Shown here one piece after another: positions 1-64,000 of a stretch of 64,000 nt of DNA. Below the pieces are notes generated by a model. That model saw nothing but the letters and a program-made list of their open reading frames with translations. It was not told the origin of the DNA and did not search any database. Each line of letters starts with the position of its first letter. Position 1 is the first letter of the stretch. Source of the stretch: Flavivirga abyssicola (GTDB lineage: Bacteria > Bacteroidota > Bacteroidia > Flavobacteriales > Flavobacteriaceae); contig NZ_CP141266.1 in the NCBI RefSeq assembly GCF_030540775.2, positions 151,501 to 215,500 on the forward strand, given 5' to 3'. Both the position numbers and the translations under genes were made by a program.

Positions 1-73
1 AAAAAAATTCTCGAAACCAATAATTAGCCTTGGAAGTATATTAATTTACCAAAAAGTCAAACTGTATTAAGTA

Positions 74-1027
74 CTAAAACAAACTTTTAATAATTTGACT
101 TTCTGAAATACCTTCAGCTTCTGCTTTATAGTTTTTAATAATTCTATGTCTTAAAATACTATTTGCTACAGCTTGAACATTTTCGATATCTGGAGAGAAC
201 TTACCATTAATAGCTGCATGTGTTTTAGCTGCTAAAATTAAGTTTTGGGAGGCTCTAGGACCTGCTCCCCAATCTATATATGTTTTCACTAAATCTGTAG
301 CTGTATCTCCATTAGGCCTCGTTTTACCTACCATAGCAACCGCATATTCAATAACATTATCTGCCACAGGAATACGACGAATAAGATGTTGAAAATCTAT
401 TATCTGTTGTGCAGAAAATAAAGAATTCACTTTTGCTTGACTATCTGAAGTCGTTGCTTTAACAACTTCTACTTCTTCATTAAATGAAGGATAATCTAAA
501 TTAATTGCAAACATAAAACGGTCTAATTGGGCTTCGGGAAGTGGATATGTTCCTTCTTGCTCAATAGGGTTTTGTGTTGCTAAAACAAAATATGGTAGGC
601 TTAATTTATAATGATGTCCTGCTACGGTTACTGCTCTTTCTTGCATAGCTTCTAAGAGAGCAGCCTGTGTTTTAGGTGGGGTTCTATTAATTTCATCTGC
701 TAAAATAATATTAGAAAAAATAGGTCCCTTTATAAATTTAAAATGACGGTCTTCGTCTAGAATCTCACTACCTAAAATATCACTTGGCATTAAATCAGGA
801 GTGAATTGAATACGTTTAAAATCTAACCCTAATGCTTGGGCAATGGTATTTACCATTAGGGTTTTCGCCAAGCCGGGTACCCCTATAAGTAAGGAATGTC
901 CTCCTGAGAAAATAGATATTAAAATTTGATTTACAACTGCATCTTGCCCAATAATAACTTTAGCAATTTCAGTTTTTAAATCTTTATATTGTTTTACAAA
1001 TTGTTCAATGGCTTTTACATCAGACAT
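74..1027 (-). CDS. MoxR-family AAA+ ATPase
   Basis: This is a cytoplasmic MoxR-type AAA+ ATPase, a family thought to act as chaperones for maturation of metalloenzymes or surface proteins. The Walker A motif GVPGLAKT lies at residues 49-56. The Walker B stretch ADEINR, a sensor segment (ATQNP) and the arginine-finger region LPEAQLDRF follow. The length of 317 aa is normal for the family. It is the last gene of a minus-strand operon, 3 bp after the SurA-like gene, so it is probably co-transcribed with the periplasmic foldases. No DUF58 or VWA partner is visible on this side. A second MoxR-associated gene set (RDD/SpoIIM/DUF4129/DUF4350) is at the far end of the window. Confidence 0.93.
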   Translation of the reverse strand: MSDVKAIEQFVKQYKDLKTEIAKVIIGQDAVVNQILISIFSGGHSLLIGVPGLAKTLMVNTIAQALGLDFKRIQFTPDLMPSDILGSEILDEDRHFKFIKGPIFSNIILADEINRTPPKTQAALLEAMQERAVTVAGHHYKLSLPYFVLATQNPIEQEGTYPLPEAQLDRFMFAINLDYPSFNEEVEVVKATTSDSQAKVNSLFSAQQIIDFQHLIRRIPVADNVIEYAVAMVGKTRPNGDTATDLVKTYIDWGAGPRASQNLILAAKTHAAINGKFSPDIENVQAVANSILRHRIIKNYKAEAEGISESQIIKSLF

Positions 1028-1030
1028 ACA

Positions 1031-2482
1031 TTATTTTTTTAACCAATTACCTGAAAACTCACAATCTCTATATTTTCCGCTTATTTTAATATACGTATCT
1101 AATATTTTTTCTTCTTGCCATTTCTCAATAGCTTTAATTTTTTTCTCATCTAGCGCCAACTCTTTAATTTTTAAATAGTCTCTTGCATAACTGGCTTTAT
1201 GTTCATCTATTCTATCTGTAACCTTCATAATTTTAAACGAAAGGTTTCCTTTACGATCCTGTTCTGTTAAGACCTGACTAACTTCATTATCTTTTAAATT
1301 CTGAATTTGCGCATATTGCTCTGGTCCCATTTTTGTTAAATCAAAATTATAATCCTGAGTTCGCGGATTAATAAGTTGTCCGCCATCTCCACGAGTTTCT
1401 TTCTCATCACTAGATTCCCTTGCTGCATCTGCAAACGTAATATCTCCATCAACAATACGTTGTCTTATTTTTTCTAAACGTTCTTTAGCTTCTTTTACAG
1501 CTTCAGTCGAAACTTTTGGAAATAACAAAACATGGCTTACGTCGTATTCTTGGCCTCTAATTTTTTCGCAATGTATAATATGATAGCCAAATTCTGTTTC
1601 AAAAGGGTCAGATACCTCACCTTCTTGGAGAGAGAAAGCGACTTGTCGAAACTCTTTTACCATCTTAGGTTTTTTTCTATTTAATGTATAAATATAACCC
1701 GATTGTTTCATGCCTGGATCTTCTCCGTACAATACTACTTTTGAACGAAAACTGGCACCATTTTCAACGACATCAACTTTAAATTGTTTTAAACGGTCAA
1801 TGACTTTTTGTTTTGCTTCTTCAGATACCTTTGGTTTAGCAACAATTTGAGCCACTTTAAGTTCGGTACCAAAAAATGGTCGTTCGTCTTCTGGTATTTT
1901 ATTAAAAAATGCACGAACTTCTTCTGGCGTTATTTCAACCTCCTCAACAATTTTGGCTTGCATTCTTCCTGAAAGTTTATTGTTCTTGATAATTTCAAAG
2001 ATATAATCTCTTAAGCCTTTTTCATCTTCTTGCTTATAGAATTTAACAAGTTCATCCATATCTGGCTTTTGCTGTAAGAATTGCTGAATTGTATAATCTA
2101 CTTCTTGTCGAACCTCTGCATCTGATATTTGAATACTATCTTGAATAGCATGGTGTGCATATAACTTATTCTCTAATAATTTTCCTAATAACTGACAATC
2201 TGTGACACCTTCTATTGATCCTCCTGCTGCTGTTATCTGCTCTCTTTCTCTTGGCACATCCGAATCTAAAATAATATAATCACCAACAACCGCAGCAACC
2301 CCGTCTACTTTTTTAGCGTTATAAGTAAGCGTTGAATCTACTTCCTTAACGACGTCTTCTTTTACTTCTTCTTCAATGATCTCTTGTGAAGACACAACAT
2401 TTACTACTAGCAAGGTTATGAATAGAACTGATATATGTTTCAAATTAATCGTAAATTTCAAATTGTTTATTTTTAATGGCAT
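1031..2482 (-). CDS. SurA-like periplasmic peptidylprolyl isomerase
   Basis: This is a secreted foldase with a SurA N-terminal-type helical region and two parvulin (PpiC/rotamase) domains. Each parvulin domain shows the typical ending, for example FETEFGYHIIHCEKI. It probably escorts outer-membrane proteins through the periplasm. The ATG at 2482 overlaps the upstream lipoprotein gene by 38 bp and gives a long basic N-region. A TTG at 2443, directly after the upstream stop codon, would give a compact signal peptide (LKHISVLFITLLVV, cleavage near SSQ) and is a credible true start. It sits in one operon with two further PpiC-type genes and a MoxR ATPase. Confidence 0.9.
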   Translation of the reverse strand: MPLKINNLKFTINLKHISVLFITLLVVNVVSSQEIIEEEVKEDVVKEVDSTLTYNAKKVDGVAAVVGDYIILDSDVPREREQITAAGGSIEGVTDCQLLGKLLENKLYAHHAIQDSIQISDAEVRQEVDYTIQQFLQQKPDMDELVKFYKQEDEKGLRDYIFEIIKNNKLSGRMQAKIVEEVEITPEEVRAFFNKIPEDERPFFGTELKVAQIVAKPKVSEEAKQKVIDRLKQFKVDVVENGASFRSKVVLYGEDPGMKQSGYIYTLNRKKPKMVKEFRQVAFSLQEGEVSDPFETEFGYHIIHCEKIRGQEYDVSHVLLFPKVSTEAVKEAKERLEKIRQRIVDGDITFADAARESSDEKETRGDGGQLINPRTQDYNFDLTKMGPEQYAQIQNLKDNEVSQVLTEQDRKGNLSFKIMKVTDRIDEHKASYARDYLKIKELALDEKKIKAIEKWQEEKILDTYIKISGKYRDCEFSGNWLKK

Positions 2483-3302
2483 CTTTTGTTATGTCTTTTT
2501 CTAATTCTCTAATAAGCTCAAGCTTTCTGTTATTAATAACTATTTGATCTATGGTAGGTTTAACATACTCAAGCGGAGCATTATCATTTCTCAATAAAAC
2601 ATCATTAATTTGCATCAAATATACTCCTAATGAATCTTTGAGTTGTACAAAATTAGATTTTTTTAACAGTTCATTTTTATTTTCTGCGGTAACTACCGGA
2701 ATTTTATCAACTATTTGAGTTAACCTTATCCAAATAGAGTCGTTTAACGAATAAGATTTAAATTGTATAGATATAGAATCTAACTCTTTTCTATCGTCAT
2801 CATTATAACGTTTAAACTTTTCCTTAATGCTTTTAAAGTCAATGATATTTTCATCTACATGTATGTAACGAAATTTAAGGAGCTCTTCATTTAGTTTAAA
2901 AACCTCTTTATTTCTGTTATAATAATCTTGTGCTTGGTTAATATTAACTATTGTATCTATATTTTTTTTAACCAATGCCTCAATATATGCCTTGGTGTAT
3001 AAATCGTTTTTATATTGAGCAACTAATTTATTAAACGCGTCTTGCTTCTCTTCACTTAAGTTAAGCAAGGCTCCATCTACAAATAACTGTTGTGTTGCCC
3101 AACGATTAATAAAACTCTGGACTACAAGAGTGCTGTCTTCTTTTGATGTATCATCTGAAACCAAATCTTTGATATCTTCATAATACAGGTAAGATTCATT
3201 GACCCTGGCAATAGGAATTTGTTCATCAGTTTTTTTAAAAAAACTACATGACAATACGGTTGTTAATAATAAAAAATATGCAATGATTTTATCCCCCACC
3301 AA
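2445..3302 (-). CDS. PpiC-like lipoprotein (peptidylprolyl isomerase-related)
   Basis: This 285-aa protein has a lipoprotein signal (LLLTTVLSC, cysteine about residue 19). It lies between two parvulin genes in the same operon. The sequence is mostly helical and charged, like the chaperone arms of SurA/PpiD proteins, and has no clear parvulin core. It may be a chaperone-only member. The longest start is TTG at 3302, with a GTG one codon later; no ATG is available near the signal peptide, so translation starts at a non-ATG codon. It begins 5 bp after the 650-aa PpiC gene and overlaps the SurA-like gene, which suggests translational coupling. Confidence 0.75.
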   Translation of the reverse strand: MVGDKIIAYFLLLTTVLSCSFFKKTDEQIPIARVNESYLYYEDIKDLVSDDTSKEDSTLVVQSFINRWATQQLFVDGALLNLSEEKQDAFNKLVAQYKNDLYTKAYIEALVKKNIDTIVNINQAQDYYNRNKEVFKLNEELLKFRYIHVDENIIDFKSIKEKFKRYNDDDRKELDSISIQFKSYSLNDSIWIRLTQIVDKIPVVTAENKNELLKKSNFVQLKDSLGVYLMQINDVLLRNDNAPLEYVKPTIDQIVINNRKLELIRELEKDITKDAIKNKQFEIYD

Positions 3303-3307
3303 ATGAC

Positions 3308-5260
3308 CTACTTTTTAATTTTATTTTTTATACTATTTAAAGCTTCTTGGTTTACCTTAATTTTATATTTATCACTTAAGTCTTTTAACCATTTTTCTTC
3401 TTTGAACACTTGATAATCACTCATAACAGTTCCTTTGACTTCTTCAAGAGTTTGTTGTGTTTTTTCTAATATATCATTGACTTGAACAACCACGAAAGTT
3501 CCATTATGATTATGAATTTTTGAGATGCCTTTTTTAAATTGAAACGATTTAGGAAGTGCCTGATGCTCTGCATCCATTATTCCTGAAGTAAACATGACTT
3601 CTATTTTATCATTGCTATTTACAAGCGCTTTTATTTGATCTACTTCCATCCCACGCTTTAACAATTTGGTTACTTTTTTTAATATTTTCTGCTTAGACGA
3701 AGATGCTACAACGGCATCTATACGTTGGGGTAATACGTATTTGCTTTTATGTGTTTTGTAAAAGTCTTCAACGCCAATAGAATCTGTTTTTGCTGCATTC
3801 CAGATGGTTGTTTCCATCAAATCAAATAGTAACAACCCATCTCTGTATTCATTAACAATATGAGCAAATTCTTCATTTTCTGTTTCTAAATTATCCTCTT
3901 GATATTTAACCAAACTGCTGTTTAAAAAGTTGTTATACTTTTTCGAAACAACCATTTTTAATGATGTTTTTTGTGTACCTCTACGCTGTTCTTTTAACAA
4001 ATAGTTACTAAAGTCCTTATAAAAAAACTGTTTTTCACCTATTTTAAACAATGGCATATCCTCTTTAAAATTATTAGGTAATTTCCATGTTCTTTTAAAA
4101 AAGTCATCTGTAAGTATGGACTCAAAATAGTCTAATGCTGATTGATTATTTGTAACATGGTACTTTTCTTTTAATGACTTATATAAAGCTTCGTCTATTA
4201 ATTTAGAACGGTCATCTCTTTTAACTTTTTGCTCTAATTCTGGTCTGATAGCTTCAAATGTTGGTATAGGCTTTTTTGCAATTAACTTAACAATGTGCCA
4301 CCCGTATTGAGTTTTAAAAGGTTTTGAAACGGCTTCGAGATCATTTAAACCGAAAGCAACATCTTCAAATTCTTGCGAACCTAATTTTCCACTAGAAAAA
4401 GCAGGTAAAACGCCTCCTTTAGAAGCTGAACCTCTGTCATCAGAAAATTGTTTGGCTAATACATCAAAAGCTTCTCCTTGATTAATTTTTTTATAAATAT
4501 CCTGGATTCTAACTTCTGGTTTTTCTGCTAAAGAATCCCCCTTTTTCTCAACAACCATAATATGCGCTACGGTGCGTTCTCCTCTAGATTTACGTTTGTC
4601 TAAAACATTCACTATATGATATCCAAAACGTGTTCTAAAAGGCTTTGACATCTCTCCTGTCTTCGTATTAAAAGCTGCAGTTTCAAATTTATACACCATA
4701 CTAAAACCAGAAAAGTACCCTAATTCTTCGCCAAAAACAGTCTGACCATTATGGACTTCTTTCCTAACTTTTTCAAAACCTTCCTTTAAAGCTCTATTTC
4801 GAAGCTTTACAATATCATTATAAGCTACCAATGTATCCTCTGGGCTTGCATTTTCTGCAACTTTCACTAATATATGTGTCGCTTTTACATCATAAGAAAT
4901 ACGCTCATAAGCTTCAGCCACCATAGCATCTGTAACCTCTGCATCGGTCATAAAGCTTTTTATTAATTGCTTCCTGTAATTAGATAGCTCTCTTCTGTAT
5001 GATGGTCTTTCATCTAACCCTAAAGCTCTGGCTTCTTTTAACTTTAATTTGTAATTGGTAAAAAGAGTTAAATACTCATCTATATCTTTTTGAGATTCGT
5101 CTTGGACCAAATCTAAGTTTTTATTATAAACTCTTAAAAATTCTGAGGTATACACGGGCGAATCATCAACAAAGAAAAGAACATCTTTCTGAGCGGATTG
5201 TGCTTTAACATTTAATATTAATGTAATTAATAAAAAGGTAAATACGTATCTTAATTGCAT
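3308..5260 (-). CDS. Double-domain PpiC/parvulin foldase
   Basis: This is the first gene of the foldase operon, encoding 650 aa. A signal peptide at residues 1-20 ends near NVKAQS. A helical N-terminal segment comes next, then two consecutive parvulin domains at about 125-225 and 230-335. Both show the family ending, FGYHIVNVLDKR and YGWHIVKLIAKK. A long helical C-terminal region occupies 340-650. It is expected in the periplasm as a prolyl isomerase or chaperone for envelope proteins. A promoter of the flavobacterial type lies 27 bp upstream (5287-5316). Confidence 0.9.
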   Translation of the reverse strand: MQLRYVFTFLLITLILNVKAQSAQKDVLFFVDDSPVYTSEFLRVYNKNLDLVQDESQKDIDEYLTLFTNYKLKLKEARALGLDERPSYRRELSNYRKQLIKSFMTDAEVTDAMVAEAYERISYDVKATHILVKVAENASPEDTLVAYNDIVKLRNRALKEGFEKVRKEVHNGQTVFGEELGYFSGFSMVYKFETAAFNTKTGEMSKPFRTRFGYHIVNVLDKRKSRGERTVAHIMVVEKKGDSLAEKPEVRIQDIYKKINQGEAFDVLAKQFSDDRGSASKGGVLPAFSSGKLGSQEFEDVAFGLNDLEAVSKPFKTQYGWHIVKLIAKKPIPTFEAIRPELEQKVKRDDRSKLIDEALYKSLKEKYHVTNNQSALDYFESILTDDFFKRTWKLPNNFKEDMPLFKIGEKQFFYKDFSNYLLKEQRRGTQKTSLKMVVSKKYNNFLNSSLVKYQEDNLETENEEFAHIVNEYRDGLLLFDLMETTIWNAAKTDSIGVEDFYKTHKSKYVLPQRIDAVVASSSKQKILKKVTKLLKRGMEVDQIKALVNSNDKIEVMFTSGIMDAEHQALPKSFQFKKGISKIHNHNGTFVVVQVNDILEKTQQTLEEVKGTVMSDYQVFKEEKWLKDLSDKYKIKVNQEALNSIKNKIKK

Positions 5261-5286
5261 GGAAGTTAAAATTATTCAATAGTTTA

Positions 5287-5316
5287 CAAAAATAGTAATA
5301 TATAGCTATATTACAA
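5287..5316 (-). promoter_or_regulatory. Flavobacterial promoter of the foldase operon
   Basis: On the minus strand, TTG (plus-strand CAA at 5314-5316) lies 19 nt upstream of TATTTTTG (plus CAAAAATA, 5287-5294). This matches the Bacteroidota consensus TTTG-N19-TAnnTTTG. The predicted transcript start is about 20 nt upstream of the PpiC start codon. Confidence 0.65.
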
Positions 5317-5364
5317 GTTGTTTTACTAACGATAAAAAAAAGCTATTATTACGCTTTTTTAGAT

Positions 5365-5372
5365 TATATTTG
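5365..5372 (+). promoter_or_regulatory. Putative -7 box upstream of the 78-aa gene
   Basis: TATATTTG fits the TAnnTTTG -7 box and lies 26 nt upstream of the ATG at 5399. I see no good -33 TTTG at the right distance. Confidence 0.45.
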
Positions 5373-5398
5373 AATTACAATATATCACCATCTTTTTC

Positions 5399-5635
5399 AT
5401 GCGTAAATTAAAACTTATTTGGGATTTTCATGGCCCCGAAGCTAATAAAATAGCACAACATCATGAAATTCATTTAAAAGAATATATCCAATTAGAAAAT
5501 TTAAATATTCCTATTACTGGCTTCGAAAATTTAAATGATGTACATGCTATAGCCTTTTTAGTGGTCGAGGAACATAAAATGAAACCTCTAAGGGATGCTT
5601 TAAAACCACATCGAGGGCAAGTTTACAACAACTAA
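5399..5635 (+). CDS. Small conserved hypothetical protein (78 aa)
   Basis: This short soluble protein has no signal peptide or membrane segment. It has several histidines (AQHHEIHLKEY, KPHRGQ) and a mixed alpha/beta pattern. I cannot assign a family. The preceding TATATTTG box and the spacing to the downstream cytochrome gene (29 bp) support it as a real gene, possibly co-transcribed with that cytochrome. No catalytic motif is apparent. Confidence 0.7.
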   Translation: MRKLKLIWDFHGPEANKIAQHHEIHLKEYIQLENLNIPITGFENLNDVHAIAFLVVEEHKMKPLRDALKPHRGQVYNN

Positions 5636-5664
5636 GAATGTTATATCAATGAGTTTTTAAAATT

Positions 5665-7881
5665 ATGAATCATCAAAAAATAAGCTATTATCTAAAAATA
5701 GCATCCTACCTTATAATATTCTTGATTGTTTTTGCTTGTAAAAAGAATGAATATCAGCCTAAAAATGATATTCAAAATAAAACTGAACATCCAAAATTTG
5801 TAGGAAAAGAAGCGTGTATAGAATGCCATAAATCAGAATACGATAGCTGGAATGGCTCTCACCACGAACAAGCCATGAAGATTGCTGATTCTACGACTGT
5901 TTTAGCTAATTTCGATAATATAGTATTCAAGCATAAAGGCGTTAAAAACACTTTTTTTAAGAGAGGAAATGATTATTACGTAAATACTGCAGATAAAAAT
6001 GGGAACTATCAAGATTATAAAATAGTATACACTTTTGGCGTAACTCCTTTGCAACAATACATTGTTAAATTTCCAGATGGTGCTTATCAATGTTTAATAA
6101 CCGCTTGGGATACTGAAAAGAATACATGGTTCCATTTACAACCCAATTTAGAATTGGCTCATGATGAATGGATAAACTGGACAGGAGGCGCTATGAGATG
6201 GAATACTGCTTGTGCGGATTGCCATTCTACAAATCTCGCTAAAAATTTTGATTCAAATACGAACACTTTCAATACTAGTTATAGTGAAATTAATGTAAGT
6301 TGTGAAGCCTGCCATGGTCCTGCAAGCAATCACGTCTCTTTTTATAAAAATGGCAATACAGATGCTACGCTCCAAAAATTATATATGGGCAAATCATTGA
6401 CTTCAAAAAGCCTTGTACAGAAATGTGCAAGATGTCATTCCCGAAGATCTCAAATAACGAAAAAATTCGATTACGAGGGACATTTTCTAGATCATTACAA
6501 TCCTAGTTTACTTATTGATCCTATTTACGAAATTGATGGTCAAATAAGAGATGAAGATTATGTTTACGGGTCTTTTATGCAAAGTAAAATGTACCAAAAT
6601 AATGTGACTTGTGTCGACTGCCATGATGCACATTCATTAAAACTTAAACAATCTGGAAACAACCTTTGTTTAAGTTGTCATGAACCCAAATACAATAGTA
6701 AATCACATCATTACCACCCATTAAATACAGAAGGAGCTCAATGTATTAATTGTCACATGACTGGTAAAACATATATGGGTAACGATTTTAGACGTGATCA
6801 TAGCTTTAGAGTACCTCGACCAGATCAATCCGTAAAATACGGAACGCCTAATGCTTGCAACGGGTGTCACAAAGATAAATCTCCTGAATGGGCAAGCAAA
6901 TTTATTGATGCAAAATATGGTACCAAACGCCCTGATCATTTTTCTAATTATCTTCTGGAAGGTTATAATGATAATCACGAAGCTTTGTACACATTAATAT
7001 CTCAGAATAAATTTCCAGAAATCGCAAGAGCCACTGCCTTATATCAATACACTAACAATCCATTATCACGCAAAGAAATTAACGATGTTAGAAAGTTTTT
7101 AAAAGACTCTTCTATTCTTGTAAGAAATGAAGCAGTACGTGCATTTGAAAAGATTCAAGATAAAAGTTACCATGCAGATATTGAGCCTTTATTAAAAGAT
7201 TCTACGAGATTAGTAAGAATTACTGCAGTAAAGTATTTTAATAGTATTGGAGCCAACATGGTAGGTAATAACGATTTTAATAAAGCTGAAAAAGAATATT
7301 TAGAATCATTAGATATGAGTGCTGATTTTGCTTCTGGCCAACATCAGATTGGGGTTTATAATGAAATGAAAGGCTATACGGATTTAGCAATTAAAGCCTA
7401 TAAAAGAGCCTTAGAGATTGATAATCGTTATAATGTCTCTAGAATGAATTTGGCACTATTACTTTATAAAAAAGGCCATATTGAAGACGCTAAAAATCTT
7501 TACCTCAAAGTGATTGAATTAGAACCTGATTATAGCAATTCTTATTACATGTTGGGCCTATTGTTTAATGAAGTTGGGGATACTAAAAATGCGTTAAAAT
7601 ATCTTGCTGAAGCATGCGATAAAAAACCTGTAAATATTCGGGCATTCTATAATTATGCCTTAAAACTTCAAGCAGAAAATTTAAATCAAAAATCGATAGA
7701 AATAATTAATAAGGCATTAGTGATTTTTCCTGAAAATGAAAACCTATTATATGTAAAATTAATTGGAGAAATTAATTTAAAACACCATGTTGAGGCTTAT
7801 AATACTTGTTCTAAGCTTATACAAATAGCGCCAAATAATGCTACATACAAACAGATTTTTGAAAACTTAAAGGCTTCCTAA
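5665..7881 (+). CDS. Octaheme c-type cytochrome with HEAT and TPR repeats (lipoprotein)
   Basis: This is a 738-aa lipoprotein (signal ending LIVFAC, Cys25). It has eight CxxCH heme-binding motifs: CIECH at 51-55, then CADCH, CEACH, CARCH, CVDCH, CLSCH, CINCH and CNGCH, all in the first ~410 residues. HEAT-like repeats follow at about 460-530 (VRNEAVRAFEKI, VRITAVKYF). TPRs fill about 540-730. The cytochrome part resembles doubled-CxxCH multiheme proteins of the cytochrome c554/nitrite-reductase type. The repeats probably mediate protein contacts. Electron transfer at the outside of a membrane is likely; substrate and partner are unknown. No quinol dehydrogenase or maturation genes are adjacent. 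Confidence 0.9.
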   Translation: MNHQKISYYLKIASYLIIFLIVFACKKNEYQPKNDIQNKTEHPKFVGKEACIECHKSEYDSWNGSHHEQAMKIADSTTVLANFDNIVFKHKGVKNTFFKRGNDYYVNTADKNGNYQDYKIVYTFGVTPLQQYIVKFPDGAYQCLITAWDTEKNTWFHLQPNLELAHDEWINWTGGAMRWNTACADCHSTNLAKNFDSNTNTFNTSYSEINVSCEACHGPASNHVSFYKNGNTDATLQKLYMGKSLTSKSLVQKCARCHSRRSQITKKFDYEGHFLDHYNPSLLIDPIYEIDGQIRDEDYVYGSFMQSKMYQNNVTCVDCHDAHSLKLKQSGNNLCLSCHEPKYNSKSHHYHPLNTEGAQCINCHMTGKTYMGNDFRRDHSFRVPRPDQSVKYGTPNACNGCHKDKSPEWASKFIDAKYGTKRPDHFSNYLLEGYNDNHEALYTLISQNKFPEIARATALYQYTNNPLSRKEINDVRKFLKDSSILVRNEAVRAFEKIQDKSYHADIEPLLKDSTRLVRITAVKYFNSIGANMVGNNDFNKAEKEYLESLDMSADFASGQHQIGVYNEMKGYTDLAIKAYKRALEIDNRYNVSRMNLALLLYKKGHIEDAKNLYLKVIELEPDYSNSYYMLGLLFNEVGDTKNALKYLAEACDKKPVNIRAFYNYALKLQAENLNQKSIEIINKALVIFPENENLLYVKLIGEINLKHHVEAYNTCSKLIQIAPNNATYKQIFENLKAS

Positions 7882-8393
7882 TTGTAACAACAATTATGTT
7901 ATATGGGTTTTTAGACTAATAACAACCTCTTCACCCTTTATTTGGTTTGACAAACTAAAAACCCTGTTTCGTAAAATACTGGTTTGTATAACTGAATTCA
8001 TATGGGTTCATGTAATTCATATTTAAACTCTTTACAAATTACCTTTTATTAACAAGGCTTTTATTTCATAGCACTAAAATATCTTAATGAGTTCACCTTG
8101 ATACTCAAATTAAAATATTTTAATAAAAATCTTAAATAATTGCATTATTTATAATATTCATAAATAAAATTAGAAAATTTAATAGTAAAAAAAAATAACA
8201 TTTTGTTGTATTAATAAAATCATATGTCTTCCTGACTATATATAAAAATATTTAATTTCGTAAGGATTGACTTATATCAAAAGTAAGGCATTTACCTAAA
8301 AAAATTAATGCTTTTAACTTAACCTAAACCAAACTAAAAATCTTAGTTGAGAGACAACTAAGCTATTTTTTTAACCATTAAATTTTTATTATT
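7882..8393. other. Intergenic region, 512 bp, AT-rich
   Basis: There is no credible coding sequence here. It is very AT-rich and precedes a secreted-glycosidase gene. The only clear structure is the hairpin plus T-run at 8342-8372. I found no confident TAnnTTTG box with a matching -33 element. Confidence 0.6.
8342..8372 (+). terminator. Terminator-like hairpin in the leader of the DUF5060 gene
   Basis: CTTAGTTG (8342-8349) and CAACTAAG (8355-8362) form a perfect 8-bp stem with a 5-nt AGAGA loop. CTA and seven T follow (8366-8372). It ends 21 bp before the ATG at 8394. It may terminate an upstream leader transcript or act as an attenuator. Confidence 0.55.
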
Positions 8394-10865
8394 ATGATTA
8401 ATTTTGCCTCAATAACACGTTTGATGCTATTAGTAATCCTAATGACTATTATTCCCTTTTCGGGATATAGTCAAACCGTCAACGTAAATGGTACATCTCC
8501 CTACCGGAAATGGCACAAAATTGCTGTTTCGCTCACCCTACCTTCTAATGTAAGTGAATCTAACACAAGTTTTAAAAACAACCGCATGGATGTGGTTTTT
8601 ACAGACCCAAGCGGAAAAAAAATTAGAGTCCCTGGTTTTTTTGCTGCGGATGGTAATGCTGCAAATACCAATGCTGTATCTGGTAAGGTTTTTAAAGCAT
8701 ATCTAAGACCTTACGAAACAGGTCAATGGACTTATCGAGTACTTTACTATACAGGTACAGATGTTGCTTTAAAAAATGTGAATCAACTCCCTAGTCCAAC
8801 ACACAATTTAACGGGTTCTGTTGGAAATGTTACTGGAACAAACGCTACGCTTCCAGACCTAAGAGCAAAAGGACGTTTGGAATACCAAAAAACGGGTACT
8901 AACAATCAGCGCCGTTACCTAAGATGGGCTGAAACAGGAGAGTATTTCTTGAAGTTTGGCCCAGATTCGCCCGAGAATTTACTTAATTATAAAGACTTTG
9001 ATCATGATGTTAATAAAAATGGTTGTGGCAACTGTACAGAGCATTCATTCAATCCTCATACCAGTAACTGGCAATCTGGAAACCCTACTTGGGATGGACA
9101 AAAAGGCAAGAGTTTGATTGGTGTGGTTAACTATTTGAAAAACCAACAAATGAATTCAATGTCTATGTCGTTATTTGGTGGTGATGACAAAAATGTATTT
9201 CCTTGGACTAGCTTAAATAATAAGTTTAAATATGATGTTTCTAAACTTGAACAGTGGGAAATAGTTTTTGACCATGCAGAAAAAAGTGGCCTTGCTTTAC
9301 ATTTTAAATTAGCTGAAGCTGAAAACTGGAATAAATTAACACTAAACCAGATTAAAATATATTATCGTGAAATGGTAGCAAGATTTGGACATCATTTAGC
9401 CGTTGAATGGAATATTTCTGAAGAATATGGAGGTCAAGACACAAACAATACGGTTCAACCTAGTAGTGCTGTTCCTAGAATAAATTGGTTAGCTAGTATA
9501 GACCCTTGGCAAAACCATCGTGTTTTTCATACTTACCCTAATAAGCACGAAAAATATTATAATTACTTAATTAACAATAATGTTAAAATAACTGGTGCAT
9601 CTGTTCAAAGCTCCCAAGGTGGTGGGTATGATGATGCTTATGGTGGAAAATCCGGGATTAAAACCTGGGTTAACAAATCAAAAAATGGTGGAGTTCCATG
9701 GGTAGTAGCTAGTGATGAGCAAAACCCAGGTGCAACGGGTATGTTTACTTCTGAAGCCATTAATAATAGTAATGTTAAAGTTGAGGCAAGAAAAAAAATT
9801 CTATGGAAAGGTCTTATTGCCGGAGGAGGTGGTGTTATGTGGTACGGCGGAAAGAATGGCGATTTTAGAACTGAAAATTTTAATAGATTCAATACTCTAT
9901 TCAACTGGTCAAGAATTGCTATACTACAATTTTTCGAAGGCAATAACCTTGAATACTGGAAAATGCAAAACAATGATGCGCTGGCTAGCGGTAATAAAAA
10001 TAGATGTTTAGCTCAAGTAGGTAAAACTTATGTTATTTATCTTGAAAATGGTGGTTCATCAAATCTAAATCTTTCTGGACAATCAGGAAACTTTAATGTG
10101 AAGTGGTTTAACCCTAGAAATGGAGGGAACTTACAAAACGGATCTGTTACTTCTATAACTGGTGGCGGAAACAAGAGCATCGGAAACCCTCCTAATAATG
10201 TGAATTCAGACTGGGTAGCCTTAATTACGGCAGGATCATCTACAGGCCCTGTCACAGAATCAATAGGGTTCTCAAATCTTCCTGCTTCGTTTAGTAATCA
10301 AATTACCACTTTTCCAATTCAGGTAACCTATTCCGCTAATCAACAAAGGGATATTAATGTGACAATAAAAAGCCCAACGAATACCTATATTGCTCATAAA
10401 ACCATGACCGTAAGTGCTGGTTCTAACCAAACTACTACAGTTAATGTATCAGTATCAAGCGCATTAGCTACTGGCTCTAATTATAAGTTTGTAACTGCAT
10501 TACGAACGGTAGGCGGTAATTACTCTACGAACATTGATAAAGAAGTGGCATTTGCCAATATTGTAAATGCTTCAGCAAAATCATTAAAGGGAGAAGCAGA
10601 AAAGCCTGATGTATCGACTGCAGATAACACTAGTATAAAAGTTTATCCAATCCCTCTTGAAGGAAGGAACCTAAAAGCTGAATTAATAGGCGTAAAAGGA
10701 TCTGCTTCCTACATTATTACAGATATAAATGGTAGGTCTATTACATCTGGAACATCTGATGACAATATGATTACTATTCCTACTAGCTTATTAAAAGCTA
10801 AAGGTATTTATATCTTAAAAGTTGATGTTGATGGACATCAATTTATAAAGAAAATTGTGAAATAA
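8394..10865 (+). CDS. DUF5060 glycosidase-like protein, T9SS-sorted
   Basis: This 823-aa secreted protein has a signal peptide at 1-26 (FSGYSQ). An N-terminal beta-sandwich of the DUF5060 type follows (about 27-125), then a TIM-barrel-like region (about 150-505). A putative collagen-binding-type beta domain comes next (EYWKMQNND... WFNPRNGG, about 520-615), then another beta domain, and a T9SS type A sorting domain (about 748-823, VYPIPL... ending KKIVK). Candidate catalytic acids by position are E343/E344 in WNISEE and D441/E442 in ASDEQN. By homology class it probably cleaves a polysaccharide; the substrate cannot be read from the sequence. A larger paralogue is at 55538-59308. Confidence 0.85.
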   Translation: MINFASITRLMLLVILMTIIPFSGYSQTVNVNGTSPYRKWHKIAVSLTLPSNVSESNTSFKNNRMDVVFTDPSGKKIRVPGFFAADGNAANTNAVSGKVFKAYLRPYETGQWTYRVLYYTGTDVALKNVNQLPSPTHNLTGSVGNVTGTNATLPDLRAKGRLEYQKTGTNNQRRYLRWAETGEYFLKFGPDSPENLLNYKDFDHDVNKNGCGNCTEHSFNPHTSNWQSGNPTWDGQKGKSLIGVVNYLKNQQMNSMSMSLFGGDDKNVFPWTSLNNKFKYDVSKLEQWEIVFDHAEKSGLALHFKLAEAENWNKLTLNQIKIYYREMVARFGHHLAVEWNISEEYGGQDTNNTVQPSSAVPRINWLASIDPWQNHRVFHTYPNKHEKYYNYLINNNVKITGASVQSSQGGGYDDAYGGKSGIKTWVNKSKNGGVPWVVASDEQNPGATGMFTSEAINNSNVKVEARKKILWKGLIAGGGGVMWYGGKNGDFRTENFNRFNTLFNWSRIAILQFFEGNNLEYWKMQNNDALASGNKNRCLAQVGKTYVIYLENGGSSNLNLSGQSGNFNVKWFNPRNGGNLQNGSVTSITGGGNKSIGNPPNNVNSDWVALITAGSSTGPVTESIGFSNLPASFSNQITTFPIQVTYSANQQRDINVTIKSPTNTYIAHKTMTVSAGSNQTTTVNVSVSSALATGSNYKFVTALRTVGGNYSTNIDKEVAFANIVNASAKSLKGEAEKPDVSTADNTSIKVYPIPLEGRNLKAELIGVKGSASYIITDINGRSITSGTSDDNMITIPTSLLKAKGIYILKVDVDGHQFIKKIVK

Positions 10866-10896
10866 CAGACACTTAAAAAGATTTTTAAAGTAAAAA

Positions 10897-10935
10897 CCGA
10901 ATCTCCTAATAATAGAACAGGAGATTCGGCTTTGA
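10897..10935. terminator. Bidirectional terminator between DUF5060 gene and guaB
   Basis: CCGAATCTCCT (10897-10907) pairs perfectly with AGGAGATTCGG (10919-10929), an 11-bp stem with an 11-nt loop. The minus strand has TTTTTAC directly after the stem; the plus strand has a looser T-rich stretch. It lies between convergent genes. Confidence 0.85.
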
Positions 10936-10981
10936 AAACTTGATTTTGTTTTTTTATTGTATAAACAAGAAAAACATAAAA

Positions 10982-12454
10982 CTATCTAGAATAGTTAGGT
11001 GATTCTTTAGTAATGGTCACATCATGTGGATGGCTTTCATTAATACCACTTGCCGTGATTTTCACAAACTGACCATTTTCTTTTAATGTCTCAATATCTT
11101 TAGCACCACAATAGCCCATACCAGCACGTAATCCGCCTATAAACTGGTGAACGCTTTCGTATAGATCGCCTTTGTAAGGGACTCTCCCTACAATACCTTC
11201 TGGTACTAACTTTTTAATATCGTCTTCTACATCTTGGAAATAGCGATCTTTGCTACCTTGTTTCATAGCTTCTACAGACCCCATCCCTCGATAAGATTTA
11301 AACTTTCTTCCTTCGTAAATAATGGTTTCTCCTGGCGATTCTTTTGTTCCTGCTAATAGTGATCCCAACATAACCGTATCTGCACCTGCAGCAATCGCTT
11401 TTGGAATATCTCCTGTATAACGAATTCCTCCATCTGCTATTACTGGTACGCCAGTACCTTTAATAGCCGCAGCAACTTCTAAAACTGCAGAAAACTGTGG
11501 GAATCCTACACCAGCTACAACACGTGTTGTACAAATAGACCCTGGGCCAATACCAACTTTAACCGCATCGGCTCCTGCTTCTACTAAATATTTTGCAGCG
11601 GCTCCTGTAGCGATATTGCCAACAATAACTTCTAGTTCTGGAAACTTAGATTTAATTTCTTTTAGCACGCTAACTACTCCTTTTGTATGACCGTGTGCTG
11701 TATCAATTACAACAGCATCTACGCCTGCATTTACAAGGGCTTCTGCTCTATCTACAGCATCACCTGTAACTCCAATAGCTGCTGCAACACGTAAACGTCC
11801 GTACTGATCTTTATTCGCAATTGGTTTTTGACTAAGCTTGGTAATATCTCTAAAAGTAATTAAACCAGATAACTTATAAGCATCATCAACAATAAGTAAT
11901 TTTTCGATTTTATGTTTTTGAAGGATTTTTTCTGCATCTTTTAAAGATGTTCCAACGGCAGCAGTTACGAGGTTCTCACCTGTCATCACTTCTACAATAG
12001 GTCTTGAATTGTTATGTTCAAAACGTAAGTCACGATTGGTTACAATCCCTTTTAATACACCTGCTTCATCAACTATAGGAATCCCACCAATACCATGCTC
12101 GGCCATGTTTTGTTTGGCATCTTTAACATTAGCTGTAAGAGGCAACGTAACTGGATCTATAATCATACCACTTTCAGCTCGTTTTACCTTTCTTACTTTT
12201 AAAGCTTGCGCCTCAATAGTCATATTTTTGTGTAAAACACCAATACCGCCTTCTTGTGCCATAGCTATGGCCATTTTACTTTCGGTAACGGTATCCATCG
12301 CAGCCGAAATAATAGGCACATTAATAGTAATGTTTTGAGTAAATTTTGTTTGAATATCAACTTCGCGTGGAAGAACTTCAGAAAATGCTGGAACTAAAAG
12401 GACGTCATCGTAGGTTAATCCCTCCCCTACTATTTTATTTTGATGTGCAGTCAT
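10982..12454 (-). CDS. guaB: Inosine-5'-monophosphate dehydrogenase
   Basis: IMPDH oxidises IMP to XMP with NAD+, the committed step of GMP synthesis. The 490-aa length is standard. A CBS pair interrupts the TIM barrel at about 95-205. The catalytic loop [11 protein letters not shown] carries the nucleophile Cys308. The flap region [16 protein letters not shown] and the C-terminal substrate loop are present. A -7 box lies 26 bp upstream. The gene is transcribed alone and ends at a strong shared terminator. Confidence 0.98.
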
Positions 12455-12479
12455 GATGCAATTACGTTATAATTGCGTG

Positions 12480-12487
12480 CAAATATA
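12480..12487 (-). promoter_or_regulatory. Putative -7 box of guaB
   Basis: Minus-strand TATATTTG (plus CAAATATA) fits TAnnTTTG, 26 bp upstream of the guaB ATG. A -33 TTTG at N19 is not evident. Confidence 0.5.
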
Positions 12488-12513
12488 CAACTAAATTCTA
12501 AGATAGTATGATA

Positions 12514-13218
12514 TTATTTGTATCTGTTTTCGCAATAAGGCTTAAGTACTTCAATAGCATAATTATAACGTGTTTTTGCTTTAGAAAGATTGCCTTTAAA
12601 TCTTATAGCCTTTGGTAATAATAAACCATAAAGAAACTTTCCTTTGGCTATACGTTCTAAAGTTTTTAAACTTTTAGTATCCATAGATTTATAGATGTTA
12701 TCTATCCACTCGTATTGCTCTTTTTTGAGAATGGTTTTATCCCAATCTAAAGCTTGTTCTGTTTTTAATATGGATTTAGAGACATAAAGTTTTTGTAATT
12801 CTACAAATGCATTATTAAACACAGTTTCGCTCCCCTGTCTTGCATATGCTTTTATAGCTTTTTTTGAAAATATTGTATATGGAAACACTTCCATCAAGTG
12901 CATTTTTTTGGAAATAAAATGTGCCATTTTTACCCAAATGACTTCGTCCTTTTTCTTTTCTAGCTCGTTAAAAAGCCATTTGTAAAAATCTCGGCGTTGC
13001 TTAATGTTTACATACTCTTCAGGCAGATTATGAGATAAGTTATAAATATTAGCGTGTTGCCATACCAAAGTGTTTTTTGACCTATCACATTTTAACCAAT
13101 CCGAGGGAGCCAAGAATTTTTGCTGAGTCTCTCTTTGATAAACCTTAAGGTTTTTCCATTCTTTTGCTAATAATACATTATTAGAAATTATTATGAAGAA
13201 AAATATAATCCATCGCAT
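12514..13218 (-). CDS. Hypothetical secreted protein (234 aa)
   Basis: A hydrophobic N-terminus (IIFFFIIISNNVLLAKE) looks like a signal peptide. The rest is rich in Lys, Trp and Tyr and predicted helical, with no motif I recognise. Its stop is 59 bp upstream of the guaB start, and it lies 32 bp after the 4-TM gene at 13251 on the same strand. It may be the last gene of the FMN-binding protein operon. Function unknown. Confidence 0.7.
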   Translation of the reverse strand: MRWIIFFFIIISNNVLLAKEWKNLKVYQRETQQKFLAPSDWLKCDRSKNTLVWQHANIYNLSHNLPEEYVNIKQRRDFYKWLFNELEKKKDEVIWVKMAHFISKKMHLMEVFPYTIFSKKAIKAYARQGSETVFNNAFVELQKLYVSKSILKTEQALDWDKTILKKEQYEWIDNIYKSMDTKSLKTLERIAKGKFLYGLLLPKAIRFKGNLSKAKTRYNYAIEVLKPYCENRYK

Positions 13219-13250
13219 AGTATATAAAAATACGAGAAATTATGTTGGTA

Positions 13251-13739
13251 TTACTTTTTAAGAAGTAACTGTTTCAAAATAATAAGTACCGAAACAGTAA
13301 AAGTAAATGTCATTAAAATTCCTGAAAACATAACAATATATTTCATCCAAAGGACACCAGTCCATAGCATGTATAAGCCTCCAAATGTAAGTATAACAGA
13401 TATAAACGGCTCTACTATTAAAAACGATTTCAGCTTTTTATTGAGCTTAGTTATAGAAACTATCAAGCCAACTAAAAAGAAGATTATTGACATAGATAAA
13501 ATATGATTATGAACCAATGTGAGCATTTCCTGATCGCTCTTTTTAAAACGCATTACCTCAGCATTTTCATCATCTTCATTTCCTAAATATTGTTCTTCAA
13601 TTCCATTTGGATTTGCAGAAGAAGTTTCTCCAACAAATAACAAACCAGTGTAAAAGCCAATACTTAATATGATTATAAAAGCACCTATTAACAGCTTAAT
13701 TTCTTTAGGAAGTGAAAATATTAATCCGTTTAGCTGCAT
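13251..13739 (-). CDS. Four-TM membrane protein paired with FMN-binding protein
   Basis: This 162-aa integral membrane protein has four hydrophobic segments (about 15-37, 78-97, 107-125 and 130-155). A loop of about 40 residues follows TM1, probably outside the cytoplasm, and His77/His79 start TM2 (LVHNHILSM). The His pair could ligate heme or metal; this is inference. The start codon abuts the stop codon of the FMN-binding gene upstream with no spacer, so the two are almost certainly co-translated and may form one redox unit. No named family recognised. Confidence 0.7.
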   Translation of the reverse strand: MQLNGLIFSLPKEIKLLIGAFIIILSIGFYTGLLFVGETSSANPNGIEEQYLGNEDDENAEVMRFKKSDQEMLTLVHNHILSMSIIFFLVGLIVSITKLNKKLKSFLIVEPFISVILTFGGLYMLWTGVLWMKYIVMFSGILMTFTFTVSVLIILKQLLLKK

Positions 13740-14267
13740 TTACAGAATGTTTTTTGAATGAAGTATTTTTAATGATTCTAATAAGTTATTCATAGCATTC
13801 GTCATAGATCGTACAGAAATAGTCGCTCCAGAAATGGCAACAATATTGTCGCCATACTTTAACGTATCACCTCCTTTTTTTCCTATGAATTGTTTTAACC
13901 AACGTTTGCTTCCAATCTCTCCTCCATATTCTTCTCTATATATTAATACTTTAGATTTTAAAACAATTAAATCTTTATCAAGTAATACCAGATAATCAAA
14001 TTGTGCTGTTTTACTTGAGGCTTGAGATAGATAGGCATATCCTAATAATTCATTATTAGCTTCAATTTTAAATAAATTATCTTCTTCAAATTTAGAAGGC
14101 AAGCCTTTTTTTATATCTGAAGAAATAACAACACCAGTGAATTTAAATGTTTCAACACTAAAGATGCCTTTAATTTCTTTATCTACTTTTTTCTGAATAT
14201 TCTTTGGCAAACCAAAAGACATTAACAGTAACATTAATGATAGAAATGAAATATATTTAAAATTCAT
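13740..14267 (-). CDS. FMN-binding domain protein, probable flavinylation target
   Basis: This 175-aa exported protein has a signal-like N-terminus (LSLMLLLMSFG). The C-terminal FMN-binding domain ends in the motif ISGATISVRS. In NqrC/RnfG-type proteins the Thr of such an SGAT motif (here Thr149) is covalently modified with FMN by ApbE. No apbE is in this window. The gene heads a tight unit with the 4-TM protein. A minus-strand TACTTTTG box (14272-14279) lies only 4 bp upstream of the ATG. It is likely part of an extracytoplasmic electron-transfer path. Confidence 0.85.
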   Translation of the reverse strand: MNFKYISFLSLMLLLMSFGLPKNIQKKVDKEIKGIFSVETFKFTGVVISSDIKKGLPSKFEEDNLFKIEANNELLGYAYLSQASSKTAQFDYLVLLDKDLIVLKSKVLIYREEYGGEIGSKRWLKQFIGKKGGDTLKYGDNIVAISGATISVRSMTNAMNNLLESLKILHSKNIL

Positions 14268-14315
14268 GATGCAAAAGTATTGTTTTTTTATTGTTACTTA
14301 CAACTTAAATGCCAA

Positions 14316-14353
14316 ATAGCTAATTTAGAAACATTCATTTCTAAATTAGCTAT
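14316..14353. terminator. Hairpin downstream of the porin gene
   Basis: ATAGCTAATTTAGAA (14316-14330) pairs perfectly with TTCTAAATTAGCTAT (14339-14353), a 15-bp stem with an 8-nt loop. T-tracts are weak on both sides, so it may be an mRNA 3'-end stabiliser as much as a terminator. Confidence 0.55.
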
Positions 14354-14468
14354 CAGGGCAATTGATTATTATACGTTAACGCTTAAAGTGATATCTTTTG
14401 TTTTTAAAGATTTGGGGCGGGGCAAAAAAAACCAACCACCAAATTAACGTTATAACGTCTAAACTTAT

Positions 14469-15650
14469 TTAGAACCAAACTCCTATTCCGAAATTAAGTC
14501 TGTTATCTACATCCGAACCTGATACCGCATTATCTCTAAATTGATAATCTCCTTTTAAAACAACTCCTGGTGCAATATGATAGCTTAAACCTGTTGTAAA
14601 ATCATTTCTGTTATAAGCATCATTTTGTTGTAAAGCGCCTTCTGTACCTGCATGTGTATCGTATTGTTCGTATCTTGCAAAAGCGAATAAACGCTGTGCT
14701 TTATTTTGTGGTAATAAATTATAAGCTGCCTCTACGTACCACCCTTGCAGTGTACTTCCTAAACCTTCATTTGGCTCTGTGGCTAAATCATAATATAAAT
14801 TATTGTAATCTTCTGTATCGCTAAGACTTGCGTGAATAAATTGTCCACGAGCAGTAAAACGTTGGTAAGCATAACGAGCATCAACACCAATCATAGAAAT
14901 TCCTATATCAGATCCGTCTATCATGTCAACATCATCTTCAGCTTGTGTACGACCAAAATAACCAGATAGCCCTAATCGTAAGCCTGGAAGTCCGTAATAG
15001 TCCAGTTTAGCAGATAAATTAGGAGAATTTATAGTCGACTTAATTCCTTTTTGTCTTCCATTTCTTAATCCACTGCTTCCTCCTAGTAATTTTGTACCAT
15101 TAACAGATTGAAATCCATTAAAAACATAAGCTTGGTAACCTAGGGAGATTTCATTAAATCTACCTGTAACACCAACCCCAATTTCACGCCAAGTAGTTGG
15201 GACAATGGCATTATCTACAGCTGGTCTTTCTACACCATTAAATGTAGTTGGTTCATGAAATTCATTTACAATACCCATAGGTACTAGCATTAAACCACCA
15301 CGTAAACTTACATTAGGTGCTACAGCATAATTTACAAAAGCTTGTTCTACAAATACTTCTTCTACATGCTCGAATTCTACTTCTGTTACAAACTGTGTCT
15401 TATCATTAAACTTATATCCAAAAAGCAATACTAAACGTTGTACATCTAATTCACCATTATCAGCTTCAGGTTGATTATATGTTAGTTCTCCATAAGCACC
15501 AACAGTAACAGCTTTTCCATAATTACCAGAAAGTATACGCTGCGCTGCATTCAATTGTTTTTGAGGGTTAAATGTAATAGTATCTTGTGCCGTTTGAGCG
15601 TAAGTAGCAGATGCTATTAAAATTGTAAATAGTAGGGTTAATTTTTTCAT
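14469..15650 (-). CDS. Outer-membrane porin (OprO/OprP-like beta-barrel)
   Basis: This 393-aa protein has a signal peptide (cleavage after ATYAQ). It is a long run of alternating beta strands ending in the terminal aromatic NFGIGVWF expected for BAM-inserted barrels. It resembles phosphate-selective porin O/P-type proteins, but the substrate cannot be inferred. A near-perfect flavobacterial promoter lies 63 bp upstream. It precedes the FMN-binding gene on the same strand, separated by a strong hairpin, so it is probably its own transcription unit. Confidence 0.88.
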   Translation of the reverse strand: MKKLTLLFTILIASATYAQTAQDTITFNPQKQLNAAQRILSGNYGKAVTVGAYGELTYNQPEADNGELDVQRLVLLFGYKFNDKTQFVTEVEFEHVEEVFVEQAFVNYAVAPNVSLRGGLMLVPMGIVNEFHEPTTFNGVERPAVDNAIVPTTWREIGVGVTGRFNEISLGYQAYVFNGFQSVNGTKLLGGSSGLRNGRQKGIKSTINSPNLSAKLDYYGLPGLRLGLSGYFGRTQAEDDVDMIDGSDIGISMIGVDARYAYQRFTARGQFIHASLSDTEDYNNLYYDLATEPNEGLGSTLQGWYVEAAYNLLPQNKAQRLFAFARYEQYDTHAGTEGALQQNDAYNRNDFTTGLSYHIAPGVVLKGDYQFRDNAVSGSDVDNRLNFGIGVWF

Positions 15651-15712
15651 CTTTTAGATTAAATTGTTATTCTTATTTAGACTTATTATAAATAAATATC
15701 GTTTTGAAGTTG

Positions 15713-15743
15713 CAAATATAAAACTCATAATTAATTACGCAAA
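15713..15743 (-). promoter_or_regulatory. Consensus flavobacterial promoter of the porin gene
   Basis: On the minus strand, TTTG (plus CAAA, 15740-15743) is followed by 19 nt and TATATTTG (plus CAAATATA, 15713-15720). This is an exact match to TTTG-N19-TAnnTTTG, as expected for a highly expressed porin. Confidence 0.8.
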
Positions 15744-15825
15744 GTTTATTTAGATTAAATTTAAATAAACTTTTAAACAACAACTTAAAACACTGTATTT
15801 CAGTTAATTAAATTATCTTAAAAAA

Positions 15826-16689
15826 TTAATGATAGAAATTAAATACCTTGGAAGCTTCGTTATAAGCACTCTCAAAACTGAGCGCATTTAAACTATTATT
15901 TTTATTAGAAGTGAAATATGACAACAACTTTTCGGTAGGCATATTACCTGTTAATTCATCTTTGGCCATAGGACATCCTCCAAACCCCTGAATAGCGCCA
16001 TCAAAACGTTTACAACCTGCTTTGTAAGCTGCATCAACTTTTTCAAACCATGTGCTTGGTGTTGTATGCAAATGGGCTCCAAATTCAATATTCGGATATT
16101 GAAGTATCAAGTTTGAAAATAGATAGCTTATACTTTCCGAATTAGAACTTCCTATGGTATCACTTAAAGATAAAATCTTTACTCCCATCTTTGAAAGTTT
16201 TTCGGTCCACTCCCCCACTATATCTACATTCCAAGGGTCCCCATAAGGATTACCAAATCCCATAGATATGTAAACGACCACTTCCTTACCAGACTTATTA
16301 GCAATTTCTAATATTTTTGAGAGCGTTACAATAGATTCAGCTATCGTTTTATGAGTATTACGCATTTGAAAGTTTTCTGATATCGAAAACGGATAGCCCA
16401 AATAATCTATTTCTGAATGTTTACATGCATCATCTGCTCCTCTTGTATTTGCTATAATAGCAAGTAACTTGCTAGTTGTTTTAGATAAATCAAGTTTTGA
16501 TAGCACCTCAGCAGTATCAATCATTTGCGGAATCGCCTTAGGTGATACAAAACTACCAAAGTCAATCGTATCAAAACCAACCCGTAAAAGCGATTGAATG
16601 TATTGGACTTTACTCTCAGTAGGAATAAAATCTTTAATACCCTGCATGGCATCTCTTGGGCATTCAATAATCTTTACTTTGTTTTGCAT
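15826..16689 (-). CDS. Hydroxymethylglutaryl-CoA lyase
   Basis: This 287-aa TIM-barrel enzyme cleaves HMG-CoA to acetyl-CoA and acetoacetate in leucine and ketone-body catabolism. The family signature with catalytic cysteine is present (GFGGCPMAKDELTGNMPTE). The metal-binding HLH motif (GAHLHTTP) and an N-terminal ECPRDAMQG version of the usual E-x-PRDGxQ are also visible. No other leucine-degradation genes are adjacent, so it stands alone here. Length is normal. Confidence 0.93.
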   Translation of the reverse strand: MQNKVKIIECPRDAMQGIKDFIPTESKVQYIQSLLRVGFDTIDFGSFVSPKAIPQMIDTAEVLSKLDLSKTTSKLLAIIANTRGADDACKHSEIDYLGYPFSISENFQMRNTHKTIAESIVTLSKILEIANKSGKEVVVYISMGFGNPYGDPWNVDIVGEWTEKLSKMGVKILSLSDTIGSSNSESISYLFSNLILQYPNIEFGAHLHTTPSTWFEKVDAAYKAGCKRFDGAIQGFGGCPMAKDELTGNMPTEKLLSYFTSNKNNSLNALSFESAYNEASKVFNFYH

Positions 16690-16820
16690 TTAGTCAAAAA
16701 ATAGGAGGATAAAAATACTATTATTTTAATGAATCAGTAATTATGTTTTTTAAGAAATAAAAAAATGTAAGGTTTAGTATAAATAACCGACACTATATTT
16801 AATTACTAAAAAACCGTATC

Positions 16821-17762
16821 ATGAAAAAAATTACTTTTCCTTGTTTTTTTGTTTTTTTTATTTCTTTGACTTCCTTTAGTCAAAGTACAGCTAATTATAC
16901 GGTTGTTTTTGAAAGTATTTGGGAATCTGTTGCTAATAATTCAACTGAAGGTCAAAGTACAATTGGTTTACCTGGTTCAGCCCATTGGTCACCTCTAGTT
17001 GGTGCTACACATAAAACTGCTAATACTTTTTTAATGATGGGAGCAGCAGCTTCACCCGGTATTGAATCGGTTGCTGAAACCGGAGGTACAGGTACTTTTA
17101 AATCTGAAGTTAATAATAACGCTGATGCAGATAAATTTATTGATGGTGGCGGACTTGGTAGTGGCAAAGGAACTATTACGATAAATAGTCTGGACGTTAA
17201 TGAAGATTATCCTTTGGTTACTTTAGCTTCAATGATAGCTCCCAGCCCTGATTGGTTTATAGCTGTTAATGGTATAAACTTAAGATCAGGAAATAATAGC
17301 ATAAATAATGGCTGGAAAGATACATTTTCAATAGATTTGTTTCCTTATGACGCGGGCACTGAGGATGGAAGTGGTTATTCATTAGATAATGCAGATAGTA
17401 ATCCTATAGGAGTCATAACAAGTCGATCCAATACAACTCCATTTAATGAAAAGAAAATTGGGACACTTACTTTTACATATAATTCATCAACTCTTAGTAC
17501 CAGAACAGTAAACAACATTGATGCTGTAAAAATATTTCCAAATCCGACTAATGGACGTATAACGCTTTCAAATATCCAGGATATTGAATTAAACTCAATT
17601 AAAATCTACAACGTATTAGGTAAGCTAGTTAAACAAATAGAAATTGCAAAAGGATTATCTAAATTAAATACCAATTTAAGCAACTTAAATAAAGGAATTT
17701 ATCTATTAAATTTAGAAGCTATTGATGGTACGAACAGGTCTCAAAAGCTAGTAATCAACTAA
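16821..17762 (+). CDS. Spondin-domain secreted protein with T9SS sorting domain
   Basis: This 313-aa protein has a signal peptide (1-21, SLTSFSQ). A spondin-N-like beta domain follows at about 25-205 (YTVVFESIW, HWSPLVGATH, SMIAPSPDWFIAV). The C-terminal T9SS type A sorting domain (about 233-313) contains KIFPNPTNGRI. Spondin domains are adhesion-type modules often found on secreted bacterial proteins; the acidic stretches may bind metal. It lies 106 bp before a secreted metalloprotease on the same strand. Confidence 0.85.
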   Translation: MKKITFPCFFVFFISLTSFSQSTANYTVVFESIWESVANNSTEGQSTIGLPGSAHWSPLVGATHKTANTFLMMGAAASPGIESVAETGGTGTFKSEVNNNADADKFIDGGGLGSGKGTITINSLDVNEDYPLVTLASMIAPSPDWFIAVNGINLRSGNNSINNGWKDTFSIDLFPYDAGTEDGSGYSLDNADSNPIGVITSRSNTTPFNEKKIGTLTFTYNSSTLSTRTVNNIDAVKIFPNPTNGRITLSNIQDIELNSIKIYNVLGKLVKQIEIAKGLSKLNTNLSNLNKGIYLLNLEAIDGTNRSQKLVIN

Positions 17763-17868
17763 TAATTAAGCACATAATTATTAGGGTAACCGATAAAATT
17801 TACGTTTAAACGTTTTTATTATTCATCTTTTTCATTAAGGTATACATTTGAAAAAATGTTTTGCCCGA

Positions 17869-19812
17869 ATGAATATTTTTATTTCTAACCTAAAATTTTT
17901 ACTTCTCTCGGTATTTTTATCGATATCTTATTATACTTCAGGTCAAAATAAATTAGAGTCTAGTTGTGGCACGGTCACCACTCCAGAATCTCTTGAATAC
18001 ATTAATAGTATAAAGCCACAAATTAAAAAACATGAGCAAGAGTTTATTGCTTATAAATCTAATAAAAGTAATTCCCATAAAATAGTTAATTCCATTCCTA
18101 TTAAAGCTCATATTATCAGGTCTTCTAATGGAACCGGTGGACTTAATATTTCGGATCTTAATGATGCTATTGATAACCTTAATGATATTTATGCAGGTGC
18201 TTACATGGAATTTTTCTTATGCGATGGTATTAATTATATAGATGACGATGCGTTTTGTCATTTTAAAAAAGGAAATGAAAGTGATTTAAAAGCAACAAAC
18301 TATACTGCTGGTTTAATAAATATTTATTTTACTGATTATTTAGAAAATACTTCTGAAGAAAGTATTTGCGGGTATAGCAATAATGTGGGAAGAAACGATG
18401 ATATTATTGTTATGAAAAATAGCTGTGCGACTAATAATTCTTCCCTGCCTCACGAGTTAGGACATTTTTTCTCTTTAGTGCATACTCATGGACCAGATAA
18501 TAGTAAAATGACTTCTGAATTAGTAGATGGTAGCAACTGCGACACAGATGGAGATGGTATTTGCGACACACCTGCAGACCCTATGCTTTCCTCTAATACT
18601 ATCAATAACTTTTGTGAGTTTACAGGCATAGAAACAGATGCTAACGGACATACATTCAATCCAGATACAGGCAATATGATGTCTTATTCCAGAAAGTCAT
18701 GTAGAAATCATTTTACAGATCAGCAGCTAGCTAGAATGTATGCTTTTTACCAAACCACAAAAAATTATTTAGCCTGTCCATCGTTTAATGCTAATTTCGT
18801 TGCTGATACTAGTGTAACCTGTGAGGAAACATTAACTGTAAACTTTAAAAATAATTGCTCTAATATTACCAATTGGCAATGGGACGTAGACTCAGATGGT
18901 GTTATTGACTATACCAATCAAAACCCTTCACACACCTATAATGCTGGTATATATGATGTAACGCTTACTGTTTCTAATAAATCTAAAACTATAAAGAAAA
19001 CATTTTCTAAATTCATAAAAGTTGGTACAAAAATCAATCCTCTTCAAGAAAGCTTTGATGATTTTGAAATTGCAGGAGATCATGGTTGGACAACAATTGA
19101 TGCTTCAAAAAATGGTTATAATTGGTACTCCAATACAGGACAAACAACAACTAAAGGTACCGGTCCTTTAAATGATAATATATCTAATAACAACATAGGA
19201 AAATATATTTATGCTGAAGCTTCTGGAGCAAAACTTGGAGATGTCGCTGAATTCATTTCTCCATGTATTAATATAACGACATCGAATACCAAACTGGAAT
19301 TTTCATATCATATGTTTGGAAAAGACATAGGCGCATTACACGTAGATATAAAAACGAATAGTGGCTACATTAATGATGTTATACCTGCTCTTTATGGAAA
19401 TCAACAAGCAAATCAAAATGCCCCGTTTTTAAAGCAAACTGTTAATTTATCGTCTTATGAGGATCAAACCATAAAAATTCGCTTTAGAGCTGTAAGAGGA
19501 GCTGGTTGGAACGGTGATATAGCTATTGATAATATCTTTATTAAGGGTTATGAAGAAAAAGAACAGACCATACCCAATACTATAGCAAATATAAAAGCTT
19601 ATCCAAACCCTATTACAAGCAATTCCCTGTATATCAAAACGACAAATACCGAAGACATTTTAAAATACCAAATTTCTAATTTATTTGGACAAGTATTTTT
19701 ATCGGGAACATTAACCAATCAGCCTATTAATGTTAGCGATTTGGCTTCTGGCACTTACTTCCTAACCCTTACCAGTAAAAATTCAAGAATCGTTAAGAAG
19801 ATTGTTAAATAA
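17869..19812 (+). CDS. Secreted M43-like zinc metalloprotease with PKD domain, T9SS-sorted
   Basis: With the ATG at 17869 the protein is 647 aa and starts with a clear signal peptide (NLKFLLLSVFL, cleavage near TSGQ). A TTG seven codons earlier (17848) is the alternative. The zinc motif HELGHFFSLVH (about 195-205) is of the pappalysin HExxHxxGxxH type, with Ser in place of the usual Gly. A PKD domain follows (about 307-386, WQWDVDSDG... HTYNAGIYDVTLTV). Next come a MAM/jelly-roll-like domain (about 395-560, DIAIDNIFI) and a T9SS sorting domain (575-647, AYPNPI). It is probably an extracellular protease. Confidence 0.88.
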   Translation: MNIFISNLKFLLLSVFLSISYYTSGQNKLESSCGTVTTPESLEYINSIKPQIKKHEQEFIAYKSNKSNSHKIVNSIPIKAHIIRSSNGTGGLNISDLNDAIDNLNDIYAGAYMEFFLCDGINYIDDDAFCHFKKGNESDLKATNYTAGLINIYFTDYLENTSEESICGYSNNVGRNDDIIVMKNSCATNNSSLPHELGHFFSLVHTHGPDNSKMTSELVDGSNCDTDGDGICDTPADPMLSSNTINNFCEFTGIETDANGHTFNPDTGNMMSYSRKSCRNHFTDQQLARMYAFYQTTKNYLACPSFNANFVADTSVTCEETLTVNFKNNCSNITNWQWDVDSDGVIDYTNQNPSHTYNAGIYDVTLTVSNKSKTIKKTFSKFIKVGTKINPLQESFDDFEIAGDHGWTTIDASKNGYNWYSNTGQTTTKGTGPLNDNISNNNIGKYIYAEASGAKLGDVAEFISPCINITTSNTKLEFSYHMFGKDIGALHVDIKTNSGYINDVIPALYGNQQANQNAPFLKQTVNLSSYEDQTIKIRFRAVRGAGWNGDIAIDNIFIKGYEEKEQTIPNTIANIKAYPNPITSNSLYIKTTNTEDILKYQISNLFGQVFLSGTLTNQPINVSDLASGTYFLTLTSKNSRIVKKIVK

Positions 19813-19878
19813 AATTGATTGTAAATAGCTAAGTAATCGGAAGCTCTAATATATTAAAAACCCACAGCTAATTTTTAA

Positions 19879-20913
19879 CTACGCCCTTTTAAGCAAAGCT
19901 TTATTAATCTGTTTTATAAGACTTGGCCCTTCATAAATAAACCCTGTATAGATCTGCACTAAATCTGCTCCAGCATCTATTTTTTCAAGAGCATCCTCTG
20001 CAGAATGTATGCCACCTACTCCAATTATTGGAAATGATTTATGGCTTTTATCAGATAAATATTTTATAACCTTTGTGCTTTTATCCTTTATAGGTTGTCC
20101 GCTTAAACCACCATGACCTATACTTTCTAGCATTTCTTTTGAAGCTTTTAAATGACTTCTATCCATAGACGTATTACTTGCAATAACACCGTCTAACTTT
20201 GTTTCTGCAACAAGTGCTACAATTTCATCTAATTGTCCTTCATTTAAATCAGGTGCTATTTTAAGAAGGATTGGTTTTTGCTTTTCAAATGTTTTATTTG
20301 CATTTTGAACAGCCCCTATCAGTTCTTCTAAATAATCTTTATCATTTAATTTAGCATGACTGCCTACATTAGGACAACTAACATTAAGCACAAAATAATC
20401 AACATACGGATGTAATGCATTAAAACACTCTAGGTAATCTTTGGTGTAATCTTCTGGTTTTGTACTAGTGTTTTTCCCAATATTACCACCAATAATCAGC
20501 TTCCCTTTATTCTTTTTTAATTGAAAAATAGCCGCTTCTAGTCCTTCATTATTAAACCCCATTCGGTTAATAATGCCCTGATCGCCTTTAAGCCTAAATA
20601 ATCTTTTCTTAGGGTTTCCTGCTTGTCCTTTAGGGGTTACCGTGCCTATCTCAATAAATCCAAAACCGAAATCTGCTAATTCATTGTACAGTACAGCATT
20701 TTTATCAAAACCAGCTGCTAAACCTACGGGGTTTTTAAAAGTTAACCCGAACAAATTTCGTTTTAATTTTGCCCCCTTAACCACATATAAACTTCTAAAA
20801 ACAGCTTTAATCCCAGGAATCTTAGACGTAAATTTTATCAGCGAAAATGTAAAATAATGAATCTTTTCAGGGTCGAACAGAAAAAAAAGAGGGCGAAGGA
20901 ATAATTTGTACAT
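19879..20913 (-). CDS. pyrD: Dihydroorotate dehydrogenase (class 2-like)
   Basis: It oxidises dihydroorotate to orotate in pyrimidine synthesis. The N-terminal ~40 residues form the membrane-associated helix pair typical of quinone-linked class 2 enzymes ([19 protein letters not shown]). FMN-binding motifs are present ([30 protein letters not shown]). Cys180 in NVSCPNVG occupies the catalytic base position, where classical class 2 enzymes have Ser and class 1 enzymes have Cys. The 344-aa length matches class 2. A TATTTTTG box lies 15 bp upstream. Confidence 0.95.
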
Positions 20914-20928
20914 CCGATATTATTTATG

Positions 20929-20959
20929 CAAAAATACTCCTAAATAAAAAATTGAACAA
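20929..20959 (-). promoter_or_regulatory. Putative pyrD promoter
   Basis: Minus-strand TATTTTTG (plus CAAAAATA, 20929-20936) lies 20 nt downstream of TTG (plus CAA, 20957-20959). This is a close but not exact fit to TTTG-N19-TAnnTTTG. Confidence 0.5.
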
Positions 20960-21048
20960 TTCAAAAGCAAAAAAAATTAATAATCGTATTTTTAAACCCA
21001 ACAATTATGTTGAGCTATTTTAATCAACCATGCCAAACTTTATCTAAA

Positions 21049-22287
21049 ATGATTTCAAAAGAAAACATCATAAAACGATTCGTAAGTTACGTTACTATTG
21101 ATACAGAATCCGATCCAGCGTCTAAAACAACACCTAGTACAAAAAAGCAATGGGATTTGGCTAATAAACTAGCCGAAGAGCTTAAAAGTATTGGGATGAC
21201 AGATGTTAGCATTGATAAGAATGCCTATATTATGGCGACTCTACCAAGTAATGTAGATCATGATGTTCCTACTATTGGATTCATTTCTCATTTTGATACC
21301 TCTCCAGATTTTACAGGAGCTAACGTAAAGCCACAAATTGTTGAAAATTATAATGGCCATGATATTGTTTTAAATGAAGCTGAAAACATTGTATTATCTC
21401 CAGATTATTTTGAAGATTTACTGTTATATAAAGGTCAAACTTTAATAACAACAGACGGCACTACGCTTTTAGGAGCAGATGATAAAGCTGGGATTTGCGA
21501 AATCGTTTCTGCTATGGAATATTTAGTAAATCATCCAGAAATTAAACACGGAAAAATAAGAGTTGGTTTTACTCCCGATGAGGAAATAGGTCGAGGCGCA
21601 CACAAATTTGATGTTGAAAAATTTGGTGCAGATTGGGCTTATACCATGGATGGAAGTCAAATAGGTGAATTAGAATACGAAAACTTTAATGCAGCCAGAG
21701 CTGTAGTAAAAATAAAAGGTAAAATTGTACATCCAGGATATGCTAAAGGTAAAATGATAAATTCTATGTACATCGCGCAAGAGTTTATTAATTCGCTGCC
21801 ACGACTAGAAACTCCGGAGCATACAGAAGGCTATCAAGGTTTTTTTCATTTGCACAACATCAAAGGAAATGTTGAGGAAACTGTTTTAGAATATATTATT
21901 CGCGACCATGATAGAGGGCATTTTGAAGCTCGTAAAGAAGTCATGCAGAAACTAACAAACGAATTAAACTCACAATACGAACGCCAAGTTGTTACTACTG
22001 AAATTAAGGATCAGTATTTTAATATGAAAGAAAAAGTCGAACCCGTGATGCATATTGTAGATATTGCAGAAAAAGCGATGAGACAACTCGGTATTAAACC
22101 ACTCATTAAAGCTATTCGTGGTGGTACTGATGGCTCTCAATTAAGCTATATGGGTTTACCTTGCCCTAATATATTTGCTGGTGGACATAACTTTCATGGC
22201 CGTTATGAATATGTTCCCGTTGAAAGTATGATTAAAGCAACAGAAGTGATTTGTAAGATTGCCGAGTTAACGGCTTTAGAAGAGTAA
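21049..22287 (+). CDS. pepT: Peptidase T (tripeptide aminopeptidase)
   Basis: This is an M20B zinc aminopeptidase that removes N-terminal residues from tripeptides in the cytoplasm. Metal-ligand motifs are all present: [26 protein letters not shown], and near the end [12 protein letters not shown] and [14 protein letters not shown] prefer the ATG at 21049 ([11 protein letters not shown]), which gives about 412 aa like other PepT proteins; an in-frame ATG at 21007 adds 14 atypical residues. It is monocistronic and divergent from pyrD. Confidence 0.95.
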
Positions 22288-22575
22288 AAAACACAAACGA
22301 CACAAAAGATTATCACTTTAAAATCAACTGCATGAGTGAATATTCAACTGTGGAATTACGACATCCCTTGAATATTGTTTTGTAGGATAGGTTAATGGGC
22401 ACATATATAACTACCATCTTCTTTATTCTCTTATAAGGATATAGACATCTGCAAGAATATGCCTGATGCTTTCATGCATAACAAACAATACATTTAAATA
22501 TAATATCTTTAAATAAAATGCAATAGATTTAAAAAGTATCGTCTTTTTAACCAAAGACCCTCTATAAATGGTTAA

Positions 22576-23124
22576 ATGAATTCAGAATCAGAAAACAGTA
22601 AAAAACTTAATGATTTTTTTGGTAGAGAATACCGGTCTCTGAAGATTTATGTGAATAACAGAATAAAGGATACTGCCAGTCGAAATGCTGAAGATATTAT
22701 TCAGGATGTGGCTTTAAAGCTATTCTCCGGAGCAGATAGGTATGCACCTATCAATAATGTAGCTGGTTTTGTTTATAGGTCAATTAGAAATAAAATAATT
22801 GATATTATGCGAACAACGAAACAAACAGAGCAAATAGAGATTGATAGTGAGTTTTCAAATCTGGCAGAAATGATTCATCAATCGACCGATAATCATACTT
22901 CAGAGGAAATGATTCCTCTTTTAAAAAAGAGTATTAAACAACTTAAGCCAGGATATAGAGATATTATTATAGCGGTAGATTTTGAAGGTTATACATATAA
23001 AGAAATTTCTAAAGAAACCGGAATTCCAGAAGGCACACTCATGTCCCGAAGGCATAGAGCCATAGGCATGTTATATAAAAAATTAGAATCAGAAATTAAT
23101 AAATATAAAAACGACATATCATGA
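22576..23124 (+). CDS. ECF-type RNA polymerase sigma factor
   Basis: This 182-aa sigma-70-family protein has region 2 at about 15-85 (AEDIIQDVALKLF, FVYRSIRNKIIDIMR). Region 4, with its helix-turn-helix, is at about 115-170 (DFEGYTYKEISKETGIPEGTLMSRRHRAIGML). Its stop overlaps the start of the next gene by ATGA. The downstream membrane protein may be functionally linked, but it lacks an obvious anti-sigma domain. Target promoters are unknown. Confidence 0.92.
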   Translation: MNSESENSKKLNDFFGREYRSLKIYVNNRIKDTASRNAEDIIQDVALKLFSGADRYAPINNVAGFVYRSIRNKIIDIMRTTKQTEQIEIDSEFSNLAEMIHQSTDNHTSEEMIPLLKKSIKQLKPGYRDIIIAVDFEGYTYKEISKETGIPEGTLMSRRHRAIGMLYKKLESEINKYKNDIS

Positions 23125-23537
23125 AAAATTACTTCAATCATAAATTCAGAGAAAAATCTCCAATAGAAATCGCAGGGATGATCATCTTTGGTATCATTGC
23201 TATTACTGGTTTAGCTATTCTGTTAGGCTTTGTAATTATGTGGTTATGGAATTGGCTTATGCCAGAAATTTTTGGACTAACCCCACTTACCTATTGGCAA
23301 GCTGTTGGATTGTTTGTATTCTTAAAATTATTACTCGGAGGCTGTGGAGGCGGTGGAAGATCATCAAAAAATACGAAACAAAAATGTGATTCTAATTCTA
23401 AAAGCGATTTTTCTAAATGGAAGCATTATGATGAATTTTGGGAAGAAGAAGGTGATGAACTTTATAAGCAATACCTCGAACGAAAAACAAACCCAACTCA
23501 ACAAAACGAATCTGGATCGGAAACAGAACAGCTTTAA
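23121..23537 (+). CDS. Small membrane protein co-translated with sigma factor
   Basis: This 138-aa protein has two hydrophobic segments (about 17-42 and 58-72). A short GGCGGGG stretch follows, then a charged hydrophilic tail (WEEEGDELYKQYLE). It overlaps the sigma factor gene by 4 bp (ATGA), which indicates translational coupling. It may sense envelope state or regulate the sigma factor; this is inference from position only. No family recognised. Confidence 0.75.
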   Translation: MKNYFNHKFREKSPIEIAGMIIFGIIAITGLAILLGFVIMWLWNWLMPEIFGLTPLTYWQAVGLFVFLKLLLGGCGGGGRSSKNTKQKCDSNSKSDFSKWKHYDEFWEEEGDELYKQYLERKTNPTQQNESGSETEQL

Positions 23538-23562
23538 ATATCATTATTTTTAATACTACATT

Positions 23563-23781
23563 ATGCATCTATTAATATTTGAAACAGATATTGAGTCGAA
23601 GGAAAAAGTAGAGTCTTTACACCCTTTACTTAATAAACATTCCGGTATTTTAAAATGGTCTATCGATTTTGAAGATATCGACAATGTACTTAGAATTGAA
23701 GCAACCGCTAATATTTCAGAAACGGATATCATTAATATGATTAAAACACGTGGCTTCTATATAGAAACATTAGCGAAATAA
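23563..23781 (+). CDS. Small ferredoxin-fold-like protein (72 aa)
   Basis: The strand/helix pattern (LLIFETDI ... VESLHPLLNKH ... ILKWSIDF ... VLRIEATA ... INMIKTRGFYIETL) looks like the beta-alpha-beta fold of heavy-metal-associated domains, but there is no CxxC. A metal-binding role is therefore not supported. It lies 25 bp after the membrane protein and is probably in the same transcript. Function unknown. Confidence 0.6.
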   Translation: MHLLIFETDIESKEKVESLHPLLNKHSGILKWSIDFEDIDNVLRIEATANISETDIINMIKTRGFYIETLAK

Positions 23782-23869
23782 ATAATTTCTTAAAACAGTC
23801 CGTCTACCTATCTTCCAAGGAAAGCTTTAAAAGTATTTTGCTCGTTTCAATGAAAACTCCGAGGCATGT

Positions 23870-23895
23870 CTCGAAGAATTTTTTTCTATTAAATA
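23870..23895 (+). terminator. Weak terminator-like hairpin
   Basis: CGAG (23870-23873) pairs with CTCG (23880-23883), followed by AAGAA and a run of seven T (23889-23895). It sits between the sigma-factor unit and the LETM1-related gene. The short stem makes it tentative. Confidence 0.4.
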
Positions 23896-23933
23896 CTTAA
23901 GCATTACATTTACATCATATAAAAAATGATACT

Positions 23934-25106
23934 ATGAATCCGTCTGCTCAAGGTTGGATAAAAAAGCTACTAAAGGAGATTGAAAAAAAGGATATCATCT
24001 TTAATTTCAGTGAAGAAACCTTTTATAATGCCTTAAGGAATTGTGGTTTTATATATGGAAGTAATTTAGATATTGTTGGGAGTATTATTGATAAAAAAGA
24101 CCTTACAGAAGATGAACTTTGTAAAGCAAATTTACTTTTAACGTTATTTCACACTCATAGTAATTCAAAGTCTAAAATACCATTTATTGACAGTGTTATA
24201 AACTTTTATACAGATATAAATGAGCTTAAAATTTCATTCTTTCAAGAATTATTAGGCGGTAAAAAATCTAGCGAACAACTCGAAAAAATAATTCATAAAC
24301 GCGTACAAATAGATGCTAATGTACTTACCAAGAATTTTAATTATTTTATTATAAATGCTTTACTTTTTATTGATGCCTTGGCTTACCAAGAGTTTTTAAA
24401 GAGCAATACCATTTCAATTGATTATATAAGGAATTTAGAAGCAGCCATAGAGACTATTTCTTTAGATGTTTTAAACTCTAAAATTACAAAAAACCAATAC
24501 GATGAAAGTTTAATAAAACTCTTTGAATCTTCCTTACGATTTAAAGATAACATTCATGTAAACTATAAAAAGTCTATTGAAATTATTAAAACGAAACAAG
24601 AAAAGTATTATGTTTTAGACTTAGCCTGTATGGCTACCTGGGGAGATAGAACTATTGATGATAACGAACAACAATTCTTATTTCAATTAGGTACCGATTT
24701 AAGCCTTCACACATCACGTATTAGCCAATCTATAGATACTGTAAATCATTTTTATAACACCAATAAAGACAATATAGCACTTTTAAGTTCTAAAAATATT
24801 GTACAGAGTTTTTACAATAACTCCAGTAAAATGGTCAATAAATTAATTACGAGAAATAGTAAACGTCTGTATCAAGAACTTAAAGACAGTAAAGAACTTA
24901 TGATTTTATTGTCACAATCTACTGTTCGGGATTTAACCAACGAGGAACAAAAAAAAGTACAAGAACAATTGTTGGACATTTTTAAATCCATTCCTAGTCT
25001 TGCCATATTTATGCTTCCTGGAGGCGCATTATTACTACCGTTGGTTGTCAAATTTATTCCAAAATTATTGCCTTCTGCTTTTGATGATAATAGGATAGAC
25101 GATTAA
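23934..25106 (+). CDS. LETM1-related protein
   Basis: This 390-aa, mostly helical protein has a C-terminus (LLDIFKSIPSLAIFMLPGGALLLPLVVKFIPKLLPSAF) resembling the LETM1 core of mitochondrial ion exchangers. This is the flavobacterial group often described as LETM1-related or biofilm-associated. The middle segment (LACMATWGDRTIDDNEQQFLFQLG) resembles a TerB-like acidic helical bundle. There is no signal peptide, and only the C-terminal hydrophobic stretch could contact the membrane. The Crp/Fnr gene begins 2 bp downstream, so they are likely co-transcribed. A transport function in bacteria is not established. Confidence 0.8.
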   Translation: MNPSAQGWIKKLLKEIEKKDIIFNFSEETFYNALRNCGFIYGSNLDIVGSIIDKKDLTEDELCKANLLLTLFHTHSNSKSKIPFIDSVINFYTDINELKISFFQELLGGKKSSEQLEKIIHKRVQIDANVLTKNFNYFIINALLFIDALAYQEFLKSNTISIDYIRNLEAAIETISLDVLNSKITKNQYDESLIKLFESSLRFKDNIHVNYKKSIEIIKTKQEKYYVLDLACMATWGDRTIDDNEQQFLFQLGTDLSLHTSRISQSIDTVNHFYNTNKDNIALLSSKNIVQSFYNNSSKMVNKLITRNSKRLYQELKDSKELMILLSQSTVRDLTNEEQKKVQEQLLDIFKSIPSLAIFMLPGGALLLPLVVKFIPKLLPSAFDDNRIDD

Positions 25107-25108
25107 TT

Positions 25109-25678
25109 ATGAAAAAACAACTTCATACGTATTTAAATCGTTATGTATCCTTTTCTGAAGAAGAAGTAAATTCATTTTTTGATTATCTTACTGTACAAAC
25201 ATTTCAAAAAAAAGAATTCATCTTAAAAGAAGGTGATGTCTGCAAAATGAAGTTCTTTATCACTAAAGGGTTAATACGCATCTTTAAGATTGACGATAAA
25301 GGCAATGAGAATATCATCCATTTTGGGATTGAAAATTGGTGGATGACAAACATGGAAAGCTTTATTACCGAGCAACCTTCCCTCTTATATATTCAAGCAC
25401 TTGAAGAAACGACAGTACTTACTATCAATAAAGCTAATTTAGAAAAAGCGTATGCCGTTATACCAAAACTAGAGCGATTGTTTAGGATTATAACCGAAAA
25501 AATGGTTATTGCTATTGAACGCAAAAACGAACATTATCTTAAAATGAATAGTAAAGAACGATACCGAGGATTTATAGATGAGCTTAAGGATTTTTCTCAA
25601 CGTGTTCCCCAGTACATGATCGCCTCATACCTTCATATTACCCCAGAATATTTGAGCGAACTTAGAAAAACCAAATAA
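25109..25678 (+). CDS. Crp/Fnr-family transcription regulator
   Basis: This 189-aa regulator has an N-terminal cyclic-nucleotide-binding-type beta roll (about 20-115; GDVCKMKFFITKGLIRIF). The C-terminal helix-turn-helix is short and degenerate (about 150-189; VPQYMIASYLHITPEYLSELRK). It has no Fnr cysteine cluster. Bacteroidota members of this type often control adjacent small redox or detoxification genes. Here an AhpD-like and a DoxX gene follow, and these are candidate targets. Confidence 0.9.
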   Translation: MKKQLHTYLNRYVSFSEEEVNSFFDYLTVQTFQKKEFILKEGDVCKMKFFITKGLIRIFKIDDKGNENIIHFGIENWWMTNMESFITEQPSLLYIQALEETTVLTINKANLEKAYAVIPKLERLFRIITEKMVIAIERKNEHYLKMNSKERYRGFIDELKDFSQRVPQYMIASYLHITPEYLSELRKTK

Positions 25679-25759
25679 TATTTATTTCTTAAGACATCTT
25701 AATTTTTAGCGATTTTCTCTATCCTAACTTTGTTTCATAATTAAAAATAACATCAAATT

Positions 25760-26215
25760 ATGGAACGAATTTCTTATGCAGATATTCCCGAGGGAATGTT
25801 CGAAAACTTAAGAGTTATAGAAGATTTTTTAAACAATTCACCATTAGACAATAAGCTCATGGAGCTTGTAAAACTTAGAGTTTCCCAAAAAAATGGTTGT
25901 GCTTATTGTGTAGATATGCATTACAAAGAATTAAAGCATACCGGCGAAACAGAATTGCGTTTGTCATCTTTATGCGTATGGGAAGAAACCCCATATTTTT
26001 CTACTAAAGAAAGAATAGTATTAAAATTTGCAGAGACACTTACAAAAATAAATAGAGCACCAATACCCGAAGACGTTTATACGCCTTTATTAGACTATTT
26101 TAACAAAAATGAGGTATGCTATCTAACTCTGGCAATAACACAGATAAACACATGGAATAGGCTTATGAAAGTGTTTCTGTTTACTCCTGGAAATTATAAA
26201 GTAGGAGACCAATAA
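25760..26215 (+). CDS. AhpD-like carboxymuconolactone decarboxylase family protein
   Basis: This 151-aa, all-helical protein has the AhpD-type redox motif CAYCVDMH (Cys47, Cys50, His54) and the typical surrounding sequence ELVKLRVSQKNG. Such proteins act as peroxidase or thiol-disulfide partners. It is 2 bp upstream of a DoxX gene and downstream of a Crp/Fnr regulator. This arrangement points to an oxidative- or electrophile-stress module. The actual substrate is unknown. Confidence 0.9.
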   Translation: MERISYADIPEGMFENLRVIEDFLNNSPLDNKLMELVKLRVSQKNGCAYCVDMHYKELKHTGETELRLSSLCVWEETPYFSTKERIVLKFAETLTKINRAPIPEDVYTPLLDYFNKNEVCYLTLAITQINTWNRLMKVFLFTPGNYKVGDQ

Positions 26216-26217
26216 TT

Positions 26218-26649
26218 ATGAATCAAAATATCATTAAATTATTTCTAAGATTAGCAGTTAGTTTAGGGTTTCTTTCAGCCGTGGCAGATCGATTCGGGTT
26301 TTGGCAAGAAAACGTATCTGTCTGGGGAAACTGGCAATCTTTTTTAGACTACACGCAACTTATCAATCCATTCATACCAAAATCACTTATTCCTTTTTTA
26401 GGAATAACGGCTACTGTTGCAGAAATCATTTTTGCTCTATGTTTATTAATAGGTTTCAAAACTGAAACGTTTGCTAAATTGAGTGGAATTCTTTTATTAA
26501 TTTTTGCCTTTGCTATGTGTTTTTCAACGGGGATCAAAGGGGTCTTTGATTTTTCTGTTTTATCAGCCTCTACAGCAGCTTTTGCTTTAAGTTCTATGAA
26601 AGAAAAACATCTTGAAATAGATCTCTTTTTTAATAAAACATCTTTATAA
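26218..26649 (+). CDS. DoxX-family membrane protein
   Basis: This 143-aa protein has four hydrophobic segments (about 8-25, 60-82, 88-105 and 110-127). It has the DoxX-type N-terminus (FLRLAVSLGFLSAVADRFGFW) and the family layout of four TMs. It begins 2 bp after the AhpD-like gene. DoxX proteins are associated with thiol and redox stress in membranes. A strong terminator follows 38 bp downstream. Confidence 0.88.
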   Translation: MNQNIIKLFLRLAVSLGFLSAVADRFGFWQENVSVWGNWQSFLDYTQLINPFIPKSLIPFLGITATVAEIIFALCLLIGFKTETFAKLSGILLLIFAFAMCFSTGIKGVFDFSVLSASTAAFALSSMKEKHLEIDLFFNKTSL

Positions 26650-26687
26650 ATAGTAACGGTAAAGTACACTTTTTACCACTTAATGAG

Positions 26688-26733
26688 ATATCCGACAAAA
26701 GGTAATAGCAATTATCTTTTGTCGGATATTTCT
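26688..26733 (+). terminator. Terminator after the AhpD/DoxX unit
   Basis: ATATCCGACAAAAG (26688-26701) pairs perfectly with CTTTTGTCGGATAT (26716-26729). The stem is 14 bp with a 14-nt loop, followed by TTCTTT. Confidence 0.8.
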
Positions 26734-26763
26734 TTAATATAGATATATGATTTCAAAAAAAAG

Positions 26764-26793
26764 TTGGATTCTATTTTTTTTCTGTTAGATTTA
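26764..26793 (+). promoter_or_regulatory. Putative lpxD promoter
   Basis: TTG (26764-26766), then exactly 19 nt, then TAGATTTA (26786-26793). This matches the flavobacterial promoter except for the last base. It ends 35 bp before the ATG. Confidence 0.55.
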
Positions 26794-26828
26794 CAATATA
26801 ACTAACCATAAATCTAGAAAACATAGAT

Positions 26829-27821
26829 ATGACGTCGTACACTATAAAAGAAATTAATGATATTTTAAAAGGAGAATTAATAGGAAACACAACACAATCT
26901 ATTAATGGTCCTGAACAATTACAACATGCTAATAATAATCATATCACTTTTATAGGAAGTACAAAATATGTTAAGCATTGGGCAGACTCAAAAGCCTGTG
27001 CAGCTGTAGTTAATGATAATTTAAATGTAGAACCCGGAGATAATCGCGCATTAATTAAAGTGAAAAATGCTGATTTAGCCATGGCTAAAATTTTAGAACT
27101 CTTTAATCCACCAGCACCAGAATTCGAAACAGATATTCATCCCACAGCAGTTATTCATAAAACTGCAAAAATTGGTGAAGGTTGTAAAATTGGTGCTAAT
27201 TGCTATGTGGGTAAAAATGTAGAGCTTGGTAACGGTGTTATTTTATACCCTAACGTTTGTGTTTTTGATGAAACAACAATTGGTAATAATACCATAGCCT
27301 GGTCTGGAACCGTTATTAGAGAACGCTGCATCATAGGAAGCCATTGTATTTTCCATACCAATGTAAGCATTGGTGCTGATGGTTTTGGATATCGCCCCAG
27401 TGACGACGGACGTGGACTTGTTAAAATACCACAAATCGGTAATGTTATTATTGGCCATTATGTTGAAATTGGTGCAAATTCCTGTGTAGACCGTGCCAAA
27501 TTTAGTGCTACTATTGTTGGTGATGGTTGTAAAATAGATAACTTAGTACAAATAGCCCATAATAGTGTTATGGGACGTTTTTGTATCATGGCTGGACATA
27601 GTGGACTTGCTGGCTCAGTAACTTTAGGCGATGGTGTTATTATTGGAGGAAGCGCTTCCATTAAAGATCACACAACTATAGAATCTGGCGCTACTGTAGG
27701 TGCTGGTTCTGGTGTTATGAACAATGTAAAGGCTGGAGAAACCGTTTTAGGATACCCTGCACAAGATGCCAGAGATATGCTAAAGCAATGGGTTGCCATG
27801 CGAAGACTTGCTAAAAAGTAG
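26829..27821 (+). CDS. lpxD: UDP-3-O-acylglucosamine N-acyltransferase (LpxD)
   Basis: This is a lipid A biosynthesis acyltransferase of 330 aa. An N-terminal uridine-binding domain (about 1-100) is followed by a left-handed beta helix of hexapeptide repeats (about 105-300; IHPTAVIHKTAKIGEGCKIGANCYVGKN). The catalytic His lies in NLVQIAHNSVMG. It has its own promoter and is not next to lpxA, lpxC or fabZ. In flavobacteria a second lpxD is often found elsewhere, so this may be the orphan copy. Confidence 0.93.
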   Translation: MTSYTIKEINDILKGELIGNTTQSINGPEQLQHANNNHITFIGSTKYVKHWADSKACAAVVNDNLNVEPGDNRALIKVKNADLAMAKILELFNPPAPEFETDIHPTAVIHKTAKIGEGCKIGANCYVGKNVELGNGVILYPNVCVFDETTIGNNTIAWSGTVIRERCIIGSHCIFHTNVSIGADGFGYRPSDDGRGLVKIPQIGNVIIGHYVEIGANSCVDRAKFSATIVGDGCKIDNLVQIAHNSVMGRFCIMAGHSGLAGSVTLGDGVIIGGSASIKDHTTIESGATVGAGSGVMNNVKAGETVLGYPAQDARDMLKQWVAMRRLAKK

Positions 27822-27832
27822 TATTTAGTTCT

Positions 27833-27992
27833 GAACTCATCTTGACTTTTTGTTTTTAACCGAAAATGAGATAAAATTTGTTCAGATGAGGCTTTTTTTG
27901 CAAAGCATAGCAGTGCTAAGCATAAAAAAAGTAACAAAATATGGGCGAATTTTAGCCATTTTTTAGGAAATAGAAAAAGTCAAGGTGAGTTC
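27833..27992. repeat. 160-bp fold-back (MITE-like) element after lpxD
   Basis: The 19-bp ends GAACTCATCTTGACTTTTT (27833-27851) and AAAAAGTCAAGGTGAGTTC (27974-27992) are inverted repeats with one mismatch. Inside are nested dyads: CTTTTTTT/AAAAAAAG around a TAGCA-G-TGCTA hairpin in the middle. The whole element can fold back on itself. It has no coding capacity and begins 11 bp after the lpxD stop, so it may also serve as terminator. Confidence 0.75.
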
Positions 27993-28066
27993 CTATTAAA
28001 AATCTATTTGTTATAATAAATATGTTAAAAAAATAAATCTATTTTTTTAACTGTAATTTTTTTTAT

Positions 28067-28074
28067 TACATTTG
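28067..28074 (+). promoter_or_regulatory. -7 box just before the Rrf2 start codon
   Basis: TACATTTG fits TAnnTTTG and ends only 4 nt before the ATG at 28079. The transcript would start at or within a few bases of the start codon, so the mRNA may be leaderless. Confidence 0.5.
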
Positions 28075-28078
28075 TATT

Positions 28079-28489
28079 ATGATTAAAACAAAATTCTCTG
28101 TCATATTACATATAATAACACTGTTAGCTTTGTATAAAGATGAATGGCTAAATTCAACCTTAATAGCTAGTAGTCTTAATATTAACCCTGTATTAGTAAG
28201 GAAAGAACTCGCTATACTTAAATCAAGTGGGCTTATTGAAAGTAAGGAAGGGAAAAATGGTGGAGTAAAACTATTAAAAGATGCGAAGAAAATACAGTTA
28301 TCTGAAATATTTGCAATAGCCAAAGGATCAGACCATGTACTATCTTCACTTAAAAATGTACCCAACCCAAACTGTAGAGTAGGAAAACAAATCAATAAAA
28401 ATTTAGGAATAGTCTTAGACGAAATTGATGGAGCTATAATAGAAAAGTTAAGTAAGCAAAGTCTTGAGGAATTTAAAAATCAATTTTAA
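28079..28489 (+). CDS. Rrf2-family transcription regulator
   Basis: This 136-aa winged-helix protein of the Rrf2/YwnA type has its HTH at about 25-65 (STLIASSLNINPVLVRKELAILKSSGLIESKEGKNGGVKL). It has a single cysteine (NPNC), so it lacks the three-Cys Fe-S site of IscR/NsrR. It probably senses something else and represses the following hydrolase/oxidoreductase pair (52 bp downstream). The start is fixed by the family's usual N-terminus. Confidence 0.9.
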   Translation: MIKTKFSVILHIITLLALYKDEWLNSTLIASSLNINPVLVRKELAILKSSGLIESKEGKNGGVKLLKDAKKIQLSEIFAIAKGSDHVLSSLKNVPNPNCRVGKQINKNLGIVLDEIDGAIIEKLSKQSLEEFKNQF

Positions 28490-28541
28490 AAAATTTTAAC
28501 CAAAACTGTAACAAAAATAATGACATTTAAAAATTAAATTT

Positions 28542-29384
28542 ATGAATAAAAAAATCAAAATAAACGGTATTGAAATATCATATCGCGAAGCAGGAGAACA
28601 AAATAAGGAAACCATATTACTTCTTCATGGATTTCCGTCTTCTTCACATATGTACAGAGACATCATAGAACTGCTATCTGGCCATTACCATCTTATTGCT
28701 CCAGACTATCCTGGTTTTGGATTAAGTGAAGCGCCATCAATAGATAAGTTTGAATATACATTTGAAAATATAAGTAAGACAATAGAAGCATTTATTGATA
28801 CCCTTAAAATTCCTTCTTTTTATTTGATGATGCAGGACTATGGAGGACCAATTGGTTTTAGAATAGCCTCAAAAAGACCTCAACATATTAAAGGGCTCAT
28901 CATCCAAAATGCTAATATGTATATGGAAGGTATGGGTGAATGGGCAAAGAAGATTGGAGAATATCAAAAAGCAAATAACTTAGAAGGGCTTAATAATTTT
29001 AAAAATTACTTAATGTCTTTAGAAGGGATAAAAGAACAATATCTATCAGGATCAAAACACCCAGAAAAAATAGACCCTATATCGTATACCACTGATACAA
29101 AATTCATGGAAAAAGCAGGGATTAATGAAGTTCAAACAGCTTTATTCTATAATTATGGAACAAACTTTCCTAAATACCCGGAATGGCAGAACTACTTAAA
29201 AGAACATCAGCCTAAAACGTTAGTGGTTTGGGGAGAAAATGACAAATTCTTTAGTAATCCTGGAGGAGCAGCTTATAATAAAGATCTAGATAATGCAGCC
29301 ATACACTTCTTTGAAGGAGGCCATTTTATGTTAGAAGAATATAGCGATGAAGTTGCCGAACTAATTAAAGAATTCATCAAATAA
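28542..29384 (+). CDS. Alpha/beta hydrolase
   Basis: This 280-aa alpha/beta hydrolase resembles haloalkane dehalogenase or epoxide hydrolase. The oxyanion segment is LLHGFPSSSHMYRD. The nucleophile elbow reads MMQDYGGPIG, so Asp replaces Ser, as in dehalogenases and epoxide hydrolases. The catalytic His is in EGGHFMLEE near the C-terminus. Cap-domain residues lie between about 135 and 215. It is cytoplasmic and in a unit with an Rrf2 regulator and an NAD(P)-binding protein. Substrate unknown. Confidence 0.9.
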   Translation: MNKKIKINGIEISYREAGEQNKETILLLHGFPSSSHMYRDIIELLSGHYHLIAPDYPGFGLSEAPSIDKFEYTFENISKTIEAFIDTLKIPSFYLMMQDYGGPIGFRIASKRPQHIKGLIIQNANMYMEGMGEWAKKIGEYQKANNLEGLNNFKNYLMSLEGIKEQYLSGSKHPEKIDPISYTTDTKFMEKAGINEVQTALFYNYGTNFPKYPEWQNYLKEHQPKTLVVWGENDKFFSNPGGAAYNKDLDNAAIHFFEGGHFMLEEYSDEVAELIKEFIK

Positions 29385-29420
29385 CTTAGAAAAAACAATA
29401 TAAATTAAAATTCAATAAAA

Positions 29421-30062
29421 ATGAAAATTACAATCGTAGGAGCTGGTGGAAACATTGGCAAAAGATTAGTCGCAGAAGCTGCTAATAGAAATCACCATTT
29501 AAATTTAATAACATCTAAAAACATTTCTGATTTCCATTTAGAAAATACTGATAATGTAAAAGCAACACAGGTTGATATTTTTGACACTCAACAATTAGCT
29601 AAAACTTTCGAAGGTAACGATGTTGTAATTAGTGCTTATGCACCGCCTCAAGACAATAATGATTTATTAATCGAAGCATCAAAGTCTTTAGTTGAAGCAT
29701 CTAAAAAAGCCAATACCAGACTTATAGCCGTAGGTGGAGCAGGGAGTCTAAAGGTTTCAGATGATTTATTACTTATTGATGTGCCTTCTTTCCCAGAAGA
29801 ATATAAGGCCATTGCAAAATCACATCTAACGGCATTGAATAGTGTATATAGACCTGAAAAAGAGCTTAATTGGACTAATGTATCCCCATCTGCTTATATT
29901 TTTGAAGGAGAAAGAACAGCTAATTTTAAAATAGCAGAAGATCATTTGATTTCGAACGAAAAAAATGAAAGTGCAATTTCTATGGAAGATTTTGCTGTTG
30001 CTATATTAAATGAAGTAAATGATTCTAAATTCATTAAAAAACGTTTTACCGTTGGTTACTAA
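29421..30062 (+). CDS. NAD(P)-dependent oxidoreductase (NmrA/atypical SDR type)
   Basis: This 213-aa Rossmann protein has an N-terminal dinucleotide motif VGAGGNIGKRL and a second segment (GGAGSL) typical of atypical short-chain dehydrogenases with NAD(P)H-binding folds such as YwnB/NmrA. It is shorter than classical SDRs and lacks an obvious YxxxK. It follows the alpha/beta hydrolase by 36 bp and is followed by a terminator. Quinone or aldehyde stress response is a plausible role. Confidence 0.85.
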   Translation: MKITIVGAGGNIGKRLVAEAANRNHHLNLITSKNISDFHLENTDNVKATQVDIFDTQQLAKTFEGNDVVISAYAPPQDNNDLLIEASKSLVEASKKANTRLIAVGGAGSLKVSDDLLLIDVPSFPEEYKAIAKSHLTALNSVYRPEKELNWTNVSPSAYIFEGERTANFKIAEDHLISNEKNESAISMEDFAVAILNEVNDSKFIKKRFTVGY

Positions 30063-30102
30063 ACATAAACGACATACAACAACATAAAAAATAGCAGAAT
30101 CT

Positions 30103-30129
30103 GCGCAAGCCATTTGGTTTGCGCTTTTT
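30103..30129 (+). terminator. Terminator of the Rrf2 unit
   Basis: GCGCAAGCC (30103-30111) pairs with GGTTTGCGC (30116-30124), with one G-T wobble and an ATTT loop. Five T follow. This is a textbook intrinsic terminator. Confidence 0.85.
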
Positions 30130-30190
30130 CATTATCATCTATAGAAAAAGTATTATTATTACAACGTGCTACTCTTTATATACAAAAACT

Positions 30191-30301
30191 TCAGACCGTC
30201 TCAAAACTCTAGCTTTTAATTTTGGCATTTGGGTAGGTGTCTTTGAGAACCCCAAAATATGGTATTCTCGGAGAAACAAAATTGATTTTGAGACAGACTG
30301 A
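30191..30301. repeat. 111-bp MITE-like element with 16-bp inverted ends
   Basis: TCAGACCGTCTCAAAA (30191-30206) and TTTTGAGACAGACTGA (30286-30301) are terminal inverted repeats with 14 of 16 matches. The inner sequence contains a partial dyad (GAGAACCCC... GGTATTCTC). It lies between convergent genes, next to a terminator. A 60-codon reading frame through it is not convincing as a gene. Confidence 0.6.
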
Positions 30302-30321
30302 GCTAACAGTAATAGTTAATT

Positions 30322-31239
30322 TTAATTAAATGAAGCACGAAATTTCAAAGGTGAAACATTGGTTTTCGTTTTAAATAATTTACTGAAGGATTGAGAATGT
30401 TCAAACCCTAATTCATAAGCAATTTCACTAACTGATAAATTTGTCGTCGATAATTTTTCTTTTGCCTTTTCTATCAATTTGTTGTGTATATGTTGTTGTG
30501 TGGTTTGCCCCGTTAGGCTTTTAAGCAAACTACTTAAATAACCTGGAGACATATTTAATGTATTAGCAATGTATTGAACTGTTGGTAACCCCTCATTTAT
30601 GATCGCTTCACTATTAAAATACTTATTAAGTAAGGCTTCAACTTCATTTAATTTATAGTGACTGGATTTTTTCCTAGTAATGAATTGACGTTGATAAAAT
30701 CGTTGAGCGTAGTTGAGCAATAGTTCTATTTGCGCTATGATAATACTCTCACTGAAATTATCAATATTATTCTCTATTTCCTGTTTAATATTTTGAAAAA
30801 TACCTTCAATAACATCTTCTTCTTTTTCAGACATAAAGAGTGCTTCATTTATAGAATAATCAAAAAAATCATATTGTTTAATTGTTTTTGAAAGCGAAGC
30901 ATTCCAAAAAAAATCTGGGTGTATAAGAAATAGCCAACCTGAAGGTTTTAGGTTAGCTTTATTAGTATTGGGTTCTATACTCAGTATTTGGCCTGGTGCT
31001 ATAAAAGACATCAGGCCCTCATCAAAATCATATTTTTGTTGGCCATAACGAATTGCTCCCACATTTCTTTTTACTCCAATAGAATAAAAATCAAAATTCC
31101 AATGTTCTCCAATGTGTTCTGGTAGTATTTTAGAAAGCCCATAATCAACCAAGCTTACTAAAGGATGCTGTGGGCTAGGCAATCCTCTGATTTTATGAAA
31201 ATCACTTATCGTTTTAATTTTTCGAATCTTGTTTTTCAT
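30322..31239 (-). CDS. AraC-family transcription regulator
   Basis: This 305-aa regulator has an N-terminal cupin-like sensory domain (about 20-190) and a C-terminal double HTH (about 205-305). The double HTH includes YIANTLNMSPGYLSSLLKSLTG and the signature SVSEIAYELGFEHSQSFSKLFKTKTNVSPLKFR. It lies 15 bp downstream of an SDR gene on the same strand and probably regulates it or is co-expressed with it. Ligand unknown. Confidence 0.92.
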   Translation of the reverse strand: MKNKIRKIKTISDFHKIRGLPSPQHPLVSLVDYGLSKILPEHIGEHWNFDFYSIGVKRNVGAIRYGQQKYDFDEGLMSFIAPGQILSIEPNTNKANLKPSGWLFLIHPDFFWNASLSKTIKQYDFFDYSINEALFMSEKEEDVIEGIFQNIKQEIENNIDNFSESIIIAQIELLLNYAQRFYQRQFITRKKSSHYKLNEVEALLNKYFNSEAIINEGLPTVQYIANTLNMSPGYLSSLLKSLTGQTTQQHIHNKLIEKAKEKLSTTNLSVSEIAYELGFEHSQSFSKLFKTKTNVSPLKFRASFN

Positions 31240-31254
31240 TTATACTTTTTAAAT

Positions 31255-32016
31255 TTATAACAACATGCCTCCAGAAACTTCGATACGCTGTCCATTAATC
31301 CATTGTGCTTCTTCTGTACAAAGGAAAGCTACAACCCCGCCAATATCTTCAGGTTCTCCAACCTTTCCTAAAGCGGTAACATTAGCAATGATTTGTCTTT
31401 TTTCCTGATCATCTCTATTCACGCCTTCACCAAAATCGGTAGCAATAGCTCCAGGAGCAATAACATTAGAGGTAATCTTTCTATGTCCCAATTCTTTAGC
31501 CAAATACCTAGTAAAAACTTCAATAGCTCCTTTCATACAAGCATAAGCTGAAAAACCAGGAAAAGAAAACCTTGTTAAACCTGACGATATATTAATAATA
31601 CCACCTTTATTATTGATAAAAGGCACTCCCTTTTGTGTTAAGAAATATACACCTTTAAAATGAATATTAAGCATCTCGTCAAATTGCGATTCGCTAGTCT
31701 TAGTAATGGGTTGGTTAATCCCCGTTCCTGCATTATTGATTAGAAAATCGAAATTTGGACTACCATATTCATTTGTAAGATAAGAGGCTATTCGATTAAA
31801 AAAATCTCCAAACTCCTTTATATTGTTCGTATCTAATTGAAATGCTTTCGCTTTCTGACCATTTCTTTCAATCTCCCGAACCACGTCTTCGGCTAATTCT
31901 TTATTGGTTTTATAGGTAATAATAACGTCAATATTCTTTTTGGATATATTGATTGCCGTATCTCTACCTAAACCTCTACTACCTCCTGTAACTAATGCGA
32001 TTTTACTTTGTCTCAT
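31255..32016 (-). CDS. SDR-family oxidoreductase
   Basis: This classical short-chain dehydrogenase of about 253 aa has the cofactor motif TGGSRGLG, NNAG at the fourth strand and catalytic Ser/Tyr/Lys (ISSGLTRF... YACMKGA). I chose the ATG at 32016 (MRQSKIALVTGG). The longer frame begins with TTG at 32040 and adds eight unlikely residues. An AraC-type regulator follows 15 bp downstream. It is probably a 3-oxoacyl- or quinone-type reductase; the substrate cannot be specified. Confidence 0.92.
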   Translation of the reverse strand: MRQSKIALVTGGSRGLGRDTAINISKKNIDVIITYKTNKELAEDVVREIERNGQKAKAFQLDTNNIKEFGDFFNRIASYLTNEYGSPNFDFLINNAGTGINQPITKTSESQFDEMLNIHFKGVYFLTQKGVPFINNKGGIINISSGLTRFSFPGFSAYACMKGAIEVFTRYLAKELGHRKITSNVIAPGAIATDFGEGVNRDDQEKRQIIANVTALGKVGEPEDIGGVVAFLCTEEAQWINGQRIEVSGGMLL

Positions 32017-32119
32017 TTTTAATAATTTTTGTTTCAGCAAAGTTCAGTAGAAACAAAAATTAATTTGTAGCCAAATTCGAGAATACTGTAGCCAAAACCT
32101 AGATTTATGAGTAAAACCT

Positions 32120-32875
32120 CTACTCTAACCAGGCTTTAAAATCTTTAACACGCTCACGGGCTACAATAACCTCCTGTTCTTTATACGTATTAAGTTTTAT
32201 CTGCAATCGGGAATTGGTATAGCTTACCATATCTTTTATAGCATTGATATTAACAAAGAATTTTCGATTTATACGAAAAAAGGTTTGAGGCTCTAACTCA
32301 TCTTCCAGATGTTCTAAAGTGGTATCTAAAAGATAATTCCTGCCCTCGTTTGTATATAAATAAGTGCCTTTATTTTCGCTGTAAAAACATTCAATATCAT
32401 CAATATTTATAAGCTTTAAATGCTGCCCTACTTTTACCGAAAAACGTTTTTTATAGTCTCGGTCTATTGGGTTTACTAATAGTTTTTTTATATCATTGAA
32501 GTCTAAGGTTACCGCCTGTTTTTGTGGTGCGCGCTCTTGATACTTTTTAACTGCGGTTGCTAAATCGTTTTCATCAATAGGTTTTAATAAATAATCTATA
32601 CTATTTAATTTAAAGGCTTGTAATGCATATTCATCATAAGCTGTGGTAAAAATTACAGCACTTTTAATTTCAATGGATTCAAAAATTTCGAACGATAATC
32701 CATCACTTAATTGGATATCTAGAAAAATTAAATCTGGATGTGTATTGTTTTGGAACCATTGTATTGATTCTTCAACAGAATGCAACATGGTTTGAGCCTC
32801 AATATCCAATGTTTTCAGCATACGTTGTAAACGCCTTGCTGATGGTTTCTCGTCTTCAATAATGATTACATTCAT
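32120..32875 (-). CDS. LytTR-family response regulator
   Basis: This 251-aa protein has a receiver domain at 1-120 with phospho-acceptor Asp53 (LIFLDIQ), the acidic pair at 7-9 and Lys in YLLKPID. A LytTR DNA-binding domain follows at about 150-251 (INRKFFVNINAI). It is the last gene of a minus-strand operon with a LytS-type histidine kinase and two 2TM-domain proteins. It is presumably phosphorylated by that kinase. Confidence 0.95.
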   Translation of the reverse strand: MNVIIIEDEKPSARRLQRMLKTLDIEAQTMLHSVEESIQWFQNNTHPDLIFLDIQLSDGLSFEIFESIEIKSAVIFTTAYDEYALQAFKLNSIDYLLKPIDENDLATAVKKYQERAPQKQAVTLDFNDIKKLLVNPIDRDYKKRFSVKVGQHLKLINIDDIECFYSENKGTYLYTNEGRNYLLDTTLEHLEDELEPQTFFRINRKFFVNINAIKDMVSYTNSRLQIKLNTYKEQEVIVARERVKDFKAWLE

Positions 32876-32915
32876 TTCTTTATATAAATTTGTTCTTATT
32901 ATGTCAATGAGTTTA

Positions 32916-33245
32916 TTATTCCCAACGTTTTTTGTCTTTATCTAAAAACTCATTCATCTTGCGTTTTTCCCATTTTTTACTAAAGAATATATTTTTACCA
33001 AATACCCCCATGGCATGAAAACCCAAACCAATTCCCCAAAAAAGAGGTGTAGAAAATGTCCCAAAATGCCAAATATTACCATCTGTATTTACAGCAATCA
33101 TAACTACAATAAATACGTTTACCAAAACATACCATAAGGCATGCCAATAAAAACCTTTTATTTCTTTTAGCCTTTTTTGAGCTCTTAAATAAGCATCTTC
33201 TCGTTTAAATTCTTCTGATGAATAATTATAATCTCTATTCTTCAT
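32916..33245 (-). CDS. 2TM-domain protein
   Basis: This 109-aa protein has the 2TM domain. A basic helix (YLRAQKRLKEIKGFYWHALWYV) is followed by two membrane spans. The conserved end is GLGFHAMGVFG... WEKRKMNEFL. It is a single-domain copy of the module fused to the histidine kinase two genes upstream. It lies between the second 2TM gene and the LytTR regulator in the same operon and probably modulates the kinase. Confidence 0.88.
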   Translation of the reverse strand: MKNRDYNYSSEEFKREDAYLRAQKRLKEIKGFYWHALWYVLVNVFIVVMIAVNTDGNIWHFGTFSTPLFWGIGLGFHAMGVFGKNIFFSKKWEKRKMNEFLDKDKKRWE

Positions 33246-33257
33246 GTTTTCAAAAAT

Positions 33258-33566
33258 TTAACCCCAACGCATTTTTTCTTCTTCCTCTTCCATAAACTCT
33301 TGTATTTTTCTTTCTTCCCATTGACGTCCCAAAACACCATTGTTCACAAACACATTATAAGCATGGAACCCCAAACCTATACCCCAACCTGCCATTGGAA
33401 ACCAAAACCATTGAAAGTTCCAATACGTTTTATAATTAACAAAAGCTAAAAAGGGAATAACTAAGCAATAGGCTATTAAATGATAATAGAATTCTTTAAG
33501 GTCTTCTACCCTTTTGCGAGCTCTTAAATATTTACTATCTACTTCTGAATCTGGTAATTTTTGCAT
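33258..33566 (-). CDS. 2TM-domain protein
   Basis: This 102-aa 2TM-domain protein shows YLRARKRVEDLKEFYYHLIAYC, two TMs, GIGLGFHAYNVFVNNG and WEERKIQEFMEEEEE. The ATG at 33566 gives the family N-terminus and is preceded by AGGAAA; the frame extends further upstream but would overlap the kinase gene. It is closely similar to the C-terminal domain of the kinase and lies 13 bp after it, so it looks like a tandem duplication of that module. Confidence 0.88.
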   Translation of the reverse strand: MQKLPDSEVDSKYLRARKRVEDLKEFYYHLIAYCLVIPFLAFVNYKTYWNFQWFWFPMAGWGIGLGFHAYNVFVNNGVLGRQWEERKIQEFMEEEEEKMRWG

Positions 33567-33579
33567 GATTTCCTGTAAT

Positions 33580-34923
33580 TTAATTCCAATGTTTATTATT
33601 TTCTTCTTCTTGCATATATTTTTCAATTTTACGCTTTTCCCAATCTCTGCCAAAAGCACCATCGTTTACAAAAACCCTAAAAGCTTGAATGGCTAAACCT
33701 ATACCCCAGCCAAACATTGGGAACCAAAACCATTGAAAATCCCATGACGTTCGATGGTTTATAAATATCAAAAACGGAATAACCAAAAAATATGATATTA
33801 GACTATAATAAAACCCTTTAAGTTCTTCTACATGCTTACGGGCACGCACATAACTATCATCTATTTCTGGTTGTAATTGCGATCTCATAACTATAATTTG
33901 TTTTGTAAGCATAGGTATAGCTACTGCAAAGCTATTTGCTTCTTTATTAATATGTACTTTTTTATCTGTTAATAAGTCGTAACGTTGTTTAATATTACTC
34001 AAACCTACACCACTACTCTTTTTTACTATTTGTTTTGGTTGTAAATTATTTTCGACAACCAAATTATCCCTATCTTCATAAATCTTTATGTGTAAGGGGT
34101 TGTTTGATGTGACCATATTATGTTTAACTGCATTTTCTAAAAGCAGTTGCAATGATAATGGCACCACCTTGCTTTCCGGGTTAGATGCGTTTTCTGGCAT
34201 ATCGAAAATAATACTGTCCTCAAAACGCATTTTTAGTAAAGACATATAAGTCTTTGCGAATTGTAATTCTTCATCAACAGTGACCAACTCTTTATCTTTT
34301 TGCTCTAAAACATAGCGATATACTTTAGACAAAGAAGTTGTAAACTTTTGCGCATTATCTGGGTTTTCTTCTATTAAACTCGTAAGAACATTTAAGCTAT
34401 TAAATAAAAAATGCGGGTCTAACTGGTTTTTTAAAGCATTAAATTTAGCACTGGCAGTTCCTGCTATTACTTTTTGCTCCTTTATTCTATTTTGTTGGTA
34501 TCTGTTATAAAAATAAACAATATGAAAAATGATAACAATCGTTAAGGTTATCCACAACCCAAAGCGATAAGACTTGAACGTTTCATTTGCAATAAACTCA
34601 TAAAGAGACTCACCTTTAAGACTCAATGCCGTAAGCATTCTCAATATAAACAAACCTATTAACGTTACGGTGGTAGACCCTATAATACCTATTAAAATAC
34701 GCTTTATTGTATCTTCTTTTTTCCAATTAAGACGATTAACGTAATAGAAAAAATACATATTAGAAAACCCAAGCACAAAAGAATACAATTGATTGAAAAC
34801 AAATCCAATTAAAAGATTATTAATACTTTTTAGTCTAAATCCACCAGTGAGCAGATTATCTATCATAAAGATAACACACCCGATGGCAAATGCTATAAAG
34901 ATATTTTTAACTGATTTTGTCAT
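33580..34923 (-). CDS. LytS-type sensor histidine kinase fused to a 2TM domain
   Basis: This 447-aa protein has an N-terminal membrane part with about four TM segments (1-140). A His-kinase dimerisation domain follows with His171 in LDPHFLFNSLNVL. An HATPase region comes next (LLLENAVKHN, GVGLSNIKQRY). The C-terminal 2TM domain (about 355-447) ends GRDWEKRKIEKYMQ. It belongs to the same operon as two free 2TM proteins and the LytTR regulator. The stimulus is unknown. Confidence 0.92.
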   Translation of the reverse strand: MTKSVKNIFIAFAIGCVIFMIDNLLTGGFRLKSINNLLIGFVFNQLYSFVLGFSNMYFFYYVNRLNWKKEDTIKRILIGIIGSTTVTLIGLFILRMLTALSLKGESLYEFIANETFKSYRFGLWITLTIVIIFHIVYFYNRYQQNRIKEQKVIAGTASAKFNALKNQLDPHFLFNSLNVLTSLIEENPDNAQKFTTSLSKVYRYVLEQKDKELVTVDEELQFAKTYMSLLKMRFEDSIIFDMPENASNPESKVVPLSLQLLLENAVKHNMVTSNNPLHIKIYEDRDNLVVENNLQPKQIVKKSSGVGLSNIKQRYDLLTDKKVHINKEANSFAVAIPMLTKQIIVMRSQLQPEIDDSYVRARKHVEELKGFYYSLISYFLVIPFLIFINHRTSWDFQWFWFPMFGWGIGLAIQAFRVFVNDGAFGRDWEKRKIEKYMQEEENNKHWN

Positions 34924-34947
34924 AAAGTTTTTTAAGTACTATTTATT

Positions 34948-35571
34948 TTATTTCCCGCAAGACTCTAATATTTGAACTGAGCGTTCTTTCCCCCAATTAG
35001 GATGAAATGGCGTTTCTGGCTTAAAGTTAGCAAAAAGTTCAATGGCTCTTTCCAGATCTTTACAAAAAGGTGTTGTGTCTTGTCCAAAATAACGTGCGCC
35101 TCCCATATCCCATTCTGCCTTACAATAAACAACTCTAGGGTTGTCTGGTGCAATTTGTGATGCTTTTGCATATAATTCAACAACTTTCCCCGATAAGGTC
35201 ATACCATATGTAGCACCATCAAAAGCAACCCAAGCTGTATGCAACAATGCTTGTAGTACTAAGATTTCTGGATTATCTTTTGAAATTGCAGTAGCATCAT
35301 TAATGAGGTCTTGTGCCTTTTTTAATTGAGCCGTTAGTTTCTCTTTGTTTTTTTCTCCAAAACTACCAATAATATTAATTTGTGCTGCATAATAAGGGGG
35401 TAGCCAGTTATCTGGTTCTGCTTTGGCAATACGCTCAAACATATTTGATGCTTCGGTCATCTCATTGCTGCTCCAAAGTCCAAAAGCCTTTTGCATACCC
35501 TTTTCGTAATTAGTTTGAGAATGAATAAATCCCGAAACTAATAGTGCTGTAATAATGATTAGATGTTTCAT
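34948..35571 (-). CDS. Secreted TPR-like protein at the head of the LytTR operon
   Basis: This 207-aa protein has a signal peptide (1-18, LLVSGFIHSQ). Repeated helical pairs resemble TPRs (AFGLWSSNEMTEASNMFERIAKAEPDNWLPPYYAA, VVELYAKASQIAPDNPRVVYCKAEWDMG). It is probably periplasmic. It is first in the kinase/2TM/LytTR operon, 24 bp before the kinase gene, so it may be an input component or a product of the regulon. Confidence 0.82.
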   Translation of the reverse strand: MKHLIIITALLVSGFIHSQTNYEKGMQKAFGLWSSNEMTEASNMFERIAKAEPDNWLPPYYAAQINIIGSFGEKNKEKLTAQLKKAQDLINDATAISKDNPEILVLQALLHTAWVAFDGATYGMTLSGKVVELYAKASQIAPDNPRVVYCKAEWDMGGARYFGQDTTPFCKDLERAIELFANFKPETPFHPNWGKERSVQILESCGK

Positions 35572-35729
35572 GTATTTGTTTTTTATAGTTTTTATTATGA
35601 AGCAAATATCTTATCATACCTCCCATTTTTAAAAACTGACTTACCGAACTGTTATTTTTTCCAGATGAAGTGTTAACCTTTTTAGTACTTAAAAATAATA
35701 CTGATTTATTTTATGATTGATTATTGCAT

Positions 35730-35764
35730 AAAAAAATCAAGAGATATTAAATACCTCTTGATTT
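35730..35764 (-). terminator. Terminator of the tonB gene
   Basis: On the minus strand AAATCAAGAGG and CTCTTGATTT form a stem of about 8-10 bp around a 10-nt AT loop, followed by a run of seven T. It lies 23 bp after the TonB stop. Confidence 0.75.
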
Positions 35765-35786
35765 ATACAATAACTACCTACACACT

Positions 35787-36515
35787 TCACCCCTCATTAT
35801 ACTTGAAGAAAATTGGTATAGAGTAAGCTACTTTTACAGGTCTACCTCGTTGGGTTCCCGGTTTCATTTTAGGTAATATCCCTATAATACGTTCTGCTTC
35901 TTTTTCTAAAATTTTATCTGGGCCTCTAGATTTTATACCTGTAATATATCCTTTAGAATCTATTATGAATACTACAGATACACGTCCTTGGATACCTAAA
36001 TCTAATGCCTCTTCAGGATACTCAAAATTTTTGATCACATGCTCTTGTATCTTTTTTTGAAAACAATCCTTCATCTTTTGTTTAGGTAATCCTTCACAAC
36101 CAGGAAAAATAGGAACATTTTCAATAAGAGCAAATGCGACTTCCACTTCTTCCTCAACTTCTTCTACATTAACATCACTAACCTCTACAACATCTCGAAT
36201 GGCCTCTTCTTGTGATGTTTCAGTACTTTCAAAAACGGTCTCTTCTATCTCCTCAGTATCTTCTACAATTTGGATAGACTCTTGAGTAATTACCGGAGGC
36301 GGTGGCGGTGGCGGAGGTGTATTCATAGTAACAACGGGAATTTCCTCTTCAAATTGAGTTTCAACATCTAAAAGGTCTACAACGACATCATCCCTTTCGT
36401 AAGTTTTATATTCTAAAGCTTGCCAGGAAAGAAGTAACATGATGTTAAGACCTATAGCAAAATAGATACTACTATTTCTGCCTATTTCTAATTTTGGATT
36501 CTTTTTTGCTTTCAT
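35787..36515 (-). CDS. TonB energy-transducing protein
   Basis: This 242-aa protein has one N-terminal membrane anchor (about 15-33), a periplasmic Pro-rich and Glu-rich linker (seven prolines at about 68-74, then acidic repeats) and a C-terminal TonB domain (about 150-242; YPEEALDLGIQGRVSVVFIIDSKG). It transmits proton-motive force to TonB-dependent receptors. One such receptor is at 39076. No exbB or exbD is adjacent. It is divergent from the TetR regulator. Confidence 0.93.
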   Translation of the reverse strand: MKAKKNPKLEIGRNSSIYFAIGLNIMLLLSWQALEYKTYERDDVVVDLLDVETQFEEEIPVVTMNTPPPPPPPPVITQESIQIVEDTEEIEETVFESTETSQEEAIRDVVEVSDVNVEEVEEEVEVAFALIENVPIFPGCEGLPKQKMKDCFQKKIQEHVIKNFEYPEEALDLGIQGRVSVVFIIDSKGYITGIKSRGPDKILEKEAERIIGILPKMKPGTQRGRPVKVAYSIPIFFKYNEG

Positions 36516-36729
36516 GACCCTAATATTTATTGATAGTTATCTATCATTAATTACTAACTTAAAATTATCATATTATCAGTAAAATAACTATGACAATTAT
36601 CATATCTCAAAATACAATCCACATACTATATTCATTATATCGCATTTTGAAAGTAGCTTCAATCTTTTATTAACTGATCTTTCTAAAACTATAAATCAAC
36701 AATTCAAAAAATAATCAATATATTTACAG

Positions 36730-36743
36730 ACCGAATAGTCGGT
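36730..36743. promoter_or_regulatory. Palindromic operator of the TetR regulator
   Basis: ACCGA-ATAG-TCGGT is a perfect 5-bp inverted repeat with a 4-bp centre. It is the kind of site bound by many TetR-family repressors that control their own gene. It ends 14 bp before the ATG at 36758. Confidence 0.7.
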
Positions 36744-36757
36744 TTTTATATTTATAT

Positions 36758-37312
36758 ATGAGTGATAAAAAAAATAAAGTACTCCAAGTTGCGACTAGGT
36801 TATTCGCCGAAGAAGGTTTTGAAAATACATCCATGTCAAGTATCTGTCATGAAGCTAATGTATCCAAAGGATTGATATATCATCATTTTAAATCAAAAGA
36901 ATCAATTTTGATAGATATTTTCACAAGTGTGACAAATCAAATGATTGAGATGAGTGCAGCTTCTAAATCAGAGAAAAAACCTAAACTTCAATTAGTACAA
37001 CTTATTGAGACCATTTTTTCGCAGTTGGAGCATGATAAAATCTTTTTTCAACTCAATTTAAATATTATGTTTCAACCATCGACCAGACGAATCCTAAAAG
37101 AACAAATAGAAAAAAGAGCCTCTCTTCTTTTTAGTGCTGTTAAAAATATTTTTGATCAAATTTCATTAAAAAAAAGTGATTTGCTAAGTTATATGTTCAT
37201 TGCTGAAATTGATGGAATCTCATTAAGCTACCTTACTGTTTTTAATGAGTATCCACTTGATATGGTGAAAGAAGAGCTCATTAACAAATACACGCATCTT
37301 AGAATAAATTAA
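36758..37312 (+). CDS. TetR/AcrR-family transcription regulator
   Basis: This 184-aa protein has an N-terminal TetR HTH (about 8-55; FENTSMSSICHEANVSKGLIYHHFKSKESIL) and a helical ligand domain. A palindromic site lies just upstream, indicating autoregulation. It is followed at once by a GNAT acetyltransferase and rsgA on the same strand and is divergent from tonB. Ligand unknown. Confidence 0.92.
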   Translation: MSDKKNKVLQVATRLFAEEGFENTSMSSICHEANVSKGLIYHHFKSKESILIDIFTSVTNQMIEMSAASKSEKKPKLQLVQLIETIFSQLEHDKIFFQLNLNIMFQPSTRRILKEQIEKRASLLFSAVKNIFDQISLKKSDLLSYMFIAEIDGISLSYLTVFNEYPLDMVKEELINKYTHLRIN

Positions 37313-37320
37313 AATTGATA

Positions 37321-37740
37321 ATGATTAGAAAATATAATGAAAAAGAAATCCCAGCCCTTATTGAAATATGGGAACATGCCTCTACATTAGCGCATCCTTT
37401 TTTAAATAATGAATTCACTCAAATGGTAAAAAAGGCCATGACAGAAATCTATCTTCCAAACTCGGATACTTGGGTGTATAAAGAATCCGAAAAAATCGTG
37501 GGTTTTATATCTATGATAGAAAACGAAATTGGAGGGCTATTTGTAAATCCAAATTATCATTCCAAAGGTATTGGAACAGCATTGGTTAATCATATTAATC
37601 AATTTCATAAGAAACTAGAAGTTGAAGTCTTTAATGAAAATAAAATAGGGAAACCCTTTTATGAAAAGCATGGGTTTAAAACTTTTAAAACATATATTCA
37701 AGAAGGTAAGAATCAAAAAGTACTTAGAATGAAAAAATAA
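37321..37740 (+). CDS. GNAT-family N-acetyltransferase
   Basis: This roughly 139-aa protein has the acetyl-CoA motif GLFVNPNYHSKGIGTALVNHI and a C-terminal strand FYEKHGFKTFKTY, typical of small GNAT enzymes such as YafP/PhnO types. I prefer the ATG at 37321 over the TTG at 37315. It starts 8 bp after the TetR gene and 4 bp before rsgA. The acceptor is unknown. Confidence 0.88.
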   Translation: MIRKYNEKEIPALIEIWEHASTLAHPFLNNEFTQMVKKAMTEIYLPNSDTWVYKESEKIVGFISMIENEIGGLFVNPNYHSKGIGTALVNHINQFHKKLEVEVFNENKIGKPFYEKHGFKTFKTYIQEGKNQKVLRMKK

Positions 37741-37744
37741 TAAA

Positions 37745-38824
37745 ATGAAATCTACATTAACACTTGAAGACTTAGGATATAATGAAGCTTTAAAAGCTTA
37801 TCGAAAAGAACAACATATCGATTCGTTTCTGGTTGGTAGGGTTATATTGGAACATAAAGACAGATATATTGTAAAAACAGACCATAACGAATGTGATGCA
37901 GAACTTATTGGTAATTTAAGATTTACCGCCAAAAACAGATATGATCTGCCAGCTGTTGGAGATTGGGTTGCTATTTCTGAATATGATGAAAGCAAAGCTT
38001 TAATACATGCCATTTACCCCAGACATTCTATAATAGAAAGACAAGCAGTTGGGAAATATGCCCAAACCCAAATAATTGCCACAAATATTGATTATGGCTT
38101 AATTATACAATCTGTAAACAGGGATTTTAATATAAACCGTTTAGAACGGTATTTAACTATTTGTAACGCTTCTAACGTTAAACCTATTATTATTTTAAGT
38201 AAAATAGATTTAATAGATGAGTTAAGGTTAAACACGCTTCTCGATACCATAAAAAAACGTATCAAAGGTGTTACTATAATTGCGATGAGCAATCAATCAA
38301 AAATTGGATTAGATAAAATAGAATCGATCATAAACAAAGGCAAAACTTATTGCTTATTAGGGTCTTCTGGAGTAGGAAAATCAACGCTTTTAAATTTACT
38401 AATAGGTAAAGAACTAATGGATACAGGTGCTATTAGCAAGCGCATAGACAGAGGAAAGCATGTAACCACACACAGAGAATTAATTGTGCTAGATGATGGA
38501 GGTATTTTAATCGACAACCCTGGCATGCGGGAAATTGGTATTACGAAATCTTCTGAAGGGTTAGAAATGACCTTTGATGATATTTCTGAGTTATCTCAGA
38601 GTTGTAAATTCAAAAACTGCACACATACCAGAGAAAAAGGCTGTGCTATACTAAATGCCGTTGAGAATGGAGACATCGATTCAGATTCTTATACTAATTT
38701 TCAAAAAATGGAAAAAGAAAGCGCCTTCTTTGAATCGAGTGTCGAAGAAAAGAGAAAAAAGGATAAAGACTTTGGAAAAATGGTTAAGCATATCAAAAAA
38801 CAAAGACAGCGAGATAAGTACTAG
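37745..38824 (+). CDS. rsgA: Ribosome small-subunit-dependent GTPase RsgA
   Basis: This 359-aa circularly permuted GTPase acts in 30S maturation. An N-terminal OB domain comes first. The G motifs appear in the permuted order: G4 (LSKIDLID), then G1 (GSSGVGKSTL), then G3 (DNPGMRE). The C-terminal zinc knuckle shows CKFKNCTHTREKGC. It follows the GNAT gene by 4 bp and faces a TonB-dependent receptor across a repeat element. Confidence 0.96.
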   Translation: MKSTLTLEDLGYNEALKAYRKEQHIDSFLVGRVILEHKDRYIVKTDHNECDAELIGNLRFTAKNRYDLPAVGDWVAISEYDESKALIHAIYPRHSIIERQAVGKYAQTQIIATNIDYGLIIQSVNRDFNINRLERYLTICNASNVKPIIILSKIDLIDELRLNTLLDTIKKRIKGVTIIAMSNQSKIGLDKIESIINKGKTYCLLGSSGVGKSTLLNLLIGKELMDTGAISKRIDRGKHVTTHRELIVLDDGGILIDNPGMREIGITKSSEGLEMTFDDISELSQSCKFKNCTHTREKGCAILNAVENGDIDSDSYTNFQKMEKESAFFESSVEEKRKKDKDFGKMVKHIKKQRQRDKY

Positions 38825-38911
38825 TATCAAAACGATTAAGCCTTTGTTTTAAATTGATGCTTCTTTTTGCTTAAGTACAATTCACGCTCTGAAATAGCTC
38901 CAACTCTCCAT

Positions 38912-39076
38912 AGGCTGTCTAATCTTGTCATTCAGAGCAACGCGAAGCATCTTATTTTACTCATAATCAAAGCCATCTATTTTAAAGAGATTCTTCACAG
39001 CTTCGCTGATACCTTCGAAACAAAATATATTTTGTTTCTCGGTAATATTCAGAATGGCACTTTTTTTAGACAGCCT
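38912..39076. repeat. 165-bp MITE-like element abutting the receptor stop codon
   Basis: The ends AGGCTGTCTAA (38912-38922) and TTAGACAGCCT (39066-39076) are perfect 11-bp inverted repeats. Homology extends inward (TTGTCATTC... GAATGGCA). A perfect 22-bp palindrome, GAAACAAAAT followed by its complement, lies at 39017-39038. The right end coincides with the first base of the stop codon of the TonB receptor. It is non-coding and may end transcription of both convergent genes. Confidence 0.7.
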
Positions 39077-41229
39077 TATAAATTATCCAACTGGTTGCTC
39101 TTCTTATCTTCACTAATGGTCCAAAAGAAGCCAACAAAAAAGAATTGATCTACAGCTGGCTGTAAAGCACGTCTGTTAAAATTGCCGTTAACATCTGGTG
39201 TATTAGCATATTGATAGCCATTAATATTTCTAAATCCTAATACATTATTTACCGAAGCATAAAGTATTTTTTGCGGACTAATTAAATACGCCCAATTGAG
39301 ACTTAAACTATTATAAGGTTTTGTTTTATTATTTAAAAACCCTGGTTCATTTGGGTTTGTAAATGTTCTCCCTGATGCTAGTGCATAGCTAAACCCGACT
39401 TGGCTTCTCCAATCTTCAATCCAATATTTCCCAACTACTGATAAATTATGCGTATTGGCAAAATTTGGTTGTGCTTTAGTTGGATAATTATTATAATCTC
39501 GTTTCGTGTCTAACAAAGAGTAGCTTATCCAATAATCGAAATTTTTAATGCTATAACTATCCCTCCAAAAGAAATCAATTCCCTTGGCAAATCCAGAGCC
39601 ATCACTATTAAAATTACTATTAGGATTAGCTAAACCAGTATCATATTTTACTAGATTATCATACTTTTTATAATAAGCCTCAGCCCTAAACAGTCTTCTA
39701 TCCGCATTGTATTGATAATTAAAAATATAATGAGAGGTATTCTGAGCTTTAAGTGCCTGGTTAAACTTTAAAATATTACTAGACGGGTTTTGATAAAAAT
39801 TACCATATGCTAATGACACCTGACTTTTAGCAGATGTTTTATAAGCTAAAGACAATCTTGGTGCTAAGGTAAAGTCTTTAAAAATCTCACTATACTCACC
39901 CCTTACTCCAGATTTAAACGCTAAACTTTTGGATATAAAAATATCAGCTTCCGCAAAAACTGCAGCAATATTATTATCATAACCATATGTTAGGTTATCA
40001 ATGGCGTCATCTGAATAGTTCTCATTAAAATCTGTTGCAAAGTACTCGCCTCCAAAATAAAGTTTAAACCGGTTACTAATTCTGTTTTTAAATTTCAACT
40101 TGGCGTGTACAGAGTTTTCAGTGTCCTTAATCGCGCTTTCAATAATATTGAAGTTGTTTTTCGCATGAGTATAACTTACACCTCCAAATAGTGTCCAAGT
40201 ATCATTTAAAGTCCCTTGGTACGAACTATTAAAATAAACATTATTATTATTTAGTTTAAAATGAACACCTTCACTATTATTAATATCTTCTTGGGTTAAT
40301 TCAAAATTAGTAGTATCAAATGCTCCATAGAGTTTAAACAATCCCTTATTTGTTTTTTTTCTAAAAACAGCCTCACCAGAAACAGTTTCAAAAGGACGTA
40401 TCCAATCATTTCTATTAGAAAATATAGCATTATAAGGCGCTAAATTTATATAAGAAGCATTCACACTCAACGAACTTTTCTCCCACTTTTGAGTATTGCC
40501 CAGTGTTGCTCCTACACTCATAACACCAATATCTGTTTTTTCTTGATCAGGTTCATCAATGGTATTCAACAATAATACACTTGAAAGTGCCTGTCCAAAC
40601 TCTGCTGAATAACCGCCTGTAGAAAATGTAATACCATCAAACAAAAATGGCGAATACCTCCCGCGAGTTGGTGCGTTATTAGTTGTTGGGGTGTATGGTG
40701 TAAATACACGAATCCCATCTATAAAAATTTGTGTTTCATTAGCACCACCTCCACGAACAAATAACCGACCATCCTCAGCTACGGTTGTTGTACCTGGCAA
40801 TGTTTGCAGTGCGCCTACAAAATCACCTAAAGCACTTGCAGTCGTAACAACATCTAATGGTTTTAAAACATTAACCTTACTATTATCTCCTGCTGAAAAA
40901 GTTCCTGCAGACAATATCACAGCATCCAAAGTGCTTACATCTTCTCTAAGCTTAACAACAAGGTCATGCATATATGATATATCACCAACCATAGTGAATG
41001 TTTCATAAGACAAATAAGAAACTATTAAAGTTTGGGTTCCTGTCTCAGAAGTTGTAAATGAAAAAGCGCCATTTTTGTCTGTAGTGCTTCCATCATAAGT
41101 ACCCTCTAAATAAATATTAGCTCCAATTATAGGCACATTTTTCATGTTAAAGACAGTTCCATTGATGGTTTTTTGAGCATTTATATGAATTGATATCAAT
41201 ACAGTTATAATAGTTAAAATATATTTCAT
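39076..41229 (-). CDS. TonB-dependent outer-membrane receptor
   Basis: This 717-aa receptor has a signal peptide (1-18), an N-terminal carboxypeptidase-regulatory-like beta domain (about 20-100; GTVFNMKNVPIIGANIYLEG), a plug (about 110-220; LFVRGGGANETQIFIDGI) and a beta barrel to the end. No SusD partner is adjacent, so it is more likely a siderophore, cofactor or peptide receptor than a glycan SusC. The C-terminus ends SNQLDNL without the usual aromatic residue, just where a MITE-like element begins. Confidence 0.9.
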   Translation of the reverse strand: MKYILTIITVLISIHINAQKTINGTVFNMKNVPIIGANIYLEGTYDGSTTDKNGAFSFTTSETGTQTLIVSYLSYETFTMVGDISYMHDLVVKLREDVSTLDAVILSAGTFSAGDNSKVNVLKPLDVVTTASALGDFVGALQTLPGTTTVAEDGRLFVRGGGANETQIFIDGIRVFTPYTPTTNNAPTRGRYSPFLFDGITFSTGGYSAEFGQALSSVLLLNTIDEPDQEKTDIGVMSVGATLGNTQKWEKSSLSVNASYINLAPYNAIFSNRNDWIRPFETVSGEAVFRKKTNKGLFKLYGAFDTTNFELTQEDINNSEGVHFKLNNNNVYFNSSYQGTLNDTWTLFGGVSYTHAKNNFNIIESAIKDTENSVHAKLKFKNRISNRFKLYFGGEYFATDFNENYSDDAIDNLTYGYDNNIAAVFAEADIFISKSLAFKSGVRGEYSEIFKDFTLAPRLSLAYKTSAKSQVSLAYGNFYQNPSSNILKFNQALKAQNTSHYIFNYQYNADRRLFRAEAYYKKYDNLVKYDTGLANPNSNFNSDGSGFAKGIDFFWRDSYSIKNFDYWISYSLLDTKRDYNNYPTKAQPNFANTHNLSVVGKYWIEDWRSQVGFSYALASGRTFTNPNEPGFLNNKTKPYNSLSLNWAYLISPQKILYASVNNVLGFRNINGYQYANTPDVNGNFNRRALQPAVDQFFFVGFFWTISEDKKSNQLDNL

Positions 41230-41715
41230 GGCATTTACTTCTGTTGTTAATTTTTATTGATGATGCAAATTTGCAACAGAACCATTTATAAATAAATTCA
41301 ATATAACTGAACTGTAATTTTTTGATGATGAATTGAACTTTAATGATGACACTATAACAGATTTTTGCCAATTCTTTTAGGAAGAATATATTGTTTTCTT
41401 TGAAGGATAATTGCACACGATTCACTTATTAACCAATTAACAAGATGTTACTTTTTTACAAAAAAAAGTAGTTCAATAAAGTGAATGAAACTTTAATTTT
41501 TTTAGTGTTATTTTTTTTATAAATTTGAGTACATTTAATTAGTACTGAAGTACATTTTTGATAAACATTTTCTTTTTCAGTCGTTTATCATTTACGCCCG
41601 ACCTAAAATTAGTGACTTCTTATTGTTTTTAGTATTAAAAAACAGCCATAGACAAAAACTATTAATACTATTTAAAATACTATTAATCAGTATTTAATAA
41701 AAAAAATATAAACTT
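41230..41715. other. Intergenic region, 486 bp
   Basis: It is AT-rich with no convincing gene. A 9-bp direct repeat AGTACATTT occurs twice near 41530-41555, flanking AGTACT. A GCAAATTTGC palindrome lies about 30 bp upstream of the receptor start (near 41260). I see no RNA gene. Confidence 0.5.
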
Positions 41716-42993
41716 TTAATTTAACTTCTTAAATGGACGTATAATAAGTCGTGCAGCTTTATCAAAATTAATATAATTATAGCCCCAATTAAAGAAAACA
41801 ATCACTCTATTTCTAAAACCGACCAATGCCATAAGGTGTACAAACATCCATACAAACCATGCAAAAAAACCTGCAAATCTAAAATGTTTTAAATCAACAA
41901 CCGCTTTGTTTCTACCTACCGTAGCCATCGATCCTTTGTCCTTATATTTAAATTTTTTCATCGGCTTACCGGCTATTAATTTCATAAGGTTTTTTCCTAA
42001 AAGTTCACCTTGCTGAATAGCTGGTTGTGCTACTTGTGGATGGCCATTTGGATACGCATCGGTTTGCATTAAACCAATATCTCCTAAAGCAAAAATATTG
42101 TTATAACCTTCTATCTGGTTATACTCATTTACTTTATATCTATTGGCACGATCAACAAGCACATCTGCTTGAAGTCCTTTTACCGGATTCCCTGTAACAC
42201 CTGCTGCCCAAATTAAAGTTTCAGATTGTAATTCTAAACTTAAATTAGTTTGTACTTTTCTTCCATCATAATTTTTAACAAATGTATTACAGTGTACTAA
42301 AACACCTAACTTAGACAAAAACTTAGTTGCTTTTTTAGATGCATGTTCGCTCATTGTAGGTAAAACACGAGCTCCTCCTTCTAGTAGATATATCTGCATA
42401 TCTTCGGGGATTAAATCACGATAATCTCTTGGTAAAATATGGTTTTTTAGCTCAGCAATAGCACCTGCCAACTCAACTCCAGTTGGCCCGCCTCCAACAA
42501 TAACAAAATTCAACAAAGCTTTGCGGGCTTCTTTATCATCTGTTATAGCTGCCTGTTCAAAATTTTGCAATATTAAACTACGAATATTTAAAGCTTGAGG
42601 GACTTTTTTCATAGGCATACCATATTCTTCAATAGACTTATTTCCAAAATAGTTTGTCTTAGTTCCTGTTGCTATTACTAAATAATCATAATTTATAATA
42701 CCAATACTTGTTTTTAGCTCATTTTTATCAGAATTAATGGATTCTACTTCAGCTAGACGAAAAAACGTGTTTTTATGATTCTTCAATATTTTACGAAGTG
42801 GATATGCAATAGAATCCGGCTCTAACCCTGCCGAGGAAACTTGATATAATAATGGTTGAAACGTGTGGTAGTTTCTTTTATCAATTAAAACGACCTGTAT
42901 ATTTTTGTTTGCTATTTTTCTTGCAAAATTAATTCCTGCAAAACCACCGCCTATAATAACGACTCTGGGAAAATCAGATTGGGGTATATTCAT
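41716..42993 (-). CDS. ndh: Type II NADH dehydrogenase (NDH-2)
   Basis: This 425-aa FAD-dependent NADH:quinone oxidoreductase has two dinucleotide motifs, VVIIGGGFAGINFARKI near the N-terminus and FVIVGGGPTGVELAGAI at about 162-178. It also has the FAD-site segment IFALGDIGLM. The C-terminal hydrophobic stretch (FFAWFVWMFVHLMALVGF) anchors it in the inner membrane. It feeds electrons to quinone without proton pumping. A TATCTTTG box (43013-43020, minus) lies 19 bp upstream. Confidence 0.94.
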   Translation of the reverse strand: MNIPQSDFPRVVIIGGGFAGINFARKIANKNIQVVLIDKRNYHTFQPLLYQVSSAGLEPDSIAYPLRKILKNHKNTFFRLAEVESINSDKNELKTSIGIINYDYLVIATGTKTNYFGNKSIEEYGMPMKKVPQALNIRSLILQNFEQAAITDDKEARKALLNFVIVGGGPTGVELAGAIAELKNHILPRDYRDLIPEDMQIYLLEGGARVLPTMSEHASKKATKFLSKLGVLVHCNTFVKNYDGRKVQTNLSLELQSETLIWAAGVTGNPVKGLQADVLVDRANRYKVNEYNQIEGYNNIFALGDIGLMQTDAYPNGHPQVAQPAIQQGELLGKNLMKLIAGKPMKKFKYKDKGSMATVGRNKAVVDLKHFRFAGFFAWFVWMFVHLMALVGFRNRVIVFFNWGYNYINFDKAARLIIRPFKKLN

Positions 42994-43357
42994 AGTAAAA
43001 TAAAGTATTATGCAAAGATACTATACAGCTATATTTTTAGCTATTTAAAACTATTGTTATTTAGTTAAAATTTTCAAACATAATTGAAGGTCAATTATAG
43101 CTATATTAAAAAAATTACAATTAAATACTCTAGCTCTAATCATTAGATAATACGATTAAAACAACTCTGATTCGCAAAAAACACGATTCATATTAATCAC
43201 TGTATATCAAATGGTTAAAACAAAACATTTATTCAAAGGTCTAATAGCGGAGTGGTCTTATATCTTTAGTAAGATGTTAACGATTTAAAATATTATTTTT
43301 ACACACCTGTAACGTTTTAAAATTTTAAGCTACCTATATAGTAACTAAACCATCACA
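42994..43357. other. Divergent intergenic region, 364 bp
   Basis: It separates ndh (minus) and a sigma-factor gene (plus). The ndh -7 box is at 43013-43020. Near the sigma gene, TGTAACG (about 43308) resembles a -35 element of ECF sigma factors, which often control their own gene; a matching -10 is not obvious. No gene seen. Confidence 0.45.
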
Positions 43358-43852
43358 TTGAAAAAAGAACTAGAACATAGTTTTGTTGAATTGCTAGAAA
43401 AGCATCAAAATATTATACATAAGGTATGTCGCTTATATACTAATAATTATGATGCTCATAATGATTTATTTCAAGAAATAACCATTCAGCTTTGGAAAGC
43501 ATATCCGAAATTTAGAGGAGACGCTAAATTTAGTACATGGATGTACAGAGTAGGTTTAAATACAGCAATTACGCTTTATAGAAAATCTAAGCGAACTATT
43601 AACACGCAAGATTTTAATGGCGTAGAATTTAAAATTAAGGCTGAAAATTATGATGATACAGAAGAGGAGCAACTAAAAATACTTTACAAAGCTGTACATC
43701 AATTAAATGATATTGAAAAAGCGCTTGTTTTCTTATACTTAGAAGATAAAGATTATAGAGAAATTAGTGAAACTTTGGGAATTAGTGAAGTGAATGCACG
43801 TGTGAAGATGAATAGAATAAAAACGAAACTTAGAACCATTTTAAATCCGTAA
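43358..43852 (+). CDS. ECF-type RNA polymerase sigma factor
   Basis: This 164-aa sigma-70-family protein has region 2 (about 15-80; AHNDLFQEITIQLWKAYPKFRGDAKFSTWMYRV) and region 4 (about 105-160; YLEDKDYREISETLGISEVNARVKMNRIKTKL). Translation starts at TTG; no ATG fits the family N-terminus. The next gene, 4 bp downstream, encodes a membrane protein that could be its regulator. TGTAACG about 50 bp upstream may be an autoregulatory -35. Confidence 0.92.
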   Translation: MKKELEHSFVELLEKHQNIIHKVCRLYTNNYDAHNDLFQEITIQLWKAYPKFRGDAKFSTWMYRVGLNTAITLYRKSKRTINTQDFNGVEFKIKAENYDDTEEEQLKILYKAVHQLNDIEKALVFLYLEDKDYREISETLGISEVNARVKMNRIKTKLRTILNP

Positions 43853-43856
43853 GCAT

Positions 43857-44498
43857 ATGGATGAATTAGATTTATTAAAGAAGGATTGGAATAAGGATGA
43901 TAATAAATATCCTAAGCTAACATATAACGAAATATATAAGATGATTTTAAAAAAATCATCTTCCATTGTAAAATGGATTTTTATAATTAGTTTATTAGAG
44001 TTCGCTTTTTGGACATTTATTTCTTTATTATTAAAAGATACAGAAAGTATTAAACGTTATCAACAGTTTGATGCTGATGCTGTTTTTATCCCCCTAGTAA
44101 TTATAGGCTATATTATTTTAGCGCTTTTCTTTTATTTGTTTTTCAGAAACTATAGAAAAATCTCTACTACAGATAATGCCAAGGTACTTATGGAGAACAT
44201 CCTTAAAACAAGAAAAACAGTAAAACAGTATGTGGCTTTCAATTTAATTTATCTGGTAGTAGCAACTTTTGCTGCTATATATGTTGAATTAAGTCAAGAT
44301 CAACTTCTTATAGATCAAATAAAACAAGCCTCAGCTAATGGAGAGGTTTTTAAATTTTATGCTATATTTATAATAGTAGCTGTTTTATTTTTAGCAGCTG
44401 CCATTGGTGTTTTATTATTGTTCTATTGGCTTGTTTATGGTATTTTATTAAAACGCCTTAATCGAAATTATAAAGAATTAAAGAAATTGGAAGTTTAA
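43857..44498 (+). CDS. Membrane protein linked to the sigma factor
   Basis: This 213-aa protein has a soluble N-terminus of about 35 residues (LLKKDWNKDDNKYPKLTYNEIYKM) and four TM segments (about 38-58, 78-98, 120-142 and 158-195). The layout, a cytoplasmic N-terminus after a sigma factor, fits a membrane anti-sigma factor, but I see no known anti-sigma motif. Its stop codon overlaps the stop of the convergent RluE-like gene. Confidence 0.78.
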   Translation: MDELDLLKKDWNKDDNKYPKLTYNEIYKMILKKSSSIVKWIFIISLLEFAFWTFISLLLKDTESIKRYQQFDADAVFIPLVIIGYIILALFFYLFFRNYRKISTTDNAKVLMENILKTRKTVKQYVAFNLIYLVVATFAAIYVELSQDQLLIDQIKQASANGEVFKFYAIFIIVAVLFLAAAIGVLLLFYWLVYGILLKRLNRNYKELKKLEV

Positions 44499-45082
44499 AA
44501 AAATGCACTAACTTCAACAACATCTCCTACCTGCATCGAGTTAATATGAATAGTCCCTACTCGAACGCGTACCAAACGTAATGTAGGAAAGCCAACTGCC
44601 GAAGTCATTTTTCGCACCTGCCTAAACTTACCTTCATTTAAGATTATAGACACCCAAGATGTTGGGCCATGCCTATCATCCCTGATTTTTTGTGATCGCT
44701 TTGGTAAATCTGGAAGCTCATTTAATCTGGAAGCTTTACAGGGTCTGGTTTGATATTTTTTACCATCAAAACCAATTTCCACTCCTGCTTTTAATAGATT
44801 GATGGCTTCATCTGTAATAGTACCGTCTACCTGTGCATAATATTCTTTTTCTACTTTTTGACTATTAACAAAATCACTCGTTTTACCATCGGTAGTCAAT
44901 AATAATAATCCTTCTGATTTTTCATCTAATCTACCAATAGCCATGATTCCCTTAGGAAAATCATACAGTAGTCCTAAGAACTTTTTCGACTGCTGTTTTG
45001 AATCATGACTTTTAAACTGACTTAAATAACCATAGGGTTTATAAATTACAAAATGTCGATGCTCGCTTTTAGATACTTCCAT
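44495..45082 (-). CDS. 23S rRNA pseudouridine synthase (RluE/RsuA type)
   Basis: This 195-aa RsuA-family pseudouridine synthase lacks an S4 domain. The catalytic Asp53 lies in GRLDEKSEGLLLLTTDG. The C-terminal motif (NEGKFRQVRKMTSAVGFPTLRLVRVRVG) is typical of RluE-like enzymes that modify 23S rRNA. It overlaps the end of topB by 14 bp and so is translated from the same mRNA. Confidence 0.92.
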   Translation of the reverse strand: MEVSKSEHRHFVIYKPYGYLSQFKSHDSKQQSKKFLGLLYDFPKGIMAIGRLDEKSEGLLLLTTDGKTSDFVNSQKVEKEYYAQVDGTITDEAINLLKAGVEIGFDGKKYQTRPCKASRLNELPDLPKRSQKIRDDRHGPTSWVSIILNEGKFRQVRKMTSAVGFPTLRLVRVRVGTIHINSMQVGDVVEVSAFF

Positions 45083-47372
45083 TTAAAATACTGTGAACGA
45101 GTTCTTTGGTTGGTTTCTGTCCATTTATTTTAGCTCTTACGGCATCAAAAGTCATTTTAAAATCACATCCAGATTTATAATCACTGCACCCATATGCTGT
45201 ACTACCTTTAAGAACAGTTCCTTTTTTGCATTTTGGACAAGTTAATTCTTCTGGTTTTGTTTTCACCGAAGTATTTGAAGTCTTTTTGGGTTCTAATTTC
45301 AGATTAAAATGTTCATCAAAACGAAGCAAACCTTCTACTTTACCAGAATCTGTTTTAAAACCTTTTAAATTAACTGTAGACCCTTTTTGAAGCAATCTAA
45401 TATACTGTTTTTCAGAAATCTTTTTATCAGCATAACTAAAAGGGATCACAAAATGACACCCCGATTTGTACCCACTACAACCATAAGCTGTTTTTCCTTT
45501 TATAATATGTCCTTTTTTACATTTTGGACAGGTTTCTGCCGTAATACCTGCTGCTGCTTTTTTTACTGCCTTGGCTTCCCTATTTTTCACGGTTACGGCA
45601 TGAGATATATTAGCACGCTTTGTTTCGCTTCTCACCTCATATACCAGAGCATCCACCATACGTTTCATATTCTTTATAAACGCTCCTGCACTGAACGCTC
45701 CTTTTTCAATGTCTTTTAGTTGCTTTTCCCAAGACCCTGTGAGTTCTGCAGATTTTAATAAATTGTTTTGAATCGTATCTATAAGCTGCATCCCAGTAAC
45801 GGTAGGCAAGACCTGCTTTTTATTACGTTTTATATATTTTCTTTTAAAAAGGGTTTCAATAATATTGGCACGTGTTGACGGTCTTCCAATACCATTTTCT
45901 TTCATCAATTCACGCATATCTTCATCATCCACTTGCTTACCCGCTGTTTCCATAGCACGTAATAAAGAAGCCTCTGTAAATTGGTTAGGTGGTTTGGTTT
46001 CTTTTTCTAAAAACGAAGGTTCATGTGGACCTTTTTCTCCTTTAACAAACGATGGTAATAATTTATCCTTTGTCGTACTGGATGCAGTCGAAGTATCAAA
46101 AACGACACGCCACCCTTTCTCTAAAATCTCTTTTCCTGTTGTTTTAAAAGACACATCTGCAACCTTACCAATAACGGAAGTATTAGCCACCAAACAATCG
46201 TCATAAAAAACCGCTATAAAACGTTTTACTATAATATCGTAAACTTGTTGTTGGTTATATTGTAAATTAATCTGAATCCCTGTTGGGATGATAGCATGGT
46301 GATCGGTTACTTTTTTATCGTTAAAAACTTTGGCCGATTTCTTTATTTTTTTTCCTAAAAGTGGTTGTGTTAATTTTGAATAGTTTGTCAGCTTTTGAAG
46401 AATACCTGATACTTTTGGATATATATCGGTTGGTAAAAAAGTGGTATCTACTCTAGGGTACGTAACGACTTTTTGCTCATATAATTTCTGAACAATCTTT
46501 AAGGTTTCATCTGCCGAAAATCCAAACTTCGTATTACAATACACTTGCAATCCTGTTAAATCGAAAAGCTTTGGTGCATATTCCTTTCCTTTTTTCTTTG
46601 TAATAGATTCTATTTCAAAATCGCTCTCCTTTACTTTATTCGCTAGTGCCTCTCCATCTTCCTTTTTCAAAAAACGCCCCTCTTCGTAACTAAACAAAGT
46701 ATCCCGATACAAGGTCTGCAATTCCCAATATGGTTGGGGTTTAAAATTTTCAATCTCTTTAAATCGATTAACAACCATCGCCAATGTTGGAGTTTGTACC
46801 CGACCAACTGACAATACCTGCTTATAACCTCCATGTTTTACGGTGTACAATCTGGTAGCATTCATTCCAAGTAGCCAATCTCCAATAGCCCTGGAAAATC
46901 CCGCGTAATATAAATTGTCGTAATCTTCAGCAGGTTTTAAATTTTCAAACCCCTCTTTGATAGCCTCTGTCGTTAATGAAGAAATCCATAGACGTTTTAC
47001 TTCGCCTTTATAATTGGCTTCATTCATAACCCAACGCTGAATCAATTCACCTTCCTGACCTGCATCCCCACAATTTATAACCACATCTGCTTTATCAAAT
47101 AAACTTTTTACAATTTTAAATTGCTTTTGTATCCCTGAATTAGAAACAACTTTCGTTTCAAATTTTTCGGGCAACATGGGGAGGTTATTTAAATCCCAGC
47201 TTTTCCAATATGGTTTATAATCGTTGGGCTCTTTTAATGTACATAAATGTCCAAAAGTATAAGTCACTGCATAACCATTGCCTTCATAATAACCATCACG
47301 TTTAGAATTAGCTCCTAAAACAGAAGCTATTTCGCGTGCTACACTTGGTTTTTCGGCAATACAGACTTTCAC
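45069..47372 (-). CDS. topB: DNA topoisomerase III
   Basis: This 767-aa type IA topoisomerase begins with a Toprim domain (CIAEKPSVAREIA... NCGDAGQEGELI). The catalytic Tyr305 lies in VTYPRVDTTFLP. The C-terminus has two zinc-ribbon repeats (CPKCKKG...YGCSGYKSGC and CPKCKKG...YGCSDYKSGC). It starts at GTG. It decatenates DNA. In flavobacteria it is usually chromosomal, and here it is coupled to an rRNA pseudouridine synthase. Confidence 0.96.
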   Translation of the reverse strand: MKVCIAEKPSVAREIASVLGANSKRDGYYEGNGYAVTYTFGHLCTLKEPNDYKPYWKSWDLNNLPMLPEKFETKVVSNSGIQKQFKIVKSLFDKADVVINCGDAGQEGELIQRWVMNEANYKGEVKRLWISSLTTEAIKEGFENLKPAEDYDNLYYAGFSRAIGDWLLGMNATRLYTVKHGGYKQVLSVGRVQTPTLAMVVNRFKEIENFKPQPYWELQTLYRDTLFSYEEGRFLKKEDGEALANKVKESDFEIESITKKKGKEYAPKLFDLTGLQVYCNTKFGFSADETLKIVQKLYEQKVVTYPRVDTTFLPTDIYPKVSGILQKLTNYSKLTQPLLGKKIKKSAKVFNDKKVTDHHAIIPTGIQINLQYNQQQVYDIIVKRFIAVFYDDCLVANTSVIGKVADVSFKTTGKEILEKGWRVVFDTSTASSTTKDKLLPSFVKGEKGPHEPSFLEKETKPPNQFTEASLLRAMETAGKQVDDEDMRELMKENGIGRPSTRANIIETLFKRKYIKRNKKQVLPTVTGMQLIDTIQNNLLKSAELTGSWEKQLKDIEKGAFSAGAFIKNMKRMVDALVYEVRSETKRANISHAVTVKNREAKAVKKAAAGITAETCPKCKKGHIIKGKTAYGCSGYKSGCHFVIPFSYADKKISEKQYIRLLQKGSTVNLKGFKTDSGKVEGLLRFDEHFNLKLEPKKTSNTSVKTKPEELTCPKCKKGTVLKGSTAYGCSDYKSGCDFKMTFDAVRAKINGQKPTKELVHSILNGSI

Positions 47373-47561
47373 TTATCCTTTTTTTAATTTTAAATTATGA
47401 TGTGCAAAATAGGAATTTTGACCTGATTTTTGAAGTGGAGTTATCAGGAGTTATTAACGATAGGCTTGCCACCATTTTATTAAAAATAAGAAATGAAATA
47501 CAAGTTCTCAGGCAATTTTCTTAGTTTCTCTACAAATTAATGAAAAAGCGCCTTTTCAAGA

Positions 47562-47675
47562 ATGAAAAAATCTGTTTATGTCATAATACTACTATGCTTC
47601 AATATATATTATAGTTTCGGTCAGATAAGTATTGGAACAACTTTACACTTCAAAAAGTTAACCATTACATTATGA
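47562..47675 (+). pseudogene. Remnant of a secreted or outer-membrane protein gene
   Basis: An ATG at 47562 opens 37 codons that read as a typical flavobacterial signal peptide (KKSVYVIILLCFNIYYSFGQ). They continue ISIGTTLHFKKL and then hit TGA. The segment after the signal peptide resembles the first strand of a small beta barrel. No continuation is visible downstream. It looks like the 5' stub of a gene lost when the accessory island arrived, though a chance frame cannot be excluded. Confidence 0.4.
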
Positions 47676-47739
47676 ATCTAGGTTTAAAAAAAATTATACA
47701 TATGAATCAAAAAAATTTGCATTATGAACGTAGGTTCAT
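47668..47739. promoter_or_regulatory. Repeated operator-like site before the DUF134 gene
   Basis: CATTATGAATCTAGGTTT (47668-47685) and CATTATGAACGTAGGTTC (47720-47737) are direct repeats with three differences, set 52 bp apart, about five helical turns. The second contains ATGAAC-GTAG-GTTCAT (47724-47739), a perfect 6-bp inverted repeat. A half site, ATGAATCA, lies between them at 47702. It is probably the binding site of the DUF134 regulator. Confidence 0.6.
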
Positions 47740-47779
47740 TATATTTACTGAGATAAAAAAACACTTAAAAAACTAATAA

Positions 47780-48187
47780 ATGCCACGTCCAAAAAAGAAA
47801 AGAAAAGTTAATAATCCACCGAAAATGCACGGCTTTAAACCATTTGGAATTGCATTTTGTGACACAGAGCATATTATCATACAATATGACGAATATGAAA
47901 CGATTAAATTAGTTATTTATGATGATCTTCAGCAAGATGTAGCAGCAGATCGGATGGAGGTTTCACGACCTACACTTACTAGGGTTTACAATAGTGCTTT
48001 AAAAAAAATAGCGCAGGCGTTTGTGGAAGGTAAATCAATTTTAATCAAAGGTGGCAATTTCGAGTTTGAAAAAGATTGGTATAAGTGCAAAAGATGTTTT
48101 AAACTAATTGCAGGTATTGAAAATCACACAAAATGTGGTGATTGCCCTGCTTATAACATAGGTGAATTAGTAAATTTAAATGAATAA
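47780..48187 (+). CDS. DUF134-family DNA-binding protein
   Basis: This 135-aa protein has the DUF134 layout: a basic MPRPKKKRK start, a sigma-4-like HTH in the middle (YDDLQQDVAADRMEVSRPTLTRVYNSALKKIAQAF) and a C-terminal CxxC pair (CKRCF, CGDCP) that may bind a metal or Fe-S cluster. It is the first gene of the island's upstream unit. It lies 3 bp before DUF5320 and probably regulates the unit through the repeated site at 47668-47739. Confidence 0.92.
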   Translation: MPRPKKKRKVNNPPKMHGFKPFGIAFCDTEHIIIQYDEYETIKLVIYDDLQQDVAADRMEVSRPTLTRVYNSALKKIAQAFVEGKSILIKGGNFEFEKDWYKCKRCFKLIAGIENHTKCGDCPAYNIGELVNLNE

Positions 48188-48190
48188 GTT

Positions 48191-48370
48191 ATGCCAAATT
48201 TAGATCATAAGGGTCCTGAAAATTTAGGCCCAAAAACCGGAATGAAATTGGGGAAATGTAGAAAGACAAAATCGGATAACATTGAATACCCTGAACACAG
48301 ACCTTTTGGAAAAAGGAGACGAAAAAAATTAAATTACGACAAGATAACACGATTTAATTTCAAAAGATGA
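48191..48370 (+). CDS. DUF5320-family small protein (59 aa)
   Basis: This short gene encodes 59 aa with the DUF5320 pattern. It has a Gly/Pro-rich start (MPNLDHKGPENLGPKTGMKLGKC) and a very basic C-terminus (GKRRRKKLNYDK). The stop overlaps the next start as ATGA (48367-48370), so it is translationally coupled to the NifX-like gene. In anaerobes such proteins are typically next to DUF134 and dinitrogenase iron-molybdenum cofactor proteins, as here. Confidence 0.85.
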   Translation: MPNLDHKGPENLGPKTGMKLGKCRKTKSDNIEYPEHRPFGKRRRKKLNYDKITRFNFKR

Positions 48371-48756
48371 AAAAAATAGCTGTACCAATAACAAGAAATA
48401 ATCAGATAGAAGAACATTTTGGGCATTGTGAGTTTTATGAAATTTATACTTTTTCTAATACTAACGAAGTTTTAGATGTACAATTATTAAAGTCAGAGCA
48501 AGGTTGTGTATGTAAATCAAATTTTATCAGTCTTTTAGAAAATGAAGGTGTAACATTGATGCTTTCTGATGGCATTGGCAATAACGCAATTAATAAATTA
48601 AATAATGCTGGTATTGAAATAATACGAGGTTGTTCAGGTAGTTCTGCAGAGGTGATCTTACAATTTATTGAAGGAGAAATTTCTGATAGTGATATAAGTT
48701 GTTTAAAGCATGCTCAACATCATGGAGATGGACATAACCATGTATGTGATCATTAG
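48367..48756 (+). CDS. NifX/NifB-type iron-molybdenum cofactor-binding protein
   Basis: This 129-aa protein is of the dinitrogenase Fe-Mo cofactor biosynthesis family. It has MKKIAVPITRNNQIEEHFGHCEFYEIY at the start and IGNNAINKLNNAGIEIIRGCSG in the middle. The C-terminus is rich in His and Cys (CLKHAQHHGDGHNHVCDH), suited to metal binding. No nitrogenase genes are near, so the role is probably metal-cluster handling of another kind. It forms an operon with DUF134 and DUF5320. Confidence 0.9.
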   Translation: MKKIAVPITRNNQIEEHFGHCEFYEIYTFSNTNEVLDVQLLKSEQGCVCKSNFISLLENEGVTLMLSDGIGNNAINKLNNAGIEIIRGCSGSSAEVILQFIEGEISDSDISCLKHAQHHGDGHNHVCDH

Positions 48757-48974
48757 CCTAAACTCACAGAAAATATGAGTGTTTCTTTTAACTACATTTT
48801 TAAGTTATTTTATTTGAATTCATTCATGAAATCAGAGGCAACATTAACAAAAATTCTATTAGTCTATAATGCTTGTAAACTAAAATATACTTACAAAACA
48901 ACGTTTACTCCTTCTAATAAAATTAAATACTTAGTACAGTTTTGAGTTAAATACGAGTAAATAAAACTTAGATA

Positions 48975-49610
48975 ATGAATGACAGAGGCACAAATATTTT
49001 GCAAGGAGAAAGGGTTAAACTTCCAACCCAATATGGTCACTTTGAGCTTATTCCATTTCAAGAGAAATTAAATGGACTTGAACATATGGCACTGATTAAA
49101 GGAAACTTGACATCAAATGATACCATTCTAACACGAATTCACTCTGCTTGTGCAACTGGAGATTTATTTGGCTCATTAAAATGCGATTGCGGAGAACAAT
49201 TAATTCAAGCTATGAAAATAATTGAGAACAACGGAAATGGAATAATCGTGTATTTGCAACAAGAAGGCAGGGGAATTGGTCTTATGAATAAAATGAAGGC
49301 TTATAAACTGCAAGAACATGGCATGGACACAATAGAAGCTAACTTACACTTAGGGTTTGCCCCAGATGAGAGGGAATATCAAATAGGAGCCGAAATTCTT
49401 ATTTCTCTTGGTGTAAAGAAAGTGAAATTACTGACTAATAACCCTGAGAAAATTCTTGGATTGGAACAAAACGGAATTCAAGTTGATGAACGTATTCCTC
49501 TAATAGTACAATCAAACCCATTTAACATAGAGTACTTAGACACAAAAAGAAATCGTATGGGTCACCAGTTAAATGAAGAAAAAATGAAAATTCAATATTA
49601 TGATAACTGA
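48975..49610 (+). CDS. ribA: GTP cyclohydrolase II
   Basis: It converts GTP to 2,5-diamino-6-ribosylamino-4-pyrimidinone 5'-phosphate. The zinc cysteines Cys59, Cys70 and Cys72 (CATGDLFGSLKCDC) keep the spacing of E. coli RibA. The catalytic segment YLQQEGRGIGL is intact. It is a stand-alone cyclohydrolase without the RibB domain and is not next to rib genes. It heads a five-gene run whose other members are not riboflavin enzymes, so it may supply a different pathway. I see no FMN riboswitch upstream. Confidence 0.95.
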   Translation: MNDRGTNILQGERVKLPTQYGHFELIPFQEKLNGLEHMALIKGNLTSNDTILTRIHSACATGDLFGSLKCDCGEQLIQAMKIIENNGNGIIVYLQQEGRGIGLMNKMKAYKLQEHGMDTIEANLHLGFAPDEREYQIGAEILISLGVKKVKLLTNNPEKILGLEQNGIQVDERIPLIVQSNPFNIEYLDTKRNRMGHQLNEEKMKIQYYDN

Positions 49611-50019
49611 CATATTTGAATTAAGACCCCGATATGGAGAAGTAGACCAAATGGGATATGTGTATCATGCCAATTACGTTACATATTGCCACCAGTCTCG
49701 TACTGAGTTATTACGCAAATTAGGGATAAACGATAGTAAACTTGAAAAGAACCATATCATGTTACCAGTAATTTCGTTTGAAATTATTTATAAAAAGCCT
49801 GCTCATTACGATGAACTTATTACAATACAAACAACTATTAAGGAATTACCAAAGGTTCGCTTTAATTTCGAATTTGAAATAAAAAATGAACAAAACACGC
49901 TTTTAAGCAAAGCAAAATCAACTGTTGTTTTTGTAGATAGTCAGTCACGTTTGCCAATTAACATACCTTATTTTGTTGAGAATGCACTTAAACCTCATTT
50001 TAAAAGTGTTTGTGTATGA
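49600..50019 (+). CDS. Acyl-CoA thioesterase (hotdog, YbgC-like)
   Basis: This 139-aa hotdog-fold thioesterase of the 4-hydroxybenzoyl-CoA/YbgC type has the active-site motif VDQMGYVYHANYVTYCHQSRTELLRKLG, with Asp16 and YHANY. The closing strand is LLSKAKSTVVFVD. It overlaps ribA by 11 bp and the next gene by 4 bp, so the three are co-translated. It would hydrolyse an acyl- or aryl-thioester; its substrate in this cluster is unknown. Confidence 0.9.
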   Translation: MITDIFELRPRYGEVDQMGYVYHANYVTYCHQSRTELLRKLGINDSKLEKNHIMLPVISFEIIYKKPAHYDELITIQTTIKELPKVRFNFEFEIKNEQNTLLSKAKSTVVFVDSQSRLPINIPYFVENALKPHFKSVCV

Positions 50020-50798
50020 AATTAATTGTACTTACTGAAAATTGCGCAGGATCCGGTTTTTTTGCAGAACATGGACTATCTTATATAATTGAATATAAAG
50101 ATGATAAGATTTTGTTCGACACAGGACACTCAGATATCTTTATTAAAAACGCCAAAATACTTGGTATTGATATCCAAAAAGAAATTAACACGGTTATTCT
50201 TAGCCATGGCCATTGGGATCATGGAAATGGGCTACAATATATTGATAATAAAACTTTAATTACCCATCCAGGTGTTTTTATTAAACGGTTCAGAAAGAAT
50301 GATAATTCAAATATTGGACTAAAACTAAGCAAAAACGATTTTGAGCAAAAGTTTAAGTTGATTCTCAAAAAAGAACCTTATTATATTTCAGACAATATTG
50401 TTTTTCTGGGACAAATACCCAGGCTAAATGATTATGAGTCAAAAACAACTCTTTTTTTAGATGAATTAGGCAAGCCTGATTTTGTAATTGATGATTCGGC
50501 AATTGCTGTTATTCAGAATAACGAGCTCATAGTAATTACTGGATGCTCTCACTCGGGCGTTTGTAACATTATTGAATATGCCCGCAAAGTAACAGGTATC
50601 AACAAAATAAAAACTGTAATTGGTGGTTTTCATTTAAAGCACAAAAACCGCCAAACTAAGGATACTGTAAATTTTCTGAAAAAATACGACATAGCGAAAA
50701 TTTATCCATCGCATTGTACCGAATTCCCTGCTCTTGTTGCTTTTTATGAACATTTTAATATCGAACAATTAAAAACAGGAATGATTTTAAATTTCTAA
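50016..50798 (+). CDS. COG1237-type metallo-beta-lactamase-fold protein
   Basis: This roughly 260-aa protein has the metal motif SHGHWDHGNGL, further ligand regions (TGCSHSGVCNIIEYA, IGGFHLKH) and the C-terminal PSHCTEFPAL. These are the marks of the COG1237 group related to archaeal dihydropterin-ribofuranosylaminobenzene phosphate synthase. The ATG at 50016 overlaps the thioesterase stop (ATGA). The family is common in anaerobes and archaea. Next to a GTP cyclohydrolase it suggests pterin- or pyrimidine-type chemistry; this is inference. Confidence 0.88.
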   Translation: MKLIVLTENCAGSGFFAEHGLSYIIEYKDDKILFDTGHSDIFIKNAKILGIDIQKEINTVILSHGHWDHGNGLQYIDNKTLITHPGVFIKRFRKNDNSNIGLKLSKNDFEQKFKLILKKEPYYISDNIVFLGQIPRLNDYESKTTLFLDELGKPDFVIDDSAIAVIQNNELIVITGCSHSGVCNIIEYARKVTGINKIKTVIGGFHLKHKNRQTKDTVNFLKKYDIAKIYPSHCTEFPALVAFYEHFNIEQLKTGMILNF

Positions 50799-50799
50799 A

Positions 50800-51015
50800 A
50801 TGCTATCTAATCAAATAATCACAAACTCCATTAGAATAATTCACACACTTTTTGATGATCTTAAAAGCATACCTATTAACAATAAAAACTTTAAAGAACA
50901 TGGCGGAAAAAGATATACAAGTCATGAAATAAATCATGTTTTTAATGAAACAGAATTGGTAGGTTTGCATGTTTGTATAAAATCTAATGTTAAAAGAAGA
51001 ACAAAGTTTATTTAG
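50800..51015 (+). CDS. Small protein of unknown function (71 aa)
   Basis: It starts 1 bp after the stop of the MBL gene, and the frame is in a tight run of co-directional genes. The protein is polar with a His/Glu-containing centre (HGGKRYTSHEINHVFNETE) and a basic tail (SNVKRRTKF). It has no signal peptide, and I recognise no family. It could be a small accessory subunit or carrier-like protein. It might also be the decayed start of a larger gene. Confidence 0.55.
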   Translation: MLSNQIITNSIRIIHTLFDDLKSIPINNKNFKEHGGKRYTSHEINHVFNETELVGLHVCIKSNVKRRTKFI

Positions 51016-51060
51016 CTTTTATAAAAGAGGAAGCTCTGATTAATTATAATTAAAATATTT

Positions 51061-53136
51061 ATGAAAACAAGCAATATACTTATTGAAAATCAATACAATA
51101 GAACCCGTTTATTTGAAAAAGAAAACCTGAATTATCTGGTTAGAGTTTTAAAAAGATTTAATACTGCACCTAAGATAAACAGCATAAATATTACCACTTC
51201 TGACACTGAGCCCGATGTATTTAAAATTGTTCCTGAAAAAGCAATTAAAATTGGTTCACTATTTTTAGAAAAACCTGTTTTAGCATTAATCTATTTAAGA
51301 TATGGTATTGAATGGCAACTTTGGCATAAAGCTTTAGGTAAAGAAAAATCCAATACTCTTTTATGCGATCTGGCTGCTCTTAAAGTTACTCAAATATTTT
51401 ATGATTTATTACCCAAAAAAGATAAAGAAAAATTAAAAAATCTTGATTATTTTTTAATTGATCTGATTAAAAAAAATGAAGATTTAAACACAGAATCTTT
51501 ATTAAAATATAAAGAACTACAATCTTTTCATGGATTAAACAATTCAAACAACATATTTAAAGAATCCTGGAAACCAATTCTTGAAAACCTGGCAAAACCA
51601 ACAGAATATTTATTAATGGCTGGTGGTGATCTTAGACTGAATATCGACGAATTTGAATTGTTGAATAAATATGGTTGCCGACCATTTCCAAGACCAGAAG
51701 CATTTACTTTTGCCTCATCAACAGCGACTAGTGTATCAAATTTTGCTTTTGATAAAACAGACAAAATTAGATCGATATTAATTCAGAACAGCTTAAAAAA
51801 AGGTTTTAAAAACACAACTATCGAATTTTCAGAATCGTTAAAAAACAATCTTAGAAAAATCTTTAACATAAATGATGGATGTCAAATAATTTTTTCTCCA
51901 TCGGGTACGGATTCAGCTCTTCAAATAGCAGCTATTAATCAAATTATTTCCGATAAAGAAATTACACATATTTTGGTAGCTTCTGATGAAACTGGTAGTG
52001 GTATTCCTGCAGCATTAAAAGGGCAACATTTTGAAAATACTACTGCTTTGAATTATCCGATTAAAAAAGGGGATAAAATTGAAGGGTTTAGAGATGTTGA
52101 CTTGATCAAAATTCCTCTAAGGGATGAAAATGGCGAATTAAAATCATCGTTTCAATTAGATACAGAGGTTTTTAATGCCATTTCAGAAACTAATGAATTA
52201 GGGAGACATATTGTATTGCATGCCATGGATCAATCAAAATTAGGATATCAATCACCTAGTGAAGAAATGATGCAAAAATTGGATACACTTAACAATTTAT
52301 CAATACAAATTATTGTAGACGGATCACAACTTAGATTAGATCCAAAAGACATACAAAATTATTTGAATAAAGAATATATGGTTACTATAACCGGAAGTAA
52401 ATACTTTACAGGCCCTCCCTATTCAGGCGCATTAATTGTGCCTGAAAATGTTAGTAAATCAATTAATTCTGTAAAAAACACTTTACCAAAAGGTTTAACC
52501 AATTATTACAATCATTCAGATTGGCCAACATCGTGGTTCTGTTCTAAAGATTTATCCGATGGATATAATTATGGCTCATACATGCGCTGGAATGCTGCTA
52601 TAACTGAAATGGACAGGTATTACAAAACACCTGTTTTATATAGAAATTTAGGAATTGAGATGTTTTGCAATTTTGTTGAAGACTCTATTAAAGATTCCAC
52701 TTTTTTAGAACCACTTTTTGGAAATGAAACAAAAATTAATACTTATAACAGTGAAGAATTCGGACTTAGAAATATTCGAACCATTTTCCCTTTTTTTATC
52801 CTCAAAAACAATAATGTATTACCTCTTAATGATGTAAAGAAACTCTATACATTATTGAATTCAGATATATCTGATCAATTCGAAGGATCTTCTTTAGAAA
52901 TCATTAGACTTGCTGCTCAAAAATGTCATATAGGACAAGCAGTTAATGTAAAATATGGTAATGATTTTCAAAGTGCTGTGTTAAGAATTAGTTTGGGCGC
53001 AAGGGTTATTTCCGAAAGTTGGGTAAACAGAGATATTAGCATCTATTTTAGAAATATAGAAACACAAATGAATCAGATCACTGTAATTATGAAAAAAATA
53101 GAATTGATCCTCAGTAATTCTGAATTGTTGAATTAA
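51061..53136 (+). CDS. PLP-fold enzyme with unrecognised N-terminal domain (691 aa)
   Basis: Residues ~205-690 form an aminotransferase class V-like PLP fold. A phosphate-binding loop reads FSPSGTDSALQ (about 280-290). Asp420 in VDGSQLR would contact the pyridine nitrogen. Lys447 in TGSKYFTGPPYSG is the probable Schiff-base lysine; the 27-residue Asp-Lys spacing is as in cysteine desulfurases. The first ~200 residues are helical (FLEKPVLALIYLRYGIEWQLWHKALG) and match nothing I know. Cysteine desulfurases are ~400 aa, so this is an unusual fusion. It is the last gene of the island. Confidence 0.75.
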   Translation: MKTSNILIENQYNRTRLFEKENLNYLVRVLKRFNTAPKINSINITTSDTEPDVFKIVPEKAIKIGSLFLEKPVLALIYLRYGIEWQLWHKALGKEKSNTLLCDLAALKVTQIFYDLLPKKDKEKLKNLDYFLIDLIKKNEDLNTESLLKYKELQSFHGLNNSNNIFKESWKPILENLAKPTEYLLMAGGDLRLNIDEFELLNKYGCRPFPRPEAFTFASSTATSVSNFAFDKTDKIRSILIQNSLKKGFKNTTIEFSESLKNNLRKIFNINDGCQIIFSPSGTDSALQIAAINQIISDKEITHILVASDETGSGIPAALKGQHFENTTALNYPIKKGDKIEGFRDVDLIKIPLRDENGELKSSFQLDTEVFNAISETNELGRHIVLHAMDQSKLGYQSPSEEMMQKLDTLNNLSIQIIVDGSQLRLDPKDIQNYLNKEYMVTITGSKYFTGPPYSGALIVPENVSKSINSVKNTLPKGLTNYYNHSDWPTSWFCSKDLSDGYNYGSYMRWNAAITEMDRYYKTPVLYRNLGIEMFCNFVEDSIKDSTFLEPLFGNETKINTYNSEEFGLRNIRTIFPFFILKNNNVLPLNDVKKLYTLLNSDISDQFEGSSLEIIRLAAQKCHIGQAVNVKYGNDFQSAVLRISLGARVISESWVNRDISIYFRNIETQMNQITVIMKKIELILSNSELLN

Positions 53137-53229
53137 ATAATGAGATTCAATATCTATGCACACTGGAAATACCTTGCATTTTTTCAATTATTTCTGCATA
53201 AATTTCTATGGTATGTTTCTTCAGAAGGG

Positions 53230-54027
53230 TTACCACTCACGCTTTTTATTAAGCTCTTCGAGGGCTTCTAATTCTTTTTGAGGAATCACTTTTAAGAAAG
53301 AAGGATGCTGTTCGATAGCATATTCAATTTTTTTAACAATCTCGTCTGTAGATTCATTATCGTAATCTATTTCCAAAGGCGCTTTAATTTCAAAAGATTG
53401 TAAAATGTTTTTCTTTTTAATACGCAATCCTTTTTTATCGAAAGAACGTCTAAACCCATCAATAACTATAGGTATTACAATAGGTTTATATCGTTTAATA
53501 ATATGGGCTGTTCCTTTTCTAATAGGTTTAAATGGGGTTGTTGTCCCCTGTGGAAAGGTTATAACCCAACCATCATCTAATGCTTTACCAATGTTTGAAA
53601 TATCACTCATCTTAACCTGTCTGTTCACATCTTGTCCTTCTGATCTCCAAGTACGTTCAATACTAATAGAGCCTACATAAGCTAATATTTTTGGCAGCAG
53701 TCCTGCTTTCATGGTTTCTTTGGCAGCGACATAATAAATATTCAACTTAGGATTCCACAAGTATCCAACATTTTTAATAGAGTCTTCTCGGCCACTTAAA
53801 CTAGCATTAAAGACGTGAAACATGGATACCACATCTGCAAAGTATGTTTGATGATTCGAAATAAATAATACATTCGTATCAGGTAATGTTTTTATAATAT
53901 CAGAACCTTCTATTTGTAATTCATTAAACCCTCTAAAGCGCCTATGAGTCATTGCACCCAGAATTCTTATGAGCCATTTTTTTACAATTAGTATATGTCC
54001 GAATGGATTTCTTTTAAACAATCCCAT
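53230..54027 (-). CDS. 1-acyl-sn-glycerol-3-phosphate acyltransferase-like protein
   Basis: This 265-aa PlsC-family phospholipid acyltransferase has motif I as SNHQTYFADV, with five residues between His and Asp rather than the usual four. Motif III is FPQGTTTPFKPIRKGT, with Gln in place of the usual Glu of FPEGT. It has a hydrophobic segment near the N-terminus. It probably works at the inner membrane in phospholipid or ornithine-lipid synthesis. It is on the same strand as the Nudix gene. Confidence 0.85.
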   Translation of the reverse strand: MGLFKRNPFGHILIVKKWLIRILGAMTHRRFRGFNELQIEGSDIIKTLPDTNVLFISNHQTYFADVVSMFHVFNASLSGREDSIKNVGYLWNPKLNIYYVAAKETMKAGLLPKILAYVGSISIERTWRSEGQDVNRQVKMSDISNIGKALDDGWVITFPQGTTTPFKPIRKGTAHIIKRYKPIVIPIVIDGFRRSFDKKGLRIKKKNILQSFEIKAPLEIDYDNESTDEIVKKIEYAIEQHPSFLKVIPQKELEALEELNKKREW

Positions 54028-54079
54028 AAATCACGCGTCAAAATTGGTTGGTAGATGCAAAAGTAACAAAACTATTAAA

Positions 54080-54715
54080 TTACGTGTGTTCTTTTAACAA
54101 GTCTTTAATTTCACTTAGCATCATGGCTGTAGCCCCCCAGACTACATGTCCGTTTAATTTAAATGCAGGCACCTCAACACTATAAGAAGTTGACACTTGC
54201 TTATTTATCAACACACTATCATCTAAAAAATGTTGCAAATCTATTTCTATAATGGTCTCAACTTCATCATCTTGCTTAATAAAGCTTGGTGTTGTTTTAG
54301 TAATACCTAAAAAAGGTTGCACATAAAAATTGCTTGGCGGAATATAAACTTGAGATAATTCTCGGATAACTTCCACGGTTTCTACAGGCACTCCCACTTC
54401 TTCAAAAGCTTCTCTTAACGCTGCTGCTTCTAACGACACATCTTGCCTTTCTAACTTACCACCAGGAAATGCAACTTGTGCAGAATGTACACCTTTATAT
54501 GTTTTTCTTAGAATAAGCACCAGTTTTGTCTGGTCATTTTTATCTGGATAAAACAGTGCCAATACCCCTGCTCTTTTAGCCTTTTTTATGGCTTCTTTTT
54601 GCTTTTCCATAAGCGCTCTTCGGAAAGGTGGAACCATTTTAAAGTGAGACGATTCGGCTGGAAGCTGTATATTCTTTACTTTTGAAGTCAATTTTAAAAA
54701 TTCATCAAAATTCAT
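54080..54715 (-). CDS. CoA pyrophosphatase (Nudix hydrolase)
   Basis: This Nudix enzyme of about 211 aa has the box GGKLERQDVSLEAAALREAFEEVGV and the CoA-pyrophosphatase context ALFYPDKNDQTKLVLILRKTYKGVHSAQVAFPGG. It hydrolyses CoA or oxidised CoA. I chose the ATG at 54715 (MNFDEFLKL). A longer frame from 54835 would add an unlikely hydrophobic leader that overlaps the divergent cyclophilin gene. Its start lies only 4 bp from that gene's start. Confidence 0.92.
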   Translation of the reverse strand: MNFDEFLKLTSKVKNIQLPAESSHFKMVPPFRRALMEKQKEAIKKAKRAGVLALFYPDKNDQTKLVLILRKTYKGVHSAQVAFPGGKLERQDVSLEAAALREAFEEVGVPVETVEVIRELSQVYIPPSNFYVQPFLGITKTTPSFIKQDDEVETIIEIDLQHFLDDSVLINKQVSTSYSVEVPAFKLNGHVVWGATAMMLSEIKDLLKEHT

Positions 54716-54719
54716 ATCT

Positions 54720-55424
54720 ATGAGACTTGTTTTTCTTTTATGTCTATTTTTTTTATTTCTGAATTGTGAAGATAAACAAACTAAAAAGAAAGTGATCCCT
54801 AAAACTACGGTTACAAAAAAGGAGAAAAAAGACATTAAAAAAGATACTATTATAGAACCTGAAAGAGAGTTCCCTAAGTTGGATTCTAAAAGTGCTATGG
54901 CCTTTTTTCTAGAATATGATAAACAGCATAAAGAAAATAAAGTACGTATTACTACAGATTTTGGGACTATTGATATTTTATTATTTAATGAAACAAAATT
55001 TCATCGTTCTAACTTTATTTTTTTAACGAAACAAAAATATTTTAACGGTACACAATTTTACAGGGTTATTAATAATTACATCGTACAGGCAGGTAATAGC
55101 GATGATAAAAAAACTGCTAAAAAACGTTCGTATATTGGAAGGTATTTATTACCCCCAGATACCAAACGCGGCTTTAAGCATGATAGAGGTGTTGTATCGA
55201 TGCCTAGCAGCGAAATTAATAATCCTTATAAGTTAGCTTCTCCTTTTGAGTTTTTTATAGTGCAGCAAAAAGGTGGTGCTCATTTTTTAGATGGCGACTA
55301 TACTATTTTTGGTAAAGTTATAAAGGGAATGCATGTTGTAGATAAAATTGCTGCGGTTGAAACAGATGATGGTGACTGGCCTGACAAAAATGTTTATATA
55401 AGAAGCGTCGAAATAATAGATTAG
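54720..55424 (+). CDS. Cyclophilin-type peptidylprolyl isomerase, lipoprotein
   Basis: This 234-aa lipoprotein has the signal LLCLFFLFLNC (Cys16). A charged linker (about 20-70) leads to a cyclophilin domain (about 72-230; VRITTDFGTIDILLFN, FYRVINNYIVQAG, YTIFGKVIKGMHVVDKI). It is a membrane-anchored periplasmic prolyl isomerase. It starts 4 bp from the divergent Nudix gene, so its promoter must lie inside the Nudix coding sequence. It ends at a strong bidirectional hairpin. Confidence 0.92.
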   Translation: MRLVFLLCLFFLFLNCEDKQTKKKVIPKTTVTKKEKKDIKKDTIIEPEREFPKLDSKSAMAFFLEYDKQHKENKVRITTDFGTIDILLFNETKFHRSNFIFLTKQKYFNGTQFYRVINNYIVQAGNSDDKKTAKKRSYIGRYLLPPDTKRGFKHDRGVVSMPSSEINNPYKLASPFEFFIVQQKGGAHFLDGDYTIFGKVIKGMHVVDKIAAVETDDGDWPDKNVYIRSVEIID

Positions 55425-55450
55425 AATTATCGCCTTATGTTTTAATAGAA

Positions 55451-55518
55451 AAGGCTATTTTGGAATGTTAAAAATCGAACCTAAAAACAGTTCTCTTTTT
55501 CCCTTCCAAAATAGCCTT
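55451..55518. terminator. Bidirectional terminator between cyclophilin and DUF5060 genes
   Basis: AAGGCTATTTTGGAA (55451-55465) pairs perfectly with TTCCAAAATAGCCTT (55504-55518), a 15-bp stem with a 38-nt loop. It is followed by ATTTTAATTT on the plus strand and preceded by TTTTCTATT-type sequence on the other. It lies between convergent genes. Confidence 0.75.
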
Positions 55519-55537
55519 ATTTTAATTTACTTTTATA

Positions 55538-58500
55538 CTATTTTACTATTTTTTGAATAAACTGGGCACTTCCATCGTTCACTTTCAAAATATAAACTCC
55601 TCTGGCTTTTAAAGCTTGAGAAGATACTTCAAATATCTTTTTTTCTGATTTTCCCGATAAAATTAATCTACCGTTCAAATCAAATATACTATAAGCAACC
55701 TTGTTTGCTATACCTCCATGTAGCTTTATTGTGATTTTTTTGTTTCCTAATGGGTTAGGATAAACGCTAATTCCTTTATTTAAAGTTTCTTCATTTACAG
55801 ATAGGGCATCTACAATATCTGCAAAGTCAATTTCTCTATTAATGTTTGAAGAAAAATCTCCACCAACAGGACGCAGTGCAACAACAAACTTATACTTTGG
55901 AGCTGGAGCTAACGGCGCAGGCACACTAACACTTACAACTACAGTTTGATCGGTTCCCGCAGGAACAGTTAACACACCTTGATTAATATGTTTATTATCT
56001 GGAGTTTTTAGAGCAAAATTAATTTCTCTGGTTTCATTGGCAGAATAAATAGCTTCAACAGAAAAAGTAGTCGTATCCTTGCTAAAGGCATCAGGGAAAT
56101 TTAAAAACGCTACCGTTTCTGGATCACTAGGATTTGGGCTTCCTGGACAAAGAAAAACCAATTGTGTCCATCTTCCTCTTGAATAAGCTGTACCACCTCC
56201 TTCTGGTATTTTTCCATTAGTGTGTGAATTAAATTCTACTTGAATTTCATCGCCTGACTTAACACTTACACCTTCCCACGTTTTTGTAGTTGGTGTATAA
56301 TCAACATCGGTTTCTGGATTCTGATAGGTACCAATTTCAACACCACCGACTTTAAGAACATAAGTGGATTCTCCATCTAATTCAGCCAAAGTTGTCAATG
56401 CTATATTATAGGTTCCATCAATTCCTGTAAAGGTTTGTTTTACCGCAGCAAACTTATCTTTATGTTGTGCTGCATTAATAGCCATCGCATTTCTGGCGTT
56501 ATCAACATATCCCACTTCAAAACCATCAATTTTCGGCGTTATTGGAAAATCAACAGCATTTAAAATCACATTTTGACAAATAGGTTCGGGTTCGCAAGTA
56601 CCTTCTTGCAGAGATTCTGGAGTATTAACATTTTTAGCTGCTGCTTCCTGATCTGCTTTAAAAAGTACTATTCTATCTACACAATGTCCTTTTGAGCGCC
56701 CTCCATATTCAATAATATATTCACCTGCTACAGGAAAATCAGCCCAAGTACTCATACCATTAACATGAGTACCTCCAGAGTTGGTTTCACCATAAGTTTC
56801 ATATACAAAGTTTGATCGCTGAATCCAATGCTTAGTATGTTTGTTTAACGTATACTCAACGTTATTCTTTTTTCCAAAATAACGCACATTATTACCAGTT
56901 ATATTTAACCATGCATCATTACCTGCATCACCTGTAGCAGCTTGCGGATCTCTAACATTTCGCCATAAAAAGCGATAAACCCCAGGGTTTGTTATTTTTA
57001 TCTTATACGCTATAGTATGAATGGCGACTTGAGCTCCAAAATGATTTGGACCTCCATATCTTAAATACCCAGTGCCTGTATGAGTCGTAGTTCCAACTTG
57101 AGCTGTTTCATGAGTAAATAAAGCTTCATTATAATTTAAAGCACTTTCAGCTTCAATAACTAATAAACCGTCTTTCTCAATAAATGGACAACCTAAATCT
57201 ATGACCTCAGGCAAAACAACTGTTACAACAGCACTGTCTGTAAAACCACCCTCTTGAGTTGTTCCTGTTATGGTTGCCAAACCTTCAGCAATTGCAGTAA
57301 CCACACCATTTGCACTAACTGTAGCAATATCTGGGGCACTAGAGGACCATGTAACCGTTTTATTTGTAGCTTCAGCGGGTAATACTAATCTACCTAAAGT
57401 AACTGTTTTTCCTTTCTCTAATTCTACAGTCTCAGGAGTTACATTAAGACCTGTAACAGCAACATTTGGTCTTCCTGTTTGTCTTATTAAAGCTACCCAA
57501 TCTGAACTTGAGCTATTTGGCGGATTACCAATATTTATACTAGATCCACCTGCTACAACGGTTACTGAACCATCAAATAAATCGCCTCCTGTTCTTGGAT
57601 TAAACCATTTAATATCAAAATCTCCAGTCTGCCCTGTTAAATCTAAATCAGTAGTGCCTCCTTGTTCTAAATAAATAACATAGGTTTTTCCTTCTTCAGC
57701 TAAACATCTGTTTAAATTACCACTCGCAAGCGCATCATTATTTTGCATTTTCCAATACTCTAAGCCGTGTCCTTTAAAAAATTGTAGAATAGCTATTTTT
57801 GTCCAGTCAAATAAAATTGAGAATCTATCAAAATCCTCCGTCTGAAAATCACCCTGAGAACCTCCGTACCACATAACTCCAGAGCCTCCTGCCATTAAGC
57901 CTTTCCAAAGGATCTTTTTTCTAGCTTGTGGAATGACTTCTTTAGTACTTATATCTGCTGTTGCGAACATTCCTGTTGACCCTGGGTTTTGCTCATCACT
58001 TGCTACCACCCATGGTTTACCTGCTCCTTTAGAATTATCAATCCATGTTTTAATTCCTGATTTACCATCATAAGCATCGTCATAACCTGACGCTCTAGCA
58101 CTTTGAATGGAAGCTCCTGTAATTTTAGCATTATTAGCAATCAAATAGTTATAATGCGTTTCATGTGCTCCTGGGTATGTATGAAGCACTCTATGATTTT
58201 GCCAAGGGTCTATACTTGCTAACCAATCAATTCTAGGAATAGAATTAGCAGGATCTGTACCATCTTTACCACCAAACTCTTCAGAAATATTCCACTCAAT
58301 AGCTAAATGATGGCTAAACCTAGCGACCATCTCTCTATAATATACCTTGATCTGATCAAGAGACAAGGCATCCCAATTTTCAGCCTCTGCTAATTTAAAA
58401 TGAAGCATCAATCCATTGCTCTCAGCATGATCAAAAACAATTTCCCATTGCTCTAACTTTGACACATCAAACTGATATTTATTTGATAAACTAGTCCAAG

Positions 58501-59308
58501 GAAACACATTTTTATCATCTCCTCCAAAAAGCGACATAGACATAGAGTTCATTTCCAACGCTCTTAAATAATTAACAGCACCTATAAGATTTTTTCCTTT
58601 TCCACCGTTCCAAGTAGGATCTCCTGCTTGCCAATCATCGGCATGTGGATTAAATTTATGCTCTGTACATAAACCACAACCATTTTTATTAACATCATGG
58701 TCAAAATCATTATAGTCCAGCATATTTTCTGGTGAGTCTGGACCAAATTTCAAAAGATACTCACCTGTTTCAGTCCATTTTAAATAACGACGTTCATTAT
58801 CGGTCCCTGTATTTTGATATAACAATCTCCCTTTTGCTCTTAAATCAGGAAGCACAGCGTTTGTAGAAGTCACTGTACCAACAGCCCCACTCAAATCGTG
58901 GATTGGAGATGGTAAGCTACTTACTTCTTGCAAAGCAACGTCTGTACCAGTATAATAAAGCACTTGATAGTTCCAATCTCCTGTTTCGTATGGTCTCAAG
59001 TAAGCTTTAAATTTATTACCAGTTTTAGCATTGGTATTTGCAGCATCGCCATCAGCAGCAAAAAAACCAGGGACCCTAATCGTTTTTCCGTTAGGATCTG
59101 TAAAAACGACATCCATCCTGTTATTTCTAAAACTTGTATCAGACTCACTTATGTTAGATGGTAATGTAAGTGAAACAACAATTTTATCCCATTTACGAAG
59201 TGGTGTATTACCGCTTACCTCCACAGTTTGACTATACCCTAATAGCGAAATAGCCATAGTACTGATTAGTAATAACAACTGGTGTGTCATTAGATTAATT
59301 TTTTTCAT
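55538..59308 (-). CDS. Large multidomain DUF5060 glycosidase-like protein, T9SS-sorted
   Basis: This 1256-aa secreted protein is a paralogue of the one at 8394-10865. Signal 1-26; DUF5060 about 27-125; TIM-barrel-like region about 150-505 with WNISEE and ASDEQN acids; collagen-binding-type domain about 515-615 (WFNPRTGG). It then has a Big_2 domain (about 618-702; VTGLNVTPETVELEKGKTVTL), a carbohydrate-binding-like domain starting VIEAESA (about 715-885), a further beta domain (about 910-1060), the shared penultimate domain (about 1068-1170) and a T9SS sorting domain (about 1183-1256). It probably degrades a large polysaccharide. Confidence 0.87.
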   Translation of the reverse strand: MKKINLMTHQLLLLISTMAISLLGYSQTVEVSGNTPLRKWDKIVVSLTLPSNISESDTSFRNNRMDVVFTDPNGKTIRVPGFFAADGDAANTNAKTGNKFKAYLRPYETGDWNYQVLYYTGTDVALQEVSSLPSPIHDLSGAVGTVTSTNAVLPDLRAKGRLLYQNTGTDNERRYLKWTETGEYLLKFGPDSPENMLDYNDFDHDVNKNGCGLCTEHKFNPHADDWQAGDPTWNGGKGKNLIGAVNYLRALEMNSMSMSLFGGDDKNVFPWTSLSNKYQFDVSKLEQWEIVFDHAESNGLMLHFKLAEAENWDALSLDQIKVYYREMVARFSHHLAIEWNISEEFGGKDGTDPANSIPRIDWLASIDPWQNHRVLHTYPGAHETHYNYLIANNAKITGASIQSARASGYDDAYDGKSGIKTWIDNSKGAGKPWVVASDEQNPGSTGMFATADISTKEVIPQARKKILWKGLMAGGSGVMWYGGSQGDFQTEDFDRFSILFDWTKIAILQFFKGHGLEYWKMQNNDALASGNLNRCLAEEGKTYVIYLEQGGTTDLDLTGQTGDFDIKWFNPRTGGDLFDGSVTVVAGGSSINIGNPPNSSSSDWVALIRQTGRPNVAVTGLNVTPETVELEKGKTVTLGRLVLPAEATNKTVTWSSSAPDIATVSANGVVTAIAEGLATITGTTQEGGFTDSAVVTVVLPEVIDLGCPFIEKDGLLVIEAESALNYNEALFTHETAQVGTTTHTGTGYLRYGGPNHFGAQVAIHTIAYKIKITNPGVYRFLWRNVRDPQAATGDAGNDAWLNITGNNVRYFGKKNNVEYTLNKHTKHWIQRSNFVYETYGETNSGGTHVNGMSTWADFPVAGEYIIEYGGRSKGHCVDRIVLFKADQEAAAKNVNTPESLQEGTCEPEPICQNVILNAVDFPITPKIDGFEVGYVDNARNAMAINAAQHKDKFAAVKQTFTGIDGTYNIALTTLAELDGESTYVLKVGGVEIGTYQNPETDVDYTPTTKTWEGVSVKSGDEIQVEFNSHTNGKIPEGGGTAYSRGRWTQLVFLCPGSPNPSDPETVAFLNFPDAFSKDTTTFSVEAIYSANETREINFALKTPDNKHINQGVLTVPAGTDQTVVVSVSVPAPLAPAPKYKFVVALRPVGGDFSSNINREIDFADIVDALSVNEETLNKGISVYPNPLGNKKITIKLHGGIANKVAYSIFDLNGRLILSGKSEKKIFEVSSQALKARGVYILKVNDGSAQFIQKIVK

Positions 59309-59723
59309 AATAGTTTAGTTAAGTGTTATAGTTGTACTTCCGTTTGTAAATCATTAATACTATTGAACATAGCACATAGACTCATAAAGGCTAAATTAAG
59401 TTTGAAGTAAAAAAAACCCTATTACAAATGTTTTTATTCTAACCACAAATTGCTAAACACTTCTTAGTTTGATTGTCTTATGAGAATCACTAAAAACTAT
59501 TGAATGAATAAATTAATAAAAGTTAATTATCATTAAAAAGCTAAAACTGTCAAAAACTCAGGTATAGTCTACCCTTAGGTACTTGGGCTAAACACTAAAA
59601 TTATGAGAAAATCTTAAAATTGAGAGATCAGAACAAATGCATATGATTTCTTTATCTGAATTAAGGCTACAACAAATGTTTTTTTGAGTAGAACTAAATA
59701 CCTTAATCTTAAACCAAGATTAG
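59309..59723. other. Intergenic region, 415 bp
   Basis: It is AT-rich and lies between two minus-strand genes. It would carry the promoter of the large DUF5060 gene, but I find no TAnnTTTG box with correct spacing, and no hairpin like the one before the smaller paralogue. No gene or RNA seen. Confidence 0.5.
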
Positions 59724-60329
59724 TTATTCTTTTGAATAAAAGCTAGGTAAGGCTATTTTAAATTTAACAGCTAATAACCTTGTTACGATTACCACAATTC
59801 CAGCAATGATAAATACAACATTGTTTTTAAGAGGAAATTCGCTTAATAAAAAATAGGTGGCTCCACCAAGTATACAAGCGGTAGCATAAATTTCTTTTCT
59901 AAAAATAATAGGAATCTCATTACATAATATATCACGAATAACACCTCCAAAACTAGCAGTTATTGTCCCTAAAGCAATACAAATAACTGGGTGTAACCCA
60001 GAATTCAATCCTTTTTCTATCCCAACTAAAGTATACAGGCCTATACCAATGGTATCAAACAAAAAAAGAGACGTTCTTAAATAGTTGATTTTACTTCTAA
60101 AAAGTATCGCAAAAACTGCAGATACAATAATAACATAGGTAAACGTAATGTCTTTCATCCAACTCACAGGTGTATTACCTATAAGTAAATCTCGAAGTGT
60201 ACCGCCTCCAACAGCTGTAACAAATCCAATAATTAGAATTCCGAATAAATCCATTTTTTTATTGATTGCTACCAATACGCCAGAAATGGCAAAAGCAATG
60301 GTTCCTAAAATATCTATAGTATAAAACAT
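59724..60329 (-). CDS. TRIC-type (UPF0126, YicG/YadS) membrane channel protein
   Basis: This 201-aa protein has about seven TM segments and two homologous halves. Each half has the glycine-rich motif of prokaryotic trimeric intracellular cation channels (FVTAVGGGTLRDLLIGNTPV and TASFGGVIRDILCNEIPI). Family members conduct K+ or glycine-type solutes in the inner membrane. The usual length is about 200-220 aa. The 90-bp repeat block lies upstream of its start. Confidence 0.93.
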   Translation of the reverse strand: MFYTIDILGTIAFAISGVLVAINKKMDLFGILIIGFVTAVGGGTLRDLLIGNTPVSWMKDITFTYVIIVSAVFAILFRSKINYLRTSLFLFDTIGIGLYTLVGIEKGLNSGLHPVICIALGTITASFGGVIRDILCNEIPIIFRKEIYATACILGGATYFLLSEFPLKNNVVFIIAGIVVIVTRLLAVKFKIALPSFYSKE

Positions 60330-61121
60330 ATTTTTAATTCGGTTTTAAAAGTTGTTGGTCGTTCTCCTTGATTATTAATAATTATACATAGCGTTAGGGA
60401 TTGAAGCGGCATCCTTTTTTAAGGCACGAAAAAAAGATATAGCATAAAGCCCGACCTTTAGGTAACGCCCAAAAGAAAAATTGGCTCAAAACATAAACCC
60501 ATTCTTTACTTGAGACCCTTTGACTGCGCTCTGGGTAAGCGATTCACTCAATTTTTCTAAAAAAGAAAAATTGGTTCGCAACATAAACCCATTCTTTGAT
60601 CGAGACCCTTCGACTGCGCTCTGGGTAAGCGATTCACTCAATTTTTCTAAAAAAGAAAAATTGGTTCACAGCATAAACCCATTCTTTACCTGAGACCCTT
60701 CGACTGCGCTCTGGGTAAACGATTCACTCAATTTTTCTAAAAAGAAAAATTGGTTCACAGCATAAACCCATTCTTTACTTGAGACCCTTCGACTGCGCTC
60801 TGGGTAAGCGATTCACTCAATTTTTCTAAAAAAGAAAAATTGGTTCACAACATAAACCCATTCTTTGCTTGAGACCCTTCGACTACGCTCTGGGTAAGCG
60901 ATTCACTCAATTTTTCTAAAAAAGAAAAATTGGTTCACAACATAAACCCATTCTTTGCTTGAGACCCTTCGACTACGCTCTGGGTAAGCGATTCACTCAA
61001 TTTTTCTAAAAAAGAAAAATTGGTTCACAACATAAACCCATTCTTTGCTTGAGACCCTTCGACTACGCTCTGGGTAAGCGATTCACTCAATTTTTCTAAA
61101 AAAGAAAAATTGGTTCTCTGC
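60330..61121. other. Intergenic region dominated by tandem repeats, 792 bp
   Basis: It lies between the TRIC gene and the RDD gene, both minus strand. Only about 140 bp next to the TRIC start is unique; the rest is the tandem array at 60471-61116. Every frame through the array is closed by stops within each unit, so it is non-coding. Confidence 0.7.
60471..61116. repeat. 90-bp tandem repeat, about 7.2 copies
   Basis: Units repeat every 90 bp (one junction is 89 bp). Each holds CATAAACCCATTCTTT, then GAGACCCTTCGACTGCGCTC, then GGGTAAGCGATTCACTCAA. At each junction CAATTTTTC-TAAAAAA-GAAAAATTG forms a 9-bp hairpin. The first units differ at scattered bases; the last three are identical and carry GACTACGCTC instead of GACTGCGCTC, which indicates recent amplification at the RDD end. 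The array stops 5 bp before the RDD stop codon. Confidence 0.9.
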
Positions 61122-61841
61122 TTACATGTCTTGAGTGTAAAAATTATAATCTTTTAAAATAACATCAATAAATTGGGTATTTGTTTTTTGTTTCACATCC
61201 TTTATTCCTACTACTTCGACTATTTTCGCTCTTAGCTTTATTAACGTTTGGTAATCGTTTGCTGCTTTTGCCGTAATGAATGTATCTTTTATAATACGTG
61301 CATCATTATCAGACAACCTAATAACATTAGGGTACGTTGGCTTATAATCCTGTTTTAAATTTTCTAAAATAGTATGGCTAATATTCACACTGTCTTTTAA
61401 TGCTATTACTGCAGTTCCAGCAGCCATATCTCCTAACCTTTGCGTCTTTTTATTAGACAACATCACGAAAAAGCCCAATCCGAAAATATAAACATCTACA
61501 ATTCTAAAAAACCAACGTACTACATAATCAGACAATGATGCTTGGTAGCCATCAATTTTAACAACTCTAATTTTAAGAACTCGTTTGCCTATGGTTTGTC
61601 CTTGAAAAAAAGACTCTAAAGCCAAAGTATAAAACATCACAGGAAAACTCAAAATCGTATTAATACCTATTTGAGACCATTCATCCATGCCCTCAAAGAC
61701 TCCAAATACTTTATTTAAAATTAGTAAGTACCCAATTTTAATAACCATATCAAGTACGAATGCTAGTAATCTTTCTCCACCACCTGCAGCATTAAACGTT
61801 ATTTTTACATTTTGGGTCGTGTTAATTTGTAACTCTGACAT
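61122..61841 (-). CDS. RDD-family membrane protein
   Basis: This 239-aa protein has an RDD domain (about 20-150) with the motif GGGERLLAFVLDMVIK and the paired segment FFQGQTIGKRVLKIRVVKIDG. It has about three TM segments and a soluble C-terminus. It is divergent from the SpoIIM-like gene with 24 bp between starts, and is part of the common RDD/SpoIIM/DUF4129/DUF4350/MoxR neighbourhood. Exact function unknown. Confidence 0.9.
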   Translation of the reverse strand: MSELQINTTQNVKITFNAAGGGERLLAFVLDMVIKIGYLLILNKVFGVFEGMDEWSQIGINTILSFPVMFYTLALESFFQGQTIGKRVLKIRVVKIDGYQASLSDYVVRWFFRIVDVYIFGLGFFVMLSNKKTQRLGDMAAGTAVIALKDSVNISHTILENLKQDYKPTYPNVIRLSDNDARIIKDTFITAKAANDYQTLIKLRAKIVEVVGIKDVKQKTNTQFIDVILKDYNFYTQDM

Positions 61842-61865
61842 TTTATATTTTAATTTATCAAATAT

Positions 61866-62855
61866 ATGAGGGAAGTTTCATTTATTAAACAAAATAAGGA
61901 AAAATGGTTAAGTTTTGAAAGGGCCGTCTTTAATAATGACTTTGAAAATCCCGACGAGCTTGCCTCACAGTACATTCATTTAATAAATGATTTAGCTTAC
62001 GCACAAACTTATTATCCTAAGAGTAAGGTTATTATTTACCTTAATCAGTTGGCTGCTAAAGCATTTCAAAAAATTTACAAAACCAAACGAGAAGACACAA
62101 ACAGAATTATTGGGTTTTGGAAAACCGAAGTCCCTCTCATTTGTTATCAATACCGAAAGTTTATTTACATCGCGTTTATCGTCTTTTTTGCCTTTACCTT
62201 TATTGGTGTTATTTCTGCTGCCAATGATGGAGAATTTGTACGTTCTGTATTAGGAGATAACTATGTAGATATGTCCATTGAAAATATTGAAGCCGGAGAT
62301 CCCGTAGCCGTTTATAAAAGTGGTAGCAATTGGGGAAGTTTTATAGGGATTACCATAAACAATCTTCGAGTTGGTATTATTGCTTTTGTTTTAGGTGTTT
62401 TTTTAGGAATAGGTACACTCTACATCATGTTTAAAAATTGCATTATGCTGGGGTCGTTTCAATATTTCTTTTACGAAAAAGGTGTTTTATGGGAAAGTGT
62501 TCGTGGTATATGGATACATGGTGCCATGGAAATTTTCGCTATAGTTATTGAAGCTGCTGCTGGTCTTATTCTAGGAGCCAGTATTTTATTTCCTGCAACA
62601 CATTCCAGATATACATCATTTAAACAAGGCGCAAAAACTGGTATTAAAATTTTAATAAGCACCTTTCCATTTACCTTTTCTGCTGGATTTCTGGAAGGTT
62701 TCATTACACGATATTCTAATATTATGCCTAATTGGTTATCTACTGGCATCATTTTAATAACACTAAGTATTATTAGTTATTACTATTTAATTTACCCTTT
62801 TAAAATTCAGAAGCAAATTACCCAACCCCAAACCATAAGCCCCATTCTTAATTGA
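61866..62855 (+). CDS. Stage II sporulation protein M-like (DUF95) membrane protein
   Basis: This 329-aa integral membrane protein has a soluble N-terminus of about 95 residues and five or six TM segments from residue ~98. It has the SpoIIM/DUF95 signature region (NNLRVGIIAFVLGVFLGIGTLYIMFKNCIMLG, WIHGAMEIFAIVIEAAAGLILG). Bacteroidota do not sporulate; the family is associated with MoxR/DUF58 operons. Its stop overlaps the next start (TTGA). Confidence 0.92.
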   Translation: MREVSFIKQNKEKWLSFERAVFNNDFENPDELASQYIHLINDLAYAQTYYPKSKVIIYLNQLAAKAFQKIYKTKREDTNRIIGFWKTEVPLICYQYRKFIYIAFIVFFAFTFIGVISAANDGEFVRSVLGDNYVDMSIENIEAGDPVAVYKSGSNWGSFIGITINNLRVGIIAFVLGVFLGIGTLYIMFKNCIMLGSFQYFFYEKGVLWESVRGIWIHGAMEIFAIVIEAAAGLILGASILFPATHSRYTSFKQGAKTGIKILISTFPFTFSAGFLEGFITRYSNIMPNWLSTGIILITLSIISYYYLIYPFKIQKQITQPQTISPILN

Positions 62856-63580
62856 AATCCAATCGATTACATATTATCTTTTTTTTATCTGTTATTGTTG
62901 TTTGTGGTTATCAAACTGCTTTTAGCTCTAATACATTACAAGAGCCTGAACAAATAAGACATTTTGACGAAGATTTTAAAGACAGGTATTCTAGTGATAA
63001 ATACAATTATGATGGAAGAAAGATAGTACGTGAAACTGAAGCGGGTTCTGGTAAATATGAAGATTACAAAAACGGAAAGGTAAGGCAACGAGAAAAGAAT
63101 AATGAAGAGGATATAACTATAAATCTTGGACCTTTTGGTTGGTTATTTTATCTAGCCATAGGCATAGCAGTTGTTTATCTGGTTTATATATTATTAAATG
63201 AAGGTGGTTCTGGTTTATTTTCTTCAAGAAAAAATAAACCTCTTAACAATTATGACGAGATAACGGCAGAAAACATTGAACATGCAGACATACATGCGCT
63301 CATAAAAAATGCTGAAAACGATAATAATTATAGACTAGCTATTAGGTATTATTATTTATTAGTCTTAAAAACACTTAGCTTAAAAAATCATATAAAATTT
63401 GAAGACGATAAAACTAATAGTGAATATTTAAACGAAATAAGCGAAAAGCCTTTTAGCGACAAATTCGCCTATACGTCTTATTTATATAACTATATCTGGT
63501 ATGGTAAGTTCTCATTAGATATAGAGCAGTACAACAAGGCCAAAAGTAATTTTTCAACCCTCTTAAACATGGTAAAATAA
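62852..63580 (+). CDS. DUF4129-domain protein
   Basis: This 242-aa protein has a signal peptide or anchor (1-25) and a periplasmic charged part. One TM follows at about 91-112 (FGWLFYLAIGIAVVYLVYILL). The cytoplasmic DUF4129 region lies at about 145-235 (IHALIKNAENDNNYRLAIRYYYLLVLKTL, YTSYLYNYIWYGKFSLD). It starts at TTG overlapping the SpoIIM-like stop. DUF4129 proteins accompany MoxR and DUF58 proteins in an envelope-linked system of unclear role. Confidence 0.88.
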   Translation: MKSNRLHIIFFLSVIVVCGYQTAFSSNTLQEPEQIRHFDEDFKDRYSSDKYNYDGRKIVRETEAGSGKYEDYKNGKVRQREKNNEEDITINLGPFGWLFYLAIGIAVVYLVYILLNEGGSGLFSSRKNKPLNNYDEITAENIEHADIHALIKNAENDNNYRLAIRYYYLLVLKTLSLKNHIKFEDDKTNSEYLNEISEKPFSDKFAYTSYLYNYIWYGKFSLDIEQYNKAKSNFSTLLNMVK

Positions 63581-64000
63581 TGAAGAAAATTTTACCTATA
63601 CTCGTCATAATTGTAGCCCTGATGGTTACAGCGGCTGTAGTAATTGGTGTTAAGAGAACTAAAACCGTTAATTGGGAAGAGTCTTTTAACGAAAAAAGTA
63701 ATGAACCTTACGGTGTTAGCATATTTTATAAAGAGTTATCTAATCTTTTTAAAGATTTTAAAATTAGAACAGTGTTCCATCAACCAAGCAGTTATTTAAG
63801 TGCTAATTCTGAAAGTGGTTATGGAGAGCATGTCGCAGAAGGAAGTTATATAATTATTGGGAATTCTGATTATTTAGAAGATGATTCTGTTGATGAATTA
63901 TTAAATTTTGTTGATGCTGGTAACACATTGTTTATCTCCGATTATTATTTTTCTCAAAAAATTCATGACACCTTAGATATTGATGTTGATTATATTTTAA
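63580..64000 (+). CDS. DUF4350-domain protein, truncated by window end
   Basis: About 140 codons are visible. They start with a TM segment (LPILVIIVALMVTAAVVIGV) and then an extracytoplasmic part (SIFYKELSNLFKDF, YIIIGNSDYLEDDSVDELLNFVDAGNTLFIS). This is typical of DUF4350, a glutamine-amidotransferase-like fold. The ATG overlaps the DUF4129 stop (TAATG). The frame is open to the window edge. Downstream MoxR and DUF58 genes are expected from the usual gene order. Confidence 0.85.
   Translation, partial: MKKILPILVIIVALMVTAAVVIGVKRTKTVNWEESFNEKSNEPYGVSIFYKELSNLFKDFKIRTVFHQPSSYLSANSESGYGEHVAEGSYIIIGNSDYLEDDSVDELLNFVDAGNTLFISDYYFSQKIHDTLDIDVDYIL

Follow-up and report, generated by a model that had tools for sequence, protein, structure and literature searches.

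The window analysed here, a stretch of 64,000 nucleotides from the genome of Flavivirga abyssicola, contains a run of plus-strand genes of diverse families (Table 1), which raises the question of what unites them and how they came to lie there. The explanation proposed, in which our confidence is about even, is a mobile cassette made up of a precursor-making PLP enzyme and a separately regulated accessory operon, with DUF134 autorepressed. The island would be one copy of a cassette passed among flavobacteria, whose lasting part, the PLP enzyme, most likely supplies a small-molecule precursor by making or rearranging an uncommon amino acid. The PLP gene is preceded by an accessory operon (NifX-like metal-cluster protein, RibA, thioesterase, MBL, TrmO) that has lost its genes repeatedly and possibly serves the same pathway as the PLP enzyme. 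The product of the operon's first gene, DUF134, is probably an autorepressor that binds ATGAAC-N4-GTTCAT at its own promoter, and the four DUF134 cysteines may act as a metal or redox switch.

Gene content and insertion site

ORF calls and Pfam/NCBIfam searches agreed with the earlier sequence-only reading in placing plus-strand genes between minus-strand neighbours, and the cassette genes are real: seven plus-strand ORFs, from DUF134 to the 691-aa protein, run between topB and the acyltransferase. The dense overlaps noted earlier for the second unit were found for RibA and the thioesterase (11 b) and for the thioesterase and the MBL (4 b); DUF5320 and NifX also overlap, by 4 b. The 71-aa ORF, earlier counted as a protein of that unit, is by sequence comparison what is left of the 5′ end of a TrmO-type gene. 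It had no Pfam match and no complete TrmO_N domain, 14 of 26 residues were identical to the 164-aa TrmO of L003, and 164-aa TrmO ORFs occupy its place in L003, L004, L007 and L029 (Pfam check for L003).

Table 1. Features of the cassette and its flanks (positions in the window).
Feature	Position	Strand	Basis or remark
topB (name from the sequence-only reading)	45069-47372	-	left flank
5′ stump of resident ~380-aa secreted-protein gene, not cassette	47562-47641	+	27 codons, signal-peptide region
Palindrome ATGAACGTAGGTTCAT, predicted DUF134 operator	47724-47739		upstream of DUF134
Probable -7 promoter box TATATTTA	47740-47747	+	directly after palindrome
DUF134 predicted DNA-binding protein, C-terminal CxxC...CxxC	47780-48187	+	Pfam PF02001, 85.4 bits (cut-off 27); Cys motif from alignment
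DUF5320 small protein	48191-48370	+	PF17253, 28.8 bits (cut-off 27)
NifX/ORP-like Nitro_FeMo-Co domain protein, His/Cys-rich tail	48367-48756	+	PF02579, 61.1 bits (cut-off 26.3)
GTP cyclohydrolase II (RibA)	48975-49610	+	TIGR00505, 249 bits (cut-off 205.85)
YbgC/FadM-type hotdog acyl-CoA thioesterase (TE)	49600-50019	+	TIGR00051, 104.8 bits (cut-off 68.7)
Metallo-beta-lactamase-fold hydrolase (MBL), 260 aa	50016-50798	+	PF00753, 43.3 bits (cut-off 22.7)
TrmO-type gene remnant (71-aa ORF), by comparison	50800-51015	+	tblastn to 164-aa TrmO of L003
691-aa protein, predicted fold-type-I PLP enzyme	51061-53136	+	AlphaFold and Foldseek, alignments
Right edge	53137-53229		homology to other Flavivirga site loci back at acyltransferase stop codon (53230)
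Acyltransferase	53230-54027	-	right flank

The cassette RibA is full-length and keeps C59, C70 and C72, which we take to be zinc ligands. It was the only GTP cyclohydrolase II over the cut-off found in the Flavivirga genome, and it differs from the usual enzyme in sitting in an accessory cassette, in a host in whose RibBA the RibA half is degenerate. Searched class-wide, the MBL protein had matches at E≤1e-20 in 4 of 395 genomes, one of them the window's own; the MBLs of the other three were 29-33% identical, and the sole cassette relative near them at E≤1e-3 was a thioesterase at 34% (L213). A known anti-phage defence system was considered and rejected, as PADLOC gave no convincing match among eight proteins scanned (six from the cassette, without DUF5320, and two homologues): seven had no match and DUF134 had a single weak partial one (E 0.0013). 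Neither a phage search nor an Rfam scan of 47300-53300 gave a match.

The island had earlier been taken to begin at 47562. This position belongs instead to the stump of the resident gene (67-70% over 27 aa to L146/L142, tblastn), and DNA homology to ten other Flavivirga loci (L142-L151) stops at 47640-47642 in all ten (blastn), placing the left junction at 47641 ± 1. The resident gene is retained at the site in 10 of 11 other Flavivirga genomes examined, the eleventh having the same insertion; on this comparison it is interrupted by the cassette, with a left edge at about 47642. On the right, the DNA up to 53230 is common only to F. rizhaonensis, apart from a weak 36-b match in L143; F. rizhaonensis has the identical insertion site, but only MBL and TrmO-like stumps are left there. 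The marks of an integrative element were not found: the cassette ORFs include no integrase, the window has no tRNA to serve as target, and the two edges share no exact repeat of at least 8 b.

Gene loss and the predicted DUF134 operator

Comparison of 63 species loci suggested the ancestral order DUF134-DUF5320-NifX-RibA-thioesterase-MBL-TrmO-PLP enzyme. Because all 63 were retrieved with the PLP gene as query, its retention partly reflects ascertainment; in L044 it is split into two ORFs. In 34 loci one or more of the upstream genes survived, whole or as a fragment (tblastn E≤0.01), and in 29 none was matched, while all seven were matched only in L003 and L004, after correction for artefacts of fused query ORFs also containing DUF5320 (DUF134 in L007; NifX in L007, L011 and L048). 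These counts do not bear out the earlier treatment of the eight genes as one set. TrmO genes or fragments lay at the expected place in 12 loci, and seven otherwise bare loci kept a TrmO fragment only and therefore descend from the cassette. Frequent separation, which the sequence-only reading had named as a sign against itself, was thus seen, but the order of the remainder was constant (single exception, a NifX/DUF5320 swap in L014 and L059), which points to descent from one cassette. A small cassette is seen here eroding after transfer, with intermediates preserved in many species.

Whether the genes are grouped beyond chance was assessed through other genomes. DUF134 exceeded the cut-off in 12 of 397 genomes of the family, where it is rare, and in 61 of 228 of a phylum-wide sample, where it is commoner, mostly in one other family; this distribution is neutral on the association with anaerobes drawn earlier. 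DUF134 and PLP occurred together in nine of those 12 genomes, the window's included (hypergeometric p=3e-11), and in six of the 12 family-sample DUF134 loci the PLP gene was not beside DUF134. Accessory operon and PLP gene might be two unrelated units linked only by once landing together. This seems rather unlikely to us: it would suit the 29 PLP loci from which the operon is missing and the operons without adjoining PLP in L117, L119, L121 and L122, but three of the six genomes with DUF134 apart from PLP still have a PLP gene at another place (0.3 expected, p=0.002, with kinship ignored and the DUF134 of G195 diverged). Because the operons of L117 and L122 retain DUF134, RibA and TE together without an adjoining PLP gene, the natural parts of the cassette look like DUF134 to TrmO on one side and the PLP gene on the other, and not, as proposed earlier, DUF134/DUF5320/NifX as against RibA to PLP.

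The motif ATGAAC-N4-GTTCAT was present upstream of DUF134 in 22 of 22 loci with at most one mismatch and had exactly one exact match in the 4.68-Mb Flavivirga genome; across 15 genomes, two of eight exact sites lay away from DUF134. It is the predicted DUF134 operator, binding by DUF134 being suggested by comparative footprinting across loci. Among further DUF134 loci of the phylum the palindrome was absent at ≤2 mismatches in 29 of 30, the lone occurrence being ATGAACATAAGTTCAA, 33 b before the start in L268. In L121 the region upstream of DUF134 holds two copies of an alternative palindrome, ATGAGAATATTCTCAT, and in L122 it holds one or two, of which one is imperfect; alongside it the HTH residues of these two DUF134 proteins differ. 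At 18 of 26 sites the ATGAAC-N4-GTTCAT palindrome is followed by TAnnTTTG, the consensus of the -7 promoter element, versus 2.3% when shuffled; the window itself has TAnnTTTA and is outside the 18. If the prediction is true, the anonymous DUF134 family gains a DNA operator and a function. Two unnamed families become testable: the PLP family, and DUF134, for which an operator is predicted in one branch, a 16-bp palindrome with one exact genome site. Literature of limited coverage on DUF134/DUF5320, UPF0251/COG1342, ORP (accessible parts of PMC6345978) and riboflavin genes (likewise PMC9478397) yielded no DUF134 operator and no such cassette, and a query on the PLP protein, also of limited coverage, yielded no paper.

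The 691-aa predicted PLP enzyme and its relatives

The earlier assignment of the 691-aa protein to PLP proteins received no support from Pfam or NCBIfam (below every Pfam cut-off; no NCBIfam match) but agreed with structural modelling and alignment. The AlphaFold model (pLDDT 79.8) matched PLP enzymes with a best Foldseek E of 1.1e-10 (TM 0.43-0.63 by target and 0.31-0.38 by query among the 50 matches listed), and D420, Q423 and K447 were invariant in alignments A1 (47 of 73 loci) and A4. The model indicates a fold-type-I PLP enzyme of an undescribed family, with predicted PLP binding; K447 is the probable PLP lysine and K393 a second invariant lysine. The likeness to the class V and group II decarboxylase groups (SufS, NifS, AADC-like) lies in the modelled fold and in the pattern of Asp-x-x-Gln and PLP lysine; the 691-aa family differs in having no sequence-family match, two invariant lysines and a ~190-aa N-terminal domain. 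A GSG stretch stands at what we assume is the place of the usual stacking His. The N-terminal domain alone was modelled at pLDDT 73.5; its best Foldseek match, minigluzincin (selecase), was not significant (E 0.46), and no fold is claimed. Sequence searches gave no solved relative below E 0.05 (best match in one search, cysteine desulfurase at E 0.84), and hhalign against an alignment of two group II decarboxylase rows gave nothing. PLP dN/dS was 0.05-0.15 in seven pairs.

SufS and NifS among the Foldseek matches would fit an ORP-kind metal-sulfur cluster assembly, in which the cluster sits on the NifX-like protein, sulfur comes from the PLP enzyme acting as a cysteine desulfurase would, and DUF134 regulates, a reading that we consider improbable. 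The cassette and the Desulfovibrio ORP operon/MrpORP both have a dinitrogenase iron-molybdenum-cofactor-type domain, and ORP is described as sigma54-controlled (PMC6345978, in part); compared with ORP as given there, the cassette has in addition RibA, TE, MBL, TrmO and the PLP enzyme. The NifX-like domain scored 51.7 bits against the C-terminal part of MrpORP, below the cut-off of 450, and an ATPase read as MinD-like follows NifX in L121, but neither an Mrp-type ATPase nor a P-loop ATPase of the Mrp/NBP35 kind, whether fused to the NifX-like domain or next to it, was found among the cassette ORFs. Cys622, the candidate for the catalytic Cys of a desulfurase, does not vary across the 47 rows of A1 and stands in 8 of the 14 rows of A4, among them the four rhizobial ones; however, it is absent from the other six (L169, L171, L173, L072, L073 and L174), and in 29 of the 63 PLP loci no upstream gene of the cassette was matched.

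Among the nine most distant same-phylum homologues, an amino-acid decarboxylase was adjacent or fused in all nine. Rhizobial plasmid loci had an NRPS immediately upstream in three of the four opened (L202, L203, L205), of 33 records found, and some distant homologues lie in polysaccharide clusters. No decarboxylase was seen among the visible neighbours of the intermediate homologues L127, L128 and L129 (43-47% identity), L128 ending at the PLP gene, and none was recognised beside the flavobacterial form. 2,4-Diaminobutyrate aminotransferase and decarboxylase also occur as pairs, which embody the same idea, a decarboxylase linked or fused to an enzyme that uses PLP; the cassette enzyme differs in belonging to another PLP family and, in the window, in having no adjoining decarboxylase. 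A PLP family without Pfam/NCBIfam match gains partners (decarboxylase, NRPS) that recur beside it in the genomes of distant bacteria. Tentatively, and well short of even confidence, we propose that this new family, with its two invariant lysines, carries out an undescribed amino-acid reaction whose product normally goes to a decarboxylase or NRPS, and that in flavobacteria it sits in a cassette under a DUF134 autorepressor with a four-Cys tail sensing metal or redox state.

The enzyme might instead be an amino-acid racemase or epimerase and the family a D-amino-acid module. LysA-like decarboxylases, which act on a D-centre, are among the neighbours of distant homologues, an M19 dipeptidase lies near the PLP gene in 6 of the 63 loci, L204 (rhizobial) has a D-aminopeptidase and a D-Ala aminotransferase as neighbours, and the NRPS loci would also fit; group II decarboxylases, the partners in three of the nine distant loci, are, however, usually L-specific, and we regard this possibility as improbable too.

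Evidence for lateral exchange among flavobacteria

Lateral exchange among flavobacteria is supported, since the trees of PLP and RpoB disagree (AU p=1.6e-10 on PLP; reverse test on RpoB 1.5e-188; clades chosen after the trees were seen), not the agreement of gene and species trees that the sequence-only reading had named as a sign against itself. Because no RpoB was found for G299 and that of G378 is partial, neither entered the comparison; G032 and G065 were further left out of the AU tests. PLP was 82% identical to that of G035 (RpoB 84%) vs 70% to that of G339 (RpoB 96.5%). The horizontal acquisition suggested earlier is likewise supported, because the resident gene is interrupted, the PLP family occupies three distinct sites among 4 of 12 Flavivirga genomes, and the trees conflict. 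Codon usage, proposed as a further check, deviated for the pooled island, which lay above 47 of 47 neighbouring runs, but weakly: the margin was small and single genes were mostly inside the range, and composition alone is too weak to argue transfer. Vertical inheritance of the PLP gene with frequent loss and no lateral transfer, already disfavoured, is very improbable in view of the strongly supported cross-genus conflict with its AU rejection, the interrupted gene and the three sites in one genus, even though PLP and RpoB identities still correlate (rank rho 0.51), the Flavobacterium-type rows G507-G763 cluster in both trees and, within Flavivirga, the PLP dS between G000 and G008 (0.12) fits the RpoB dS (0.155).

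Insertion into a resident gene

Seven genes, all on the plus strand, and the remnant of one further gene occupied the interval between topB and the acyltransferase gene. Pfam models above cut-off (DUF134, DUF5320, Nitro_FeMo-Co, GTP_cyclohydro2, 4HBT_2 and Lactamase_B) and NCBIfam models above cut-off (RibA and a YbgC/FadM thioesterase, TE) partly confirmed the gene set named in the sequence-only reading; the 71-aa protein (a TrmO remnant) and the 691-aa predicted fold-type-I PLP enzyme (hereafter PLP) had no Pfam match above cut-off. The start at 47562, which that reading had assigned to an accessory island, was instead that of the stump of an interrupted resident gene, because the window DNA matched the acyltransferase region of all ten other Flavivirga genomes compared (G001–G007, G009–G011) only up to codon 27 of a secreted-protein gene. 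On the right, the match to other Flavivirga loci restarted at the acyltransferase stop codon.

The resident gene, encoding a secreted protein of ~380 aa, was present near the acyltransferase gene in 10/10 of these genomes in one to three copies, and lay between topB and the acyltransferase gene in the eight loci that extended to topB; one copy in locus L149 and a 198-aa one in L148 look shortened. The topB–acyltransferase region (L142–L151) was variable in this copy number across Flavivirga, and at L143 and L150 the site also had a BKACE-like gene (name read from the sequence) and genes of 213/222 aa. Flavivirga rizhaonensis (G008) carried the same insertion with the cassette reduced to an 86-aa ORF, in which part of MBL is joined to a stretch resembling the TrmO remnant of the window, and a PLP gene whose product was 96% identical to that of the window. 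The match of G008 to the left edge stopped earlier, indicating that the stump was lost there. PLP was found in 4/12 Flavivirga genomes (G000, the window's own, G003, G007 and G008), at three different sites. No tRNA gene was present in the 64-kb window, and no exact repeat of at least 8 b linked the two island edges.

PLP and RpoB were compared in 25 genomes, after exclusion from 27 of G299 (RpoB not found) and G378 (partial RpoB). PLP of the window was 82% identical to that of G035 (RpoB 84%) and 70% to that of G339 (RpoB 96.5%). The RpoB tree grouped 13 genomes (99% SH-aLRT), which the PLP tree split by a 100/100 branch. In AU tests, with the long rows G032 and G065 removed and both clades named after the trees were seen, the RpoB clade was rejected by the PLP data (p = 1.55e-10) and the PLP clade by the RpoB data (p = 1.5e-188). 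The rank correlation between PLP and RpoB identities (0.51, 300 pairs) indicated that a vertical signal is present too. Horizontal acquisition, as originally proposed, was thus supported by the interrupted resident gene and the conflicting trees, and codon usage, suggested as a further check, deviated only weakly in the island. We regard the junction, gene order, erosion and tree conflict as strongly supported. PLP is under purifying selection, with a dN/dS of 0.05–0.15 across seven pairs (dS was saturated in one). The MAG copies L034 (labelled Lentimicrobium) and L056 (labelled Cloacimonadota) shared 78% and 64% identity, respectively, with the PLP protein of the window; misbinning is possible.

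Cassette order, erosion and partners of DUF134

A scan with one genome per species gave 63 loci carrying a relative of the PLP protein, of which 34 retained one or more cassette genes or gene fragments upstream (tblastn, E ≤ 0.01, same strand, ≤6.5 kb upstream of PLP). Queries came from the window and five loci (L004, L014, L025, L029 and L031), which are thus partly self-matching. Among the 63 loci, DUF134 was found in 22 (as a fragment in L020), RibA in 13, DUF5320, TE and TrmO in 12 each, NifX in 11 and MBL in 7. The raw counts for DUF134 (23) and NifX (14) were corrected because some query ORFs fuse either gene with DUF5320; the DUF134 match of L007 and the NifX matches of L007, L011 and L048 were removed as really DUF5320. 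Fragments (best match <70% of the query) accounted for seven TrmO, three MBL, two DUF5320 and one RibA match. Gene order was constant apart from a NifX/DUF5320 swap in L014 and L059. All seven upstream genes were matched in L003, where MBL was split into two ORFs and the 164-aa gene adjoining PLP was TrmO (PF01980, 133.7 bits), and in L004. Seven loci kept only a TrmO fragment before PLP, and these solitary PLP genes are therefore derived from the cassette. Upstream genes could be hidden in L009, L044 (PLP present as two ORFs) and L056, which begin <1500 b from a contig end.

Sampled from the other side, 397 Flavobacteriaceae-level genomes contained DUF134 over cut-off in 12 and PLP in 19, with both in nine, the window's included (hypergeometric p = 3e-11, uncorrected for relatedness). 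DUF134 was adjacent to PLP in 6/12 DUF134 genomes and separate from it in G383, G183 and G195; PLP was absent from G165, G287 and G192. Since the PLP-free operons (listed in the table; L120 is a 5-kb contig) hold DUF134 with RibA, TE and MBL, these three genes are associated with DUF134 no less readily than they are with PLP, and the earlier partition of the island into two units is not supported. The accessory operon and the PLP enzyme may be linked.

Features of the island and related loci (window coordinates unless a locus is named; names of non-homologous genes in the L117–L122 operons are a reading of the sequence)
Feature	Locus	Coordinates (strand)	Content
Left border	window	47640–47642	codon 27 of secreted-protein gene
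DUF134 gene	window	47780–48187 (+)	
PLP gene	window	51061–53136 (+)	691 aa
PLP N-terminal domain	window	51061–51630	residues 1–190
Right border	window	53230	acyltransferase stop codon
PLP-family fusion	L170	7655–11299	1214 aa, PLP-family member + group II decarboxylase
Operon without adjacent PLP	L117		DUF134-DUF5320-NifX-RibA-TE
Operon without adjacent PLP	L118		DUF134-small ORF-NifX
Operon without adjacent PLP	L119		DUF134-MBL-NifX
Operon without adjacent PLP	L121		DUF134-NifX-MinD-like ATPase-TE-MBL
Operon without adjacent PLP	L122		DUF134-105-aa ORF-RibA-384-aa membrane-type protein-TE-MBL

The one GTP cyclohydrolase II over cut-off found in the window genome was located in the cassette; the second half of its RibBA was degenerate and lacked the zinc-type cysteines. 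RibA exceeded the cut-off in 2/30 other family genomes (G370 and G383), both times as a cassette copy. All three zinc-type cysteines were absent in 29/29 RibBA rows (L224 and L227–L254, from G000 and 28 family genomes; the G370 and G383 rows are not included). A two-enzyme alternative for the first riboflavin step exists elsewhere (PMC9478397).

The PLP enzyme family

The AlphaFold model of PLP (47 sequences) had a pLDDT of 79.8 and a pTM of 0.81. A Foldseek search of the PDB yielded 671 matches at E ≤ 0.001; the 50 listed are taken, partly from their titles, to be PLP enzymes, the best being a tryptophan decarboxylase (1.1e-10), with SufS/NifS also high. An alignment of 14 rows, the most divergent at 21% identity, showed no variation at D420, Q423, R425, K447 or S392-K393-x-G395. 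The N-terminal domain had no family, and its best structural match, minigluzincin (E 0.46), was not significant.

Homologues occurred in 15/395 phylum-wide genomes, seven of them distant. In the nine distant loci (those seven plus G083 and G072), a decarboxylase was adjacent or fused in 9/9: of Orn/DAP type by Pfam in L130, L169, L173, L174 and L175, of the same type in L072 through a cluster shared with the L073/L130 gene, and of group II in L171, L172 and, as a fusion, L170. Three Orn/DAP-type enzymes tested were all under the LysA cut-off. Coupling of the most distant homologues to a decarboxylase is strongly supported. No decarboxylase was seen near the intermediate homologues (43–47% identity) L127, L128, which ends at PLP, and L129, which speaks against a general decarboxylase rule. 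In L127, PLP was part of a sugar/sulfotransferase-type cluster and was followed immediately by an ATP-grasp gene; in L129 it stood beside a UDP-sugar dehydrogenase-like gene (name read from the sequence).

Plasmid homologues came from 33 records, all rhizobial, with 26–27% identity among the 20 listed. In three of the four such loci opened, the gene directly followed an NRPS gene (4-b overlap twice, 27-b gap once); the fourth adjoined D-aminopeptidase and D-alanine aminotransferase genes. An M19 dipeptidase gene adjoined PLP in 6/63 loci (Pfam checked for L049). Together, the decarboxylase, NRPS, dipeptidase and other neighbours suggest that PLP may be a precursor-making enzyme. The M19 membrane dipeptidase loci (L049, L051, L052, L054, L056 and L060) belong to a more divergent flavobacterial branch.

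A predicted DUF134 operator

The palindrome ATGAAC-N4-GTTCAT was searched upstream of DUF134 in the window and 21 loci. It was found at ≤2 mismatches within 260 b in 20/22 regions (1.5% of shuffles), and L002 and L029 had an exact copy slightly farther upstream, giving 22/22 at ≤1 mismatch. A TAnnTTTG box, presumably the Bacteroidota −7 element, lay 3' of the palindrome in 18/26 sites (shuffled, 2.3%) and read TATATTTA in the window. The exact palindrome occurred in 8/15 genomes searched, once each, and was the DUF134 site in six (G000, G025, G202, G369, G370 and G383), lying elsewhere in G008 and G005; the backward control pattern also had one match in these genomes, in G008. G339, the seventh DUF134 genome of this set, had no exact site. 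L050 had the palindrome with a mismatch. Of 42 loci lacking a DUF134 ORF, two had a site with ≤1 mismatch no more than 1.2 kb from PLP; L007, which has lost DUF134, still had an exact palindrome 2.2 kb upstream.

Among more distant DUF134 genes, L117, L118 and L119 carried the motif, and L120 a poorer look-alike. In L121 and L122, where the HTH sequence of DUF134 differs, the corresponding promoter position was instead occupied by two ATGAGAATATTCTCAT-type palindromes per locus, one L122 copy being imperfect at an end (by eye). The motif was found at ≤2 mismatches in 1/30 further phylum-sample DUF134 genes (L268). Conservation of the palindrome in this DUF134 branch is strongly supported; it may serve as an operator through which DUF134 would respond to a signal. 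The C-terminal CxxC...CxxC of DUF134 was kept in nearly all flavobacterial copies and altered in L014 and L059.

Follow-up and report, generated by a model that had tools for sequence, protein, structure and literature searches.

An accessory DUF134 gene cluster of Flavobacteriaceae and a possible link of its PLP protein to cysteate synthesis

Here we describe a set of eight genes that is accessory in Flavobacteriaceae and lies in a 64,000-nucleotide stretch of the Flavivirga abyssicola genome, referred to as the window. We tentatively propose, at somewhat below an even chance, that the locus is a DUF134-regulated cluster whose lasting product, a 691-residue PLP protein, is a fold type I enzyme that forms L-cysteate by beta-replacement for sulfonolipids. 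We infer the reaction and substrates: a serine derivative and sulfite would probably be the starting materials of the L-cysteate, which supplies the sulfur of membrane lipids in gliding bacteria. The enzyme would serve sulfonolipid (capnine) synthesis alongside or in place of the fold type II cysteate synthase CapA, and the acyltransferase SulA (CapB) would use the cysteate. The other cluster genes would be dispensable helpers of an older module, eroding while the PLP gene stays. A broader version is more doubtful: an undescribed, non-homologous fold type I cysteate synthase under DUF134 that has repeatedly made CapA dispensable, with short relatives and a group IV decarboxylase leading to taurine in marine Bacteroidota.

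If true, the proposal would give a function to a protein family hitherto without one. The parts of a review drawn on here describe two unlike cysteate synthases in Bacteroidota and sulfonolipids that are needed for gliding and act as signals (PMC10191378); the paper it cites for the two synthases (PMC9304779) contains neither 'CapA' nor 'archaea' in its main text. If Bacteroidota already have two cysteate routes, the addition of a third, structurally unrelated one would clearly exemplify non-homologous replacement.

Layout and conservation of the cluster

The open reading frames and strands agree with a first-pass annotation of the window, which had placed eight plus-strand genes between a minus-strand topB and a minus-strand acyltransferase:

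45069-47372, minus strand, topB, left flank of the cluster
47562-47779, region without a cluster gene, with an operator-like site
47780-48187, plus strand, DUF134 protein, predicted regulator with two CxxC pairs at the C-terminus (DUF134 4.2e-24)
48191-48370, plus strand, DUF5320 small protein (DUF5320 2.9e-6)
48367-48756, plus strand, NifX-like protein (Nitro_FeMo-Co 1.3e-16; MrpORP model 7.8e-14 over the C-terminal part)
48975-49610, plus strand, RibA, GTP cyclohydrolase II as a stand-alone domain (GTP_cyclohydro2 5.5e-67)
49600-50019, plus strand, YbgC/FadM-type 4HBT thioesterase (TIGR00051 3.4e-30)
50016-50798, plus strand, MBL-fold hydrolase (Lactamase_B 5e-11)
50800-51015, plus strand, 71-residue ORF, a decayed TrmO gene (DNA match to locus L031)
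51061-53136, plus strand, 691-residue PLP protein (structure model, alignment motifs by eye)
53230-54027, minus strand, acyltransferase, right flank of the cluster

Domain matches confirm the labels DUF134, DUF5320, NifX-like, RibA, thioesterase and MBL. Within the annotated island (47562-53136), 47562-47779 holds an operator-like site and no cluster gene. The MBL gene is taken from the ATG at 50016 (the ORF tool gives a TTG at 50010); the nearest solved relatives of its product are 2p4z and 3h3e, and the COG1237 label is that of the annotation. A riboswitch ahead of ribA was considered and dropped, no Rfam match being found within 46900-53500.

The 71-residue ORF, previously listed as a protein of its own, is by its sequence a truncated TrmO gene. 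The match to intact TrmO at other loci covers its first 26 codons, beyond which nothing is recognisable, and 98 nt spanning the MBL end and the TrmO start are 80% identical in DNA to L031 (7e-21). The ORF has no Pfam or NCBIfam match, TrmO_N included; TrmO of L032 has 164 residues and matches TIGR00104 (1.8e-38) and TrmO_N.

Both halves form one conserved unit, DUF134-DUF5320-NifX-RibA-thioesterase-MBL-TrmO-PLP, near-whole or eroded in other Flavobacteriaceae. All eight genes can be traced in the same order in L031, where the MBL gene has a stop, and in L032, and large subsets stand in six further loci (L070, L072, L073, L076, L079 and L100), so the annotators' joining of the two halves holds. 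The frequent separation that they had named as counter-evidence is found in part: 47 of 81 PLP loci have no cluster gene within 4.5 kb (the contig ends sooner in five), DUF134 is the sole cluster gene beside PLP in 9 of 81, and L143 carries DUF134-RibA-thioesterase-MBL without the PLP gene. DUF134 is kept in 22 PLP loci versus at most 12 for the genes between DUF134 and PLP (RibA 12, thioesterase 12, MBL 4). Presence was scored from 85% coverage by tblastn pieces upward, which admits the L031 MBL with its stop and the L040 TrmO (a 93-residue ORF). Since PLP itself served to locate the loci (a single PLP-keyed pattern scan gave 106 confirmed places, of which L029-L108 are the best 80), the constancy of PLP is ascertained; the outlasting of the intermediate genes by DUF134 is not.

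The PLP gene was matched in 6 of 40 relatives (four Flavivirga, one 46% relative and one 25% relative) and is absent from 8 of 12 Flavivirga; DUF134 is present in 9 of 299 family genomes. Measured against the window, the cluster genes have unremarkable codon usage and GC (z within +-1.9); the exception is NifX, with a low GC3 (z -2.9) and a codon score that is more typical than the mean (z +3.2). The PLP tree is largely genus-wise, with genus labels needing 25 changes where 21 is the minimum possible; it was built by a quick method without a mixture model and leaves out L023 (same as L030), L028 (short), L096 (frame split) and L210 (no motif-bearing ORF by script). Recent foreign DNA was rejected on the ordinary codon and GC statistics, which together with the tree give no sign of recent import from anaerobes; the suggested origin as an island acquired from anaerobes is not supported. 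Movement within Flavobacteriaceae is likely, since the neighbours of the cluster differ between genera, Formosa rows sit inside Maribacter rows and 8 of 12 Flavivirga lack the gene. In line with the annotation, which knew of no described pathway for this gene set, literature searches pairing DUF134 with DUF5320, NifX or Mrp listed none.

The PLP protein and the sulfonolipid genes

The 691-residue protein has no Pfam (E 0.001) or NCBIfam match, the aminotransferase class V Pfam included, and a PDB sequence search with its profile gave none. Its AlphaFold2 model and alignment point to a fold type I, class V-like enzyme. The 50 Foldseek rows listed, which we take to be fold type I enzymes throughout, are distant and reach a best E of 5.9e-11 at 9-16% identity and a TM by query length of at most 0.40, and the nearest are decarboxylases and desulfurases. 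D420, Q423 and TGSK are invariant in the family, placing a lysine (K447, the candidate Schiff-base residue) and an Asp-x-x-Gln as in class V, with roles assigned by eye. In overall architecture and in the arrangement of the PLP site (VDGSQ, TGSK, by eye) the protein resembles NifS/SufS, the EgtE C-S lyase, C-DES and group II decarboxylases, from which the low identity above and the lack of a Pfam or NCBIfam match set it apart. With fold type I matches throughout and no Pfam match, it does not join the fold type II CBS-like family.

The proposed enzyme would resemble CapA with SulA (CapB) in being PLP-dependent, in its product cysteate and in its partner SulA. It differs from CapA in its modelled fold type I, class V-like architecture with an extra N-terminal part of ~175 residues, whereas the fold-II gene beside sulA is CBS-like. 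For a second cysteate route in Bacteroidota, the reported precedent is the archaeal-type synthase said to serve Alistipes/Odoribacter (PMC10191378).

Among the sulA loci read, the usual order is YbaB-POP-fold-II gene-SulA (L171, L172, L173, L175, L201, L202, L203 and others), and from this adjacency and consecutive accessions the fold-II gene is probably capA. In L107, POP, SulA and PLP follow one another on one contig with no fold-II gene between POP and SulA, and none was found in that MAG. Its SulA aligns over the full length with solved cysteate-C-fatty acyltransferase (28eh, 3e-215; 7u7h, 9e-176), and residue 281, a position specific to SulA, is a lysine (hand-counted on the alignment). 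L105 and L108 carry the 3' part of SulA at a contig end, directly before PLP; the three related MAGs make up one lineage. L092 and L095 lack the fold-II gene between PLP and POP, the order in sister species being PLP-fold-II gene-POP. PLP and the fold-II gene meet tail-to-tail rather than sharing an operon in 24 named loci, almost all from Flavobacterium, with sulA elsewhere. In four PLP-negative Flavobacterium, sulA does not lie within 1.5 kb of the fold-II gene. The genome of the window itself keeps sulA and an apparently intact fold-II gene.

The fold-II gene is missing, truncated or without its TSGNTG loop in 11 of 86 PLP-positive genomes; among 158 family genomes with SulA but no PLP the number is at most 4 (Fisher p = 0.003, without kinship correction), and in a further PLP-negative comparison it is 0 of 20. 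On the PLP tree, nine rows with such a loss call for five changes or more. All 11 genomes, five of them MAGs (G708, G709, G710, G744, G780), have sulA: whole in nine, split between two contigs in G710 and as a 3' piece in G708. G711, G713, G743, G744, G708, G709 and G710 offer a 53-56% paralogue or nothing, the G780 gene lacks its first 119 residues, those of G775 and G433 are degenerate, and in G559 no fold-II gene was found among three candidates scored. PLP-positive strains in which no fold-II gene was found include Flavobacterium kayseriense and Flavobacterium sp. ALD4. The 86 comprise 79 named genomes (57 by genome search, 22 by the gene seen in a PLP locus, with L073 left out) plus G000, G397, G443, G537, G433, G559 and G566, the last counted from its match count alone. 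The 158 are 169 genomes minus 8 PLP-positive and 3 without a match, with three candidates scored per genome among the matches listed; two matches are read as SulA plus the fold-II gene on the basis of the E 1e-130 limit. Lone single matches occurred in G496, G510, G533 and G570, and the two inspected are broken (G510 in two frames, G496 with a 24-residue gap). An apparent break in Polaribacter Hel1_85 (L086/G752) was set aside: the stops lie beyond the aligned part and the copy looks intact.

The fold-II gene is retained in 75 of the 86 PLP-positive genomes, where sulfonolipids therefore do not require PLP. Outside Flavobacteriaceae, 7 of 10 SulA-positive genomes without long-form PLP (40-genome sample) have no fold-II match of at least 57%, so sulA without a fold-II gene does not require PLP; one of the seven, G425, has a 54% fold-II match ~1 kb from sulA. 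Replacement of SulA by PLP in cold Flavobacterium was rejected, since sulA lies elsewhere in the genome: it was found in 48 of 50 PLP-positive genomes searched (E 1e-100), the two misses being small MAGs.

Relatives, neighbours and other readings

Another reading, rather unlikely, gives the PLP protein a role in building an unusual amino acid or amine that goes into a surface polysaccharide or small molecule, with the sulfonolipid link a coincidence of gene neighbourhood. The short relatives, 23-29% identical, suggest it: a diaminopimelate-decarboxylase-like gene follows in all 10 loci read widely among 13 fetched (two by family models, eight by eye). Sulfotransferase-like and sugar genes also stand near short-form loci (by eye), and L027 and L028 are set in runs of glycan and ATP-grasp genes. 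However, the long forms, as far as read (with their neighbours annotated in part), mostly lack such neighbours, and the pattern of fold-II loss is left unexplained. This reading and the cysteate proposal would be reconciled if the product were cysteate and the partner decarboxylated it to taurine. In favour of the cysteate proposal, the PLP gene of L027, a 46% relative, shares a gene run with a PAPS reductase, which makes sulfite, and lies three genes upstream of it; this is the one such case among loci from L022 on, and the reductase was rejected as a general neighbour.

An improbable reading is that of a cysteine-desulfurase-like sulfur donor for the NifX/Di-Nase Fe-S module, in a cut-down, DUF134-regulated system like ORP. 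NifS, SufS and C-S lyases are among the best Foldseek matches, and the NifX-like protein has HFGHCE and CDH, motifs named for the MrpORP Di-Nase in the portion of the source used (PMC6345978), without the first Cys of CXHFGHCE. A MinD-type ATPase carrying ferredoxin motifs comes after DUF134-NifX in L141, resembling Orp3/Orp4 as described in that portion. These are likenesses to the ORP/MrpORP set of Desulfovibrio, from which the window cluster differs in having no Mrp ATPase; that portion also makes no mention of DUF134. Against a sulfur donor stand the absence of any invariant or nearly invariant cysteine in the 51-row PLP alignment, the 47 of 81 loci with PLP and no module gene, and L140, L141 and L143, where the module is present and no PLP gene was found in the fetched stretches.

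Still less probable is that the whole cluster serves a single route to a GTP-derived compound of pterin or flavin type, with RibA, MBL, thioesterase and PLP acting together. Gene order suggests it, as does the joint presence of RibA, thioesterase and MBL without PLP in L143, and COG1237 MBL proteins have been linked to pterin chemistry; against it stand the sparse retention of RibA, thioesterase and MBL in the 81 PLP loci, the decayed TrmO of the window and the MBL stop in L031.

The DUF134 gene and its putative operator

The cysteate proposal places the PLP gene under DUF134, a name that a whole-word literature search met in two papers, once in each. The protein presumably contains an HTH and may sense metal or redox state through its CxxC pairs. 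Three elements precede its gene:

47673-47686, TGAATCTAGGTTTA, degenerate second operator copy
47725-47738, plus strand, TGAACGTAGGTTCA, putative operator (TGAAC-N4-GTTCA)
47740-47747, plus strand, TATATTTA, candidate Bacteroidota -7 element, one base past the operator

TGAACGTAGGTTCA has one match in the window versus 0.05 expected. Perfect TGAAC-N4-GTTCA half-sites lie at most ~340 bases before DUF134 in 24 of 25 DUF134-bearing PLP loci, a count read by eye that combines two scans and in which L101 and L139 are one sequence; DUF134 is thus probably autoregulated through the site, which we infer it binds. The conserved site offers a testable target for DUF134. TAnnTTT[GA] follows one base after the operator in 20 of 21 sites with a DUF134 start found nearby by script; we take TAnnTTTG to be the Bacteroidota -7 element. 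The site was not found in L141 or L143; it also precedes DUF134 in L140 and L142, and L061 and L144 carry it with one mismatch.

The cluster around the PLP enzyme

The locus is a real, conserved and eroding accessory cluster built around a family of PLP enzymes that has no Pfam or NCBIfam match. Eight open reading frames lie where the first-pass annotation had placed them, all on the plus strand and flanked by minus-strand topB and acyltransferase genes. Pfam and NCBIfam confirm DUF134, DUF5320, a NifX-type domain, GTP cyclohydrolase II (RibA), a YbgC/FadM thioesterase (TE) and a metallo-beta-lactamase fold (MBL), with zero matches for the 71-aa and 691-aa proteins, the latter being the PLP enzyme. 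Neighbouring frames overlap at DUF5320/NifX, RibA/TE and TE/MBL; NifX and RibA lie 218 bases apart, and the 71-aa frame is a TrmO remnant.

Named genomes were scanned with the PLP alignment and the best 80 of 106 confirmed places were kept; going by titles, all are Flavobacteriaceae or Flavobacteriia/Flavobacteriales except one MAG called Lentimicrobium, whose PLP sits next to that of a Flavobacterium MAG in the tree. The cluster genes of these loci follow the order DUF134-DUF5320-NifX-RibA-TE-MBL-TrmO-PLP, with one swap (L043), so that the two separate units originally proposed are better described as one cluster. With the window included (81 loci), DUF134 is covered to at least 85 % in 22 loci, RibA and TE in 12 each, NifX in 11, DUF5320 in 8, TrmO in 5 and MBL in 4. 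DUF134 is the sole cluster gene near PLP in 9 loci, and 47 lack any other gene of the cluster out to 4.5 kb from PLP, including five whose contig stops short of that distance (L037, L041, L095, L105, L108). MBL is interrupted by a stop in L031 and fragmentary in L029, L084 and L093, and TrmO survives in pieces in six loci. At the window's own site, Flavivirga rizhaonensis (L022/L029) retains PLP and remnants; in G537, from a different genus, PLP lies between topB and the acyltransferase with extra genes inserted. Eight of 12 Flavivirga lack the PLP gene.

Related runs also occur with no PLP nearby: DUF134-NifX-RibA-MauE/DoxX-TE-MBL-CoA-disulfide-reductase-like (L143:7212-12608, the last protein with a rhodanese-like end by eye), DUF134-NifX-MinD/ferredoxin ATPase-TE-MBL (L141) and DUF134-MBL-NifX (L140). 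By eye, a cupin-like protein follows DUF134 in L142 and L144; L142 also carries NifX and a stand-alone threonyl-tRNA-synthetase editing-like protein.

Cluster codon usage and GC are unexceptional, and genus labels on the PLP tree require 25 changes (minimum 21; shuffled labels 45), giving no sign of a recent import from anaerobes. Neighbours differ between genera, which leads us to argue for movement of the cluster within Flavobacteriaceae.

The PLP protein and its short relatives

The AlphaFold2 model of PLP, built from a 51-row alignment (pLDDT 84, pTM 0.85), resembles fold-type I enzymes, namely decarboxylases, NifS/SufS and the EgtE-type C-S lyase. K447 (in TGSKYFTGPP), D420 and Q423 are invariant across the 51 rows.

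Short PLP relatives are present in other Bacteroidota families. A diaminopimelate-decarboxylase-like gene, a call checked with models in two cases, directly follows the short relative in all 10 widely read loci (of 13), and from this arrangement a taurine or amine pathway is possible. No such gene follows the 523-aa form in L028, where a 612-aa protein without a Pfam match (L028:4931-6766) lies nearby in an ATP-grasp/glycan gene run. Sulfotransferase-like genes were seen by eye close to the short relative in several of L109-L118.

Association with sulfonolipid synthesis

In L107, a Flavobacteriia MAG, the protein encoded before PLP matches the solved structures of cysteate-C-fatty acyltransferase (28eh, 3e-215) and SulA (7u7h, 9e-176) and carries the SulA-specific lysine described in PMC9304779; the end of the same sulA gene directly precedes PLP in L105 and L108. 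The typical order in the Flavobacteriaceae loci read is YbaB-POP-fold-II enzyme-SulA, with sulA at a separate location in Flavobacterium. The fold-II gene is probably capA, because the accessions of CapA and CapB of Capnocytophaga directly follow each other (PMC12927429) and CapA is reported to form cysteate from phosphoserine (PMC10191378).

PLP might be an alternative cysteate-forming enzyme, beside or instead of the fold-II enzyme. The fold-II gene is missing or damaged in 11 of 86 PLP-positive genomes, all 11 of which have sulA (fragmentary in G708 and G710). L107 has none between POP and SulA on a single contig, and the three sulA-PLP MAGs (L105, L107, L108) contain at best a 54-56 % paralogue. 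The gene is absent from G711, G713, G743 and G744, and a search of G559 did not turn it up; the G780 copy is missing its first 119 residues, and the copies in G775 and G433 no longer have the TSGNTG loop. Among SulA-positive PLP-negative genomes of the family, by comparison, all of a first set of 20 keep it, as do at least 154 of a larger set of 158 (Fisher p 0.003 for loss in PLP-positive versus PLP-negative genomes, kinship ignored). On the PLP tree, the nine fold-II-lost rows need at least five changes. Open, degenerate fold-II copies without the TSGNTG loop lie between POP and sulA at L194:3972-4883 and L204:9442-10467.

Evidence against this role comes from outside the family, where 7 of 10 SulA-positive genomes without long-form PLP have no fold-II match of at least 57 %, so that either cysteate has other sources or the gene has diverged. 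SulA-level matches with neither a close fold-II synthase nor long-form PLP were seen in the order-level relatives G419, G422, G424, G429, G430 and G431. Since sulA is common (35 of the 40 relatives have it, at an identity of at least 58 %), PLP would be an addition and not the usual source of cysteate. The sulfonolipid link, drawn from genomic context, is the best lead for PLP, at somewhat better than a one-in-three chance.

The palindrome upstream of DUF134

47725-47738, putative operator TGAAC-N4-GTTCA upstream of DUF134 (one match in the window against 0.05 expected)

Perfect half-sites precede DUF134 in 24 of 25 DUF134-bearing PLP loci (L101 and L139 being a single sequence), the exception, L061, having a mismatch. 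TAnnTTT[GA] follows one base past the site in 20 of the 21 sites whose DUF134 start was located by script. The palindrome is also present in L140 and L142 and absent from L141 and L143. From this pattern we infer that DUF134 represses its own expression through TGAAC-N4-GTTCA. The palindrome may instead be a LexA-type site, which in Gram-positives reads GAACNNNNGTTC. At L035:7765, with no DUF134 nearby, and at L104:5984, it is embedded in a longer palindrome, ATAA...TTAT.
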